Part shown: piece after piece, positions 1 through 55,216 of the stretch | Numbering within the stretch: position 1 is the stretch's first letter | Layout: each line of letters begins with the position of its first letter | Translations under genes and position numbers: made by a program | The notes under the pieces: generated by a model | The model's input: only the letters and a program-made list of their open reading frames with translations | The model's database searches: none | What the model was told of the DNA's origin: nothing | Assembly (NCBI GenBank): GCA_024278275.1 | Contig: JAJRTN010000059.1 | Location: 1-55,216 of the forward strand | Direction of reading: 5' to 3' | Length of the DNA stretch: 55,216 nt | Source: Candidatus Hydrogenedentota bacterium | GTDB lineage: Bacteria; Hydrogenedentota; Hydrogenedentia; Hydrogenedentales; JAJRTN01

Positions 1-32
1 CGTTGTGCTTCCAATTGTTGGAGCCGGGTCAT
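1..32 (-). CDS. 5' end of a leftward gene, cut by window edge
   Basis: An ATG on the minus strand at 32 reads M-T-R-L-Q-Q-L-E-A-Q before the window ends. It is preceded by a perfect Shine-Dalgarno AGGAGG (40-45 on the minus strand) at 7 nt spacing, which is why I believe it is a real start. Ten codons are too few to identify the product. A perfect 22-bp AT-rich palindrome lies 32 bp upstream of the start, where a promoter or operator would be expected, so an autoregulated transcription factor is possible, but that is inference. Confidence 0.6.
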   Translation of the reverse strand, partial: MTRLQQLEAQ

Positions 33-63
33 ACTCAATCCTCCTGTGGTTGTAATCAACGGC

Positions 64-85
64 CATGTAGTATATATACTACATG
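64..85. promoter_or_regulatory. 22-bp perfect AT-rich palindrome, operator-like
   Basis: The left arm CATGTAGTATA is followed directly by its exact reverse complement. It is strikingly AT-rich in a GC-rich context and lies between the leftward partial gene (start 32) and the rightward phosphoesterase (start 314). Its centre (TATATATA) could overlap a -10 element for either gene. Dimeric repressors such as GntR, PadR or BlaI-type proteins bind sites of this kind, but the arms do not exactly match a consensus I can name. Confidence 0.5.
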
Positions 86-313
86 CTACTGCCCAAAAAC
101 AAAAGAAAAATCGAAAAACTCACTTTGGTGACGCAGGCCCCCGCCCCGTGTTCCATTTGCACGGCAGCGGTGTTCCCATGTAACCTTCCGCTCCATAGGG
201 GCACATGTTTCGACGCCCTCAAGATTGGACCTTTTGAGCCGCCCGTTTCAGCGTACACGCGTGCGCCATCACGTATCACGCGGGCCCTTTTCCCCGCAGG
301 AGTCAAATACCCC

Positions 314-1804
314 ATGCCTACCGCTTCCACGCCCGGACAACGCATCAGTGTCCGCGCTTTTCTCGCCGCGTACACGGTGACCGCCACCGTGTTGGTTATC
401 TTCACTGGTCTGTTCCTTTTCTTCGCCGCCCGCGGCACCGACGTCGCCATGGCCGACTGGCGCTTTCTGCGCATGACCAAATGGTACCTGGTGGATATCC
501 ACGTGGTGCTGGGTTTCGCGGTGATCGCGGCGGGGGGGCTCTACGGCCTGACACGGCTGCGACGGCGCGCCGAGCGTTTCCGGGTCCGCCTGCTGTGGTC
601 GGTACTGGGCTGTGCCGCCGCGCTTTACACGGGCTGGTATGTCATCGGGGCGCACCCGGTCCTTATTCAAGACGTGCGTGTCACGGCCCATCCCGCCGGC
701 ACGCGGCCCGATCAAATCACCTTGACCTGGAACGGCGATCCCACCACCACCCAAGCCGTCCAATGGCGGACCAGCGTCACCGAAGGGGCAAACCGGCTTC
801 GGTATCGTCCCGCCAGCGGCGGCGAGTGGCACACGGTGCCCGCCGAAACCAGCCTGCTCGAAGATCCCCAACTGGCCAATGACCCCGTCAATGCCCACCA
901 TACCGCGGCGCTGAACGATCTCACCCCCGGCACGGCCTACGTCTACCAGGTGGGCCATGGCGACGACTGGTCCCCCGAGGCGCGTTTCACCACGGCCAGC
1001 CCGGACACGGACACCTTTTCCTTCATCTACATGGGCGACGTGCAGATCGGGATTGAGGGCTGGAGCGCCATGATGCAGGCGGCCTATACGCGCCATCCCG
1101 AAGCCGCCTTCTATATTCTCGCGCGTGATCTCGTCAACAAAGGATGCCGCCGAAACGAATGGGACACCCTCTTCCATTCCGCGGGCACGGTCTTCGCCAA
1201 ACGCCCCCTCGTGCCCCTCATCGGCAACCACGACGATTGCGAGGACGGCGAGGCCCGCATGTATTTACAGCTCTTCGACCTGCCCGACAACGGCCCGAAA
1301 GACATTACCCCGGAGCGGGCCTACAGCTACACCTACGGCAACGCCTTCTTTGTCGTGCTCGACAGCAACCTGGACCCCGACACGCAGACCGACTGGCTTG
1401 ATCAACAGTTGGCGCAATCAAACGCCACCTGGAAATTCGTCATGCTGCACCATCCGCCCTACACCTCCAAGCCGCACCGGGACAACAGCGCGATCCGTGA
1501 TGCCTGGTGCCCGCTCTTCGACAAGTACCACGTGGACATGGTCCTCGTAGGCCACGATCACGCCTATACCCGCACCTACCCCCTTATGGACGGCAAGATT
1601 GTGGACGACCCCAACCAGGGCGTCAACTACATCCTCAGCGTGGCCGGCAGCAAGTACTACCCGCAGGAAGAGCGGGATTTCATTGAAGTCGCCTACACCA
1701 AGCTCTCCACGTACCAGGTCATCGACATCCGGGACAAGCAACTCAGCTACCGCGCCTACGACTTGGACGGCAAGGTCATCGACCAGTTGGACCTCGCCAA
1801 GTAA
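314..1804 (+). CDS. membrane-anchored purple-acid-phosphatase-like metallophosphoesterase
   Basis: Protein of 496 aa. Start chosen at ATG 314, which has AGGAG at 298-302; upstream codons in this frame do not look like protein. Residues about 10-110 hold three hydrophobic segments, the last ending WYVIGAHPVL. They are followed by a fibronectin-like purple acid phosphatase N-domain (about 120-230, ending LNDLTPGTAYVYQVG) and a calcineurin-like phosphoesterase domain. Metal-site motifs visible are YMGDVQIG, PLIGNHDD, MLHHPPY and VLVGHDHAYTR. The usual GDL of motif 2 reads RDLVNKG, keeping the Asp but losing the Gly. It probably hydrolyses phosphomonoesters or diesters outside the cytoplasmic membrane; the substrate is unknown. 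It appears to be a single-gene unit. Confidence 0.85.
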   Translation: MPTASTPGQRISVRAFLAAYTVTATVLVIFTGLFLFFAARGTDVAMADWRFLRMTKWYLVDIHVVLGFAVIAAGGLYGLTRLRRRAERFRVRLLWSVLGCAAALYTGWYVIGAHPVLIQDVRVTAHPAGTRPDQITLTWNGDPTTTQAVQWRTSVTEGANRLRYRPASGGEWHTVPAETSLLEDPQLANDPVNAHHTAALNDLTPGTAYVYQVGHGDDWSPEARFTTASPDTDTFSFIYMGDVQIGIEGWSAMMQAAYTRHPEAAFYILARDLVNKGCRRNEWDTLFHSAGTVFAKRPLVPLIGNHDDCEDGEARMYLQLFDLPDNGPKDITPERAYSYTYGNAFFVVLDSNLDPDTQTDWLDQQLAQSNATWKFVMLHHPPYTSKPHRDNSAIRDAWCPLFDKYHVDMVLVGHDHAYTRTYPLMDGKIVDDPNQGVNYILSVAGSKYYPQEERDFIEVAYTKLSTYQVIDIRDKQLSYRAYDLDGKVIDQLDLAK

Positions 1805-2359
1805 GGAATGGTCGGCACCGACGGGAGTTCCCGAGTGCCCTGGCGCCGAAAGGGTACGAAGCGTGGGCGTGGCGAAGCGTTTGTGAGACATCTCCAGTGA
1901 GATCCCTCACGGACCCATGCCGAAGCACGTCGGTCCCTTCCCCGGCCTTCGTGAATCCCCAAATACGGCGCGTCAACGTTCGGGATGACAAGCGGGCGGT
2001 CGGCGGGTGTCTCACCATCCCCTGCCATACTCGTTCCCACGCTTTTCTCCCTCGTTCCCACGGCCCCCCGTGGGAACGCATCTTCCGGGCGTCCCGCCCG
2101 CGCCTCTCTCCCTTGTCATTTCGAACGTTGCTCGAAAGCATCTCCGTACCCGGGCGCACGCTTAATCCGGATTAGCGTGGGGGAGAGGACGCCGATCTTC
2201 CAAGGACAAGGGCCTTTCCATCCGTTCATGCCTGGATTCATGGGCCCTTGCCATTTGCCTTTCCCGTTCCGATGGCGTATCTTTTCTCCCGTGCGGGTGG
2301 CGTCCTGTTCGCGGGATTTTCCTCGCGCACCTCAACTTCAAACAAATGGGAGTAACACG
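1805..2359. other. 555-bp intergenic region with palindromic repeats
   Basis: I see no convincing gene. It holds a strong hairpin of the TTCCCACGG family at 2053-2078, a TCATTTCGAACG-type segment near 2117, and further short inverted repeats. The last 60 bases must include the promoter of the downstream secreted protein, but I cannot pick out clear -35/-10 boxes. Confidence 0.6.
2053..2078. repeat. palindromic repeat, TTCCCACGG family (copy 1)
   Basis: An 11-bp perfect stem CGTTCCCACGG / CCGTGGGAACG closes a CCCC loop. A related copy occurs in opposite orientation at 45757-45793; in both, GGGCGTCCCG follows on the same side of the hairpin, so the shared unit extends beyond the stem. There is no T-tract, so I read it as a dispersed repeat and not as a terminator. 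Confidence 0.65.
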
Positions 2360-3400
2360 ATGATCAGGATCGGAATGGTTCTCGCACTGGGTATCTTGAC
2401 GCTGGGGATGGTGGCGGGAGCCGCGGAGACGGCGTCGCCGAGCGGTGACGCCTATATCGGAACCTATGTGGGCCACTATGTTGCCACGGGCCGGGAGGAC
2501 ACACCGGTAAAAGCGGCGGTCGTTTCCGAGGGACCGGGGCTGTACCGCGTGGCGATTCGGTGCATGGATGAAACACAGCGCTACGCCATCGAGCTGCACG
2601 GCCACCAGGAAGGGCCGCGCGTGGTCTTTTATGGCCATTCCAGCTCGGTGTGGTGGGAAGGCGGAGCGCGGGACGGGGTGCTCACCATTCGGCGTGGCGA
2701 CGAAGGCTATGGGGGCGTGTTCCGGTTGGAAAAGGTCATTCAGCATTCGCCCACGGAAGGTCTGAAACCCCCGAAGGGCGCCGTCAAGGTGCTGCCCTAC
2801 GAGGCGGGCAAGAAACCCGATATCTCGGCCTGGACCAATGACCAGTGGATTCCCCTGGAAGACGGCAGTATGCAGGTGAAGCCCCATTCGGGGTCGAGCG
2901 TGACCAAGCAGGCCTTTGGCGACATGCTCCTGCACCTGGAGTTCAACCCGCCGCACATGCCCACGGCCCAGGGGCAGGGCCGGGCCAACAGCGGTCTCTA
3001 CTTGCAGCAGCGCTATGAAGTCCAGATCCTGGATTCCTTCGGCGTGCTGCCGGGGTCGGGCGATTGTGGAGGCGTCTACAAGGTTGCCGCGCCGCGGGTG
3101 AACGCCAGCCTGCCGCCGGGACAGTGGCAGACCTATGACATCGTTTTCCGCGCGCCCCGCTTCGATGCGAAAGGCGCCGTGACGGAACCGGCCCGGCTCA
3201 CGCTGAGTCACAACGGCACCCTGATCCACGAGAACCTGGTATTGAAGCAGGCCACGCCGGGCGGCATTGGCGACAGTTTCGCCGCGAAGGCCGGGTTCCT
3301 CTTGCAGGACCACGGGAACAACATCCGTTTCCGCAATATCTGGGTGAAGGAGCTGGACGACGCGGAGGGTGTCATGCCGCCCACGGGCGCATTGAAGTAG
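2360..3400 (+). CDS. secreted DUF1080 family protein (3-keto-disaccharide hydrolase-like)
   Basis: Protein of 346 aa. ATG 2360 is chosen because GGGAG (2348-2352) precedes it and a signal peptide follows (residues 1-21, hydrophobic core MVLALGILTLGMV, cleavage near AGAAE). After an N-terminal beta-rich part (about 25-140) comes a DUF1080 domain (about 165-340). Family-typical stretches are GDMLLHLEFN, NSGLYLQQRYEVQILDSFG and the closing IRFRNIWVKEL. DUF1080 is a concanavalin-like jelly roll; members are annotated as 3-keto-disaccharide hydrolases or carbohydrate-binding proteins, and are very abundant in PVC-type bacteria. It likely acts on sugars in the periplasm or outside the cell; the exact reaction is not established for this protein. 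Confidence 0.88.
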   Translation: MIRIGMVLALGILTLGMVAGAAETASPSGDAYIGTYVGHYVATGREDTPVKAAVVSEGPGLYRVAIRCMDETQRYAIELHGHQEGPRVVFYGHSSSVWWEGGARDGVLTIRRGDEGYGGVFRLEKVIQHSPTEGLKPPKGAVKVLPYEAGKKPDISAWTNDQWIPLEDGSMQVKPHSGSSVTKQAFGDMLLHLEFNPPHMPTAQGQGRANSGLYLQQRYEVQILDSFGVLPGSGDCGGVYKVAAPRVNASLPPGQWQTYDIVFRAPRFDAKGAVTEPARLTLSHNGTLIHENLVLKQATPGGIGDSFAAKAGFLLQDHGNNIRFRNIWVKELDDAEGVMPPTGALK

Positions 3401-3468
3401 TCGCGTCGCCACGGGCATGTTTCAAGGCGAGGTGGGCCGGGTTCCATTCTGCGGTCAGGCGCCTGGGT

Positions 3469-4452
3469 TTAGTCCGTCGCCAATTCCCGGACCAGGCGGT
3501 AGACCGTGTCAAAAGCGAAGGTCAGTTCCTCCATGGTGCAGTGGTCCTGCACGAAATGGCTGGTACAGTAGAGCTGGTTGCCCTCGACGGAGAGCCGCAG
3601 CACGCGTTCAATTTCGGCGGCGAGGAAATCCAGCTTGCCGAAGCCGATGGTGGTCTGCACATCGAGACCGCCCATGGTGGCGAATTTGTCGGCGTAATTC
3701 GCGCGGTGGTTGGCGAGGTCCATGCCCGCCGATTCCTGCCAGGGGTGTACCACGTCATAGCCCAACTGGATGATGCCGTCCACCACGCTGTTTACATTCC
3801 CATCGGTGTGAAGGCTGGCGTAGCCGCCGTGGGTCTTCACGGCCTCCACCATCCGCTTGTGGTAGGGAAAAATCATCTCCCACCAGGTCTCGTCGCTGAA
3901 CATCAGCCCGGTCTGGGAACCCCAGTCATCGGAGAAGTGGACCATGTCGACCCCCAAGTCAAGGCAGTTGGTGCCGAACTGGATGTTCCATTCGGCCTGC
4001 CTGGCATAGACCCGTTTCAGGTCATCGGGGTACATGAGGAGATAAAGCAGGTGGTTCTGGATGCCGAAAACGCCGTTGAGCGCCTCGAAAATGCCCGGCG
4101 TCTGCACGTAGACGAAACGGCCCCGCTCCTCCTTGTGGTGGCGCACTTGATTTATGATGTCCTGGTAGGCATCCATTTCGTTCGGATCGGCCATGGGCAA
4201 TTCGGCGGCCACGGGGGGTTCCACCGTGCCACCGCCGGCCTCCCGGGCCTGCGCCAATGCCTCGGCCTGCCAGGTGCCCGGCCCGCCGAAAAGATGGGCA
4301 AAATCGAATTCATACTTATCCTCGAAGGCGGCCACCGATCCGAAGGCCTCGGTGATCTGGGGCGTGAGATTGGCGGCGACCCACCCGTAAACCGGCACGC
4401 GGTCGGGCCGCTTGTGTTCTATAACCTGAATGACTCGTTCCCGTGGCAACAT
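3469..4452 (-). CDS. uroporphyrinogen decarboxylase (URO-D) family protein, probably a methyltransferase-like member
   Basis: Protein of 327 aa. Start at 4452 (MLPRERVIQVIEHKRPDRVP), with AAGGAAC upstream on the minus strand; the extra 19 codons further upstream lack protein character. The N-terminal 'RERV...HKRPDRVPV' and the region HTDGNVNSVVDGIIQLGYD followed by VHPWQ and MGGLDVQTTIGFG are typical of the URO-D superfamily. These members, which include corrinoid methyltransferases and many uncharacterised proteins of PVC-like bacteria, usually differ from true HemE. No heme genes lie nearby, so heme synthesis is unlikely. The gene is divergently or singly placed between a DUF1080 gene and a glycosyltransferase. 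Confidence 0.85.
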   Translation of the reverse strand: MLPRERVIQVIEHKRPDRVPVYGWVAANLTPQITEAFGSVAAFEDKYEFDFAHLFGGPGTWQAEALAQAREAGGGTVEPPVAAELPMADPNEMDAYQDIINQVRHHKEERGRFVYVQTPGIFEALNGVFGIQNHLLYLLMYPDDLKRVYARQAEWNIQFGTNCLDLGVDMVHFSDDWGSQTGLMFSDETWWEMIFPYHKRMVEAVKTHGGYASLHTDGNVNSVVDGIIQLGYDVVHPWQESAGMDLANHRANYADKFATMGGLDVQTTIGFGKLDFLAAEIERVLRLSVEGNQLYCTSHFVQDHCTMEELTFAFDTVYRLVRELATD

Positions 4453-4587
4453 GAATACCGTTCCTTGTGTTTTGGGGCGTACGCCGGGCTTCAAGCCGCC
4501 GGCGGTCAATGGCGTGGCGTGGCACGCGGATTGCGGCCATAGGGTATAGCATCCGGACCCGTTTGTCCACCCGAACCCGACCGTTCC

Positions 4588-6387
4588 TTACCCGCCTTCG
4601 GTGGGACCGCTACCATGGGCGACCAGGGCCGCGCCGGGCGGATTGGCGAGAAGTACCAGTTTTTTCAATCCCATTGGGCCGGCAATGACGGTTACGTCCC
4701 CGGCTCCCGCGAATTGGTCCAGGTACTTTTTTCGCGTGAGATAGAAATAAGGCGCGTCATTTTCCAGATGCGTCCGCACGGTGTTCGGGTCAATGACCTC
4801 TTCAATCGGGTGTTGCGCGTAGAAGGTGAACTCGGGGTAAATCTTGCTCGATTCCACGCGGTGGCCCGCTTCGGCCAGTTGGCCGCATTGCCGGGCAATG
4901 GCCTGGGGGGAACGTTGCCCGGTGTAATGGAAACTACGCGTGAGCATCACCGCCAGCACGACCAGCACCGACGCCACGGCCCACCGTGGCAGTTGGGTCT
5001 GCCGCCCGCCCCGGAAGAGTACCGCCAGCACGGTCAGGGCGATGAGGCCCTCTTCGATGAGCAGCGGGACGTGGAACTCCTCGAGGACCGTGTAGACCGG
5101 CAGCCCCACGGCCAATACGGGCAGCAGCACCACCATGAAGCCGCGCCAGCCGCGGAGGTAGCGTGCTTCCCAGCCTTCAAGGGCGACCGTCTCGTGGCGG
5201 GCCAGGTGGAAGCCCAGGACCCCCAGCAGGAAGGGCACGGCGGGCAGGATGTATTCGTATTCCTTTCCCGCGATGGCCGAGAACAGGGCCACGCTCATCC
5301 AGCCGGTGAGCAGGCAGAATCGGTGGAAGGGGGGGAAGGCGTGCCAGGCCCGGCGGGAGGCCTGGAGCGGCAGCAGCAAGCCGAAGGGCGCCAGCATGAC
5401 GGGCAGGGCCATCACGAAATAGAGGGGACTCCCGCTGTTGATGGCCGTCGCCGTGTGGGTTCGGTCGGCCACCTCGGCGTTCAGCAGTGCGCTAAGGTAG
5501 TCCCAGCCCAGACGCCGCAGTATGGCCACGGCCCAGGGCGCGCACAGCAGAACCGCGACCGTCACCAACAGCAGCAGGGGCGGCCATACCTGGCGGTGGG
5601 GTGCGCCGGGTGCGCGAAGCACGCACCAAATCCAGCCGCCGCCAAGCAGCGCGAGGGCCAGGGGAAAAGGGAGGTGAACCCTGCCCATCGAAGCCAGCGT
5701 GACGGCCCACAGCACGAAGGCCACCCCCAGGCAAAGGAGCGACCAGCGCAGGATACGGCGGCCCACCTGGTCGGGAGAATCGCTCCCGGCAACAAGATGG
5801 GCCAGGGCGGCCACTGCGAGGAAGAGATAAGGCACCGGCCCCTTGAGGAGGGTGGCCGCCGCGAGGGCGACCCCGCCCAGCGCAGCCAACCCGTAACGGC
5901 GGGCAGCCCCTTCCGCGTTCCAGGCGGCATAGAGTGCCATGACGGCGAGAAAGGTGGCCAGGGTCAGGGGAACATCCAGGTTCGCCCACCGGGCGCGTTC
6001 GAGAAAATACGGCGTGGCCAGGGTAAGGAGCGCGGCCCACCGCGCCGCCGTTTCCCCCGCGCGCTTGCGGAAAAGCAGGTACACGCAGAATATCAGCGCC
6101 ACGAAGGACAGCGCCGTCGGGAAACGTGCGGTCCATTCCGAAACGACCCCCGTAACCCGGTACGCCCCCGCAATGCCCCAATAGAGCAGGGGTGGTTTGG
6201 CCAGGTAGGGTTTCCCGTTCAACGTGGGCAGGACAAAGTCACCGCTGCGGAGCATTTCGGCCGGCGGCGCGGCCCGTTGTCCCTCGTTCGCCGTGGACAC
6301 ATCCATCCGGCCCAATTCCAGAAAAGCCGCCAGCACCGCCAGGCTCAACAGGAGCAACACGTATTTTCGGGTGGACAGGCTCGACAT
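4588..6387 (-). CDS. ArnT-like integral membrane glycosyltransferase (GT39/GT83 type)
   Basis: Protein of 599 aa with about a dozen hydrophobic segments. The N-terminal TM helix (about 9-25) is followed by a periplasmic loop with the acidic residue pair near 'MDVSTANEGQRAAPPAEML' and then KPYLAKPPLLYW. That last stretch is the hallmark of the PMT_2/ArnT family, which moves a sugar from a polyprenyl-phosphate donor to lipid A or another acceptor on the outer face of the inner membrane. LERARWANLDVPLT and TLLKGPVPYLF are further family-typical stretches. The C-terminal third is soluble and poorly conserved. Acceptor unknown; no arn genes are nearby. Confidence 0.85.
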   Translation of the reverse strand: MSSLSTRKYVLLLLSLAVLAAFLELGRMDVSTANEGQRAAPPAEMLRSGDFVLPTLNGKPYLAKPPLLYWGIAGAYRVTGVVSEWTARFPTALSFVALIFCVYLLFRKRAGETAARWAALLTLATPYFLERARWANLDVPLTLATFLAVMALYAAWNAEGAARRYGLAALGGVALAAATLLKGPVPYLFLAVAALAHLVAGSDSPDQVGRRILRWSLLCLGVAFVLWAVTLASMGRVHLPFPLALALLGGGWIWCVLRAPGAPHRQVWPPLLLLVTVAVLLCAPWAVAILRRLGWDYLSALLNAEVADRTHTATAINSGSPLYFVMALPVMLAPFGLLLPLQASRRAWHAFPPFHRFCLLTGWMSVALFSAIAGKEYEYILPAVPFLLGVLGFHLARHETVALEGWEARYLRGWRGFMVVLLPVLAVGLPVYTVLEEFHVPLLIEEGLIALTVLAVLFRGGRQTQLPRWAVASVLVVLAVMLTRSFHYTGQRSPQAIARQCGQLAEAGHRVESSKIYPEFTFYAQHPIEEVIDPNTVRTHLENDAPYFYLTRKKYLDQFAGAGDVTVIAGPMGLKKLVLLANPPGAALVAHGSGPTEGG

Positions 6388-6407
6388 GGAACTACCCCGG
6401 GTTGTAA

Positions 6408-6845
6408 TTATTCGCGCCGATCTGGTTCATCCGCAGATTGCGCAGATGAACGCAGATTGAAAACAAATCGTTTGTACTGCAAGCGTGGCGCTCCAAAGTT
6501 TATCAGCAACGCCCGGTTCAAGCCTGATACTTTCAGGTAGTTAATCACCTGCGCCTCTTCCTTTGCGGAAAGCTCGGATAGCGCTTTCAATTCAACGATG
6601 ATAGAACCGTAACAGACAAAATCCGCCTTGTAGAAAGTATGTAATTTCTGATCCCTATAATAGACGGGTAATTCTTTTTCCCGCTCATAAGGAACAGATC
6701 TTGCCTGCAATTCCAGTCCAAGTGCTTCCTGATAGACCGCTTCAAGAAAGCCTCTTCCCAATTCCGAGTGAACCGTCATTGCCGCGCCCAAAATGGCGTA
6801 TGTCTCCGGATCCCGCGCATTTTTGTCTGCGTACATCGGCGTCAT
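6408..6845 (-). CDS. GxxExxY family protein
   Basis: Protein of 145 aa. ILGAAMTVHSELGRGFLEAVYQ and the later KADFVCYGSIIVELKAL match the GxxExxY family, small proteins with a PD-(D/E)XK nuclease-like core whose function is unknown. The family motif reads GFLEAVY here. The last 20 or so residues (RSSAQSADEPDRRE) are encoded by a repeat that recurs at 6859-6910, so the C-terminus may be repeat-derived. A partly deleted second copy of the gene lies immediately to the right (6859-7020). Confidence 0.88.
   Translation of the reverse strand: MTPMYADKNARDPETYAILGAAMTVHSELGRGFLEAVYQEALGLELQARSVPYEREKELPVYYRDQKLHTFYKADFVCYGSIIVELKALSELSAKEEAQVINYLKVSGLNRALLINFGAPRLQYKRFVFNLRSSAQSADEPDRRE
6422..6473. 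repeat. 52-bp direct repeat, left copy
   Basis: Starts CTGGTTCATCCGCAGATTGC and ends AACAAATCGTTT; it is identical in sequence to 6859-6910. It forms the 3' end of the GxxExxY gene. The right copy belongs to the degraded duplicate of the same gene. Confidence 0.85.
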
Positions 6846-6858
6846 CTACAGATACCTC

Positions 6859-7020
6859 CTGGTTCATCCGCAGATTGCGCAGATGAACGCAGATTGAAAA
6901 CAAATCGTTTTACTGCTTATTGCCGGCGTGCGGCTCCAAAGTCACTGCCGCGGCGAAAATGGCGTATGTCTCCGGGTCCCGCGCATTTTTATCTGCGTGC
7001 ATCGGCGTCATCTGCGGATT
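6859..7020 (-). pseudogene. remnant of a second GxxExxY gene with internal deletion
   Basis: 6859-6910 equals the 3' end of the intact gene (6422-6473). 6950-7013 closely matches its 5' end (about 6782-6845): both carry AAATGGCGTATGTCTCCGG, CCCGCGCATTTTT and CATCGGCGTCATCT, with a few substitutions. About 300 bp of the middle are missing, so only the first roughly 20 and last roughly 25 codons remain. The order (intact copy, then remnant, same orientation) indicates a tandem duplication followed by deletion. Confidence 0.8.
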
Positions 7021-7038
7021 GTTCTTCATGCCGACCGG

Positions 7039-7938
7039 TCATGCCTTCCACGGCGGAGTGTCGGGAAGATAGGTCTGAAACTCCGCGATGACACCCGCTT
7101 CGTAGTCGCCCGCGTACGTGCCATCGAAGAACCGTCCCAGGGCCTCCTCGTGAAAACGCTTCCACGATCCATCCTCCTCGCCGGGGTTGATGGGGTAGAA
7201 AAGCGCGCCGTTCGCCTTGGCGGCCTTCATGTCGCCCGGTGCGTCGCCCACCATGAGCACCTTGCCCATGTCGTAGCGCCCCTCCGCGGCCAGGGCGATA
7301 TGTTCGGCCTTCTTCCCCTGTTCCTGACCGTTAATCGAAAAGACATACCGGGCAATGCCCTGGCCTTCCCATTCCTCCGTCAACGCCGCCTGCGGCGTGG
7401 CACTGCACACCATCATGTCGGCCCGGGAAGCGGCCTTTTCCAGCGACTCGCGCACGTAGGGGAAGGGCGGTAGTCCGTCCGCCACGATTTCCGCCACCGT
7501 GGCATTCACGGCCCGGCTCCAGCGAAGCGCCCGGTGCATGTCCGGGGCCTCTGCTTCGCCGTGTTCCGCGCAATAGGCCTCCAGGGCCGGGTTGCCCAGG
7601 CGTGATTCCGTGGCGATCCATTGGCGCAGGTTGGGGATCTCCGGTAGCCTGGGGTTGCGTGCCAGCGCCTTGTCCCAGTCCGCCAGCAGGTCAAACACCA
7701 TCACCACCGCGGGGAAACGGTTGATGCCCCGCCATTGAGAGTAGAGATTCACAAACTCCGCCGCCTGTCGCGCATACTTCGAGACCGCTTGAAGCCCCCA
7801 ATGGTGGATAATGTTCGGAATGAAGCACTCCTTGTGCTTCAACTCCATCGTGTCGAAAGCACAGCCGTCGGAGTCAATGGCAATCAGAAAATCATGCCGG
7901 GGCTGGTGATTTTTCAGGGCGGCGGTGGGGTCACTCAT
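7039..7938 (-). CDS. HAD-superfamily hydrolase (phosphatase-like)
   Basis: Protein of 299 aa. Start at ATG 7938 (MSDPTAALK), preceded by GGAAGGAAG on the minus strand; a TTG 15 bases upstream is less likely. HAD motif I is IDSDGCAFDT (DxD nucleophile and acid), motif II is MVCSAT (about residue 180), a Lys lies in EQGKKAEH, and motif IV is LMVGDAPGDMKAA. The long insertion between motifs I and II (about 25-170) is a large cap domain, and the tail reads ALFYPINPG. Reaction: probably dephosphorylation of a small metabolite; the substrate is not deducible. It has no operon partner. Confidence 0.85.
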   Translation of the reverse strand: MSDPTAALKNHQPRHDFLIAIDSDGCAFDTMELKHKECFIPNIIHHWGLQAVSKYARQAAEFVNLYSQWRGINRFPAVVMVFDLLADWDKALARNPRLPEIPNLRQWIATESRLGNPALEAYCAEHGEAEAPDMHRALRWSRAVNATVAEIVADGLPPFPYVRESLEKAASRADMMVCSATPQAALTEEWEGQGIARYVFSINGQEQGKKAEHIALAAEGRYDMGKVLMVGDAPGDMKAAKANGALFYPINPGEEDGSWKRFHEEALGRFFDGTYAGDYEAGVIAEFQTYLPDTPPWKA

Positions 7939-8232
7939 GGGTCTTCCTTCCAACGTGTTTGATTCGTGTTCCGACGGCTGACATGTTTACTGGAGCCGGA
8001 GCGTGCCTGCCATTCAGCGAGCGGCGGCTCTCCGGGGGTGCCCTCCGCATACAGAAGGTGAGCGTGAAGACGCGGCGGGCACAACGGCACCATCATATAA
8101 AAAAATACACGGGCCGCGCCAAAAGCGCCCCGAAAAACTCGATATCGCGTGGCAAATCCCTATATTATTCGGGATCCGGTGCTCGATAAGACGCACGGTG
8201 GAACCCGCTTTCCCGTGCTGAAGGGATAATCT

Positions 8233-8838
8233 ATGCCACAAATCAAGCGTGCTATGATCAGTTGCCACGATAAGACAGGTATTGTTGAGTTCGCCCGCGT
8301 GCTGCGTGACTTCGACGTGGAGCTCATCGCTACCACGGGCACTCGGAAAGTCCTCCTCGAGGCGGACATCGAAGTCATGAGCATCGAGGACTTCACGGGG
8401 GTGCCCGAGATGATGAACGGCCGCGTGAAGACCTTGCTGCCGAAGGTTCACGCGGGATTGCTGGGCATACGGGACAGCAAGCTCCATGTCGAGCAGATGC
8501 AGGCCTACGACCTTCAGTGGATCGACATGGTCGTGGTGAATCAGCAGCCCTTCGGGGAACTGCTGACGAAACCCGGCATCACCCCCGAGGAAGTGTACGA
8601 ACAGATCGACATCGGCGGCACCGCCATGATGCGCTCTGCTGCGAAAAACTTCCGTTACGTCACCGTGGTGGTCAAGCCGGAGCGCTACAGCACCATCATG
8701 CACGAGTTGCGGGCTCACGAGGGCGGCGTGAGCTTTGCCACGCGAAACCGCCTGGCCCATGAAGCTTTTCGCACCACCGCCGCCTATGACCAGGCCATCG
8801 CCGATTATTTCAAGCGCCAGGAACCGCCCGAAGAGTAG
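8233..8838 (+). CDS. stand-alone IMP cyclohydrolase-like domain (PurH N-terminal half)
   Basis: Protein of 201 aa that aligns to the IMP cyclohydrolase domain of bifunctional PurH from start to end (ATTGTRK, MNGRVKTLLPKVHAG, EQIDIGGTAMMRSAAKN, and a closing TAAYDQAIADYF). The AICAR transformylase domain (about 300 further residues) is absent: the stop is followed after 43 bases by purD. Of the catalytic residues known in human ATIC, Lys66, Asp125 and Lys137 have equivalents here. However, Tyr104 of the NLYPF motif is replaced (NQQPF), and the His of KTLHP is Leu. Its position before purD supports a purine role, so it may be a divergent cyclohydrolase working with a separate transformylase, or a regulator. 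ATG 8233 follows AAGGGAT. Confidence 0.8.
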   Translation: MPQIKRAMISCHDKTGIVEFARVLRDFDVELIATTGTRKVLLEADIEVMSIEDFTGVPEMMNGRVKTLLPKVHAGLLGIRDSKLHVEQMQAYDLQWIDMVVVNQQPFGELLTKPGITPEEVYEQIDIGGTAMMRSAAKNFRYVTVVVKPERYSTIMHELRAHEGGVSFATRNRLAHEAFRTTAAYDQAIADYFKRQEPPEE

Positions 8839-8881
8839 TATGGGACGGACCAGGCCCGCTCACCGGATCCGGAGAAAAAAC

Positions 8882-10168
8882 ATGAATGTCCTTTTGATCG
8901 GAAGCGGCGGCCGCGAACACGCGCTCGCCTGGAAAATCGCCCAAAGCCCCCTCGTCGAAACTATCTACTGCGCCCCCGGCAATCCCGGCATGGCCCGCCT
9001 CGCCAAAGGGGTGTGCGTTGACGTGGGCGTCAAGGACTTCGACGCCTTGAAAACGCTTATCCGTGAGAAGAACATTGGTCTCACGGTGGTGGGGCCTGAA
9101 GACCCCCTGGCGGCGGGCGCGGCCGACGTGCTGGGCGAGGGCGGCCATCCCGTGTTCGGCCCCAGCGCCGCCGCGGCCCGGTTGGAGGCCAGCAAGACCT
9201 TCGCCAAGGACTTCATGGCTCGCCACGGCATCCCCACCGCGGCCCACGCCGCTTTCGACCGGGCGGAAGACGCTATCGCCTGCGTGAAGGAGAAAGGCGC
9301 CCCTATTGTCGTCAAGGCCGATGGCCTTGCCGCCGGCAAAGGCGTCACCGTGGCCCACGACGAGGACACCGCCATCACCGCCATCAACGAGGCCATGGTG
9401 GACAAGACCTTCGGCGACGCGGGAGCAAGCGTCGTCATCGAAGAATTCCTCGTGGGCGAGGAGGCCTCCATCCTCGCCTTTGCCGATGGCAACATGGCGA
9501 TCCCCATGGTGAGCAGTCAGGACCACAAGCCGGCTTTCGATGGCGATGCGGGACCTAACACGGGCGGCATGGGCGCCTACTCGCCCGCCCCCGTGGTGAC
9601 ACCGGAGATGATGCCGGAGATTCAGTCGCGGATCCTCGATCCCATCGTACAGGGCATGAAGCAGGACGGCACTCCCTACCGGGGCATCATCTACGCCGGT
9701 CTCATGATTACCACCGACGGTCCCAAGGTGGTCGAATACAACGTGCGCTTTGGCGATCCCGAAACCCAGGTGGTTTTGCCCCGGATGAAGAGCGATATCG
9801 TCCCCGTCTTTCTTGCCTGCTGCAAGGGCACGCTGGACCAGTGCGAGATCGCCTACCACGACGGGGCCTGTGTATCCGTGGTGATGGCGAGTGGGGGGTA
9901 TCCTGCGTCCTACCCCAAGGGTTTGCCCATCACGGGACTCGACGAAGCCGAGACGGACGCGGACGTCATGGTTTTTCATGCGGGCACCCGCCTCGAAGGA
10001 GACCGGGTGGTGACCGGCGGCGGGCGCGTCCTCAACGTGACCGCCCGCGCGGAAGATATCCCCGCCGCCATCGCCCGGGCCTACGACGCGGTGGAGAAAA
10101 TTCACTTTGACAACGCCCACTACCGTACCGATATTGGCAGGAAAGCACTGGCGCGTTTGGAAGGTTGA
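8882..10168 (+). CDS. purD: phosphoribosylamine--glycine ligase (GAR synthetase)
   Basis: Protein of 428 aa, normal length for PurD. It joins glycine to 5-phosphoribosylamine using ATP, the second step of purine synthesis. The start MNVLLIGSGGREHALAWK is the classic PurD N-terminus (Rossmann-like N domain); GGAGAAAAAAC precedes ATG 8882. The ATP-grasp region includes VVKADGLAAGKGV, EEFLVGEEAS, PNTGGMGAYSP and EYNVRFGDPETQVVLPR. It lies 43 bp downstream of the cyclohydrolase-like gene on the same strand, probably in one transcript. Confidence 0.97.
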   Translation: MNVLLIGSGGREHALAWKIAQSPLVETIYCAPGNPGMARLAKGVCVDVGVKDFDALKTLIREKNIGLTVVGPEDPLAAGAADVLGEGGHPVFGPSAAAARLEASKTFAKDFMARHGIPTAAHAAFDRAEDAIACVKEKGAPIVVKADGLAAGKGVTVAHDEDTAITAINEAMVDKTFGDAGASVVIEEFLVGEEASILAFADGNMAIPMVSSQDHKPAFDGDAGPNTGGMGAYSPAPVVTPEMMPEIQSRILDPIVQGMKQDGTPYRGIIYAGLMITTDGPKVVEYNVRFGDPETQVVLPRMKSDIVPVFLACCKGTLDQCEIAYHDGACVSVVMASGGYPASYPKGLPITGLDEAETDADVMVFHAGTRLEGDRVVTGGGRVLNVTARAEDIPAAIARAYDAVEKIHFDNAHYRTDIGRKALARLEG

Positions 10169-10176
10169 CTGTACGC

Positions 10177-10217
10177 CAGGGAGCCTTTTCCCGCCGGCAC
10201 CCCCCCGAGGCTCTCTG
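10177..10217 (+). terminator. possible terminator hairpin after purD
   Basis: Arms CAGGGAGCC (10177-10185) and GGCTCTCTG (10209-10217) pair with one G-U. The loop is about 23 nt and no U-tract follows, so intrinsic termination is only a possibility. Confidence 0.3.
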
Positions 10218-10261
10218 GTGATAGCAGTCCCATCAAACCACGGTTCTGGAGTTCATCGCGA

Positions 10262-11728
10262 ATGGCACACTTTTCACGACGAGATATGCTGAAATCAATT
10301 GCCGCCACGGGGCTTGGCGTGGCGGGTTTAGCCGGCGGCGAGACGTCATCGCCATCGCTCCAGGAGACGGTTCCGGACGTTACGCAGCGTGGTGACAGGC
10401 TCAATGTGATCTTGATTATTCTCGATACGGCGCGCCGCGATCGTTTCACCTTCCATGGGTACCCCCGGGACACAACGCCCTTTCTCGAGCGCTTCGCGCG
10501 GCGGGCGGTTCTCTACGACCGGGCCTACTCCCCCTCCAATTGGACCGTGCCCGCCCACGGCAGCCTGTTTACCGGTCTCTATCCGGCCTGGCATGGGGCG
10601 CTTTCCCACAAGAAGCTCCGTATTTCACCGGATCTTCCCACGGTCCCCGAGTTGTTGAAGCGCGTGGGTTACCAGACGATCAACATTACCGGGAATAAGA
10701 TGGTTTCCAACGGCCGGGCGGGCCGTGGTTTCGCCGAAGAACACCTGCTCCTGGAGGAGTATCCCTTTTCTCCGCTGGACAGTCGCTCCAGTATCGCCTA
10801 CCCCATGGCCGCGGCCTGGTTGACCAAGAAGCGTGACCCCGAGCGTCCTTTCTTCATGTACATTAACAGCCTCGAACCCCATGACCGCTATGATACCCTG
10901 GCCTACCCCATGTTGCGGCGTTTCCTGACGGAAGACGTGGAGGTGGACGAACTCTGCAAGGACTGGAAGCGGCGTAAGGTCTTTAACGACCGCTACCGCA
11001 ACACACGCTATGCCACGCCCTACACCGCGCGGGATCTCGATCTCACGCGTCGTTTCTACGATGCAAACATTGCCTACCTGGACTCGCTGCTGGAACGGTT
11101 CATCGATCACCTTTACCGGGAGATGGGCGCTGTCATGGATCGGACCGTGTTGATCATTACCTCCGATCACGGGGAAATGCTCGGTGAGCACGGACTGGTG
11201 ACCCATCACGGCGGGATGTACCAGGAATTGTGCCGGATTCCCTTGCTGGTAAAGTATCCCGGTGCGTCCATGGCCCCGGGACGGTGCAAGGCGCCCGTTT
11301 CCCTGATCGATTTTCCTGCCACGCTCGCCGAAATGCTGGGGTTGGATTGGGATAAACGCGATCTCCAGCAGGGTGTGTCCTGGGTGGGCACGTTGCCGTC
11401 TGAACGAATTCTTTACATGGAAGACGGACGGCCTCCCTACGGGAGCGAGTTCAAACCTAAACATATGAATTACCATTATATGCGGGCCATCCTGGAGGGT
11501 AACCACAAATACGTTTGGTACAACAGGGGGAAGCCTCAGCTTTTTGATGTTGAAAAAGATCGGCGAGAGGCCAATAACCTGGCTGCCTCCATGCCCGCAA
11601 TGGCATCCCGGTTACAGGATACGATGAAGGCTTTTTTCGAGAATGCCCCTTTCGGCCCCAACCGGAAACCAGCTTCCAACCGGACACGGGAGGATGAGGA
11701 GGCCTTGGAGGCATTGGGCTACATCTAA
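10262..11728 (+). CDS. Tat-exported sulfatase-fold hydrolase (alkaline phosphatase superfamily)
   Basis: Protein of 488 aa. The N-terminus MAHFSRRDMLKSIAATGLG is a twin-arginine signal followed by a hydrophobic stretch, so it is exported folded. The sulfatase/alkaline phosphatase fold is shown by ILDTARRDRF (metal Asp), the nucleophile loop SPSNWTVPAHGSLFTGLYP, and ITSDHGEMLGEHG...HHGG (metal Asp-His and His). The position that is Cys or Ser in FGly sulfatases is Thr here (NWTVPAH), so ordinary formylglycine chemistry is not expected. Members of this Thr branch may be phosphohydrolases, phosphotransferases or sulfatases of unknown type. The C-terminus HKYVWYNRGKPQLFDVEKD is family typical. 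Confidence 0.88.
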   Translation: MAHFSRRDMLKSIAATGLGVAGLAGGETSSPSLQETVPDVTQRGDRLNVILIILDTARRDRFTFHGYPRDTTPFLERFARRAVLYDRAYSPSNWTVPAHGSLFTGLYPAWHGALSHKKLRISPDLPTVPELLKRVGYQTINITGNKMVSNGRAGRGFAEEHLLLEEYPFSPLDSRSSIAYPMAAAWLTKKRDPERPFFMYINSLEPHDRYDTLAYPMLRRFLTEDVEVDELCKDWKRRKVFNDRYRNTRYATPYTARDLDLTRRFYDANIAYLDSLLERFIDHLYREMGAVMDRTVLIITSDHGEMLGEHGLVTHHGGMYQELCRIPLLVKYPGASMAPGRCKAPVSLIDFPATLAEMLGLDWDKRDLQQGVSWVGTLPSERILYMEDGRPPYGSEFKPKHMNYHYMRAILEGNHKYVWYNRGKPQLFDVEKDRREANNLAASMPAMASRLQDTMKAFFENAPFGPNRKPASNRTREDEEALEALGYI

Positions 11729-11813
11729 CGGCACGGCCCAGGGCGAGATTCCTGTCGGCCGGGAGTCAGACATAGTTTTTTTGATCAATGGATTGGTTTG
11801 AAAGCGTGACGAA

Positions 11814-12833
11814 ATGCAACTGACCTTAGCAAGCGATCCCATCCAGATTGCGTTGGCCAGTCCTACGCTGGCGAAGATCTACACCATGGCCGAAAAGAGC
11901 ACGGGCATCAGCCTGGTGGTGTTGCGGCGACGGGGAGATGCGTTGCTTCGCCTGAATCCCAGTGGTGTGGAGGCCCCCCTTCCGGTATTCTGCCAGATTA
12001 TCAGGGCCTCCGAAGGAGGGCGGGAGCGCTGTGCGGCCTGTCGGTCGCTGGTGGTGTTGGGCGCCTGCTACCGCGGGTTGACGGATTATTGCTGCCATGG
12101 TGGCATGAGCGTGGTGGCGGCGCCGGTTCCCGGTGATGACAATGATGCCGAAGGGCGGTTGGTTGTCAGTTCATGCGCCTTCGCCGATGCCGACACGGAA
12201 CGCGGGTGGCGTTCCCTGCGCCGTCATGCCCACGGACTTCCGGTGGATATGGAGCAACTCAGGAAGGCCTACGAACGTTTGCCCGTGCTCACCGAGGAGA
12301 AGCTTGCTTTGGCGCGCTGGCTGGTGGATGCCGCCGCAAGTGCCATTGCCGAGGCCAGGGATTACGCGGTTATGCGCATGAACGCCTCGGGCTCGTTGCC
12401 CGTGGAGAAAAGTCCCTCAAAAGACACGGCGCCCGTGCTGAAGCGTGACATAGCGGAAGCGCTGCGCCTGTCCCGCGACCTCTCCTTCAAGGGGGAACGG
12501 CCCACGGGCGCCATGCTCATTGACATGGTGGTCGCCATGGTGAGTCGGGATCCCTCCATAGCCTTTACGGTCGGCGACGTGGCCAAGGCGGCCCGTATGA
12601 CCCCCAACCATTTTTCCACGCTCTTCCGGCGCCACACCGGGATCACTTTCGTGGAGTTTCTCGCCGCCCGCCGGGTTGCCCTCGGGCAGGAATTGCTGCG
12701 TGATCCCACCCTGTCCGTCGGCGAAGTCGCACGGCGCGTCGGCTTTGGAGACGCCAGCTATTTCTCGCGCCGTTTCCGCAAGCTTGTAGGCGCGACGCCT
12801 CGCGAGTGGCGGGAAACCTCCGGCATTCTGTGA
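11814..12833 (+). CDS. AraC-family regulator with PocR sensory domain
   Basis: Protein of 339 aa. Residues about 15-180 resemble the PocR sensory domain (CQIIRASEGGRERCAACR, then YCCHGGMSVVAAPV), a small-ligand domain with a conserved Cys/His cluster. The C-terminal about 100 residues hold two helix-turn-helix motifs of AraC type: FTVGDVAKAARMTPNHFSTLFRR and SVGEVARRVGFGDASYFSRRFRK. It is likely a cytoplasmic transcription factor for a sugar or diol pathway. The sulfatase-fold gene ends 85 bp upstream and could be a target; that is inference. Confidence 0.92.
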   Translation: MQLTLASDPIQIALASPTLAKIYTMAEKSTGISLVVLRRRGDALLRLNPSGVEAPLPVFCQIIRASEGGRERCAACRSLVVLGACYRGLTDYCCHGGMSVVAAPVPGDDNDAEGRLVVSSCAFADADTERGWRSLRRHAHGLPVDMEQLRKAYERLPVLTEEKLALARWLVDAAASAIAEARDYAVMRMNASGSLPVEKSPSKDTAPVLKRDIAEALRLSRDLSFKGERPTGAMLIDMVVAMVSRDPSIAFTVGDVAKAARMTPNHFSTLFRRHTGITFVEFLAARRVALGQELLRDPTLSVGEVARRVGFGDASYFSRRFRKLVGATPREWRETSGIL

Positions 12834-12856
12834 CACCTGTCTTTCCGGTCCAACCG

Positions 12857-14332
12857 TTACCGGCCATAGACCTCCGTGCTGTGGTCCACGTGACGGCTCA
12901 TCACGTGGTTCCGCGCGAACTGGTCCGGCGTGGGGGTGGGGTAGTCGCCGTTGAAACAGGCGAGACAGAAATTCTCGGGATCGCCGCCCGCGGCTTCAAT
13001 GAGGGCGGGAATGGTGAGGTAGGCCAGGGAATCCACCTGGAGGTATTCGGCGATCTCGTCCACGCTCATGTTGTGAGCAATGAGTTTGTGGCGGTTGGGC
13101 GTGTCAATGCCGTAGAAACAGGAGTGCGTGATGGGGGGGGAAGCCACGCGGAAATGGACTTCTTTCGCGCCGCAGCGGTAAAGCATCTTGATAATCTTCA
13201 GGGCCGTGGTCCCCCGCACCACGCTGTCGTCGACCAGCACGATGCGTTTTCCCGATACCGCGCTACGTGCGGGGTTCAACTTGATCTTGACGCCAAAATC
13301 ACGGATGCCCTGGTCCGGCTCAATGAATGTGCGGCCCACGTAATGGTTGCGGATGAACCCCATGTCGAAGGGCAACCCCGATTCATGGGCGTAGCCCAAC
13401 GCCGCCGGATTGGAGGAGTCCGGCACGGCCATCACCACGTCGGCATCGACCGGATGGAGACGTGCCAGTTGGCGGCCTTGCTCCTTCCGCACCTCGTCCA
13501 CGCTGCGGCCAAAAATGACACTGTCGGGCCGCGCCACGTAGACGTACTCGAAGATACATTGTTTTGGCGTTGCCGGCAGGAAAGGTTTTGCCGAGACCAG
13601 GCCGTCGCGGCGAATGGAAACCACCTCGCCCGGTTCCACTTCCCGTTCCCATTCGGCGCCGATAATGTCGAGCGCACAGGTTTCGCTGGCCACCACGGGC
13701 ACCCCGTCATACCGCCCGAGCCACAGGGGACGAATGCCCAGGGGGTCTCGCGCGGCCACGATTTCCTCCCCATTCATGACCAACAGGGAATAGGCGCCGA
13801 TGACCCGCTGAAGGGCTTCGATCACCGCCTCCGTGAAACTTCCGCATCCCGAACGGGAAATGAGATGCAACAGCACCTCGCTGTCCGTCGAGGACTGGAA
13901 AATGGACCCCTGCTGCTCCAGTTCCTCCCGGAGGGTGTGGGCGTTCACCAGGTTCCCGTTGTGGGCCACGGCCATGGAACCGTTTTTGTAATCCACCACC
14001 AGGGGCTGCACATTCTTCAGATCGCTCGATCCGAAGGTCGAATAGCGCACATGCCCGATGCCCATGGCGCCTTGAATCCGCTCCAGCTTGTGGGGCTTGA
14101 AAATGTCCGCGACCAGGCCCAGGCCGCGCTGCACTTTGAGAATCCCTTCATCGGCGCAGACGATGCCACCCCCCTCCTGACCACGATGCTGAAGGGCATA
14201 GAGGCCGAGATAGGCCAGTGTGGCGGCTTCGGGATGGCCCAGCACGCCAAAAACACCGCACTCGTCATGTACCACATCGTCCGCGTCACGCGGCACGCGC
14301 CGGGGCTGGTAGACCGGGGGGAGCGCGTTCAT
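12857..14332 (-). CDS. purF: amidophosphoribosyltransferase
   Basis: Protein of 491 aa; it makes 5-phosphoribosylamine from PRPP and glutamine, the first committed purine step. Start chosen at ATG 14332, giving a propeptide of about 25 residues before the Ntn nucleophile Cys in HDECGVFG; a longer reading would run through non-conserved sequence, though the RBS here is weak. Further motifs are LQHRGQEGGG, AHNGNLVN, the PRPP loop VLVDDSVVRGTT, and the cysteines of a B. subtilis-type Fe-S cluster (CIFEYVY and NFCLACF). It ends 23 bp from the convergent AraC gene and follows purC on the same strand with a 29-bp gap. Confidence 0.96.
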   Translation of the reverse strand: MNALPPVYQPRRVPRDADDVVHDECGVFGVLGHPEAATLAYLGLYALQHRGQEGGGIVCADEGILKVQRGLGLVADIFKPHKLERIQGAMGIGHVRYSTFGSSDLKNVQPLVVDYKNGSMAVAHNGNLVNAHTLREELEQQGSIFQSSTDSEVLLHLISRSGCGSFTEAVIEALQRVIGAYSLLVMNGEEIVAARDPLGIRPLWLGRYDGVPVVASETCALDIIGAEWEREVEPGEVVSIRRDGLVSAKPFLPATPKQCIFEYVYVARPDSVIFGRSVDEVRKEQGRQLARLHPVDADVVMAVPDSSNPAALGYAHESGLPFDMGFIRNHYVGRTFIEPDQGIRDFGVKIKLNPARSAVSGKRIVLVDDSVVRGTTALKIIKMLYRCGAKEVHFRVASPPITHSCFYGIDTPNRHKLIAHNMSVDEIAEYLQVDSLAYLTIPALIEAAGGDPENFCLACFNGDYPTPTPDQFARNHVMSRHVDHSTEVYGR

Positions 14333-14361
14333 CCGCTGCTGGAGATTGGGCGAAAGCTGGG

Positions 14362-15255
14362 TCAAAAGTCGGTCCTCCCCGTGAGCTTGGTGAAGGCTTC
14401 CTCGTATTTCGCGCGGGTCTTGTCCACGATCTCCTGTGGCAACGCGGGCTGAGGCGAGTTCTTGTCCCAATCCGTGGTTTCCAGGTAGTCCCGCACGAAC
14501 TGTTTGTCGAAACTCGGCTGGCTTTGCCCCGGCACGTAAGCATCCGCCGGCCAGAAGCGGGATGAATCGGGGGTCAGGACTTCGTCGGCGAGAATAAGCT
14601 CGTTGTTGAGCACGCCGAACTCAAACTTCGTATCACAGAGGATGATGCCCCGCTCCGCCGCGATGTCCCGGCCACGTTCGTAGATGGCCAGGGCGGCCTT
14701 CGAAGCCTGCTCATTCCAATCGTCACCGATAATTTTCGCCGCCTCCGCCGGGCTTATATTGATGTCGTGTCCGTCGGTGGCCTTGGTGGCGGGCGTGTAG
14801 AGCGGCTTGTCGAGCTTGCTCGATTCCACCAGTCCTTCCGGCAGCTTCAGGCCGCAGACGGTGCCCTGCTCCCTGTATTCCTTCCAGCCGCTGCCCGCCA
14901 GGTAGCCGCGAATGACGAATTCCACCGGGAACATGTCGCACTTGCGCACCAACATGGACCGATCCTCAAACATTTCGGGACTATTCTGGAATGCCTCGGG
15001 GAAGTCAGCCAGGTCCGCGGAAATCAGGTGGTTGGGCACGATGTCCGCCATCTGTTCAAACCAGAACAGGGAGATTTGGGTGAGTACCTTGCCCTTGCCG
15101 GGAATCCCCACGGGATTAACCCAGTCAAAGGCCGAGATGCGATCCGTCGCCACGATGACCATCCGGTCGCCCAGGTCATACATGTCACGCACTTTGCCGC
15201 GTGCCGTGGGTTCCTTGCCTTGCAGATTGGTCTCACAAATGGCTTCCATACTCAT
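14362..15255 (-). CDS. purC: phosphoribosylaminoimidazole-succinocarboxamide synthase
   Basis: Protein of 297 aa; it condenses CAIR with aspartate using ATP. Start at 15255 (MSMEAICETN), with GGGA upstream; a second ATG two codons later is possible. SAICAR-synthetase motifs are GKVRDMYDLGDRMVIVATDRISAFD, FVIRGYLAGSGWKEY, CDTKFEFG and ADEVLTPDSSRFW. The length matches the long PurC type. It is upstream of purF on the same strand, probably co-transcribed. Confidence 0.97.
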   Translation of the reverse strand: MSMEAICETNLQGKEPTARGKVRDMYDLGDRMVIVATDRISAFDWVNPVGIPGKGKVLTQISLFWFEQMADIVPNHLISADLADFPEAFQNSPEMFEDRSMLVRKCDMFPVEFVIRGYLAGSGWKEYREQGTVCGLKLPEGLVESSKLDKPLYTPATKATDGHDINISPAEAAKIIGDDWNEQASKAALAIYERGRDIAAERGIILCDTKFEFGVLNNELILADEVLTPDSSRFWPADAYVPGQSQPSFDKQFVRDYLETTDWDKNSPQPALPQEIVDKTRAKYEEAFTKLTGRTDF

Positions 15256-15292
15256 GATGTGTTCCCGCGTTTTGTCGTTCCATGAACAGGCT

Positions 15293-16579
15293 TTACTCGG
15301 AAAAAACGCCCCCAAGCCAGGGACGGTTCAACTCGATCAACTCGTCCAGCAGGACGGCGCACCCCCGGGCATCGGGGGTCAATGGATGGGAAAGAAGCGC
15401 CTCAAAGGCCGCATCCCGGTTCCCGGTGACGGCCGCCTCCACCGTCAGCGATTCATAGGCCTTGAGCAATTGCATAAGACCACGAATGGCGGGTTCCGGA
15501 GCCGCTTGAGAAATGGCCCTGGCGCCGGATCGGTCGATGATGGCCGGTACTTCCACGGATACATCGTCGTCGAAGGTGGGGATAGCGCCATCGTTTCGAC
15601 AACAGACGATCTGGCGGCTCCCCGTATCGTTCTCCATGGCATCGATGAGCATAAACGCCGCCGTCGAGTAATGGGCGCCGCCCCGTTGTGCCAATTCCTC
15701 CGGTTTTTCCGTTGTGGCCGGATCGCCATATTGCTCGAAGAGGGACCGCTCAATCTCCAGCACTTCTTCGCCGCGCGTCTTGGGTTTTTCCCGGAGAAAG
15801 GCCAGCACGGGCCCTGTCGCGTAGAAATACTGTAGATAGTAATTGCAGAACATGCCCAGCCGGTCCATGGCCTCCACCATGCACTTGCAGGTGGCGGGAT
15901 CTTCCCACTCCTCTTCGGCGTGGGTCCGGAAAGTCGCCAATGCCTCGCGGGTAACGTCCCTGCCCCGGTGACGGAACGCCCGCACCCATGAGAGGTGGTT
16001 CAGGCCTACATAGTCGAGTTCCACGTCTTCGGGGGTGCCGCCGAAGTGCTTCACCGTGTCCATGATCATGCCGATGGGCACGTTGCACAGTCCCACGCAC
16101 CGAATGGCGCTGTGTTTGATCAGGGCCTCCGTCACGATGCCCGCGGGATTGGTGAAGTTGACGAGGCAGCCGCCGGGCGCATGTTCTTCCATGGCACGGG
16201 CCACCTTCAGGATGGCGGGAATGGTACGCAGCGCGTTGGCGAAACCACCCACGCCCGTGGTCTCCTGCCCCACGATCCCATGTTTCAGCCCCAGTTTTTC
16301 GTCGGCAATACGGGCCGCCATTTGGCCGACCCGGACCTGGGTGACCACATAGGCCGCGTCCCGCACCGCCTCATCAAGATTCACCGTGGCATGCAGGCTG
16401 AAGGGGGACCCGTGGCGGGCCAGCATACGGCGGGCAAACGCGGCATTTCGCGCCAGCCGTTCACCATCAGGATCCATCAACCACACTTCGTCCACGGGGA
16501 TGCGGTCGAGACGGGCGAAGAGGCCATCAAGTAATTCCGGCGTGTAAGAGCTACCGCCACCAATGACCGCCAACTTCAT
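15293..16579 (-). CDS. glycoside hydrolase family 4 (6-phospho-beta-glucosidase type)
   Basis: Protein of 428 aa. GH4 enzymes use NAD+ and Mn2+ to cleave glycosides by an oxidation-elimination route. The NAD site is MKLAVIGGGSSYTPEL at the N-terminus, which fixes the start at ATG 16579 although the RBS is weak. Metal ligands fit Cys in GLCNVPIGM and His in GLNHLSW, the pattern of the CelF/LicH 6-phospho-beta-glucosidases. The region QETTGVGGFANALRTIP is also typical. No PTS genes are in view, so the phosphorylated substrate is uncertain. It is followed by purC on the same strand at 37 bp. Confidence 0.93.
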   Translation of the reverse strand: MKLAVIGGGSSYTPELLDGLFARLDRIPVDEVWLMDPDGERLARNAAFARRMLARHGSPFSLHATVNLDEAVRDAAYVVTQVRVGQMAARIADEKLGLKHGIVGQETTGVGGFANALRTIPAILKVARAMEEHAPGGCLVNFTNPAGIVTEALIKHSAIRCVGLCNVPIGMIMDTVKHFGGTPEDVELDYVGLNHLSWVRAFRHRGRDVTREALATFRTHAEEEWEDPATCKCMVEAMDRLGMFCNYYLQYFYATGPVLAFLREKPKTRGEEVLEIERSLFEQYGDPATTEKPEELAQRGGAHYSTAAFMLIDAMENDTGSRQIVCCRNDGAIPTFDDDVSVEVPAIIDRSGARAISQAAPEPAIRGLMQLLKAYESLTVEAAVTGNRDAAFEALLSHPLTPDARGCAVLLDELIELNRPWLGGVFSE

Positions 16580-16895
16580 AGGGGATAAGACCCTTTCGAG
16601 GATCGAAACCGGGATGCTGTCACATCCTGTTATGCTGGGGGGCCGACGCGTGATCCAATCGAGACGGGTACACCCGCGCAAGCAGACACAGGATAGTCTT
16701 CCCGGCCTCGGAAAGTCAAAGCGGCACCGTGGTTTTCGCCCTGCCGTTCAACAACCTTTGGCAAAACGCCCGAGGATTTACGGACACCATCTTCCGCGTC
16801 GTGAACCGGGTGGAAATCCGGGCCGGTACCACGTTAAGGTACTGTCCGGCTTCGGCGCGTCGCCCGACCCTGGTTTCGGACCGGAAAACGAGCAG
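16580..16895. other. 316-bp divergent intergenic region
   Basis: It separates the leftward GH4 gene from the rightward TPR gene and must hold both promoters. I can see a TTATGCT (near 16630) that could serve as a -10, but no matching -35. No gene or long repeat is evident. Confidence 0.5.
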
Positions 16896-17993
16896 ATGAA
16901 CTGGTTCACCACGTTCTTGGCCGAGATAATCATGGTTCCATACATCGGTTGGGGGATCCATGTCCTCCGGCGCCGATACCATCACCACGAGGATCTTTCC
17001 CTGGCCTTCGAGGCAGGGACCATGCTGGGCGTGGGGGTTCTGTTCATCCTTGAGGCGTCCTTGCTTCGTGTCTGGGGGACACACCAGCCCTTGGTTTACC
17101 TCTTCGCCTTGCTGGGGCTTTGCATGGCGACCATTGCCCTTTATGGTCATGTCGCGGTCTCTTTGGCGTCCCGCCTGCTGGTGGACATGGTGCTTGAATC
17201 CGATGACGGTGACTCCGGGCAGCCGCGTTTCGGGCCCGCCGAGTCCCTCGAACGTCAGAAGGACTACCAGGGCGCCCTGCAGGAATACATGGTGCTGGCC
17301 CGGGTTTATCCCGGCAACCCCACGGTGTTGTGTCGTGTCGGGGAGAACATGGTCCGTCTGGAGCGCTACGCCGAGGCCGTGCCATGGTTCGAGCGGGCGC
17401 TGCCACTTCTTGACAGACCGAACCGGGCCGGGGCGGTGGCGACTCGCCTGGCGGGTATTCTGCACCGCCACCTGGATTGCGAAGACGAGGCCCGGGAGGT
17501 GTTGAACGCTTTCATTGCACGTTTCCCCGACACGCCCGACGCCCAGGCGGCCCGGGCTTTTCTCGCCGGGATGGTCCCGCGCGAGGAACACGGTGTGTCT
17601 GAACAATTGACGGCCCTGGCGGATCATCAACCCCTTCCGGCGGAGCCCGAAGGGGAATCCCGTCGCCAGGACCAGGACGATGAACAGCGACCGGAAAGCG
17701 TTCTCACGGCGCTGGATACCGCACCCATTCACGATCCGAAAGAGGAGGAAGAGGCGCCTCCCCCCATTCCCGCCGCCAAGCCGGTGGTAACCGGCGTGGT
17801 CCCCCTGGAAACGCCCATTACCGACGAATCCGAGGTGGATTCGTGGGACGACCTGGTGCGGGATCACCGTGATAAACCACGGCTGAAGTTGGACCCCCTG
17901 GAGGATGCCCCGCAGGAAAGGCCGTCCGGGCAACGTCGGCGGGAACCCTCGCGGACCGATCCCGCGGACCCGAACAAAGCAGGCACCCGCTAG
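16896..17993 (+). CDS. membrane protein with TPR repeats and acidic tail
   Basis: Protein of 365 aa. Start at ATG 16896 (MNWFTTFLAEIIMVPYIGW). Three hydrophobic segments occupy about residues 5-20, 38-58 and 64-95. Two or three TPR-like helical hairpins follow (about 110-210: ESLERQKDYQGALQEYMVLARVYP, RLERYAEAVPWFERALPL, then EDEAREVLNAFIARFP). The last 120 residues are charged, Pro/Glu-rich and probably disordered. This looks like a cytoplasmic TPR scaffold anchored in the inner membrane. I do not recognise a specific family. No operon partner on this strand. Confidence 0.75.
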   Translation: MNWFTTFLAEIIMVPYIGWGIHVLRRRYHHHEDLSLAFEAGTMLGVGVLFILEASLLRVWGTHQPLVYLFALLGLCMATIALYGHVAVSLASRLLVDMVLESDDGDSGQPRFGPAESLERQKDYQGALQEYMVLARVYPGNPTVLCRVGENMVRLERYAEAVPWFERALPLLDRPNRAGAVATRLAGILHRHLDCEDEAREVLNAFIARFPDTPDAQAARAFLAGMVPREEHGVSEQLTALADHQPLPAEPEGESRRQDQDDEQRPESVLTALDTAPIHDPKEEEEAPPPIPAAKPVVTGVVPLETPITDESEVDSWDDLVRDHRDKPRLKLDPLEDAPQERPSGQRRREPSRTDPADPNKAGTR

Positions 17994-18048
17994 GCCCTTA
18001 CCCGTGAGGCGCTGTACAAGCGGTCACGAAAATGTTTTTTCCCTCCCC

Positions 18049-18131
18049 ACCGTCATTCCCGCGAAGGCGGGAATCCACGGGAAAGGGAAAGGGATTGCCT
18101 CCTGTCATGGCTCTCCGTGTTCGCGGGGATG
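18049..18131. repeat. palindromic repeat pair, GTCATTCCCGCG family
   Basis: TCATTCCCGCGAAGGCGGGAATCC (two arms of ATTCCCGC/GCGGGAAT) and the related CGTGTTCGCGGGGATG bracket about 80 bp. Similar pairs lie at 38020-38100, with single units near 30462-30485 and 34494-34513. This is a common mobile-palindrome type in bacterial genomes. Confidence 0.65.
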
Positions 18132-18184
18132 CGGCGAGTCGTGGCGCGGACGGCTTTGCGATTCCCGGGTCCGGCCAGGCCGGG

Positions 18185-18634
18185 TCAGGGCAAGGCTTCG
18201 GCCCCCGTTTCATTTTTGACCTCGCGCGGTTTCGTGGGAATGACCAGTTGCTTGCTTCCCACCTTGCGTGCCGTGTCGATGACATCGAGCACGAGGTTGA
18301 AGTCCGCCGTAGGATCCGCCTGCAAAACCACCGCGGCCTCTGGCTCCCGCGACATGACCTGGGTCAGGAATTCCCGGACCTGTCGAAGTGATACGGGGTT
18401 GCGGTCGCCGCCGATAAGGTATTCCCCCGTGTCGCGCACAATGATCTCATACGGGGGCATTTCCTGCTCCGTGGCCGTGTCCGCCTCGGGAAGACTCACG
18501 TCGATACCCAGGTTATGTCGGAACGTGGAGGAGACCATGAAGAAAATGAGCAGCAGAAACATGACATCAATGAGTGGCGTGATATTGATGATGGGACCGC
18601 GCCGGCGCGTTTTGCGCCCAAAGGTACCGTCCAT
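18185..18634 (-). CDS. ExbD/TolR family biopolymer transport protein
   Basis: Protein of 149 aa. The N-terminus up to RRRGPIINITPLIDVMFLLLIFF is the hallmark of ExbD/TolR: a short cytoplasmic part, then one TM helix (about 17-37) with the conserved Asp that carries protons. The periplasmic domain follows (YEIIVRDTGEYLIGG..., ending VLDVIDTARKVGSKQLVIPT). ExbD works with ExbB/TolQ to energise outer-membrane transport or envelope constriction. No ExbB lies next to it: the 540 bp upstream hold no gene I can see, so the partner must be elsewhere. Confidence 0.93.
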   Translation of the reverse strand: MDGTFGRKTRRRGPIINITPLIDVMFLLLIFFMVSSTFRHNLGIDVSLPEADTATEQEMPPYEIIVRDTGEYLIGGDRNPVSLRQVREFLTQVMSREPEAAVVLQADPTADFNLVLDVIDTARKVGSKQLVIPTKPREVKNETGAEALP

Positions 18635-19174
18635 GATGGCGGACTCCTGTTCCAGTGCCCTTCACGTAACGGGCGATTTCAGCACGAAGACGAGATGTTG
18701 AATGCCGGGGGCGCCCAGGAACCGTAAAAAACGCAGATATCGCAGAAGGCTTGATTCAAGGCCCCGATTGACACACGCCCACGAACGGGGAGATGGTTGC
18801 ATGCAAACCGCTCCCCGAGAGAACAGCTCGCAGCCATTCTAGGGGCAAGGCATCGCTGAAAACAACCGCCCGGGTCTTCCCTTGAAACATTGAGGGGGTT
18901 CAAGGCACAATACCGGAGTGGACAGGTGCTGAAGCGTTGTGGATGCGGTGGAAACCGGCAAAGGGTTGCCGCGCAGCAGGATAGCCGCGATGTCGAGCGT
19001 GTTTTGAATCCATCGGCAGAATGTTGGCCTCGGGGCCATCAAACCCGTTTTGGCGCGGTGGTGCCAATGTTTGTGATGCCCGGAAGGCGGGCGCGCCCCA
19101 GCGAAACAAGGTGAATTCGGCGCGGACGCCCCGCTTCGGGGAAGGGCTGCCGGATGCGACGGGAGGCTTCCCCA
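18635..19174. other. 540-bp intergenic region
   Basis: I see no gene that is convincing on either strand. It must hold the promoters of the leftward exbD and the rightward phosphoesterase. A small hairpin CCCCG-CTT-CGGGG sits at about 19129-19141, shortly before the phosphoesterase start. No remnant of exbB was recognised. Confidence 0.5.
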
Positions 19175-19900
19175 TTGCGGTATGCCATTATCTCAGATGT
19201 TCACGGGAATCTGGAATCCCTGACGACCGTGCTCGAGAAGATTGATGAATTGCGCATCGATCAGATCGTTTGCTTGGGTGACGTGGTGGGCTACAACGCC
19301 AACCCGAACGAGTGCTGCACCATTCTGCGAAACCGAGGTATTCCCACTATTCTGGGTAACCACGACGCTGTTGCCTGTGGGATTGATGATCCCTGGGGTT
19401 TTAACCCCGTGGCCATGACCGCCGTCATGTGGACCCGTGAAGCGCTCAATGAAGACAACCTGGCGTGGCTGCGAAGTTTGCCCGACGCCCTGAACCTGGG
19501 TTTTTTTGTTGGCGTTCACGGCGCGCCGAAAAACCGGAACACCTATCTCTTTTCGTGGGAAGACATCCTGCCGCATTTGAGTTTCCTTGAAGAGCAGAAC
19601 TGCTCCATTTGCATGATGGGGCATACCCATAGTCCCGGAATTTTTTCGACGGATGGCGTCTATTCGGTGGATGATGATCTTCGCTTTGAACTGGGCGAGG
19701 GAAAGTGCTTTTTTATCAACCCCGGTTCCATCGGTCAACCGCGCGACGGCAGCCCGGAGGCCGCTTTCGGGCTGATCGATACCGAGGAAAATGTTTTTGA
19801 ACAGGTCCGGGTCGCCTACCCCGTGGAAGCGGCGGCAAAACGGGTCGTGGATGCCGGCCTCCCGCCTTTCCTGGCGGAACGGCTTTTCCTTGGACGCTAA
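19175..19900 (+). CDS. metallophosphoesterase (MJ0936/YfcE-like)
   Basis: Protein of 241 aa. I chose TTG 19175 because GGGAGG lies 8 nt upstream and the resulting M-R-Y-A-I-I-S-D-V-H-G-N start matches relatives; ATG 19154 is an alternative adding 7 residues. Motifs are SDVHGNLESL, LGDVVGYNANPNEC, ILGNHD, HGAP, MMGHTHSPG and NPGSIGQPRDG, all canonical for the calcineurin-like fold with two metals. It likely acts as a phosphodiesterase or nucleotide phosphatase in the cytosol. It lies 15 bp before hisB and may share its transcript. Confidence 0.93.
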   Translation: MRYAIISDVHGNLESLTTVLEKIDELRIDQIVCLGDVVGYNANPNECCTILRNRGIPTILGNHDAVACGIDDPWGFNPVAMTAVMWTREALNEDNLAWLRSLPDALNLGFFVGVHGAPKNRNTYLFSWEDILPHLSFLEEQNCSICMMGHTHSPGIFSTDGVYSVDDDLRFELGEGKCFFINPGSIGQPRDGSPEAAFGLIDTEENVFEQVRVAYPVEAAAKRVVDAGLPPFLAERLFLGR

Positions 19901-19915
19901 CGGAAAGGGAACACG

Positions 19916-20506
19916 GTGCGCTCCGCCGAACTGAAACGAGAAACCAAGGAAACCCGGATCTGCGTTTCCATCAACTTGGATGGCACCGGTGACGCCCGGG
20001 TTGACACGGGTATCGGCTTTTTTGATCACATGCTCGACCATCTGGCACGCCATGGCGGTTTTGATTTGGCGGTCAAAGCCGAGGGCGATCTCCACATCGA
20101 CGCCCACCACACCGTGGAAGACGTGGGGATTTGTCTCGGGAAGGCCTTCACCGACGCCCTGGGCCGGCCCGAGGGAATCACCCGTTACGGCCATGCCGTC
20201 GTTCCCATGGATGAAACCCTGGCGGAGGCCGTGGTCGATATCAGCGGCAGGCCCTTCCTCCGCTATGCCGCGGACGTGCCGGGTGAACGGATAGGCGCCT
20301 TCGACGTGGCGCTGGCGGAAGAGTTTCTGCGGGCCTTTGCCGTCAATGCGCGAATAACATTGCACGTCGTGCTCCGCCATGGTACCAATGCGCATCACTG
20401 CGTCGAGGGGGTCTTCAAGGCCGTGGCACGGTCGTTGCGTCAGGCGGTGCGTTTGGACCCCCGTGTGAGCGGAATGCCTTCGACCAAGGGGACACTCGAA
20501 ACGTGA
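19916..20506 (+). CDS. hisB: imidazoleglycerol-phosphate dehydratase
   Basis: Protein of 196 aa, the normal length of the monofunctional enzyme. It dehydrates imidazole glycerol phosphate in histidine synthesis. GTG start with GGGA upstream. Mn-ligand motifs are FFDHMLDHLARHGGFDL, DAHHTVEDVGI, VPMDETL and HHCVEGVFKAVARSL. Its stop overlaps the hisH start (GTGA). Confidence 0.97.
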   Translation: MRSAELKRETKETRICVSINLDGTGDARVDTGIGFFDHMLDHLARHGGFDLAVKAEGDLHIDAHHTVEDVGICLGKAFTDALGRPEGITRYGHAVVPMDETLAEAVVDISGRPFLRYAADVPGERIGAFDVALAEEFLRAFAVNARITLHVVLRHGTNAHHCVEGVFKAVARSLRQAVRLDPRVSGMPSTKGTLET

Positions 20507-21153
20507 TTGCCATCGTGGACTACGGCATGGGTAACCTTCGAAGCGCTCAAAAGGGCTTCGAGAAGGCGGGCCATCAGGCTGTCGTGACGGATTCCGCCGC
20601 CGAAATTGCCGCCGCTGATGCCGTGGTCCTTCCCGGTGTGGGCGCCATGGGTGACTGTTTCGAGGGGCTGGCCGTGCGCGGCCTGGTGGAACCGGTGAAA
20701 AAAGCCGCGGCCAGTGGGCGACCCTTCCTCGGCATCTGCGTCGGACTTCAGTTGCTCTTCGAGGAAAGCGAGGAAGGCAACGCCCGGGGCCTGGGCATCT
20801 TTCCCGGCCGCGTGGTCCGTTTTTCACCCGCTTCCGATTCCGGGCTGAAGGTGCCGCACATGGGATGGAATCAGGTGATTCCCGTGCCGGGACGGGATTG
20901 TCCGCTCCTGGAAGGCGTCCGGCCCAACCCATACGTCTACTTTGTTCACGGTTACCACGCGCGGCCGGCCGATCCCGCGTTGACATTGGCCACGTGTACC
21001 TATGGTGTCACCTTTCCCGCCATTGTCGGTCGGGAGAATGTCTTTGCCGTGCAGTTTCACCCGGAGAAGAGCCAGACGGATGGCATTGACATACTCCGGG
21101 CATTCGGTGCTTTGACCCACGGAGCGATGCACTCCAGGAAACGGGCGGGGTAG
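20503..21153 (+). CDS. hisH: imidazole glycerol phosphate synthase glutaminase subunit
   Basis: Protein of 216 aa. HisH supplies ammonia to HisF for ring closure in histidine synthesis. GTG start overlapping hisB by 4 bases. The class I glutaminase triad is seen: Cys in FLGICVGLQLLFE, and His and Glu in VQFHPEKSQ. The first residues MIAIVDYGMGNLRSAQKGFE are family typical. hisF is not in the window. The universal stress protein gene starts 5 bases after the stop. Confidence 0.96.
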   Translation: MIAIVDYGMGNLRSAQKGFEKAGHQAVVTDSAAEIAAADAVVLPGVGAMGDCFEGLAVRGLVEPVKKAAASGRPFLGICVGLQLLFEESEEGNARGLGIFPGRVVRFSPASDSGLKVPHMGWNQVIPVPGRDCPLLEGVRPNPYVYFVHGYHARPADPALTLATCTYGVTFPAIVGRENVFAVQFHPEKSQTDGIDILRAFGALTHGAMHSRKRAG

Positions 21154-21158
21154 CGTTT

Positions 21159-21989
21159 ATGATCCGACGCATATTGGTTCCCACGGACGGCAGCGAAGCG
21201 GCACGTTGGGGTGCCGATTATGCCATCGCCCTGGCGTCTCGTCATGGCGCCGCACTGGTGGGCCTTCATGTGGTGGACGTGAAGTTGCTGGAGGGCCCCT
21301 TTCTCCGGGATTTGTCGGCTTCGTTGGGTGCCGCGCCCTACGTGAACTACCAGGGAAACATTCTGTCCCTGCTTGAAGATCGCGGCCGCGAGGCGCTTGA
21401 CGCGCTGCTTGAGGCCTGCCGGGAGGCCGGCGTGGCCTGTGACACCACCCAGGTTACGGGGGTGGTTCACCGTGTCATCGTGGAGGCCGGTGAGTTGACC
21501 GACCTTATCGTGATGGGACGGGGCGGCGAACACAGCGAGTGGCTCGAGGGATTCATCGGCACGACCACGGAGGCGGTGGTGCGCCGGGCCGCGCAGCCCG
21601 TGCTGGTTACGGGTACGGCGATCCTGGGACGGGATCTCACGGTGCTGGCCTATGACGGAACGCCCCACGCGCGTCGTGCCATGAAGGTGGCGACGGCCGT
21701 GGCGGAGCATTGGAATATGCCGCTGCACCTGTTGGTGGTGGGTGGTGAAGACGCCCATCAATTCCTTGAAGAGGCCAGGGAATACCTTCAGACTCATGAG
21801 ATAACCGTGGAATACATTTTGCGGGAGGGGGACCCGGGAGAGAGCATTGTCAGTTACGCAGCGGAAACAGATGCGGATCTGGTCATCATGGGGGCGTTTG
21901 GTCATTCAAAAGTGCGGGAACTGGTTTTGGGAAGCACCACCTCCTATGTGCTCAACCATTCGCCCTGTCCCGTGCTCCTGACCAGGTAG
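21159..21989 (+). CDS. tandem-domain universal stress protein
   Basis: Protein of 276 aa with two UspA domains (about 1-150 and 158-276). The first starts RRILVPTDGSEAARWGADYA and ends with MGRGG...GTTTEAVVRRAAQPVLVTG. The second contains MGAFGHSKVRELVLGSTTSY, the complete ATP-binding motif G-x2-G-x9-G-S/T. Such proteins respond to stress or energy status and usually bind ATP. It is located between hisH and the HDOD gene, so it may be co-expressed with the histidine genes. Confidence 0.93.
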   Translation: MIRRILVPTDGSEAARWGADYAIALASRHGAALVGLHVVDVKLLEGPFLRDLSASLGAAPYVNYQGNILSLLEDRGREALDALLEACREAGVACDTTQVTGVVHRVIVEAGELTDLIVMGRGGEHSEWLEGFIGTTTEAVVRRAAQPVLVTGTAILGRDLTVLAYDGTPHARRAMKVATAVAEHWNMPLHLLVVGGEDAHQFLEEAREYLQTHEITVEYILREGDPGESIVSYAAETDADLVIMGAFGHSKVRELVLGSTTSYVLNHSPCPVLLTR

Positions 21990-22022
21990 CATCGATTACA
22001 ACGGGGAAGGAGTGATATTACG

Positions 22023-22889
22023 ATGGTGGCAAAGGAAATCGTTGCCAAAGTGACCGAACAGATGGGCGATCTGCCGGCGCTGTCCACGGTCGTTTCGGAA
22101 GTGCTCCGCATGACCGAGGATCCCGAAACCAGCACGGGCGACGTCTGCGATGTGGTTCAATCGGACCCGGCGTTGACCGCGAAAGTACTGCGCGTCAGCA
22201 ATTCTTCCTACTACGGCATGCGCCAGTACGTGGGCACGCTCAAGCTGGCACTCGTTATCCTGGGGGTCCGCGAAGTGCGCAATATCGTCTTGGGGATCTC
22301 CGTGTTCGATACCCTCTCCGGTGATCAGGAAGACGCCCGGTTGGTGCAGGACCTGTGGAACGCCTCGCTGCGAAAGGCGGGCTTTGCCCGGCACCTTTCC
22401 GCACATATAGGATTGGGGCTTCAGGGCGAGGAGTTTATCGCCGGGCTTCTCTCCGACATTGGAAAGATGGGGTTACTGCGCCAATCGCCCGAAGAATACC
22501 GTGCCATGCTGGAGGGTGGTTCCGATACCGCCGCGCTCCTTGAGGCCGAACGCGGCGCTTTCGGTTTCGACCATGCCGATGTGGCCATGGCCCTGGCGGA
22601 ACACTGGAGTTTGCCCCGGACCCTTTCTCAGGCCCTGTGGTATCAATACCCGCACCCGGACCGTGAACTGCCCGATGCCCGCGACCCCAATCTTGCCGCC
22701 GTGACGCGGATTGCGCGACTGGCCTCGCTCGATGATTTCTCCAAGCCGGGTGGTCAGTCTTCCCTTGCGGACGAGGAGGCCTGGAACATTCTCGGCACCG
22801 CGCGAAATCCCATACCACCCGAGGAGCGGCACGACACACTGGCCGCGTTTATCAAGGAACTGGATAACGCCCCGGCGTTGCCTTTGTAG
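22023..22889 (+). CDS. HDOD domain protein
   Basis: Protein of 288 aa. The HDOD domain spans about 10-210: LPALSTVVSEVLRM, SDPALTAKVLRVSNSSYYG, LKLALVILGVREVRNIVLGIS and GFARHLSAHIGLG. It belongs to the HD superfamily but lacks the metal-binding HD pair of true hydrolases, and is thought to act in signalling. Preceded by GGGGAAGGAG. It lies in the run that leads to the glycosyltransferases. Confidence 0.9.
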   Translation: MVAKEIVAKVTEQMGDLPALSTVVSEVLRMTEDPETSTGDVCDVVQSDPALTAKVLRVSNSSYYGMRQYVGTLKLALVILGVREVRNIVLGISVFDTLSGDQEDARLVQDLWNASLRKAGFARHLSAHIGLGLQGEEFIAGLLSDIGKMGLLRQSPEEYRAMLEGGSDTAALLEAERGAFGFDHADVAMALAEHWSLPRTLSQALWYQYPHPDRELPDARDPNLAAVTRIARLASLDDFSKPGGQSSLADEEAWNILGTARNPIPPEERHDTLAAFIKELDNAPALPL

Positions 22890-22945
22890 CGCCATGCCCG
22901 TGGGAACCCCCTTTTCCTGAATGTTTTAACAGAGCAATCGGTCCA

Positions 22946-23182
22946 ATGAGCAAGAAAGAAAACGTAAACATTATCCGCCCCAATGATTTCGAGTCCATTG
23001 ACGAGGAATTGACACAGGCCATGGCCCTTTTGGATGAATCCAACACCCGTGTCCTGGACGTGTTGTCTCCCGAGCCCGAGGAGACGGGCCCCCCCGTCGA
23101 GGCACCGGTGTTGGAAGGGACCGATACGCCGGCAAGGGGAGGCGAGGAGACCAAGGAGGAGGGCCGGAAGGAAGGGGACTGA
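22946..23182 (+). CDS. small acidic hypothetical protein
   Basis: Protein of 78 aa. Residues 1-45 look folded (NVNIIRPNDFESIDEELTQAM then ALLDESNTRVLDV), and the rest is Pro/Glu/Gly-rich and strongly acidic. I do not recognise a family. It is kept because the spacing between the HDOD gene and the glycosyltransferase fits a gene and the N-terminal half has normal composition; the RBS is weak. It could be a partner of the HDOD or of the glycosyltransferase proteins. Confidence 0.55.
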   Translation: MSKKENVNIIRPNDFESIDEELTQAMALLDESNTRVLDVLSPEPEETGPPVEAPVLEGTDTPARGGEETKEEGRKEGD

Positions 23183-23198
23183 GCGGATCCCGGCCACC

Positions 23199-24413
23199 AT
23201 GATCATGCGTGGCGTCGGGGCACGCACGGTGACCGGTTCGTGTATGAAACCATCATCGCCATCCACCGTACCTCTCCACATCATGCTGACCGACCCCCAT
23301 TCCCATGGCGGCGGACAGGTCAGTTATGTCTCGCGGCTGGCGAAGGCTTTCGTGGAACGTGGGCACCGCGTCACCATCGGTTGCCGCCACGAAAGCGTTC
23401 TCGTCGATGCGGCCCAAAAGGCAGGGGCCGAAGTATTCAATCGCTTTTACTACGCCCGTGGGTTTCGACTCCGTAAGGTCACGGCAGACCTGAGAACCAT
23501 GTTTCGTTTCCTGCGCACCGATTGCCCCGATATACTCCATGTAAACGGTTCGCAAGACCACTGGAATGCCGCTATTGCCAATATGGGCATGAGAGGCCCC
23601 TCGACCGTGATCCGCACGCGGCACAATACTTACCCCGTGCGCGACAATTTCGTAAACCGTAAGTTGAACATCTACTGGACCGACTACCAGGTCGTGGTCT
23701 GTGATGACGTGCGCCGGACCCTCGCCGCGCAGCCCACCTTTTACAGCGGACGCATGTGTACCATCCACAATGGTGTCGATGCCGAGCGCTTCGCACCCGA
23801 CCCCGAGGCGCGCGCCGCCATGCGCGGGACCTTCGGCTATGATGATGACCATGTTGTTTGTGGCATCGCCGCGCGCCTGGTCAAGGCGAAGGGACACGAG
23901 TTCCTTTTTCGCGCCCTGGCACAAGCGCGGGACCGCTGTCCTCACCTGCGGCTTCTCGTGTTGGGCCAGGGCGTGCTGGAGGAGGCATTGCGCGCCCTGA
24001 CAAAAGAACTGGGTATCGCCGATTGCGTGACCTTTGCCGGCTTTCGGGAAGACATGGCCGCCTGTGTGCAGGCCATGGACCTGGGCGTGCAGCCCAGCAT
24101 CGACTGCGATACCTCCTCCTTCACCCTGAAAGAGGAAATGGCCGCCGCCAAGCCCGTCATTGCCTCCGATTACGGCGGGTTGAAAGAGATTGTCACCCAC
24201 GGCGTGGAGGGCCTGGTGGTGCCCGCCGGAACCGTGGAACCCCTGGCGGAGGCCCTGGTCACCCTCGCTCAAACTCCCCAATTGCGGGATAACATGGGCG
24301 CGGCGGGTCGTGCGCGGGTGCTGCGCGACTTCACCCTCGACATTTGCGCCGACCGGACCCTCGCCGTTTACCGGGAAGCTATCGGGATACACCGTGAACA
24401 TATTACACGTTGA
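23199..24413 (+). CDS. GT4-type glycosyltransferase (LPS/oligosaccharide)
   Basis: Protein of about 404 aa. The start is uncertain: ATGs at 23199, 23205 and 23244 are possible, and none has a strong RBS. It is a GT-B fold retaining enzyme: N-domain PLHIMLTDPHSHGGGQVSYV with a glycine-rich donor loop, DILHVNGSQDHWN, and C-domain IHNGVDAERFAPDP, GIAARLVKAKGHEFLF and EEMAAAKPVIASDYGGLKEI (the EX7E-like region). It transfers a sugar from a nucleotide-sugar to an acceptor, probably lipid-linked. The next gene overlaps its end by 20 bases. Confidence 0.9.
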   Translation: MIMRGVGARTVTGSCMKPSSPSTVPLHIMLTDPHSHGGGQVSYVSRLAKAFVERGHRVTIGCRHESVLVDAAQKAGAEVFNRFYYARGFRLRKVTADLRTMFRFLRTDCPDILHVNGSQDHWNAAIANMGMRGPSTVIRTRHNTYPVRDNFVNRKLNIYWTDYQVVVCDDVRRTLAAQPTFYSGRMCTIHNGVDAERFAPDPEARAAMRGTFGYDDDHVVCGIAARLVKAKGHEFLFRALAQARDRCPHLRLLVLGQGVLEEALRALTKELGIADCVTFAGFREDMAACVQAMDLGVQPSIDCDTSSFTLKEEMAAAKPVIASDYGGLKEIVTHGVEGLVVPAGTVEPLAEALVTLAQTPQLRDNMGAAGRARVLRDFTLDICADRTLAVYREAIGIHREHITR

Positions 24414-25485
24414 CGAACAGGACACCTGGCGTGGCGGCGAGCAGCAGGCAAGTTGGCTCATGGAGGGGCTTGCCGCGCGGGGCCACCAGGTCTTTCTCGC
24501 CGCGCGGCCCGGGAGTGCCTTTCACGATGCCGAACATGGCGGCGTCGTGGCGGGCCGCCTGGCCGTGCCCCTGCGCAACGAAGTGGATTTCTTTTCCGCG
24601 TGGTGCATCGCACGCTATGCGCGTGCCCGCTCCATCGACATCTTCCACGCCCACACCAGCCACGCCCACATGATCGCCTGTTTCGCCCGCCGTCTCGCCG
24701 GGCGCGGCAGGGTCGTGGTTTCCCGGCGCGTGAGTTTTCCGCCGAAAGACAATCCTTTCAACCGGTGGAAGTATAGCCGGCCCGACATGATCGTGGCCGT
24801 GTCCGGCAAAGTGGGGCAGGTGCTGCGCGATTTCGGCATTCCCGAGGCCCGCCGCACCGTCGTTCACAGTGCCATTGACCCCGCCCGGCTCGATGTGCCC
24901 CCCCTGCCCCGCGCCGAGTTGGGCGTGGCCGGCGGCGCGCCCCTGCTGGTGTCCGCCGGGGCGCTCGTGGGACACAAAGATCATGAGACCCTCATCAAGG
25001 CCATGCCGACGGTGTTGACGGCCTTTCCCGATGCGCGCCTGCTTATCGCCGGCGAGGGCGTCCTGCGTCCTGCCATCGAATCCCATATCAGTGATCTGGG
25101 CCTGTCCGGCGCCGTCCGTCTCCTGGGCCACCGCACCGACGTGCCCCGCCTCATCCGCGCCGCCGATCTCTACGTCTCCTCCAGTTGGTCCGAGGGACTC
25201 GGCACCTCCGTCCTTGAAGCCCTGGCCTGTCAAACCCCCGTCGTGGCCACCGTGGCGGGCGGCGTGCCCGAGATGGTCATCCATGGCGAGACGGGGCGCC
25301 TTGTGCCCGCACGGAAACCCCATGCGCTGGCCCAAGCCATCATCGCCAGCCTGCACGACCGGGAAGCAGCTCGCGCCATGGCCGTGCGGGGGCGGGCTCT
25401 CGTGGAAGATCAATTCGTGGTGGCGCGCATGGTGGAGGGCAATATCCGCGTTTACGAGCGTTTGCTCGGGATGAACCGGCCATGA
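24394..25485 (+). CDS. GT4-type glycosyltransferase
   Basis: Protein of 363 aa. GTG 24394 chosen (V-N-I-L-H-V-D-E, preceded by GGGA), giving a 20-base overlap with the previous gene. N-domain: WRGGEQQASWLMEGLAARGHQVFLAARPGS and IFHAHTSHAHMIACF. C-domain: VHSAIDPARLDVPP, VSAGALVGHKDHETLIKAMP, SSSWSEGLGTSVLEALACQTPVVA. The pattern SEGLGTSVLEA is that of the GT4 donor site. It is in an operon with the flanking glycosyltransferases, likely for LPS core sugars. Confidence 0.93.
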   Translation: MNILHVDEQDTWRGGEQQASWLMEGLAARGHQVFLAARPGSAFHDAEHGGVVAGRLAVPLRNEVDFFSAWCIARYARARSIDIFHAHTSHAHMIACFARRLAGRGRVVVSRRVSFPPKDNPFNRWKYSRPDMIVAVSGKVGQVLRDFGIPEARRTVVHSAIDPARLDVPPLPRAELGVAGGAPLLVSAGALVGHKDHETLIKAMPTVLTAFPDARLLIAGEGVLRPAIESHISDLGLSGAVRLLGHRTDVPRLIRAADLYVSSSWSEGLGTSVLEALACQTPVVATVAGGVPEMVIHGETGRLVPARKPHALAQAIIASLHDREAARAMAVRGRALVEDQFVVARMVEGNIRVYERLLGMNRP

Positions 25486-26243
25486 ACGATCTCACCGTAC
25501 TTACCCTCGTGCCCAACGCGGGTGACCGTATACAGCGCTGCCTCGAAAGCGTCGCCTGGGCCGACCATATCTTCTGCGTCGTCGATCCCGGCACCAGCGA
25601 CGGTTCCGGCGACGTGGCGCGCAAGTACACAAACCATGTGGTAACCCATGAATACATTAACGCCGCCGCCCAGCGGAATTGGGCACTCCCGCAAATCACT
25701 ACTGAGTGGACGCTTGTCCTCGACGCCGACGAATGGGTCTCAGAAGCCCTGCGCGAGCGCATCCAGGCGATCATCGCCGATTCTGGCAGTGCCGACGGCT
25801 ACCACATCAAGCGCATCTCCTACTTTCTCGGCAAACGCATCCGCCATTGCGGTTGGAACCGCGACTACAACCTGCGCCTCTTCCGAACCCAAAAGGGGCG
25901 TTACCTTGACCAGCGCGTTCACTCCAGGGTGCTGGTCGAAGGCGCCACCGCCCGCATTGACGAGGTCATGTACCACGATACCTACCGCACCTTCGAGGAG
26001 TACTTCACCACTTTCCAGCGCTTCACCACCTGGGGCGCCCAGGATGCCTTCGAGCACGGAAAGCGCACACACTTCGTTGACCTTACCCTGCGCCCCCTCG
26101 TGAAGTTCCTCAAGATGTACCTTCTCCGGCAGGGCTTTCGCGACGGCTACCACGGCCTCATCCTCAGCGGTCTCGGCGCCATGTCCGTCTTCACCAAATA
26201 CGCCAAACTCTGGAACCTTCAGCGCATGCAACGCGAAGACTGA
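25482..26243 (+). CDS. GT2 glycosyltransferase (WaaE/KdtX-like)
   Basis: Protein of 253 aa. ATG 25482 overlaps the previous stop by 4 bases. GT-A fold: LTLVPNAGDRIQRCLESV, VVDPGTSDGSGDVARKY, and the D-x-D region LVLDADEWVS. The closing part (CGWNRDYNLRLFRTQKGRY, then FVDLTLRPLVKFLKMYLLRQGFRDGYHG) is the family signature of WaaE-type LPS inner-core beta-1,4-glucosyltransferases. This makes the three-gene group an outer-membrane glycan cluster. Confidence 0.93.
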   Translation: MNDLTVLTLVPNAGDRIQRCLESVAWADHIFCVVDPGTSDGSGDVARKYTNHVVTHEYINAAAQRNWALPQITTEWTLVLDADEWVSEALRERIQAIIADSGSADGYHIKRISYFLGKRIRHCGWNRDYNLRLFRTQKGRYLDQRVHSRVLVEGATARIDEVMYHDTYRTFEEYFTTFQRFTTWGAQDAFEHGKRTHFVDLTLRPLVKFLKMYLLRQGFRDGYHGLILSGLGAMSVFTKYAKLWNLQRMQRED

Positions 26244-26353
26244 TTTCTTTCCGTCCCTGTTTTGAAAGATAGGGGCCAAACGCCTGGCGGGCCCATTGCC
26301 CGCGACCGTCGCCATGTGCTTCAACGCCGCCCTTCTACTCAAGGAGACGTTTC

Positions 26354-27085
26354 GTGAGCCAGGACTTCTCCATGACCGACTTGGAGCGGGTTATCCACAT
26401 TGTGGATGATCCCGATGCCTGTCCTTACCTGGACGGGCAGGTAATGACGCTTCGTTTCTGCCATGGCGTCCCGGCCCGTTACTATCGGTGTCTTCTTGAC
26501 CGGGGTTATCGGCGGAATGGGACTTTTCTCTATCGTCCCGTGTTCCGAAGGTGTCGCGCGTGTGAAGTGCTGCGTGTTACGGTGGAAGCGTTTCAGCCTT
26601 CGAAGGAGCAACGGCACATCACGAACCGGGGACGGCGTATCTTCACGCATCACATCCGAACACCCGGCTACACCGTCGAGAAAGCCGAGATCTACGCGGC
26701 CTACCTGGCGTATCAGCACGGACGCGACGGGGAAGTGATCACGGAGAAGCACTACAGGCAGTTTCTCGTGGAATCCTGCCTGGGCACGGCCACCCTCGAG
26801 TTACAGCTATGGGCCGGGGCTCAACTGGCGGGGGTTGGGCTGCTGGATCGCCTTTCGGATGCCCTGTCCTCCGTCTATTTCTTTTTTGACCCGGCCTTCG
26901 CCCGATACAGCCCCGGAACGTATGCCGCCCTGGAGGAGATTGCCCTGGCACGCCAATGGGGCATGACTTACTATTACCTGGGCTATTACATTGCCGAGTG
27001 TCCCTCCATGAATTACAAGAAACGTTTCCGGCCCTGCGAGATTAAGAAACCTGACGAGACACAGTGGTGCCGCCATGTACGCTGA
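26354..27085 (+). CDS. bpt: aspartate/glutamate leucyltransferase (Bpt), N-end rule
   Basis: Protein of 243 aa. GTG 26354 follows AAGGAG (26340-26345), an ideal RBS. The family is Bpt/Ate1 type: CPYLDGQVMTLRF, YRCLLDRGYRRNGTFLYRP, RRCRACEVLRV, YSPGTYAALEEIALARQWGMTYYYLGYYI, ECPSMNYKKRFRPCE. It transfers leucine (or arginine) from tRNA to the N-terminus of proteins beginning with acidic residues so that ClpS/ClpAP degrades them. The gene overlaps the following beta-propeller gene by 11 bases. Confidence 0.93.
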   Translation: MSQDFSMTDLERVIHIVDDPDACPYLDGQVMTLRFCHGVPARYYRCLLDRGYRRNGTFLYRPVFRRCRACEVLRVTVEAFQPSKEQRHITNRGRRIFTHHIRTPGYTVEKAEIYAAYLAYQHGRDGEVITEKHYRQFLVESCLGTATLELQLWAGAQLAGVGLLDRLSDALSSVYFFFDPAFARYSPGTYAALEEIALARQWGMTYYYLGYYIAECPSMNYKKRFRPCEIKKPDETQWCRHVR

Positions 27086-27935
27086 CGGTTCAACACGATG
27101 GAGAACCTTGGGCAAGGTGCTTCGCATTTTTGCCATCGCCCTGTTGGTGCCGCTTGCCGGCATTGACGCCGAGGAGCATATTGCCATGTCCAAGCCGCGA
27201 ATGCTGCCTTACGATGGGATGGGCCCCATGGAAAAGGTTCCCATTAACGAGCCCTCCGGCATGGTTTACCATCCCGGACGCGGTACGCTGTTTGTGGTGG
27301 GCGATGAAGGGCGCGTGACCGAGATAGGACTTGACGGGCGTTTTGTTCAGTCGCGGGAACTGGGCAAGGCCGACCTGGAGGGCATTACCTGTGTGCCTGC
27401 CACGGGCATGCTTTACGTGGCCGTCGAGGGCGATGATGTCGTGTGGGAGGTCGCCCCGGAAACCCTCCACCCGTTGCGTTCTTTCACCATCCCCCGAACA
27501 TGGCGCGGAAAGACGGTAATGGAAAAGGGCGGGGCCGGTATCGAGGCCATCACCTTCGTCCCCGCAGAGAGGGGAAAGGGCGGTACTTTTTTCATCGCCA
27601 ATCAGGGTCCCAAGCGAAAGAGCAGGGAGGACGGCCCGGCCCTGGCGGAGCTGCTCCTCCCGCTGGAGGGAAAGAGTGGGGGGGAGGCGACCATGCTGCG
27701 GTGGATTCCGATGAAGGTGCCCGACCTTTCAGCGTTGGCCTACGACCCGCGCAAGGACCGCCTCATGCTGGTGAGTGACACGAAAAACCTATTGATGCGG
27801 GTTACCCGCGACGGACGTATCGAGGAACGCTATTGGCTTCCGGGAAAAGATCAGGAGGGCATCACCTTCGATGGGGATGGCAACCTTTACATCGCCCGGG
27901 ATTCGGGGGGCATCCTCAAGTTTGTTCCGCGCTGA
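27075..27935 (+). CDS. SdiA-regulated-like secreted beta-propeller
   Basis: Protein of 286 aa. It overlaps the end of bpt by 11 bases. Residues about 10-33 (RTLGKVLRIFAIALLVPLAG) form a signal or anchor. The remainder is rich in beta-propeller repeats: PSGMVYHPGRGTLFVVGDEGRV, LEGITCVPATGMLYVAVEGDDV, GIEAITFVPAERG..., ALAYDPRKDRLMLVSDTKNLL, EGITFDGDGNLYIARDSGG. It resembles the SdiA-regulated domain family (PF06977), whose members may be esterase-like or sugar-binding. Function not determinable. Confidence 0.8.
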   Translation: MYADGSTRWRTLGKVLRIFAIALLVPLAGIDAEEHIAMSKPRMLPYDGMGPMEKVPINEPSGMVYHPGRGTLFVVGDEGRVTEIGLDGRFVQSRELGKADLEGITCVPATGMLYVAVEGDDVVWEVAPETLHPLRSFTIPRTWRGKTVMEKGGAGIEAITFVPAERGKGGTFFIANQGPKRKSREDGPALAELLLPLEGKSGGEATMLRWIPMKVPDLSALAYDPRKDRLMLVSDTKNLLMRVTRDGRIEERYWLPGKDQEGITFDGDGNLYIARDSGGILKFVPR

Positions 27936-28119
27936 ATCGGACCTTTCTGCATGGCGCCGCCTGCCCTGCCTGGAACCCCTCCGGGGGCGAGCCGGCTGGT
28001 TGAAGTGCTGTCCCGGGTTCTGGTTAAATGCCGGACAGCGCTTGTTTTGAGGTAATCGGGCTCTGCGCCCGCGCTAACGTTCTTGCCAACCGGCCCCAAT
28101 GGAAGGAGGATTTCCCGCA

Positions 28120-29262
28120 ATGAGAATGACCACTTTGATGCTGTCCATGGGGCTCCTGTTGCTGTGGAGTCCTTACGTCCAGGCACAGCCGGGCGCCATG
28201 AACCAGCTCTACCAACTCAAGAACGCCAGGACCCGGTCCATCAGCCCGGAGAACTTCACCGGCGAAAAGGGTAAGGGGGGCATGGCGACGCTGGAAGAAG
28301 GGTCCGCCGCACGGGCCGCGCGTGAGTTGGGCCAGGGGTGGAAAGTTAATCCCTATGTTCGCATCGAGCCGGGAACCGTGTTCACCATGGGGGAGATCGA
28401 CGGGGCGGGGGTCATCAATCACATCTGGATGACGCCGGTGGGAAACTACCGCCTTATGATTTTGCGTTTTTACTGGGATGGCGAAAAAACACCCTCTGTG
28501 GAGGTGCCGGTCGGTGATTTTTTCGCTGCCGGATGGGGGCTTGGGAAAGAGCCGCGCATTGCGTCGCTGGCGGTTTGTGTGAATCCCCGGAGCGGCTTCA
28601 ATTCCTATTGGCAAATGCCCTTCCGGAAAGGCTGTCGCGTGACCATGGAGAATATGGGCGAAAAAACCGCCAGCCTCTATTATCAGATCGACTATTCCCT
28701 GGAAGCCGTGTCAAGGAAAACCCCCTATTTTCACGCCCAATTCCGCCGGGTGAATCCCCTGCCCGAGAAGGAGGTCTATACCATCGTGGACGGTATCCGG
28801 GGCCGGGGGCAGTACGTGGGCACTTACCTGGCCCACGGCGCCAACAGCGAAGGATGGTGGGGGGAGGGGGAGATCAAGTTCTACCTTGATGGCGACGACA
28901 AGTTTCCCACCATTTGCGGCACGGGCGAAGAAGATTACTTCTGCGGCTCATACGGCTACAACGACCGCCGGGAAAACGGACGCCTGGTGCATGACAGTTT
29001 CACCAGCCCCTATACGGGTTTTTACCAGGTAGCCCACGAAGGCGCTCAAGGCCGATTCGGACAATACCGATGGCATATCACGGACCCTATCCGGTTTGAA
29101 AAGGATCTGCGTGTCACCATTCAGAGCCTGGGGTGGCAGAGTGAAGGCCGTTACCTGCCCCTCCAGGACGACCTGGCCTCCGTGGCCTATTGGTATCAAA
29201 GGGAACCCCACGCGCCCTTCCCCGTCCTGCCCGCGAAGGAGGCTCTTGTTATCAAAGATTGA
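28120..29262 (+). CDS. secreted DUF2961 protein
   Basis: Protein of 380 aa. ATG 28120 follows GGAAGGAGGA (28101-28110), and a signal peptide follows (MRMTTLMLSMGLLLLW, cleavage near AQA). DUF2961: NPYVRIEPGTVFTMGEIDGAG, INHIWMT, LRFYWDGEKTPSVEVPVGDFF, FYLDGDDKFPTICGTGEEDYFCGS, and YRWHITDPIRFEKDLRVTIQ. Some family members (e.g. DfaA-type) are fructan or fructanase-type glycoside hydrolases; here the substrate is unknown. Normal family length. Confidence 0.9.
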   Translation: MRMTTLMLSMGLLLLWSPYVQAQPGAMNQLYQLKNARTRSISPENFTGEKGKGGMATLEEGSAARAARELGQGWKVNPYVRIEPGTVFTMGEIDGAGVINHIWMTPVGNYRLMILRFYWDGEKTPSVEVPVGDFFAAGWGLGKEPRIASLAVCVNPRSGFNSYWQMPFRKGCRVTMENMGEKTASLYYQIDYSLEAVSRKTPYFHAQFRRVNPLPEKEVYTIVDGIRGRGQYVGTYLAHGANSEGWWGEGEIKFYLDGDDKFPTICGTGEEDYFCGSYGYNDRRENGRLVHDSFTSPYTGFYQVAHEGAQGRFGQYRWHITDPIRFEKDLRVTIQSLGWQSEGRYLPLQDDLASVAYWYQREPHAPFPVLPAKEALVIKD

Positions 29263-29316
29263 GGTGGATTCAGACACGGTCGGGAGAAATGGGCCCCAGG
29301 CCCCGTTCCTTTAAGT

Positions 29317-29403
29317 GCCATTAGCGAAAAGACGGTTTTCAACGCGACCGCAATACGCAAGGTACGGGGACCGAACGCGGTTTGACGGGTGGCACGTAAA
29401 AAG
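29317..29403. repeat. dispersed GAAAAGACG repeat (copy 1)
   Basis: GCCATTAGCGAAAAGACGGT and, about 45 bases on, GGCACGTAAAAAG match 32475-32540 (GCCATTTGTGAAAAGACGAT ... GGCACGTAAAAAG). GAAAA-GACGG-TTTTC is itself a short inverted repeat. It sits between the DUF2961 and KDPG aldolase genes, both of which end near it. Confidence 0.55.
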
Positions 29404-29428
29404 TTTTCTCGATTTCGAAAATGCCTCT

Positions 29429-30079
29429 TTAGGCCTTCGCCGATTGCGCCACGGCGATTGCCTCGCGGCACCGTGCCGTAATGCCGTCCCAATCACCTGC
29501 CGCCAGGTGCTCTTTCTTGGCGATCCAGGTGCCCCCTGCGGCCGCCACCTCGGGCAACGCCCGGTAGGCGGCGAGGTTTGCCGGATTGATGCCCCCAGTG
29601 GGCATGAAACGGACGCCCGTATGCCTATAGGGTGCGCTCAGGGCCTTCACCATGGCCACGCCCCCCGCCGCTTCCGCCGGAAAAAACTTGAGCATTCGGC
29701 AGCCCAGTTCCAGGGCGGCCTCGATGTCGCTTGGCGTGCAAATACCGGGCACGAAAGGCAGCCCCAGCTCTTGCGCGCGCGACACCACCCCCGGGTTCAG
29801 GCCCGGCGCAACGGCGAAACATGCGCCGCTATCCAGGGCCGCCTCGGTGTTTTCCCGTGTCAAAACCGTTCCCGCGCCCACGATCATTTCCCGGCGTTCA
29901 CCGGTGATGCGCCGGATGGCTTCCGCGGCGGCCCTGGTTCGGAAGGTGACTTCAATCAGCGGCAGTCCCCCGGCCAGTAAAGCGTCCGCCAACGGCAGCG
30001 CATCCTCCGCCTTTTCAATCGCCACGACGGGTACCACGCCATACCGGGCAATGGCTTCAAAGGGATTTCGAGATTTCAC
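29429..30079 (-). CDS. eda: KDPG/KHG aldolase family (2-keto-3-deoxy-6-phosphogluconate aldolase-like)
   Basis: Protein of 216 aa, the normal length. GTG start at 30079 (V-K-S-R-N-P). The class I aldolase motifs are VVPVVAIEKAEDALPLADALLAGG, LIEVTFRT (Glu of the Entner-Doudoroff enzyme), VGAGTVLT, LKFFPAEAAGG (Schiff-base Lys) and FMPTGGINPANL. It splits KDPG to pyruvate and glyceraldehyde 3-phosphate, or cleaves KHG. It sits alone; no edd gene is visible. Confidence 0.92.
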   Translation of the reverse strand: MKSRNPFEAIARYGVVPVVAIEKAEDALPLADALLAGGLPLIEVTFRTRAAAEAIRRITGERREMIVGAGTVLTRENTEAALDSGACFAVAPGLNPGVVSRAQELGLPFVPGICTPSDIEAALELGCRMLKFFPAEAAGGVAMVKALSAPYRHTGVRFMPTGGINPANLAAYRALPEVAAAGGTWIAKKEHLAAGDWDGITARCREAIAVAQSAKA

Positions 30080-30617
30080 GTTACGTTACTCCACCATGGG
30101 TCGGACCTGCCGGCTGAAATGAACAAAACGCTTCCTGGGGACAGGATAGCAGGAAGGGACTGACATATTCTCTCTTGGAGGCATTTGCGCAAGTGTCAGA
30201 TCGCGCATGTCTGCGTTCGAGATGACAAAGAGGCCGGGAACTGACGAGAGGCACACGGGTTTATTGACGCGGACCCTGTCACGGGATTTATCACCACGGC
30301 CCGGCGTGGTGGCTGAGAACTTTTCCTCCCTTGGTTTGAGTCGAACGTTCAGACTGCCTTACCCTGTTGGAAACCGGATTGACGCCATCCGTTCCCTTAC
30401 CGCTATTCCCTGCGAAAGGGGCCTCCACGGTCATGGAAGGAAAGTGTCGTGGATAGGGCATGGATTCCCGTGTTCACGGGGATGACGATCCGGGTGATAG
30501 GGGAATGAACCCGGATAGTGACAAACCCGTTTCCGGAAAACCATACCCTTTCCCCGTCGGGAACTGAAAGTGGAACATTACGCTTCGGCGGCCTGGGTCG
30601 GTTATTGGCAGGAAAAG
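30080..30617. other. 538-bp intergenic region with hairpins
   Basis: No gene is convincing. It carries a GGATTCCCGTG-TTCACGGGGATGAC palindrome at 30462-30485 and an 8-bp perfect stem ATCCGGGT/ACCCGGAT (30488-30516). It separates the leftward eda and phyH genes, so the part nearest 30080 must hold the eda promoter. Confidence 0.5.
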
Positions 30618-31445
30618 TTATCGTCGCCAAAGCACGGGATTGAGTGGACTGGCCGCTAAGTCGCCCGGTTTGCAGCCGGGCAACCAATTGGCGAGGTCTT
30701 TTTCCCGCCCCGTATTATCCGGTTCAATCACCCGGGCGCCATCCGCGAAGTAGATGATGGTTATTACTTCACGCATGTGGTCGCTGTCGTTGCCCGGTGC
30801 GCCGTGCAGCGTCCACCCCGTGTGAAAGGTGGCGTCGCCGGCCTTCATGGCGCCATGGTTCACCACCTCGTAGCCCCGCTCCCGGATGAGGGACGACCAC
30901 GCCTTCTCCGAACTGTCGGAGATGGGCATGTCGCCCAGATAGCCGAGCGGATGCGATCCCGAGGCGAAGTTCATAGTCCCCATGGACTCCGTTACGTCCA
31001 CCAGCGGCATCCATAGGGTGATGGTGCGGTCCGTTTCCAGGGGCCAATAGTGTTCATCCTGGTGCCACGGGGTGAAACCGCCGTGGGCTTCTTTGTAGAG
31101 GGCCTGATCATGATAAAGACGCACGGCCTCAACCCCCAGCAATTCTGCCGCGATGCGGGCAAAACGACTGGCAAACACAAAACGGCGCAGGGCGTCACTC
31201 TCCTGCCAGAGATTGCCGATCTGAATGAAAGCCTTGCCATAGGTGTCCCGCATGGCGAGGTCCACCATGTCCCTCGAACGTTGCTGAACGGCCCGCAGGA
31301 AAAGGGGGCGATAGGCCGCCACCGCCCCGGGCGAGCAAACGCCTCGTACGCACGTGTGACCGTCTCGCTCGAATTGGGTGATCACATCGTCGCTCAGGGC
31401 ATATGGCTCGTTCAGTTCTGGAACTGGCTCGACCATGGCCGTCAT
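30618..31445 (-). CDS. phytanoyl-CoA dioxygenase (PhyH) family protein
   Basis: Protein of 275 aa. Iron ligands of the 2-oxoglutarate/Fe(II) dioxygenase fold are visible: His and Asp in TPWHQDEHYW, and a distal His in WTLHGAPGN. MWMPLVDV-type text (ITLWMPLVDVTESMG) and MNFASGSHPLG are also family typical. PhyH-type enzymes hydroxylate CoA esters or natural-product and nucleoside-like substrates. The substrate here is unknown. Such genes are abundant in PVC-like phyla. Confidence 0.92.
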   Translation of the reverse strand: MTAMVEPVPELNEPYALSDDVITQFERDGHTCVRGVCSPGAVAAYRPLFLRAVQQRSRDMVDLAMRDTYGKAFIQIGNLWQESDALRRFVFASRFARIAAELLGVEAVRLYHDQALYKEAHGGFTPWHQDEHYWPLETDRTITLWMPLVDVTESMGTMNFASGSHPLGYLGDMPISDSSEKAWSSLIRERGYEVVNHGAMKAGDATFHTGWTLHGAPGNDSDHMREVITIIYFADGARVIEPDNTGREKDLANWLPGCKPGDLAASPLNPVLWRR

Positions 31446-31566
31446 GAAACGCCCTCCCGCGTGTCTCGGTCCTTTCGTGCTACGGGATGTTTTCCCGCTT
31501 ACACGCTAACGCCCGGTTCGAGAAAGGATATTCCCCAAAGAAGACGGCGGAGTCCCGCCCATCCCT

Positions 31567-32220
31567 TTATCCGTTTTCACCACGAAGGGCGTCCCGCAAT
31601 TCCCGCGCGGCGGCCGCAACATCTTCCGCGGCCGTAACTGCCGTAACCACGGCGGCATGACGCGCGCCACGCGCCACGACTTCGTGGATATTTCCCGCCT
31701 TGATGCCCCCCATGCAGGTGAACGGCACCGTGAGACGTGGCGATATGCGCTCAATCATGCCCGGTCCGACATCCCCGGTGGGCACCGATTTGGTCTGGGT
31801 GGGGAATATGGGACCGATGTTGATGTAACTCGCTCCCGCTTCCTGCGCGGCCAGGGCTTCGTCGAGGTTGTGGCTCGACGCGCCGATGATGAGGTCGGGC
31901 GCCACACGCCGGGCCACCGCGACCGGCAGATCTTCCCGTCCGAGGTGTACGCCGTCGGCCTCCACGGCCAGGGCCATGTCAAGACGGTCGTCGATGATCA
32001 ACAAGGCGCCGGCCGCACTGGTGCGCTCACGGAAGGTGAGGGCCTGTTCATAGAGGTCGAGCCCCCCCGTGTCTTTTTCGCGAAACTGGATCAGCTTTAC
32101 CCCCGCGTCGAGACAAGCATCCAACACCTCGACGGTGGGACGTCCGCCGCAGAAGGCCCCGGTAATCACTACATAGAGATCGGCCTCGGCGAAGCGGGCC
32201 ATGCGTTCCTGGTGGTCCAT
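31567..32220 (-). CDS. thiE: thiamine-phosphate synthase
   Basis: Protein of 217 aa. It joins HMP-PP and thiazole phosphate to make thiamine phosphate. Motifs are LIQFREKD, LIIDDRLDMALAVEADGVHLGREDLP, IIGASSHNLDEAL, YINIGPIFPTQTK and CMGGIKAGN. The ATG overlaps the stop of thiS (ATGA), so the two are translationally coupled. Confidence 0.96.
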   Translation of the reverse strand: MDHQERMARFAEADLYVVITGAFCGGRPTVEVLDACLDAGVKLIQFREKDTGGLDLYEQALTFRERTSAAGALLIIDDRLDMALAVEADGVHLGREDLPVAVARRVAPDLIIGASSHNLDEALAAQEAGASYINIGPIFPTQTKSVPTGDVGPGMIERISPRLTVPFTCMGGIKAGNIHEVVARGARHAAVVTAVTAAEDVAAAARELRDALRGENG

Positions 32221-32420
32221 CAGCCACCTCCCACGAACCGGACCAGTTCCAGCACATCGCCCTCGGCCAGGCAGGTGGTTTCGAAATCGGCGCGGCCAAC
32301 AATATCCGCATTGCGCTGCACCACCACCGTCTTCGTGTCCACCCGTAGCTCGGTGAGCAGGTCCATAACAGTCGTACCCTCCCCGACCGTGTGTTCTTCC
32401 GCGTTTACCGTAATCTGCAT
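32220..32420 (-). CDS. thiS: sulfur carrier protein ThiS
   Basis: Protein of 66 aa, beta-grasp, ending in the Gly-Gly needed for thiocarboxylate formation (VRFVGGG). Motifs: ITVNAEEHTVGEGTTVMDLLTEL and AEGDVLELVRFVGGG. It gives the sulfur for the thiazole ring. Upstream of thiE with a 1-base overlap in stop/start. I looked for a TPP riboswitch (CUGAGA) in the 200 bases upstream and saw none. Confidence 0.93.
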   Translation of the reverse strand: MQITVNAEEHTVGEGTTVMDLLTELRVDTKTVVVQRNADIVGRADFETTCLAEGDVLELVRFVGGG

Positions 32421-32474
32421 GGAACGGATTCTCCCGTGTGCCTTTGTCAGGAACCGTGGGTGATTATACAGGGG

Positions 32475-32540
32475 CCATTTGTGAAAAGACGATTTTCAGC
32501 GATGGAACGAACACGACCCCGCCACCGGCACGTAAAAAGG
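32475..32540. repeat. dispersed GAAAAGACG repeat (copy 2)
   Basis: Second copy of the element described at 29317-29403, in the same plus-strand orientation; shorter by about 20 bases between the two conserved blocks. It lies in the thiS upstream region. Confidence 0.55.
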
Positions 32541-32666
32541 CGCTGCATTGTATCCGGCCCGCCGAACGGAACGCACCCCTGACACGGGTTTGGCATGTTG
32601 GTGAATAACTACGCAGGCGGAGATGTTAAGAAGGTATCCAAACACGCAACGAAAGGAAAATGAACC

Positions 32667-33362
32667 GTGATGAGACCAAATCTGTTTCAATGGGCGATGC
32701 TGACCGCACTGGTGTTGAGTATGTCCCCCGGGGCCATGGCCGTGCCCGCGTCACCCGTGGGGGATGTGTACGCCCTCCCCACCTGTCCCGTGTCCGGGGA
32801 GAAGCTGAGCGAGATGGACAAGCCCATCGTGAAGCATTACGATGGCCGCGAGGTGCGTTTCTGCTGCAAGAAATGCGTGAAAAAGTTTGAGAAAGACCCC
32901 GCCGGTTATTGGGCGAAAATCGACGCGCAGATCATTGCACGGCAAAAGGATAAGTATCCCCTCGACACCTGTGTTATCACGGGCGAGAGCCTGGACGGCA
33001 TGGGTGGCGGCGTGGATTACATCTATGGTAACCGGCTGGTGCGCTTCTGCTGTAAGGGCTGTGTCAATAAGTTTGAGAAAGACCCCGCGCCCAGCCTGGC
33101 CAAACTCGATAAGGCCGTCATCGAACAGCAGGTGGCCGCTTATCCCCTGAAAACCTGCGTGGTCAGCGGCGACGCCCTCGATATCGCCGGCGAGCCCCTC
33201 AACTTCGTGGCCGGCAACCAATTGGTGCGCTTTTGTTGCAAAGGCTGTGTCAGGAAGTTCAAGGCCAACCCGGCCATGTATCTTGAGAAACTGTCAGCCC
33301 CGTCGGGTGAAGGGAGCGCCCCCAAGCCCAAGTCCCACGCCGAGGGTTCCGGCTCCCACTAA
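32667..33362 (+). CDS. secreted protein with three cysteine-rich metal-binding-like repeats
   Basis: Protein of 231 aa. GTG 32667 (or ATG 32670) follows AAAGGA (about 32652). A signal peptide (about 1-27, ending GAMAVPA) leads to three repeats (about 38-88, 100-150 and 162-211). Each has C-x25-CC-x2-C with the core VRFCCK(K/G)CV.KF..(D/N)P. The first Cys recurs every 62 residues (40, 102, 164). The pattern resembles YHS/TRASH-like heavy-metal-binding domains. It is likely periplasmic; the metal and role are unknown. There is no clear operon partner. Confidence 0.85.
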   Translation: MMRPNLFQWAMLTALVLSMSPGAMAVPASPVGDVYALPTCPVSGEKLSEMDKPIVKHYDGREVRFCCKKCVKKFEKDPAGYWAKIDAQIIARQKDKYPLDTCVITGESLDGMGGGVDYIYGNRLVRFCCKGCVNKFEKDPAPSLAKLDKAVIEQQVAAYPLKTCVVSGDALDIAGEPLNFVAGNQLVRFCCKGCVRKFKANPAMYLEKLSAPSGEGSAPKPKSHAEGSGSH

Positions 33363-33403
33363 CCCCGTCTCGGGCCGGAAAGCGGTCCGGACATGACCTG
33401 GAA

Positions 33404-34126
33404 TCACGCTTGCCTTGCACCCTCGTCCCGGCGGCTCCGAAGCAGCACCTGGTCCGCCGGGGCGAGGCTGCGGAGATAGAACTCCGCAGTGAGGCGTTCC
33501 CGTTCAGCCGCGTTCAGGTCCCCGTGGAAACCCTGTCGGCGGATTCGGTCCTGTTGAATGTGATAGAGGCACAACGCCGCGGCGACGGAGATATTGAAAC
33601 TCCCCGTGAACCCCGCCATGGGCAGTACCACCCGTTCGTCGGCGCTTTGAAGCACCTCCCGGGATACTCCGTCATGCTCGTTGCCGAATACCAGGGCCGC
33701 GGGCCGCGTGAAGTCGATCTCCGCCAGGGGCCGGGCATGGTCGAAATGCGTCGCCAGAATCCGGTAGCCCTGGCCGCGCAGGTGTTCCAGGCATTCTCCC
33801 GTGCTGTTCCACACCCGCATGTCCACCCACTTTTCCGCGCCCTGCGTGACACGGCCCGCATGCCGGTATTTCTCCGATGTGTCGATGTTGTGAAGGCACT
33901 GGTAGCCCAGCGCCTAGGCGCTTCGCAGCACGGCGCTTACGTTTCCCCGATCATAGAGGCATTCCACGACCGGCGTTATCGAACACGTCCTCCCGGCCAC
34001 CACCTCGGCAATCCGTGCGCGCCGGGCGTCGGCGATCATGGGACCGATGATCTCGATGACCTCGCGGGCCGAGAAAGACTCTGTTCCGATCAGAATCGGT
34101 TCCGTGTGGGGCAGAAAAGGGGACAT
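33404..34126 (-). pseudogene. trmH: TrmH-type tRNA (Gm18) 2'-O-methyltransferase with in-frame TAG stop
   Basis: A single minus-strand frame of 241 codons from ATG 34126 encodes a SPOUT methyltransferase resembling E. coli TrmH: GNVSAVLRSA (motif 1, catalytic Arg), QGAEKWVDMRVW, ALVFGNEHDGVSREVL (motif 2) and PMAGFTGSFNISVAAALCLYH (motif 3). Codon 71 is TAG (33914-33916), directly after RSA, where relatives have Asp or Glu. The frame is the same on both sides, so it is a point nonsense change and not a frameshift. Translation from ATG 33826 would lack motif 1. Options: true pseudogene, sequencing error, stop readthrough or suppression. Confidence 0.85.
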
Positions 34127-34212
34127 GGGTGGCTCCGTGCCGGTTGCAGGGGAGGCCCATTGTAAAAAAAACAGGGCGCCGTCACAAGAAAACCTTTTCG
34201 CCGGCTCCCTGG

Positions 34213-34234
34213 CCTGGGGCGCATGCGCCCCAGG
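34213..34234. repeat. 22-bp perfect palindrome
   Basis: CCTGGGGCGCA followed directly by its reverse complement. Very GC-rich and without a loop, so it differs from the operator-like site at 64-85. It lies about 90 bp upstream of the interrupted trmH. Confidence 0.7.
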
Positions 34235-34519
34235 GCTAAAATGACAGGCAGGTTTGTAACCATGGGTTGAAAAAATACTCGGGGGTAGGGCCCCTGGTTA
34301 TCGGAATGCACTTTCGGTGGGGGTTCTCATTTTCGGGGCATTAGCCCCTTCATGGGCCGAAAGGCCGACACCATGTGCCGTGGGTGATCGCAGCGAGTCC
34401 ACGGAAGATGCCTCCCCTAACCGGGCGTAGCCGGAACCAGGCATCGCCTCCACGGAAAACCGTGGTTCCGAAAAAGTAGAAAAGGTTTCCATGTTTTCCC
34501 GCGAACGCGGGGAAGAGGG

Positions 34520-34592
34520 GTTATAAGCCATGGTGGGCCTTGGCCCACCATGGCCCTTCCAAGGGAGGTTCTTTCGTCGTCAAGGTTTCCGT
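34520..34592. repeat. GTGGGCCTTGGCCCAC repeat, copy 1
   Basis: Arms CCATGGTGGGCC and GGCCCACCATGG flank a TT centre (34528-34553), followed by CCCTTCCAAGGGAGG and TTTCGTCGTCAAGGTTT. It is almost identical over about 70 bp to 37863-37937. Confidence 0.75.
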
Positions 34593-34738
34593 CTTTATCT
34601 TATGTGGCACAGCCGCCCTCTGTGGGCCGATAGGCCCCATGAGGCGGGGAGGGGTAAGACGTACTTGCCACCACTCGTACAAAACGTCATGGCTAAGGAC
34701 TATCGCGTATCGCTCGTTTTTTATGATGACGGACGGCG

Positions 34739-35137
34739 TCAGGTCTTTTCGTCATCCTCCTTCGGGATGAGGCCCGCGAGGGCCTCGAAGGGGGAGTGAC
34801 CCAAGGTGGGTTCTTGCCTCCGGGACGTGGCGGGCGCGCCGTCGTAATGATCGCGTTGGGCGGCGTTCTCGTGTTCGTTGTCGTGGCAATAGAGACAGAG
34901 CAATTCCCAGTTGCTGCCGTCCGGGGGATTGTTGTCATGGTCGTGGTCGCGATGGTGGACCGTCAGTTCACGCAGACGTTTACCGGAGAACTCACGTCCG
35001 CACCGGCCGCATACATGGGGATAGATGGCCAATGCGCGTTCGCGGTAGGATTTCTCACGTTCCGATTGGGCGCGGCGTGCCTCGGTAACGATTCGCGCGC
35101 GATTGGCCGGGTCGGGCTGCCGGTTCTTGGGGGACAT
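34739..35137 (-). CDS. HNH nuclease (YajD-like)
   Basis: Protein of 132 aa. Zinc-site cysteines (CGRCGREF and CLYCHDNEHEN) frame the HNH-type core LTVHHRDHDHDNN. The N-terminal third is basic (MSPKNRQPDPANRARIV), as in YajD-like proteins. It is probably a DNA endonuclease; its role is unknown. It sits 75 bp downstream of the start of the sensor kinase's 3' end, in the same direction. Confidence 0.88.
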   Translation of the reverse strand: MSPKNRQPDPANRARIVTEARRAQSEREKSYRERALAIYPHVCGRCGREFSGKRLRELTVHHRDHDHDNNPPDGSNWELLCLYCHDNEHENAAQRDHYDGAPATSRRQEPTLGHSPFEALAGLIPKEDDEKT

Positions 35138-35212
35138 GCTTTCCTTCCTCGCGGGGTTGAGCGCAATCCATAATTCGTGTGGCGGAATAGTGCGAAATGA
35201 ACGGAGGCCGTG

Positions 35213-37045
35213 TCAAGGAATCAAAGGCGAAGGAGGGGCGGTGCGCTTCAGCGCACCCTGCGATTCGGGGTCTTCGATTACGGGGAGGCGCAGGGTGAAG
35301 GTGCTGCCTTCTCCGGGACGGCTCTCGACGTCGATGTTTCCGCCGTGGGCCTGGGCAATGTGCTTGACAATGGCCAGCCCAAGGCCGGTACCGCCGAGTT
35401 CACGGCTGCGCGATTTGTCCACGCGGTAGAAGCGCTCGAAAATTCTTGGCTGGTGCTCGGCGGAAATGCCACGGCCGTGGTCGCTTACCACGATGGCGAT
35501 ACCCCCGTCATCGACCGTGGTGGACACGTCAATAAGGCTTCCCTCGTCGCTGTACTTAATGGCGTTGTCGATGAGATTCACCACGGCCTGTTCAAGCAGG
35601 GCGGGATTGATGCGGCCTTCGGCCGGGCTTTCGACGTGAAGACGCACCGTGATGTCGCGCGCCTTTGCCCGCGGTGCGCAGAAATCAATGGCGGAGCGAA
35701 CAACGGCATCGACATGGCCGGGTTCCAGCGTGGGGTCGGCTTTTTCCCCCTCCAGCCGGGAAAGGATCAGCAGGTCCTCGATAATGGCATTGAGGCGGTC
35801 GGCCTGGGCAAGCACAATACCGAGAAAACGCGAAGTGTCCGAGGGTTCCACGGAACCGTGGAGCAGCGTTTCCACGAAACCCTTGATGGTTGTGATGGGG
35901 GTTTTCAATTCGTGGGAGACATTCGCCACGAAATCGCGGCGCACCTTTTCGAGACGGCGCAGCCGGGTAATATCGTTCAACACGATAACCACACCGTCCC
36001 GGCGCCCCGAAACACCCTGCAATGCCGTCCCGTGAACTTGGAGAATCTGTTCTCCCCGGGACTTCGTGTTGAAAACCAGTTCATCCTCCACGGGCGCCTG
36101 GGAGGCCAGGGCCTTGACCACGAAGTCATGGAGCGACGAGTTGCGCGCCACGCTCCGCAGGGACCGCCCGACCGCCGTTTCGACGTCGGCCTCCAGCAGT
36201 TTCGCGGCGGCGTCGTTGATACTCAGGATACGCTCATCCTTGTCCACGGCCAGGACGCTTTCCACCATGCTGGAGAGCACGGCCTGCTGCTCATTGCGCT
36301 GATTGACAATGGTTTGAATGCGGTCGTGAAGTTGCTCGGCCATTTTGTTGAGCGCTTCCGCCAGGCCGGCGATTTCATCGGCCCGGGGCACGGGCAGGCG
36401 CTCCGACAGCTCGCCCCGGGCGAAGCGGTCCGCGCCACGGCGCAATGCCTCCAGGGGCCGGGCGATGCGACGGGCCACGATCCAGCTCAGCACGGCGCCG
36501 AAAAACGCCACGATAAGACTGCCGGACGCGACTTGATAGAAAATGGCGTGGAGCTTGTCCTTGATGGCGGTCATGAGCATGGCGACGCGAATGTAGCCCA
36601 GGAGCTTGTCCTGGGATTGAACGGAAATCGCCACATACGTCAGCATTTCGCCCAGTGTATCGCTGTGACGCTTCGCACTGCCCACGCCTTTCGCCTTGGC
36701 TTCGAGCACTTCCGGGCGCTTGTCGTGGCGGTCCATGGTGGACGGGTCTTCGTAGGTGTCGCCGATAACCTTGCCGTCTGGAAGAATGATGGTGATGCGC
36801 GTTTCGCTGACCCGTCCCATGGCCTTGCACAGGGCGTCCAGTTCATCCCTTCCCGCGGTGTTTGCAAGCAGGGTCCGCACCCGTGGCATCAGGATACGCG
36901 CGTGGGCTTCCAGGCGTTCCCGGGTCTGGTCTTCGTAGAAAGACCGAACCGACCGCGAGGTATACGCCGTGACGGCCACCAGCGCGGCGGCGATCACAAC
37001 CAGGTAGGTGGGGAAGAGATACCAGATCAGGCGGCGCCGTGTCAT
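35213..37045 (-). CDS. PhoR-like sensor histidine kinase
   Basis: Protein of 610 aa. TM helix about 8-28, periplasmic sensor about 30-170, TM about 171-193, HAMP about 194-246, PAS about 255-365, HisKA with the phospho-accepting His in NVSHELKTPITTIKG, and HATPase with NAIKYSDEG, DHGRGISAEHQPRIFERFYRVD and GGTGLGLAIVKHIAQAHGG. It senses an envelope signal and phosphorylates the paired response regulator, whose stop codon abuts its start. The pair resembles PhoR/PhoB, but no phosphate transport genes are nearby. Confidence 0.93.
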   Translation of the reverse strand: MTRRRLIWYLFPTYLVVIAAALVAVTAYTSRSVRSFYEDQTRERLEAHARILMPRVRTLLANTAGRDELDALCKAMGRVSETRITIILPDGKVIGDTYEDPSTMDRHDKRPEVLEAKAKGVGSAKRHSDTLGEMLTYVAISVQSQDKLLGYIRVAMLMTAIKDKLHAIFYQVASGSLIVAFFGAVLSWIVARRIARPLEALRRGADRFARGELSERLPVPRADEIAGLAEALNKMAEQLHDRIQTIVNQRNEQQAVLSSMVESVLAVDKDERILSINDAAAKLLEADVETAVGRSLRSVARNSSLHDFVVKALASQAPVEDELVFNTKSRGEQILQVHGTALQGVSGRRDGVVIVLNDITRLRRLEKVRRDFVANVSHELKTPITTIKGFVETLLHGSVEPSDTSRFLGIVLAQADRLNAIIEDLLILSRLEGEKADPTLEPGHVDAVVRSAIDFCAPRAKARDITVRLHVESPAEGRINPALLEQAVVNLIDNAIKYSDEGSLIDVSTTVDDGGIAIVVSDHGRGISAEHQPRIFERFYRVDKSRSRELGGTGLGLAIVKHIAQAHGGNIDVESRPGEGSTFTLRLPVIEDPESQGALKRTAPPSPLIP

Positions 37046-37744
37046 TTACTCTTGCTCCTGAAAGCGATAGCCCACGCCCCGGACCGTGTTGATGTATTTC
37101 CCGGCGGCACCGAGTTTTTTCCGGAGTCCCACGATCTGGACATCCACGGACCGTTCGGTGACCGCGTAGTCGGTGCCATGCACGGCATCCACAATCTGGT
37201 ACCGCGTGAATACCCAACCCGGACGGCGTGCCAGGAAACGCAACACTTCGAACTCCGTGTGCGTAAGATCCACCGCCTTGCCATCCACCAGCACTTCCCG
37301 CCGTCCGGGATGGATGAGCAGGTTATGCAACTGGATAGGCGCCGCGGATTGCCCCTCCTCCTCGGGCGTGGCACGACGCCGCAGCAAAGCCCGCACCCGG
37401 GCTACCAGCACGCGCGTGCTGAAGGGCTTGGTCACGTAGTCGTCCGCCCCCAGCTCCAGACCGGCCACGATGTCGGCTTCCTCACCCTTTGCCGTGAGCA
37501 TGATCACCGGAATGTGTCGGCAATCGACATCGTTCTTCAGCCGCCTGCACACCTCAAGTCCGTCGATCTCGGGTAACATGAGGTCCAGCAGAATGACATC
37601 GGGCTTCCGCAACCGCACGGCTTGGAGGCCTTCTTCGCCCGATCTCGCCTGATGCACCGCATAACCCTCGCGTTCCAGGTTTAATCGGACCAGCTCCCGG
37701 ATATCGGCTTCATCCTCGACCACCAGAATATGCTCTCTTGCCAC
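37046..37744 (-). CDS. PhoB-like response regulator
   Basis: Protein of 232 aa. GTG 37744 is chosen because AAGGAAGG lies just upstream and the length fits OmpR/PhoB proteins; a longer frame upstream lacks an RBS. Receiver domain (about 5-118): ILVVEDEADIRELV, LLDLMLPEIDG (phospho-Asp), MLTAKGEEADIVAGLELGADDYVTKPF. Winged-helix DNA-binding domain: LTHTEFEVLRFLARRPGWVFTRYQIVD and YINTVRGVGYRF. It is coupled with the sensor kinase (stop at 37046, kinase start at 37045). Confidence 0.95.
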   Translation of the reverse strand: MAREHILVVEDEADIRELVRLNLEREGYAVHQARSGEEGLQAVRLRKPDVILLDLMLPEIDGLEVCRRLKNDVDCRHIPVIMLTAKGEEADIVAGLELGADDYVTKPFSTRVLVARVRALLRRRATPEEEGQSAAPIQLHNLLIHPGRREVLVDGKAVDLTHTEFEVLRFLARRPGWVFTRYQIVDAVHGTDYAVTERSVDVQIVGLRKKLGAAGKYINTVRGVGYRFQEQE

Positions 37745-37862
37745 GGTTACCTTCCTTGTGCCGCGTTCGTACGTGAATGCCATTTGCCTGCGGTTTCGAC
37801 GCACGCGGGATGACGGGCCATTTATCATACATTGAGCCTGCGGGCTTCTCCAATGGCGAAAG

Positions 37863-37937
37863 TTATAAGGGTGGGCCTTGGCCCACCATGGTCCCTTTCA
37901 AGGGAGGCTGTTTCGTCGTCAAGGTTTTCAGTCTTGA
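37863..37937. repeat. GTGGGCCTTGGCCCAC repeat, copy 2
   Basis: Matches 34520-34592 over about 70 bp, including TTTCGTCGTCAAGG. It is followed by an inverted GATGGGCCAAGGCCCACCCT unit at 37936-37955. A third copy begins at 55194 and is cut by the window end. Confidence 0.75.
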
Positions 37938-38019
37938 TGGGCCAAGGCCCACCCTCGGAGCTTCAACCGTCAACGGACAAGCGGGAGCCTGTTCCTGCCC
38001 GCCACGCCCTGCCCCCACC

Positions 38020-38100
38020 TTCATCCCCGCGAAAGCAGGGCTCCATGATGGGGGCAACCCCTTGACCTTTTCCGTGGATTCCCGCGTTCGCGGGGACATC
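38020..38100. repeat. palindromic repeat pair, CCCGCG family
   Basis: TCATCCCCGCGAAAGCAGGG and GGATTCCCGCGTTCGCGGGG lie about 50 bp apart, the same arrangement as 18049-18131. Confidence 0.6.
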
Positions 38101-38166
38101 GGCAGACAGGTGGGCGCGGACGCACCATGACTGTCTTGTCGGGACTTGAACATGTAGCCGCCCGCC

Positions 38167-38538
38167 TTACGCTCCGGGAAAGGCGTCGGGGTAATGGGTG
38201 ATAACGGGTTTGCCCCTTTCGGGCATGATAATGGCCACCACGTCGAAACGGTAATAGTGTTCGCGGCCGTGGCGCATGAGGTAGTGCCGGGCAGCCTGGC
38301 GAAGATGGGCCTGTTTCACGGGGCCGATGGTGTCTTCCGGCGGCACATCGTCGAGGGTGGCACGGGTGCGCACCTCGACAAAAACGATGGTGTCGCCGTC
38401 TTGGGCGATAAGATCTATTTCGTTGCGGACGAGGCGAACGTTACGGTCGAGAATGCGGTAACCGGCCCGCTTGAGGAACCGTGCGGCGGCGTCTTCCCCC
38501 CGAATCCAGAGGGGCTTGGGCTTACGTTGCCACCACAC
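38167..38538 (-). CDS. YraN/UPF0102 family protein
   Basis: Protein of 123 aa. GTG 38538 (V-W-W-Q-R-K-P-K) is chosen because it gives normal family length and starts 17 bases inside the end of scpA; earlier codons in this frame lie within scpA. Motifs are GEDAAARFLKRAGYRILDRN, RNEIDLIAQDGDTIVFVEVRTR and KQAHLRQAARHYL, typical of the UPF0102 fold related to Holliday-junction nucleases. Function is unknown. Translationally coupled to scpA. Confidence 0.85.
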   Translation of the reverse strand: MWWQRKPKPLWIRGEDAAARFLKRAGYRILDRNVRLVRNEIDLIAQDGDTIVFVEVRTRATLDDVPPEDTIGPVKQAHLRQAARHYLMRHGREHYYRFDVVAIIMPERGKPVITHYPDAFPGA

Positions 38539-39415
38539 TGGGATCGATCTCTTCGCCGGGCGTCGTGGCGAAAATACGGATGTCGCCGAAGGAGTGGTGC
38601 TGGTGCGCGCGTATGCGGCGCATGCGGCAAAGCTCAAGGATGGCGAGGAGAGAGCAAACAATCTCCATGCGGTTTTTGCAGCCCTCGTAGAGTTCGATCC
38701 ACGTGATGCTGCCGCCGCCTTCGAGGCGTTCTTCGATAAAAGCGATCTTTTCATCCACCGAGGCGCCTTCGAGTTGCACTTCATGTATGGCGGCGCCGGT
38801 GACAAAACGCAGGACGGATCGGATGGCCTTGATGAGATCATAAAGGCTGACCTCCAGGATTTCATCCTCGTCTTCCACGGCCTCCACCCCGGGTTTCACG
38901 CGACGCGGAAACCAGTCGGCGGCGGTTTCGAAACGTTCCCCGAGGGCCTGGGTAAGGTCGCGGAACTTTCGGTATTCAAGCAGTTTCTCGACCAGGTCGA
39001 GGCGGGGGTCCTCCTCTTCGATGTCTTCTTCATCCTCTTCGTCGATTTCCACGGGGAGGATCATTTTGGACTTGATTTGGATGAGGGTGGCGGCCATGAC
39101 GAGGAATTCGCCGGCCACGTCAAGGTTTTCCTCCCGTAGCAGGTCCAGGAAACGGAGGTATTGCTCGGTTACCTTGACGATAGGAATGTCAAAGATGTCG
39201 ATCTCTTGCGCCCGGATCAGGTAGAGCAGCACTTCGAAAGGGCCGGCAAACTTGTCCAGCTCGATACGCAGCACCTCATCGGAGGCCTCGCCGGTGAGAT
39301 AGGTATCGGGCGGAAGCGGTTCGGACGTGGCGGCCGCCGATTCCGGCGAAACCTCTTTCTGCACCACGGCTTCCGTTTTTTCGGCGCCACCGGGCACCGG
39401 AGATTGCTCGGTCAA
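38522..39415 (-). CDS. scpA: segregation and condensation protein A
   Basis: Protein of about 297 aa. TTG 39415 (L-T-E-Q-S-P) chosen: it has GGAG upstream on the minus strand, whereas the longer frame to 39613 encodes an atypical Pro-rich extension. The ScpA kleisin N-domain (about 50-130) includes LDKFAGPFEVLLYLIRAQEIDIFDIPIVKVTEQY, and the C-terminal winged helix about 215-285. It bridges SMC heads with ScpB. scpB is not in the window. Confidence 0.9.
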   Translation of the reverse strand: MTEQSPVPGGAEKTEAVVQKEVSPESAAATSEPLPPDTYLTGEASDEVLRIELDKFAGPFEVLLYLIRAQEIDIFDIPIVKVTEQYLRFLDLLREENLDVAGEFLVMAATLIQIKSKMILPVEIDEEDEEDIEEEDPRLDLVEKLLEYRKFRDLTQALGERFETAADWFPRRVKPGVEAVEDEDEILEVSLYDLIKAIRSVLRFVTGAAIHEVQLEGASVDEKIAFIEERLEGGGSITWIELYEGCKNRMEIVCSLLAILELCRMRRIRAHQHHSFGDIRIFATTPGEEIDPSVVAT

Positions 39416-39675
39416 GGAATGGCCACTCCACGGGGTCGGGATTCCGGGGAGGCCGCGCGAAAAAGGCGGCCCTTTCAACGGGGGGGATCCTAGCGCGTGG
39501 GCAGGAGGCGGTGCAACTGGCCGGGTTGGGGAAAGGACCAACACGGACAAAGCACGGACTCCGAAAAACGCAGCCCCTCCGTCTTGCCATGGCGGGGGAT
39601 GGCCTGATACCATCGCAGGTGGTTGGAGGCCCCATGGTCGGGCCTTCCCGAGGGCGAAAGAGGGAGAACCCCGCC

Positions 39676-40680
39676 ATGGTGAAATCGCTTCGGCGCACGG
39701 CGCTGTTGCTTGGCCTGTTGCTGGTCATCGCCGTACCAGCCCGGGCACAGTGGACCTGGACCCCGCAGACGGGACGGTGGGTCAATATGAAAAGACTGCC
39801 GAAAGAGACCCCCGAGCTGCAGATCGAACACGCCCGAAGCCTCCTGGTGGCGGGTTATTACAAGAAGGCCCTGGCGGAGACCCGCAAGTTCACGAACTTC
39901 TACGGCGACAGCGACCTGGCCGACGAGAACCAGTTTCTTCGCGGTGAAATCCGCATGGCCCAGGGACAGCAAATGGACGCCGCCAAGGAGTTCCAGCAGG
40001 TACTCTCGGCCTATCCCGACACCCATCTCTACGATGCCGCCATTGCCAGGCAGTACGAGATCGGCGACAGCCTTTACGAAGCGGGTCAGAAGAAACAGCG
40101 GAAGCGGTGGGCGTTTTACAAGAAACGCCCCCTCAAGCGCGCGGCAGAGGTTTATGGCATGGTCGTGGAGAACCAGCCTTTCACCGCGGCGGCCGCGGAA
40201 GCGCAGTACAAAATCGGCCTGTCCCATTACGCACGCAAGGAGTACGTGAACGCGGCGTTCGAGTATCAGCGCGTGGTAGAGGACTATCCCGGATCGGACT
40301 GGGTGGACGAGGCCAGTTATGGCTTGGCCATGTGCTATTACAAGCGCACCCGGCCCGCGGCCTATGACCAGGGCCCCAGCCAACGGGTGATCGACGCGGT
40401 GGACACCTTCGCCATTCGTTTCCCGAATGACGAGCGCGTGGCCGAGTTAAAGAAAAAGCGCGGTGAAATGGTGGAGCGCATCGCCAGGCAGCGTCTCCAG
40501 ACGGCCCGGTTTTATGAAAAACGCCGCCTCTTCAGGTCGGCGCGCATTTACTACGAACTCATTGTGGAGCAGTTTGACGGCACCCAAGCCGCGCAAACCG
40601 CGCAATCCTGGCTGGATGGACGGCCCGCGGACGAACCGAGCGCGCGCCAACAGGTCATCCCAATAAAAGCGGCTTCATGA
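39676..40680 (+). CDS. TPR outer-membrane assembly protein (BamD/YfiO-like)
   Basis: Protein of 334 aa. ATG 39676 follows GGGAG (39662); the signal peptide is MVKSLRRTALLLGLLLV, with cleavage after ARA. TPR units resemble BamD: ELQIEHARSLLVAGYYKKALAETRKF, AKEFQQVLSAYPDTHLYDAAIARQYEIGDSLYEAG, KIGLSHYARKEYVNAAFEYQRVVEDYPGSDW, FYEKRRLFRSARIYYELIVEQF. No lipobox Cys is seen, unlike classical BamD. It is part of the BamD-like-lptE-holA run. Confidence 0.85.
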   Translation: MVKSLRRTALLLGLLLVIAVPARAQWTWTPQTGRWVNMKRLPKETPELQIEHARSLLVAGYYKKALAETRKFTNFYGDSDLADENQFLRGEIRMAQGQQMDAAKEFQQVLSAYPDTHLYDAAIARQYEIGDSLYEAGQKKQRKRWAFYKKRPLKRAAEVYGMVVENQPFTAAAAEAQYKIGLSHYARKEYVNAAFEYQRVVEDYPGSDWVDEASYGLAMCYYKRTRPAAYDQGPSQRVIDAVDTFAIRFPNDERVAELKKKRGEMVERIARQRLQTARFYEKRRLFRSARIYYELIVEQFDGTQAAQTAQSWLDGRPADEPSARQQVIPIKAAS

Positions 40681-41246
40681 CGATGCACCTTCCGCGATTA
40701 TCGGGCTCCCTCCTGTTCGCGGCCCTGCTGCTGGCAGGCTGCGGCTACACTACCCAAAGCTCGCTCGACGCGAAGTACCAGACGGTCTTCGTGTCCGCCG
40801 CCTATGACCAGTCGAAGGAATATGACTTGCAGGCGCCCCTCACCAATGCGTTGCGCCGAAAGTTTACCACCGACAGCCGCCTGCGCCTCGCTTCACGGGA
40901 CACGGCGGACCTGCTGATCGAGGTAGTGATTCGCGATTACCAGCTCAAGGGCCTCACCCGCGATCAACACGACGAGGTGACCCAGTTCCTCATGGTCGTT
41001 ACGGCTGCCGCCCGGCTGACGGATCAGCAAACGGGCGAGGTCTTGTGGGAAGAGCCGGTGATGGCGGGCGAGACCTCCTTCTATCCCAAGGCCGCCGGTC
41101 AGTCATCGGACCGGCTGCGGGGCAACGCCGAGGTCTTCCTGCCCACGGTGCGTTCTTTCGCCACGGAGGAAGAAAACCGCGCGGCGTCGGAGGCCCTGGA
41201 GCAACTTGCGTCCGACATCTTCTATCGCACCATAGAACCCTGGTAA
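40677..41246 (+). CDS. lptE: LPS-assembly lipoprotein LptE
   Basis: Protein of 189 aa. The ATG overlaps the previous stop (ATGA). A lipoprotein signal ends LLLAGC (Cys22). Downstream: YQTVFVSAAYDQSKEYDLQ, ALRRKFTTDSRLRL, DTADLLIEVVIRDYQLKGLT, and later LEQLASDIFYRTIEPW, which is typical of the LptE family. It plugs LptD and helps LPS reach the outer membrane. Confidence 0.92.
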   Translation: MTMHLPRLSGSLLFAALLLAGCGYTTQSSLDAKYQTVFVSAAYDQSKEYDLQAPLTNALRRKFTTDSRLRLASRDTADLLIEVVIRDYQLKGLTRDQHDEVTQFLMVVTAAARLTDQQTGEVLWEEPVMAGETSFYPKAAGQSSDRLRGNAEVFLPTVRSFATEEENRAASEALEQLASDIFYRTIEPW

Positions 41247-41250
41247 TGCC

Positions 41251-42282
41251 GTGCTTGTCACTGACCTTCTGAAACAGATTAACGGGGATTGGACTCCCCC
41301 GCCGGTATTGCTCTTCTGCCCGGGCAGGGCGGGCTTTGACAAGGAACCCTTCGAGCCGCTTCTCGCCGAACAGGCCGTCCAGGCCATCGTTGAAAAACTG
41401 GTGGACCCTTCGCTGGCGGATCTCACCTACAGCGTGTTTTACGCGGACGAGACCCAGCCCGGCGCCATCACGGACGAGGCCCAAACCCTCCCTTTCCTCG
41501 CGGAACGGCGGCTCATTCTCGTCCGAAACGGCGAACGGTACGACCAGATGTCGGGTGGAAAGGGCAGCATGCTCGCCCCCCTGGTGCAATACCTGAAGTC
41601 ACCCTCGGAATCCACCGTCCTCATGATCATCGCCGGAAAGGCGGACAAGCGGAAGGCCCTCTATAAAGCCTGTAAAGACCTGGAGGGAATCGTCGAATGT
41701 CCCCAGCTTTCCGATGGTGAATTGGCCCAATGGGTCCAGGTGGAAGGCCGGAAAATGGGCCGCCGCTTCAACCAGGATGCCATCAGGGAACTCCTGGGAC
41801 GGGCGGGCGCACGGCTGGGCGATGTGCGCAATGCCCTCACGCTGGTGACGAACTACGTGGGCGAGGCCCGGGAAATCCGCGCCGAGGACGTGGTCGCGGC
41901 CTGTGCCGACGTGGCCGAAGAGTCCGTGTGGAACCTGACCGACGCCATCTCGGCATCGGATACGGATAAAGCGCTGCGGGTGCTTTACGAGCTGCTTGAT
42001 TACGGAAAAAGTCCCGACGAAATTATGGGGCTGATCAACTGGCTCCTGGAAACCGTCTACCGCGCCTGCCCCGAAACCAGGGCGGAGAACAAAAGTCGTT
42101 TCATGACGGAAAAAGTTATGCCCCTGGTGCGCAAGTGGGGGCTGAAAAAGGTGATGGCCGCATGCACGCTCTGCACGGACACCCATTTCATGATTCGAAG
42201 CACGGGGGTTGACAAAAGGCTCGCCCTCGAACTGCTGGTGGTCAAGCTATCCGTTGGACGAAAACGCGCCGCCCGCGCATAG
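41251..42282 (+). CDS. holA: DNA polymerase III delta subunit
   Basis: Protein of 343 aa. GTG start 4 bases after lptE. The family layout is N-terminal AAA+-like region with LLFCPGRAGFDKEPFEPL, the middle PQLSDGELAQWVQVEGRKMGRR, domain II AIRELLGRAGARLGDVRNAL and DVVAACADVAEESVWNLTDAI, and the C-terminal region ALELLVVKLSVG. HolA loads the beta clamp. lptE-holA coupling is known in many bacteria. Confidence 0.93.
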   Translation: MLVTDLLKQINGDWTPPPVLLFCPGRAGFDKEPFEPLLAEQAVQAIVEKLVDPSLADLTYSVFYADETQPGAITDEAQTLPFLAERRLILVRNGERYDQMSGGKGSMLAPLVQYLKSPSESTVLMIIAGKADKRKALYKACKDLEGIVECPQLSDGELAQWVQVEGRKMGRRFNQDAIRELLGRAGARLGDVRNALTLVTNYVGEAREIRAEDVVAACADVAEESVWNLTDAISASDTDKALRVLYELLDYGKSPDEIMGLINWLLETVYRACPETRAENKSRFMTEKVMPLVRKWGLKKVMAACTLCTDTHFMIRSTGVDKRLALELLVVKLSVGRKRAARA

Positions 42283-42303
42283 TGCAGTGAAACGGGAAAA
42301 TTC

Positions 42304-43221
42304 ATGGGGCTTTTGGCTTTAATCGTGTCAACTGTGCTCGCCGCGCCGGTGGGTATCGATCTCATTGACGATCCCCACTTTCAACGGGGCTTCAGGGTTT
42401 ATGATCCCCAACCGGGCGCACAGGTGGTGCGCCGGGTCTTCCAATGGCGGGAAGGGACAGGCGACCCCGCGTGGGGCTTGGCCCAGTGGAGCAGCCGATA
42501 CACCTTGGCCGGCGCGACACTGGAGCGGCTGCCTTCGGGCGCGGTGCGCCTGGTCGATGAGGCCAAGCAGGTCACGGCCGGTCCGGGCGGCAAGAATAAA
42601 CCCGACCTCACGCTGGCCGTGGATGGGCGGCGGGAATGGGGCGGGAGCGCGCGAAGGAAAGGAGCGCCCTGGCCCCACCTGCTGGTCAGCCAGGGCCTGC
42701 CGGACAATACGCCCATGCTGGATGAACTGGCGGGGCTGGATTTCACCGTGACCGCCCGGTTGACCCGGGCGGATCGGGTCGAGCCAAAGGGCTATGATCC
42801 CCACATCCACGCGGCCCAGTTCCTTCTCTTTTTCACCGTGCAAAACCGCAACCGGGCCTCGGCAGGCCATGGTGATTTCCTCTGGCTCGGTGTGCCCGTC
42901 TACGACGACCGGGACCGTCCCGGCCTTTCCATTATCGGCGGCGACCAGGGACTCGGCAAGCTCATCTACACCCCGGCGCGCTCGGATTACACGGAAGGCG
43001 ACATCACCTCCGGGGAATGGGTAACCTACGCCGCCGACCTTCTCCCCCTTGCGAAACGGGCGCTGAGGGAGGCTTGGCGGCGCGGGTTTCTGAAGGATTC
43101 ACGGAATGTGGGTGATTATCGGCTTGGCGGCATGAACATGGGCTGGGAAGTAACCGGGAACAACCACGTGGAGATGCAGATTCGTGGGCTTGGCCTTCGG
43201 GCGCGACGCAAGACAGACTGA
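42304..43221 (+). CDS. secreted protein of unknown function
   Basis: Protein of 305 aa with an N-terminal signal (MGLLALIVSTVLAAPVG). It reads DLIDDPHFQRGFRVYDP, TLAVDGRREWGGSARRKGAPWPHLLVSQGLP, LLFFTVQNRNRASAGHGDFLWLGVPVYDDRD and YRLGGMNMGWEVTG. I do not recognise a family. The features suggest a beta-rich exported carbohydrate-binding or lyase-like protein. It lies between holA and glgX. Confidence 0.75.
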   Translation: MGLLALIVSTVLAAPVGIDLIDDPHFQRGFRVYDPQPGAQVVRRVFQWREGTGDPAWGLAQWSSRYTLAGATLERLPSGAVRLVDEAKQVTAGPGGKNKPDLTLAVDGRREWGGSARRKGAPWPHLLVSQGLPDNTPMLDELAGLDFTVTARLTRADRVEPKGYDPHIHAAQFLLFFTVQNRNRASAGHGDFLWLGVPVYDDRDRPGLSIIGGDQGLGKLIYTPARSDYTEGDITSGEWVTYAADLLPLAKRALREAWRRGFLKDSRNVGDYRLGGMNMGWEVTGNNHVEMQIRGLGLRARRKTD

Positions 43222-43525
43222 CCGGCGTCATTCGCAAAAAGGTGGCTTGCAGCGAAATGACCACATGCCGGAAAGCACGAAAGAGGCCCCCGGACCGGCC
43301 TGGCCGGAACCAGGATCGCTGCCGCCCGTGCGTTGATCCGCTTTGCCATGGACCGGCACAATACCCCCGGCGGACGAGGCGGGTGAAATCGAGGCACTGT
43401 TTTATGGGGCTGATTGCCACGGTCGTCCGCGCTTTTCCCGCCATGAGGGCCTTTTGGTTTCCGGGCGGGCCGGGCAGGGGTGTGTCCCCTTGGCATCACG
43501 GGTCCACGGAAGGACGGTAATTCAT
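43222..43525. other. 304-bp intergenic region upstream of glgX
   Basis: I see no gene. An open frame extends upstream of the glgX ATG but is not protein-like. It should hold the glgX promoter; none is clear. Confidence 0.45.
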
Positions 43526-45586
43526 ATGGCACGGTACGATTATTCCCAACTTGTTCTTCGACCGGGACGGCCCTATCCCACCGGCCCGGTGGTGTACGAC
43601 AACGGCGTTCGTTTTGCCGTGTTCAGCCGCCATGCCACGCGCGTCTGGCTGGCGTTTTTCGACGACATTGGAGACAAGAAACCCGCCCGGGAGTTTTTCT
43701 TCGATCCCGAATTCCACCGCACCGGCGACATGTGGTCCGTTTTCGTCCAGGGGCTGGGCCCGGGTGCCTACTACATGTTCCGCATGGACGGCCCTTTTGA
43801 GCCCGCGGCCGGCCATCGCTTCAACCCCGACGTGTATCTCCTGGATCCCTATGCCAAGGCCTTCGTCGGCGATATACACGACGGCACCATGAAATGCGTC
43901 ACCGTCCATGATGAAAAGGACTGGTTTGAAGACCGTCCGCCGCGGATTCCCATGCACGAAACGGTTATCTACGAGGCCCACCTGAAAGGGCTCACGGCGC
44001 ACCCCTCTTCGGGGGTGGACGCGCCCGGCACCTACACGGGACTCATCGACAAGATTCCCTACCTGAAAGACTTGGGGGTCACCGCCGTCGAACTGCTTCC
44101 CATTCACGAGTTTGGCGAAACCTACCTTGGACGAACCAGCCTCATCACGGGCGAACCCCTCATCAACTATTGGGGCTACAGCAACATCGGCTTCTTCGCC
44201 CCGGCCGGACGATACGCGCAAAGCGCCGTGGAGTACGAGCATCTCGACGAGTTCCGGCGCATGGTGCGCGCCCTCCACGATGCCGGCATGGAGATTATCC
44301 TGGACGTGGTCTTCAACCACACCTCCGAAGGCAACGAACGGGGACCCACGCTTTGCTTTCGGGGGATGGACAACGCCATCTATTACATCCTCGACGAGGA
44401 GGGCGAATACTGCAACTATTCGGGTTGCGGCAACACGGTCAACTGCAACCACCCGCTCGTGCGCGATTTTATCCTGGACTGTCTGCGTTACTGGGTGGCG
44501 GTCATGCACGTCGATGGCTTCCGCTTCGATTTGGCCAGTATCCTCGGACGGGACGTGAACGGCGAGGTGCTGGAAGAGGCGCCCCTCATTCGGCGCATTG
44601 CCGAGGATCCCGTGCTGCGCAACACCAAGCTCATCGCAGAAGCCTGGGACGCCGGGGGAGCCTACCAGGTGGGTTCTTTCTGCGATGTCCGGTGGGCCGA
44701 ATGGAATGGGCGCTACCGCGACGACATGCGCCGTTATTGGCGCGGCGACCCGGGAATGCGCGGTCCTTTCGCCACCCGCCTGACCGGCAGTTCGGATCTC
44801 TATGCGCTGGAAGGACGCTCCCCCGAGCACAGCATCAATTTCATCACCTGCCACGATGGTTTCACCCTGCGCGACCTTGTTTCTTACAAGGAGAAACGCA
44901 ATTGGGCCAACGGCGAGGGAAACCGCGACGGTTCAAATGACAACCTGAGCATGAACTGTGGCGCCGAGGGCGATATCGACGAAGCCCCGGAGGTCTACGA
45001 GCTGCGGCTGCGCATGCAGAAGAACTTCATCGCTTCCCTGTTCCTCTCCCTCGGGGTTCCCATGCTCCTGGGGGGCGACGAGTTCGGCCGGACTCAACTG
45101 GGAAACAACAACGCCTACTGCCAGGACAACGAAATCTCCTGGCACGACTGGGACCTGCTGGACGAGTATGGCGAACTGCACGAATTCACCCGCGGCATGA
45201 TGGCCTTTCGAAAGCAGAACCCCGTTCTTCAGCGGAGAAAGCATTTCACCGGCGAGGCGGACCCCGTTACCGGGCGGCGTGACATCACCTGGTTCGGACC
45301 CGATGGCGGGGCTCTTGACTGGGACGCGCCCGAGGGGACCCTGGGGTGTCACATTGCCGCGGGCAACGGGCAACCCGTGGATCTTTGCATGATCTTCAAT
45401 AACACGGAACGGGAAGTGGTTTTCCAATTGCCCGAAGGCGCCTGGACCGTCCGCGTGGACACCGCACGGCCCGGTGCCCGTGACGTGGTGGAGGACGCGC
45501 AACACGCCAAACCCCTCGCTGAATCGCGTTTTTCCCTCGTCTCCCACGCCCTCGCTGTTTTCACGGCGCTCCCCAAACCCGCATGA
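43526..45586 (+). CDS. glgX: glycogen debranching enzyme (GlgX-like)
   Basis: Protein of 686 aa. ATG 43526 (MARYDYSQLVLRPG) follows GGAAGGA at 43508. An N-terminal CBM48-like domain is followed by the GH13 barrel: ELLPIHEFGE, WGYSNIGFFAPAG, LDVVFNHTSEG, HVDGFRFDLASILGRD (nucleophile Asp), KLIAEAWDAGG (acid Glu) and NFITCHDGFTLRDLVSYK. It hydrolyses alpha-1,6 branches of glycogen. Length and motif order fit GlgX and isoamylases. No other glg gene is in the window. Confidence 0.95.
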   Translation: MARYDYSQLVLRPGRPYPTGPVVYDNGVRFAVFSRHATRVWLAFFDDIGDKKPAREFFFDPEFHRTGDMWSVFVQGLGPGAYYMFRMDGPFEPAAGHRFNPDVYLLDPYAKAFVGDIHDGTMKCVTVHDEKDWFEDRPPRIPMHETVIYEAHLKGLTAHPSSGVDAPGTYTGLIDKIPYLKDLGVTAVELLPIHEFGETYLGRTSLITGEPLINYWGYSNIGFFAPAGRYAQSAVEYEHLDEFRRMVRALHDAGMEIILDVVFNHTSEGNERGPTLCFRGMDNAIYYILDEEGEYCNYSGCGNTVNCNHPLVRDFILDCLRYWVAVMHVDGFRFDLASILGRDVNGEVLEEAPLIRRIAEDPVLRNTKLIAEAWDAGGAYQVGSFCDVRWAEWNGRYRDDMRRYWRGDPGMRGPFATRLTGSSDLYALEGRSPEHSINFITCHDGFTLRDLVSYKEKRNWANGEGNRDGSNDNLSMNCGAEGDIDEAPEVYELRLRMQKNFIASLFLSLGVPMLLGGDEFGRTQLGNNNAYCQDNEISWHDWDLLDEYGELHEFTRGMMAFRKQNPVLQRRKHFTGEADPVTGRRDITWFGPDGGALDWDAPEGTLGCHIAAGNGQPVDLCMIFNNTEREVVFQLPEGAWTVRVDTARPGARDVVEDAQHAKPLAESRFSLVSHALAVFTALPKPA

Positions 45587-45977
45587 GCGCCGTCCTGTTC
45601 TCACCTTGGAAATGGCGATTAATCCGGCGTTTCCCCTGACTTTCCACCTGTTGCTTCTCCAGCCCGGCCAAGCCAAAACCAAAGGAATATCGTCATTGCG
45701 AGGGATGGCGGGTTCCCAAACATGTGCCCCTGGTGTTGCGCAGCAATGCGACGGGACGCCCGCCACCGGTATTCCCACGGAGGACCGTGGGAAGGAGAAT
45801 AGACGAGACTGTGGACGACGCATTCTCTCCCCTTCACCTGCAAATAGTGGGTCTGCGAGCCGTCCGCTTTGGAATCGCGGAAGGGGCGTATGCTATTCTT
45901 CGGCCCTGAAAACGCCGGCGCAAAGGTTTCTCCTTTGCCCGCAAGGGGGCGGGTTCGCGTATTCGGAAGGAAATCCT
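45587..45977. other. 391-bp intergenic region upstream of gatC
   Basis: It holds a TTCCCACGG-type hairpin (45772-45793) within a GCGACGGGACGCCCGCC repeat segment (45757-45793), and a GTCATTGCGAGG segment near 45693. The gatCAB promoter is expected here. No gene is convincing. Confidence 0.55.
45757..45793. repeat. palindromic repeat, TTCCCACGG family (copy 2)
   Basis: TTCCCACGG (45772-45780), loop AGGA, then CCGTGGGAA (45785-45793). On the complementary strand the same flanking GGGCGTCCCG as at 2053-2078 follows, so the two copies are inverted relative to each other. Confidence 0.65.
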
Positions 45978-46280
45978 ATGAGCAGAATCACGGAAAAAGA
46001 CGTTGACTACGTCGCGGGGTTGGCCCGTCTGCGTCTCGATGAGGAGGCTCGGGCGCGGCTGGTGCGCGAGATGGACGCCATTCTTGGCTATATGGATAAA
46101 CTCAACGAGTTGAACACCGAGGGGGTTGAGCCCATGATGCACGCCCTGGAGATGACCAATGTTTTCCGTGATGACGTGGTGGGCGAGTCCATGCCGCGCG
46201 ATTTGGCCCTGGAGACCGCGCCGCAGCATGATGGCGCGTATTTTATCGTGCCGCCGATCATGGATCCGGAGGAATCATGA
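45978..46280 (+). CDS. gatC: Asp/Glu-tRNA amidotransferase subunit C
   Basis: Protein of 100 aa. ATG 45978 follows GGAAGGA. Motifs: [50 protein letters not shown] and [10 protein letters not shown]. It stabilises the GatA-GatB complex. The stop overlaps gatA (ATGA). Confidence 0.95.
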
Positions 46281-47755
46281 GCGCGTGGCATGAAAGAAGG
46301 GCACACGAAATCGCCGGTGCCGTGCGCACCGGCGCCGTGAGCGCGGTCGAGGTCACGCGGGCTTTCCTGGAACGTATTGACGCCGTGGATGGCGAGGTGA
46401 ATGCCTACACGGAGGTGTGGCGGGCGGAGGCAGAGGCGCGGGCCGCGGCCATAGACGCGAAACGCGACAGGGGCGAGGCACTGGGCGCGCTGGCGGGCGT
46501 GCCCGTGGCGTTGAAGGCGCTGCTCTGCACGACGGAGGGCACGACCGATTGCAGTTCGCGCATGCTGAAAGGCTTCCGGAGTCCCTACGACGCCACGGTG
46601 GTTCGCCGCCTGCGCGATGCGGACGCGGTGCTTCCGGGCAAGGTGAACATGGACGAGTTCGCCATGGGCTCCTCCACGGAAAACAGTGCGATCAAGAAGA
46701 CCCGCAACCCGTGGAACCTGGATTGCGTGCCGGGCGGATCGAGTGGCGGGTCGGCGGCCTCGGTGGCGGCGGATGAATGCGCTTTCGCCCTGGGCAGCGA
46801 CACGGGCGGCTCGATCCGGCAACCGGCCGCGCTCTGCGGTTGCGTCGGGGTGAAGCCCACCTATGGCCGGGTGTCGCGCTATGGGCTGGTGGCCTTCGCC
46901 TCTTCACTCGACCAGATTGGCCCGCTCACGAAGGACGTGGAGGACGCGGCGCTGGCACTGAACATTATCTGCGGACGGGACCCCATGGACGCCACCTCCG
47001 CGGCGGTCCCGGTGCCTGACTTTACGGCGTCGCTGACCGGCGAGGTAAAGGGACTCAGGATCGGACTGCCTAAAGAGTACTTCACCAGCCAACTGGGCAG
47101 CGAGATGCGGGAAAAGGTGGAGCGGGCCATTGCGGTGCTGGAAGAGCAAGGCGCGGAAACCGTGGAGGTTTCCCTTCCCCACACCGACCATGGTGTAGCA
47201 GTGTACTATATCATCAGCCCGGCGGAGGCCAGCGCGAACCTGGCCCGTTTCGACGGCGTGCGCTATGGCTTCCGGCATCCCGACGCGGAAACGGTGGACG
47301 ACCTCTACGTGCTGACGAAGAGCGATGGCTTCGGCACGGAAGTGCAGCGCCGCATCATGCTGGGCACCTATGTGCTCTCCAGCGGCTACTATGACGCCTA
47401 CTACCTGAAAGCCCAGAAGGTGCGCGCCCTCATTCGACAGGATTTCGACCGGGCTTTCGCGCAATGCGACGTGTTGGTGACACCCACTTCTCCCACGCCG
47501 GCCTTCCGCTTCGGCGAGAAGACGGACGACCCGCTGGAGATGTACCTGAGCGACATCTACACCATCTCGGCCAACCTGGCCGCCATCCCGGGAATCTCCG
47601 TGCCCTGCGGACTGACCTCGGCGGGTCTTCCCGCGGGGTTACAGATTATGGCGCGCCACTTCGATGAAGCGACCATGCTGCGTGTGGCCCATTGCTATGA
47701 GCAGCATCGCGGGTTCGATCCCGGCAAGCCCCCTATCGCCCGAGGAGCCGCGTAA
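46277..47755 (+). CDS. gatA: Asp/Glu-tRNA amidotransferase subunit A
   Basis: Protein of 492 aa. Amidase-signature catalytic elements: Lys in [14 protein letters not shown], then [17 protein letters not shown], the Ser loop [18 protein letters not shown], and [12 protein letters not shown]. It releases ammonia from glutamine for the GatB reaction. Normal length. gatB begins 1 base after its stop. Confidence 0.97.
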
Positions 47756-49186
47756 ATGGAGTACGAAGCCGTCATCGGCATGGAAGTCCACGTGGAATTG
47801 GACACACGATCCAAGGTGTTTTGCGCGTGCAGCACCGATTTCCACGCCGAACCCAACACCAACGTGTGCCCCATCTGCCTGGGCATGCCCGGCACGCTGC
47901 CCATGCTGAACCGTGAAGTGGTGAACAAGTCGGTCGCGGTGGGCCTGGCCCTGAACTGCACCATTGCCCGCTGGTCGAAGATGGACAGGAAAAACTATTT
48001 CTACCCCGACCTGCCCAAGAACTACCAGATCAGCCAGTACGACCTGCCCCTCTGCCACGGGGGCTACCTGGATATCGAGACGGAGGGCGGCACGCGGCGC
48101 ATCGGCATCACCCGTGCCCACATGGAGGAGGACCCGGCCCGAAACGTGCATGGCATGATGGGCGGCGGCAGCGGCGTGGACTTCAACCGCTCCGGGGTGC
48201 CCCTGCTTGAGATCGTGACGGAGCCGGACTTCCGATCCGCCCAACAGGTCTACGACTACCTGGCGGAGTTGAAGCAGATTCTCCTCTACCTAGGCGCCAG
48301 CGACTGCAATATGGAAGAGGGTTCGTTGCGGGCGGAGGCGAATATCAGTGTTCGCCCCAAGGGCAGCGAAAGGCTGGGCACAAAAACGGAAGTAAAGAAC
48401 GTGGCGTCTTTTACCCAGACCATGCGTGCCGTGGAGTATGAGATCAAGCGCCAGATCCGGGTTCTTTCCGAGGGGGGGACGATTGTCCAGGAGACACGCG
48501 GCTGGGACGCGGAAAAAGGGATTTCCTTTTCCCAGCGCAAGAAGGAATCGGCCCATGACTACCGCTATTTCCCCGAGCCGGACCTGGCGCCCGTGGTTGT
48601 TGATGAAGCCTGGGAGCGGCGGGTGCGTGACGCCTTGCCGGAGCTTCCCGCGGCGCGGCGCAAGCGTTTCCGCGAGGCCCACGGGCTGAGCGCTTACGAT
48701 GCGCGGGTGATCACGGCTACGCGGGGCATGGCGGACTACTTCGAGGCGGTGGTCCGGGTGGGCGCGGACCCGAAGAAGGCGGCCAATTGGATGATGGGAG
48801 ATTTGCAGGCCCTCTGCACGGAGACCAGGGTCGAGGTGGATGCCTGCGCGGTGTGCCCCGAAGACCTCGCCGCCATGATCGGCCTCATCGAGAATGGTAC
48901 AATCAGCGGCAAGATCGCCAAGGAGGTTCTTGCCGCCATGTTCGAGACCGGCAAGCACCCGAAGGAAATCGTGGAAGAGAAGGGTCTCGTCCAGATCAGC
49001 GACAGCAGCGAGTTGGAGGGAATTGTGCAACAGGTGCTTGACGCCAACCCCAACCAGGTGGAACAGTTCCGGTCCGGCAAGGACCAGGTGAAGGGCTATC
49101 TCATGGGACAGGTGATGAAGGCGTCCAGGGGCAAGGCCAATCCGAAACTGGCGAGCCAAATACTGGAGAAGGCCCTGCGGGCGTAG
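47756..49186 (+). CDS. gatB: Asp/Glu-tRNA amidotransferase subunit B
   Basis: Protein of 476 aa. GatB core: YEAVIGMEVHVELDTRSKVFC, CPICLGMPGTLPMLN, KNYFYPDLPKNYQISQYD, and the C-terminal YqeY-like helical domain ending near GYLMGQVMKASRGKANP. The enzyme activates Glu or Asp on tRNA and transfers ammonia. With gatC and gatA it forms a complete operon, and implies use of the indirect Gln/Asn-tRNA route. Confidence 0.97.
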   Translation: MEYEAVIGMEVHVELDTRSKVFCACSTDFHAEPNTNVCPICLGMPGTLPMLNREVVNKSVAVGLALNCTIARWSKMDRKNYFYPDLPKNYQISQYDLPLCHGGYLDIETEGGTRRIGITRAHMEEDPARNVHGMMGGGSGVDFNRSGVPLLEIVTEPDFRSAQQVYDYLAELKQILLYLGASDCNMEEGSLRAEANISVRPKGSERLGTKTEVKNVASFTQTMRAVEYEIKRQIRVLSEGGTIVQETRGWDAEKGISFSQRKKESAHDYRYFPEPDLAPVVVDEAWERRVRDALPELPAARRKRFREAHGLSAYDARVITATRGMADYFEAVVRVGADPKKAANWMMGDLQALCTETRVEVDACAVCPEDLAAMIGLIENGTISGKIAKEVLAAMFETGKHPKEIVEEKGLVQISDSSELEGIVQQVLDANPNQVEQFRSGKDQVKGYLMGQVMKASRGKANPKLASQILEKALRA

Positions 49187-49263
49187 CCGGCGTCCAGCCG
49201 GAAAACAGGAGGTATGGACCCCTGCTGAAACAAAAAAAGCAAACGGCCGGCAACGAGGCGTTT

Positions 49264-49617
49264 ATGGCGAACGTGCTCCGCATGGCGGACTTGGCCGCCG
49301 ACAAGAAAGCCCTCGAGATCAAGGCGTATGATGTTCGGGGCATGACGCTGATCGCCGATGCGCTCGTGATTTGCACGGCCCGCAGTGAACCCCAGTTAAA
49401 GGCGATTTTCAACGGGGTGCGCGAAGGGATGAAGGAAGTGGGGGTCGCGCCCTATCGAAGCGAAGGTGAGTTCGGCAGTGGCTGGGTTCTACTGGACTAC
49501 AGCACGGTGATTTTTCACATTTTCCGTGAAGAGGCCCGGGCATTCTACGACCTGGACGGCATGTGGGGCGACGCGCCCCGGATTTCCCTGGAACTCGACG
49601 AAACGGCGAGCATGTAA
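49264..49617 (+). CDS. rsfS: ribosome silencing factor RsfS
   Basis: Protein of 117 aa. Motifs KKALEIKAYDVRGMTLIADALVICTARSEPQLKAI, and WVLLDYSTVIFHIFREEARAFYDLDGMWGDA are those of RsfS, which binds uL14 and stops subunit joining when nutrients are scarce. ATG 49264 follows gatB by 77 bases, and the Ser/Thr kinase starts 18 bases after its end. Confidence 0.95.
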   Translation: MANVLRMADLAADKKALEIKAYDVRGMTLIADALVICTARSEPQLKAIFNGVREGMKEVGVAPYRSEGEFGSGWVLLDYSTVIFHIFREEARAFYDLDGMWGDAPRISLELDETASM

Positions 49618-49635
49618 GCGAGGCATTCTGTACAC

Positions 49636-50502
49636 ATGGCGGATCGAACCTACACCCCCGATGTTCCTTATCTCTACCACTTCAAGCTGGACCGTATTCT
49701 GGGCGAGGGCGGCACGGGCCGGGTCTATCGGGGGGTCGATACCCGGGAAGGCCGGGTGGTCGCGGTAAAACGTTTCCATGAAACCTTTTTTCGTAACGCC
49801 CTCCATCAGCGCGATTTGAAAAAGAGCATCAAACGCTTCAAAAAGTTTGATCATCCCAACGTGGTGAAGATATTTGATTTCCTTAACAAGGATGACAACT
49901 TCGGCGACTGCATGGTCATGGAGTACATTGACGGCCCGGACCTGAAATGGTACATCGTGAATCGACCCTGGAATTTACGGGAACGGCTGACCATCGTGGC
50001 CCAAATCTGCAACGGGCTCCAGTACCTGCATGACAAAAAGGTGATACACCACGACTTCAAGCCGGCCAATGTTCTTTTCACCCGGAAGGGCCAGGTCAAG
50101 CTGGCGGACTTCTCGCTTTACGGCAGCAGCCTCTTGCTGGAGTTGTTCGACCGGGGCGCGGGGGAGCAGGTTACGCCCATGTACGTGGCACCGGAGTTTT
50201 TGCGGAAGGAAATCCCCACCACGGCGGTGGATCAATATACCTTGGGTGTCACCATGTATCTCATGTTCGCCAGTCCGCCCGAAGGTCCCGTGCGTCAACC
50301 CTTCCCCGTGGACAGTCTCCCCGCGCTGTACCGATGCCACTTACAGATCATGCCGGACCACCCGTCCATCTCCAACCCCGCCTGTCCCCAGGAACTGGGA
50401 GACATTATCCTCAAGCTCATGAACAAGAAACCGAAGGATCGCTTCAAGGACTGCGACGAACTGCGCATCGCCCTGTCATCCATCGGCAGAAGCCGAATCT
50501 GA
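49636..50502 (+). CDS. small Ser/Thr protein kinase
   Basis: Protein of 288 aa; a kinase domain with little else and no TM segment. Gly-loop GEGGTGRVYRG, ATP-binding Lys in VAVKRF, alpha-C Glu region, HHDFKPANVLF (HRD motif reads H-H-D; catalytic Asp kept), ADFSLYG (DFG reads DFS) and MYVAPEFL (APE). The Asp of DFS needed for Mg is kept. Probably active, but the odd DFS and HHD deserve testing. Rightward with rsfS and 18 bases from it. Confidence 0.9.
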   Translation: MADRTYTPDVPYLYHFKLDRILGEGGTGRVYRGVDTREGRVVAVKRFHETFFRNALHQRDLKKSIKRFKKFDHPNVVKIFDFLNKDDNFGDCMVMEYIDGPDLKWYIVNRPWNLRERLTIVAQICNGLQYLHDKKVIHHDFKPANVLFTRKGQVKLADFSLYGSSLLLELFDRGAGEQVTPMYVAPEFLRKEIPTTAVDQYTLGVTMYLMFASPPEGPVRQPFPVDSLPALYRCHLQIMPDHPSISNPACPQELGDIILKLMNKKPKDRFKDCDELRIALSSIGRSRI

Positions 50503-50526
50503 TACATGCCCGCAAAGAGAGAAGGC

Positions 50527-50552
50527 CTCCGGCGCAAACCACCACGCCGGAG
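50527..50552. terminator. hairpin between the convergent kinase and peptide genes
   Basis: CTCCGGCG (50527-50534), a 10-nt loop, and CGCCGGAG (50545-50552) form an 8-bp perfect stem. It lies between two convergent genes, so it may act as a bidirectional terminator, but there is no T-tract on either side. Confidence 0.4.
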
Positions 50553-50600
50553 ACCTCGACGTTCTACCATTGGGTTGGAACGAGACGCTCGGTCACGCAC

Positions 50601-50828
50601 TCAGATATCGGTATCGTTGAACACCCCCGTGTCCCCCGTGGTGCCGCTTGTACCCGTTCCCGTGTCCGTCGTGGAATCGCCGGGTCCGGTGGCTTTCCAG
50701 GGGCCCTGACGTTGCGCCAGCAAAAGCCGGTCTATGACTTGGGTAACCATGTCCAGGAAGAGGCCCGCGGGCGACTGGGCACGTTGGGGTGTCTGTGTGA
50801 TTATCTGTAAATGAGCCTGACGTTTCAT
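50601..50828 (-). CDS. small peptide B of a paralogous tandem pair
   Basis: Protein of 75 aa on the minus strand. ATG 50828 has AAGGAG upstream (spacing about 6). The N-terminal half reads MKRQAHLQIITQTPQRAQSP and then FLDMVTQVIDRLLL, which aligns with peptide A. The C-terminal about 30 residues are Gly/Thr/Ser/Asp-rich and have no Cys. A helix-like hydrophobic N-part and a variable polar tail recall a precursor-peptide layout, but no modifying enzyme is adjacent. Not recognised as a known family. Confidence 0.6.
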   Translation of the reverse strand: MKRQAHLQIITQTPQRAQSPAGLFLDMVTQVIDRLLLAQRQGPWKATGPGDSTTDTGTGTSGTTGDTGVFNDTDI

Positions 50829-50844
50829 CGGTTTCTCCTTCGTG

Positions 50845-50970
50845 TCAGCGCGTAATGTTAAAGATAAACTCGATGAGCTGGTCCACCAAATTTATGATGA
50901 AGGTGTACTTGTCTTCCGTCGGGCTCTGGGCAAGCTGTGGCTTGCGTGTGACAACCCTGTGATGCTTCAT
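50845..50970 (-). CDS. small peptide A of a paralogous tandem pair
   Basis: Protein of only 41 aa, too short for an ordinary gene search. ATG 50970 has GGAGCGCAAAAGGT before it. Sequence: MKHHRVVTRKPQLAQSP, then FIINLVDQLIEFIFN. Positions align with peptide B: P-Q-x-A-Q-S-P, then (F/I)(L/I)x(M/L)V(T/D)Q(V/L)I(D/E). The stop lies 16 bases before the ATG of B, so the two form one operon, driven by the promoter at 51086-51114. Confidence 0.6.
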   Translation of the reverse strand: MKHHRVVTRKPQLAQSPTEDKYTFIINLVDQLIEFIFNITR

Positions 50971-51040
50971 ACCTTTTGCGCTCCTTCGTTACTCCGAGAG
51001 GCCCTACGGGCGACCGATAGGACAGCCCCGCCCAAAAACC

Positions 51041-51067
51041 GGTGGCGTACACCCGTGTGCGCCCACC
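51041..51067 (-). promoter_or_regulatory. 5' leader hairpin of the peptide operon
   Basis: GGTGG...CCACC arms with extended pairing and a small CCCG loop. It lies between the predicted transcription start (about 51079) and peptide A, giving a leader of about 110 nt that could fold. Role unknown. Confidence 0.35.
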
Positions 51068-51085
51068 TGTAACATCCACCCCCAT

Positions 51086-51114
51086 TTAATAACACGTGCG
51101 GGCGGTTTTGTCAA
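51086..51114 (-). promoter_or_regulatory. sigma70-type promoter of the small-peptide operon
   Basis: On the minus strand: -35 TTGACA (51109-51114, perfect), 17-nt spacer, then -10 TATTAA (51086-51091). It points leftward at the two peptide genes and starts about 43 bp after the ABC-F stop, so the peptides have their own transcription unit. Confidence 0.7.
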
Positions 51115-51156
51115 CTGTTTTTATTCGCTTTTTCCCCGGTGGGTCTCCGTAAGTGA

Positions 51157-53064
51157 TTAGCCGACGCCATGTTGCACCTGGCGAGAAAGCTCTTCCCAAG
51201 CAGTGTACAGGGTGCGAAGGTCCGCCTGCAACCCGTCGTATTCCGTTTTGAGAGCGGCGGCCGCCTGAAAATCCGCCGGATCAATTGCGGCAAAGCGGGC
51301 GTCAAAGTCGGCCAACAGGTCTTCAAGCGCCTCAATATCCGCTTCCAGCTTCTCCAGTTTGCGCTGTTGACGGCGGTCTTCCCGTTCGCGTCCTTTTTTC
51401 GCTTCACGGCTTTCCTGTCCCCGGCGAATCCGTAATACCTCCTCTTGGGACTTCTCCTGGGGCTTTTCATCCGCGATGGCATGTTTGCGGCGATAGTCAC
51501 CGTAGTTTCCGAGATAAACCGTGGCGGTTCCATTTTCGATAAGAATCAGCCGATCGGCAAGGCGGTCGATAAGCGCACGGTCGTGGCTTACGAGCACCAT
51601 GGCGCCGGGAAACTCGGCAAGGGCGGCTTCAAGCGCCTCACGCGAGGCAATGTCAAGATGGTTGGTCGGCTCGTCCAGTAGAAGGAGGTTGGCGTCGCTG
51701 AGAATAAGCTTGGCCATGGCGACACGGCTCAACTCGCCCCCACTCAGGGATCCCACCTTTTTGAAAACATCATCTCCGGTGAAAAGCAGGCGTCCGAGGA
51801 ATGACCGTATCTGCTCGGGGCGCCAGGCTGGGCGGCAGGCCTGAACTTCGGAGAGCACGTCGTTGGCGGGATTCATCTGTTCATGGTTCTGTTCGTAGAA
51901 CTCCATGACGACTTTGTGTCCGGGCGTTACTTCGCCCGTGGCGCCGGGGAGCTTTCCGGCCAGTTGTCGCAGCAGGGTGGTTTTGCCCGAACCATTGGGG
52001 CCGACAATGCCGATGCGCTCGCCCCGCTGCACGCGGAATGACACGTTCCGATAGAGTGTGAGATTTCCGTAGGCCATGCCCAGATCTTGGGCGTCCAGAA
52101 CGCATTCCCCGCTCCGAACCACTTCGCCGAGGCTGAACTTCGCGGCATCCAACTCGGCGGGTGGGGCTTCGATCCGTTCCAGTTTCTCCAGCCGCTTGAT
52201 GCGGCTCTGTGCCTGGCGCGCCTTGGTGGCTTTATAGCGAAAGCGGTCGATCCAGACCTGTTCTTTGCGTATGAACTCCTGTTGACGTTCATAGGCGGCC
52301 TGCTGCTGCTCCCGATGGAGGGCCTTCGCGGCGAGATAGTGGTCGTAGTCGCCTTTGTAGGCGTGCAATTCACAACGCTCAACCTCGACGATCCGGTCCA
52401 CCGCGGCATTGAGCATCTGGCGGTCATGGGAGATAATGACGAGGGCCTGACGCGAATTGCGGAGGTAGGCTTCCAGCCATTCCCGCGCTTCGAGATCCAG
52501 GTGATTTTCCGGTTCATCAAGCAGCAGCAGATCCGCCTCCTGCAACAGCACCAGGGCCAACATGATGCGGGTGCGCTGGCCGCCACTCAGGGCCTTGAAG
52601 GTCAGGCCGAATTCCGCCGGCGGGAAGCCAAGCCCCTGAAGCACCTGCTTTACCCGTGTGCGGAAGTCATAACCGCCACGATGAGCAAAGATCTCCTGCT
52701 TGTGGCTGTACGCTTCGATGGCGCTCTCGTCTCCCTCCGCCATACGATCTTCAAGGCGCTTCAAATCCGCTTCAAGCTCGATAAGTTCCGTGAACGAGCG
52801 CAGTACGATCTGCTCGATGGTGGCATGGTCGTCCACCTTGGGCAACTGGGCCAGGCAGGCGAAGCGTGCCCGGCGCATACGCTCGATGGTGCCGCTGTCG
52901 GGCTCGATTTTCCCGGTAATAAGACGGAAAATGGTCGATTTCCCCGTGCCGTTCCGCCCAATGAGGCCGATGTGCTCGCCCTCCTCGATGCGAAGGCTGA
53001 TTCCCGCGAGCACGGGCGCCCCCGCGAAAGATTTGCTAACGTTGTCGAGTCTGATTAAGCTCAT
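51157..53064 (-). CDS. ABC-F family ATPase (Uup/YheS-like)
   Basis: Protein of 635 aa with two ABC domains and no membrane segment. Domain 1: GLIGRNGTGKST, ALSGGQRTRIMLAL, LLLLDEPENHLD (Glu where Thr is usual). Domain 2: GIVGPNGSGKTT, SLSGGELSRVAMAKL, LLLLDEPTNHLD. The linker (about 240-310: AKALHREQQQAAYERQ...) and a C-terminal coiled coil (about 530-635: KKGREREDRRQQRKLEKL) are as in Uup. ABC-F proteins act on the ribosome, some giving antibiotic resistance. Single gene; peptide operon lies downstream. Confidence 0.93.
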   Translation of the reverse strand: MSLIRLDNVSKSFAGAPVLAGISLRIEEGEHIGLIGRNGTGKSTIFRLITGKIEPDSGTIERMRRARFACLAQLPKVDDHATIEQIVLRSFTELIELEADLKRLEDRMAEGDESAIEAYSHKQEIFAHRGGYDFRTRVKQVLQGLGFPPAEFGLTFKALSGGQRTRIMLALVLLQEADLLLLDEPENHLDLEAREWLEAYLRNSRQALVIISHDRQMLNAAVDRIVEVERCELHAYKGDYDHYLAAKALHREQQQAAYERQQEFIRKEQVWIDRFRYKATKARQAQSRIKRLEKLERIEAPPAELDAAKFSLGEVVRSGECVLDAQDLGMAYGNLTLYRNVSFRVQRGERIGIVGPNGSGKTTLLRQLAGKLPGATGEVTPGHKVVMEFYEQNHEQMNPANDVLSEVQACRPAWRPEQIRSFLGRLLFTGDDVFKKVGSLSGGELSRVAMAKLILSDANLLLLDEPTNHLDIASREALEAALAEFPGAMVLVSHDRALIDRLADRLILIENGTATVYLGNYGDYRRKHAIADEKPQEKSQEEVLRIRRGQESREAKKGREREDRRQQRKLEKLEADIEALEDLLADFDARFAAIDPADFQAAAALKTEYDGLQADLRTLYTAWEELSRQVQHGVG

Positions 53065-53314
53065 GGTGAATCCGGTGAAGTTGCCCGGAACGAACGTCCC
53101 GGGTGGAATGGCCTGCGGACAGCAGAGTATAGCGCAGCCATGCCCCCCCTATCCATGGGGTGCCGTTGTGCAAGGATGATTCTCGGTGAGGCGGTCGCAC
53201 GTGTCGAGTTCGCCGAGCGAGACAAGTCCTTGAGATGGTCCGAGATACGCGTGCGCAACAGGAGACCGGTGAAGTATCCGGGCCAGGCCTTGGCCGCCTG
53301 GTCCAACAGGAGGA

Positions 53315-54013
53315 ATGTCCGCCACCGTGGCATCCATGCAAGCCGAAAAGAAGGCTGTCTTGTCCGCTCGTTGCATCGCGGTAAAGGCAGGGGAAAAGAC
53401 GCTTATTTCAGGATTATCCCTGGCGCTGAGGCCCGGGGAAGTGGTGGCCCTGACCGGACCCAGCGGTTGCGGAAAGACAACGCTGCTCCGGGCCCTGGCG
53501 GGCCTGGCGGACCCCGCCTCCGGCACAGTGCATTTCAAGGGCGGCGAAGCGGGGCGGAACGGGTGGCCGGTCTATCGACGCCAAGTGTTGCTCGTGACGC
53601 AGAAACCGGTCTTGTGCGAGGGATCGGTCGAAGAGAACCTGCGTCGTCCCTTCACCTATCGCCACGCCCCGGGTCCTTTTCCACGGGACCGGGCCCTGGC
53701 CTGGCTGAAACAACTGCGGCTTGACGGAGGCAGCTTCCTTGGCGCCCGTGCCCGCGACCTGTCGGTGGGAGAGCAACAGCGGGTTTGCCTGGTGCGCGCC
53801 CTATTACTGGAACCGGCGGTGCTGCTTCTCGACGAACCGACGAGCGCGTTGGACGCGAAAGTGGTGCTGGAGGTGGAAGAGGTGCTTCGGGAAGAGGCCC
53901 ATGTCCGCGGGTTGGCGGCCCTGATGGTCACCCATCACCGTGAGCAGGCGGTCCGGTGCTGTGACCGCGAGATTGACCTGGCACCGTGGCTCTACCGGGA
54001 GGCGGGGAAATGA
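53315..54013 (+). CDS. ABC transporter ATP-binding protein (FetA/YbbL-like)
   Basis: Protein of 232 aa. Walker A GPSGCGKTTLLRALAGL, Q-loop VTQKPVLCEGSVEENL, signature LSVGEQQRVCLVRALLLEP, Walker B VLLLDEPTSALD and the switch His in VTHHREQAV. Its stop overlaps the permease start (ATGA), and the partner family fits FetB. In E. coli FetAB is tied to iron homeostasis and oxidative stress. N-terminal extension MSATVASMQAEKKAVLS could be shorter. Confidence 0.9.
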   Translation: MSATVASMQAEKKAVLSARCIAVKAGEKTLISGLSLALRPGEVVALTGPSGCGKTTLLRALAGLADPASGTVHFKGGEAGRNGWPVYRRQVLLVTQKPVLCEGSVEENLRRPFTYRHAPGPFPRDRALAWLKQLRLDGGSFLGARARDLSVGEQQRVCLVRALLLEPAVLLLDEPTSALDAKVVLEVEEVLREEAHVRGLAALMVTHHREQAVRCCDREIDLAPWLYREAGK

Positions 54014-54816
54014 ACAACACCGCCGAATACCTGGGCCTCTGGGATATGGCCGTGGCCACCCTGCTCGTGGTGGTGACGGGCGCGGTGAGCTTCGGCCTGC
54101 GCCTGGGGCTCGAACGCCGTTTGGCCTGGGCCGCGTTCCGGACCATTCTGCAACTGCTGCTGCTGGGTTACATCCTGTCGTGGGTCTTCGATATCACCCA
54201 ACCGTGGCGGCTCGTGCCGATCATTGCGGTGATGCTCACCTTCGCCAGCCGCGCCGCGCTGCAACGGGCCGGACGGCGCTACCGGGGCGCCTATCTCGAC
54301 GCCCTGGCGACCCTGACCCTGTCGAGCCTGGTGACGACCGTTATCGTAACGCGGGTCATCATCAATGTGCCGCCCTGGTATAACCCCCAATACCTTATTC
54401 CCCTGCTGGGTATGATCCTGGGCAACGGCCTGACCGGGATTTCGCTCTGCTTGGACGATCTGCTCGAAGGCTTCAGCGAAGGGCGGGAACTGGTGGAAAT
54501 GGAACTGGCCCACGGGGCGACACGTTGGGAGGCCTCGCGCGAGGTACTTCAGAATGCCGTGCGGCGCGGCATGATCCCCAATATCAACGCCATGATGGTG
54601 GTGGGCATCGTGTCCCTGCCCGGCATGATGACCGGCCAGATCCTCGCGGGAAGCGATCCCCTGCAGGCCGTGCGCTACCAGGTGGTGGTCATGTTCATGA
54701 TCGCCGCCGCCACCGCCACCAGTTGCATGGGGGTGGCTCTCCTTGCATACCGGCGGGTGACCAACGTCCGCCACCAGCTCCGCGCGGAGCGTATCACACG
54801 GGATGGCGGAAGGTAG
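54010..54816 (+). CDS. ABC transporter permease (FetB/YbbM-like)
   Basis: Protein of 268 aa, ATG 54010 after GGGGAAA. Six or seven hydrophobic segments. Family text: AFRTILQLLLLGYILSWVF, TVIVTRVIINVPPWYNPQYLIPLLGMILGN, LVEMELAHGATRWEASREVLQNAVRRGMIPNIN and GIVSLPGMMTGQILAGSDPLQAVRYQ. This is the UPF0014/FetB type, paired with the preceding ATPase. Solute unknown, probably metal or metal-linked. Confidence 0.92.
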   Translation: MNNTAEYLGLWDMAVATLLVVVTGAVSFGLRLGLERRLAWAAFRTILQLLLLGYILSWVFDITQPWRLVPIIAVMLTFASRAALQRAGRRYRGAYLDALATLTLSSLVTTVIVTRVIINVPPWYNPQYLIPLLGMILGNGLTGISLCLDDLLEGFSEGRELVEMELAHGATRWEASREVLQNAVRRGMIPNINAMMVVGIVSLPGMMTGQILAGSDPLQAVRYQVVVMFMIAAATATSCMGVALLAYRRVTNVRHQLRAERITRDGGR

Positions 54817-55216
54817 AGCCCGCGCGGCCGTCGGCGTCAAGTGCTTTGTGTCAACCAAGCGGTCCCTTTTGGCGATTGTCCACGCCCGGTCAACCTGAAA
54901 AGGGCCGTCAAATCGCGGGATTGGTCGTAAGTCATTGCCGAAAAGTGCTTTATATGCGTCGGTGCATTCACCACTCGGGGGAGTGGATTTCAACGACCGC
55001 GCCGTTGAAATCCGTCGATATACGTCATTGCTCCATGGCGAGATGGAACGAGCAGAAGCTCCGTAGAGTGACACGTCGTCGAAGCAACCGTCCTCGTCCG
55101 CCTTCTCCAGGCCCCCGTTCAAGCCACCTCCATAGAAATCAATCAATCAATAAAATCGGCTTTGGAATAAGGGGTTGAAAAGGTCGGTCCATATCAGGGT
55201 GGGCCTTGGCCCACCA
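54817..55216. other. 400-bp terminal non-coding stretch
   Basis: No gene is visible. The last 23 bases (55194-55216) are the beginning of another GTGGGCCTTGGCCCAC repeat. Confidence 0.5.
55194..55216. repeat. GTGGGCCTTGGCCCAC repeat, copy 3 (cut)
   Basis: GGGTGGGCCTTGGCCCACCA equals the start of the copies at 34520 and 37863; the window ends inside it. Confidence 0.75.

Follow-up and report, generated by a model that had tools for sequence, protein, structure and literature searches.

A conserved pair of small genes in Candidatus Hydrogenedentota as candidate orphan RiPP-like precursors of a distant operon encoding a CteB-like protein

We propose, at a probability of about two in three, that the two small genes described here, pepA and pepB, form an orphan pair of RiPP-like precursors, specific to Candidatus Hydrogenedentota, that is handled in trans, with acylation, by an operon on another contig encoding the CteB-like protein d2. 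The two products are probably peptide precursors that undergo modification, and not targets of the kinase, and judged from their sequences the peptides and the operon would work like a leader-directed RiPP system. The window (the whole stretch of 55,216 nt that was analysed) is contig C18 of a 5.35-Mb assembly that is 96% complete; its features, together with the operon of the same genome, are collected in Table 1.

Table 1. Features of the pepA/pepB locus in window coordinates, and location of the operon in the same genome.
Feature	Position	Strand	Basis or remark
Ser/Thr-kinase-like gene, convergent; inherited neighbour outside the system	49636..50502	+	Pkinase E = 4e-42
Intrinsic terminator downstream of pepB, strong, 16-bp stem	50522..50557	-	Sequence scan
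pepB, 75 aa, core ...VIDRLLLAQRQGPWKATGP plus Gly/Thr/Asp-rich tail	50601..50828	-	Relatives across the order
pepB leader segment, residues 1-18	50775..50828	-	Leader profile A4, whole genome, E = 5.2e-6 (this leader is itself a row of A4)
Shine-Dalgarno sequence of pepB, AAGGAG	50835..50840	-	Sequence
pepA, 41 aa, MKHHRVVTRKPQLAQSPTEDKYTFIINLVDQLIEFIFNITR	50845..50970	-	First gene of the pair in 40/40 extracted loci
pepA leader segment, residues 1-15, MKHHRVVTRKPQLAQ	50926..50970	-	Leader profile A4, whole genome, E = 6.5e-9 (this leader is itself a row of A4)
Shine-Dalgarno sequence of pepA, AGGAG	50981..50985	-	Sequence
Promoter, TTGACA (51114-51109), 17 nt, TATTAA (51091-51086)	51086..51114	-	Sequence and relatives
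ABC-F ATPase, inherited upstream neighbour	51157..53064	-	PEPCK genes replace or separate ABC-F in relatives
Operon of the same genome	G000:C158:1-5595 (L102) and G000:C23:3268-4551 (L235)		

The original prediction described two tandem minus-strand ORFs, 16 nt apart and each with a Shine-Dalgarno sequence, and this is what the sequence holds, as is the motif given as common to both peptides (PQLAQSP and PQRAQSP). The strong promoter claimed for the pair is likewise present in the sequence and conserved among the loci of relatives: TTGACA, 17 nt and TATNNN precede pepA in 25 of 40 loci, and a promoter match of 10–11 out of 12 is found there in 36 of the 40, against one of 40 for controls taken 3' of pepB. 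A generic promoter scan misses TTGACA-TATTAA, because it demands a final T in the second hexamer. For PepB, AlphaFold2 predicts one long helix (residues 20–38) and a disordered tail, at a mean pLDDT of 64. The PepA core (FIINLVDQLIEFIF) bears a weak likeness, below the cut-off, to the model of epsilon-type phenol-soluble modulins (E = 0.01), which is consistent with a putative membrane-active amphipathic helix.

Both genes are conserved within a single order. A search with PepB as a single-sequence query detected significant relatives (E down to 1e-17) in some 40 of the 67 genomes that make up the rest of the order; a profile search raised that number. The named relatives are Candidatus Hydrogenedentota MAGs. 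Outside the order, the search of 223 genomes gave nothing convincing, and one outside match (E = 0.007) carries internal stops. Whether the tandem pair recurs in related genomes had been posed as a question by the original prediction; it does, in the same order, with pepA 5' of pepB at a spacing of 11–42 nt in every one of the 40 extracted loci. The synonymous/non-synonymous ratio, which had been named as a further check, gives dN/dS values between close relatives of 0.02–0.34 for the pair (0.02–0.28 for pepA), that is, purifying selection. The recurrence, in most genomes of a phylum that has been little studied, is far beyond chance, and pepA and pepB are real genes.

The consensus of PepA is MKHxRxVTxKPxxxQxSNFQxxKDFLVxLxDQxIEFxFxKTx, and that of PepB is MKxxxHxxxxTxxPxxAQxSNFQIKLExTTxIIDRLLLAxRQxPWKAxGPxG followed by the Gly/Thr/Asp tail, the least conserved part of the peptide. 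Residues H6, W44 and K45 of PepB (numbered as in the alignment query) are invariant in 24 aligned sequences, and WK is present in 40 of 40. The cores of both peptides are strongly conserved rather than hypervariable, the leader being conserved no better than the core, and inheritance of the pair is mainly vertical, since 33 of the 37 nearest neighbours come from within the family. Searches of Pfam, NCBIfam and the PDB returned no relative of either peptide, bearing out the earlier statement that no named family fits, and in open-licence papers we found no account of these peptides or of any Hydrogenedentota RiPP system. In two genomes of family f5, G029 and G004, the same syntenic locus (L145, L147) keeps the leader and has wholly different cores (e.g. 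SIPYKNFFGGGG), showing replacement of cores at a fixed site.

Two tiny adjoining genes with a strong promoter and amphipathic helices could also be a chromosomal toxin-antitoxin or self-toxin pair, in which case the N-terminus they have in common would be coincidental. This is very unlikely, however, for a pair that occurs once per genome, is widespread in one order with nothing convincing in 223 other genomes, and is inherited vertically under purifying selection; moreover, pepA and pepB are homologous to each other, and their leader is common to the peptides of the operon.

The neighbouring genes appear, from comparison of the loci, to preserve an ancestral order of ABC-F, PEPCK, pepA and pepB, followed by a convergent kinase-rsfS-gatB-gatA series, and the kinase, ABC-F and PEPCK were rejected as functional partners, their proximity being inherited synteny. 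A link between the convergent Ser/Thr kinase and the PepB tail had been raised in the original prediction, whereby PepB would be a kinase substrate phosphorylated on its Thr/Ser-rich tail. The kinase does face pepB in roughly 18 loci from several families, but almost all genomes of the order have it, among them peptide-less genomes of family f4 (G017, G023, G032), and in family f10, where pepA and pepB lie elsewhere, it is on a different contig from the pair; kinase and peptides are thus not retained or lost jointly. In addition, the tail is the part of PepB that varies most, and at L037 and L039 it consists of Gly/Glu repeats with few or no Ser/Thr. We therefore regard phosphorylation by this kinase as extremely improbable, and the suggested link is not supported. 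The kinase, which lies beside rsfS/gatB and is conserved through nearly the whole order, has DFS in place of DFG and a catalytic loop reading HHDFKPAN; its relative in L147 has DYS. The PEP carboxykinase often found 5' of pepA is of the ATP type in L083, L084, L090, L105 and L107 and of the unrelated GTP type in L070, L079, L080, L086 and L106, which looks as if one enzyme had taken the place of a non-homologous one at this site.

The preferred reading, that of leader-directed precursors, begins with the N-terminus. In both peptides it reads M-K-H-x3-[IV]-[ST]-[RK]-x-P-x2-A-Q, and we end the leader at A-Q because several pepA relatives carry insertions exactly after it (e.g. a GT-repeat in L022). 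Of the shared leader-like block proposed earlier, the first ~15–18 residues hold as leader, while the amphipathic block after them belongs to the core. The precursor-like layout stands: there is a common leader, many otherwise different cores and insertions at the leader/core junction, and, as is required of RiPP precursors, each gene is a short ORF with a conserved N-terminal leader and a separate core.

When the first ~23 residues were used as a profile, most genomes of the order proved to contain additional small ORFs in tandem; in the genome studied here, this second tandem peptide set lies at C158:4614-5595 (minus strand). As a guard against circularity, a leader profile was made from pepA/pepB-type leaders only; applied to 4178 candidate starts in six operon loci, it gave 19 matches at E < 0.1, all within peptide clusters, and no match among shuffled starts. 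More small ORFs with the same leader, alone or in small clusters, occur at L141, L152, L144, L150 and L154–L157; those at L141 and L152 adjoin a sigma-factor-like gene, and some of the ORFs end QWDNxxQK or KFxxKTP. All these ORFs are candidates for additional orphan precursors in each genome.

Directly 3' of the second peptide set is an operon, found order-wide, with the conserved order peptides-GNAT-GNAT-CPBP-ABC ATPase-ABC-2 permease-d2, in which CPBP is a CPBP/Rce1-like membrane protease. In the genome studied here it comprises five leader peptides, two GNATs, the CPBP protease, an ABC ATPase and permease, and d2, whose two parts (C158:138-743 and C23:3268-4551) lie on either side of a contig break. 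The earlier remark that no RiPP-modifying enzyme is adjacent is thus right at the locus itself but incomplete, as a RiPP-like operon with the same leader lies on another contig. Two stand-alone GNATs and a GNAT domain fused to d2 are conserved in the operon of nearly every genome. In each of the 47 operon peptides checked, which fall into four classes, at least one lysine follows residue 18; in class 1 there is a single such lysine in 16 of 18 peptides. An active radical-SAM enzyme, sought 3' of d2, was not found beside the operon, nor was a six-cysteine SCIFF peptide found in the same genome, which has no match to TIGR03973.

The protein d2, ~640 aa long, has a GNAT-like C-terminus, and its residues 4–427 match the SCIFF maturase CteB (5wgg; E = 3e-31), the N-terminal leader-binding region included. 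Models of SCIFF and other peptide maturases also pick it up, with scores far short of their cut-offs (67 bits against TIGR03974, whose cut-off is 425 bits). The alignment with CteB has a gap at the radical-SAM cysteines, and the CX3CX2C motif is absent from 30 of 30 d2 proteins, 28 of which keep a SPASM-like CxxCWAxxLCGGG; the barrel domain may be catalytically dead. By eye, the CoA-binding loops look divergent both in the GNAT domain of d2 and in the separate GNATs. Open-licence papers yielded no description of a non-radical maturase that derives from SCIFF enzymes and is fused to a GNAT. With its CteB-like N-terminus, and its position 3' of leader peptides in most well-flanked loci, d2 supplies what a RiPP system calls for, a putative leader-recognition domain in the same genome that is linked to the same leader family.

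The leader points the same way. A SCIFF precursor at L253 starts MKHIKVVSKRP, compared with MKHHRVVTRKP in PepA, and 14 of 20 SCIFF N-termini, mostly of one related group, outscore all 370 background ORF starts against the pepA/pepB leader profile. The SCIFF-type leader MKHIKx[IV]xK[KR]P is thus a feature of SCIFF precursors of one group, the other SCIFF groups sampled being without it. A SCIFF-like leader and a CteB-like d2 indicate the same origin for the leader and its recognition protein.

Of the 68 genomes of the order, 62 encode d2 and 63 have the leader. The genomes without d2 are five of family f4 and G040, which is 60% complete and has the pair. Four f4 genomes lack both d2 and leader peptides, the f4 member G011 has both, and G003 has a leader peptide and no d2; as the four belong to one family, the co-loss represents at most one or two events. 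In four genomes (G038, G041, G027, G057) the operon is intact with no leader peptide 5' of it, and the pair is on another contig, which is what a substrate in trans predicts. In G041, G057, G051 and G053 the only leader matches are pepA and pepB themselves, the operon contigs of G051 and G053 being shorter.

From these observations we infer the following course of events. The RRE-like domain at the N-terminus of d2, itself a putative SCIFF-maturase derivative that has acquired a GNAT domain and no longer has the site of the radical-SAM cluster, would bind the SCIFF-type leader of PepA and PepB; the operon GNATs would modify the core, most likely by acylating the lysine after the amphipathic helix (WK in PepB). 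Cleavage of the leader would fall to the CPBP/Rce1-like protease, and export to the ABC-2 transporter. Peptides encoded within the operon would be served in cis, PepA and PepB in trans. Acylation of lysine or ornithine by GNATs is known in RiPPs (PMC13060382, PMC9505594), and scattered precursors served by one distant enzyme are known from the prochlorosins (PMC10783134). The lysine is conserved in PepB and in all four classes of operon peptides; the post-helix lysine is not universal in PepA, where K occurs among the last eight residues in 25 of 40, and PepA of the window ends FNITR. Since the pair is passed on vertically and kept by purifying selection, its product probably has a physiological role and is not a variable antibiotic. 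A fuller picture, which we put forward tentatively and at somewhat under an even chance, is that a SCIFF maturase has given up radical chemistry and become a scaffold that binds leaders and is fused to an acyltransferase, serving both the operon peptides and the distant pair, and that phylum-wide (lipo)peptides with acylated amphipathic products and a basic physiological role result.

Alternatively, PepA and PepB might remain unmodified and act together as a complex of two small amphipathic proteins with a structural or membrane-associated role. Their common N-terminus would then serve d2 and the ABC transporter only as a signal for export or targeting, in the manner of multi-peptide bacteriocins and with no chemistry. 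Such a complex would suit the strongly conserved, non-hypervariable A and B cores, the vertical inheritance of a single-copy pair (33 of 37 nearest neighbours within the family) and the weak, below-cut-off likeness of the PepA helix to the phenol-soluble modulin model (E = 0.01). Class II bacteriocin loci, moreover, are known to contain CPBP proteins and ABC transporters. However, two GNATs and a GNAT domain fused to a CteB-like protein are conserved in nearly every genome, which argues for acylation chemistry, and we consider an unmodified complex unlikely.

Among known systems, four come closest to acylated precursors served by d2 as proposed here. Like SCIFF/ranthipeptide systems (TIGR03973, TIGR03974, 5wgg), the present one has a maturase-like protein, d2, homologous to CteB in its N-terminal region, barrel and SPASM, and both leaders have M-K-H-x3-[IV]-x-[KR]-x-P at the same spacing. 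In contrast, PepA and PepB lack the six-cysteine core (most A and B peptides have no Cys), d2 has a C-terminal GNAT and no radical-SAM motif, and the Hydrogenedentota operon further encodes two GNATs, a CPBP protease and an ABC-2 exporter. As in the selidamides and other GNAT-acylated RiPPs (phaeornamide, kamptornamide, nostolysamides), leader peptides lie beside GNATs and an ABC transporter, and the operon does contain a GNAT acyltransferase; selidamide-type acceptors are lysine or ornithine side chains (PMC13060382, PMC9505594). Those peptides, however, have NHLP or Nif11 leaders, GG cleavage by a C39 transporter and often LanM, whereas here the leader is of SCIFF type and the operon's only protease of CPBP type; the peptides match no Pfam or NCBIfam model and so have no recognizable NHLP or Nif11 leader, and no lanthipeptide synthetase was seen. 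The system is neither SCIFF nor selidamide, because the features that define each were tested for and did not turn up. Prochlorosins/synechococsins likewise combine a common leader with precursors scattered away from one enzyme (PMC10783134), but their leader, enzyme and chemistry differ, and one fixed pair stands here against their tens of variable cores. Two-peptide class II bacteriocins with CPBP similarly comprise pairs of small amphipathic peptides with CPBP and ABC genes, in contrast to the absence of a GG leader, the RRE-like and GNAT proteins and the order-wide conservation seen here.

For Candidatus Hydrogenedentota, the analysis puts a family of small genes that lack annotation into a context open to testing, and the leader profile can be used to find other orphan precursors. 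The core genome of a phylum known mainly from metagenomes appears to hold a peptide-modification and export system built on a former radical-SAM maturase. If this is true, SCIFF-type leader recognition would outlive a change of chemistry, precursors would persist in trans after the loss of peptides in cis, and there would be a new route to acylated ribosomal peptides.
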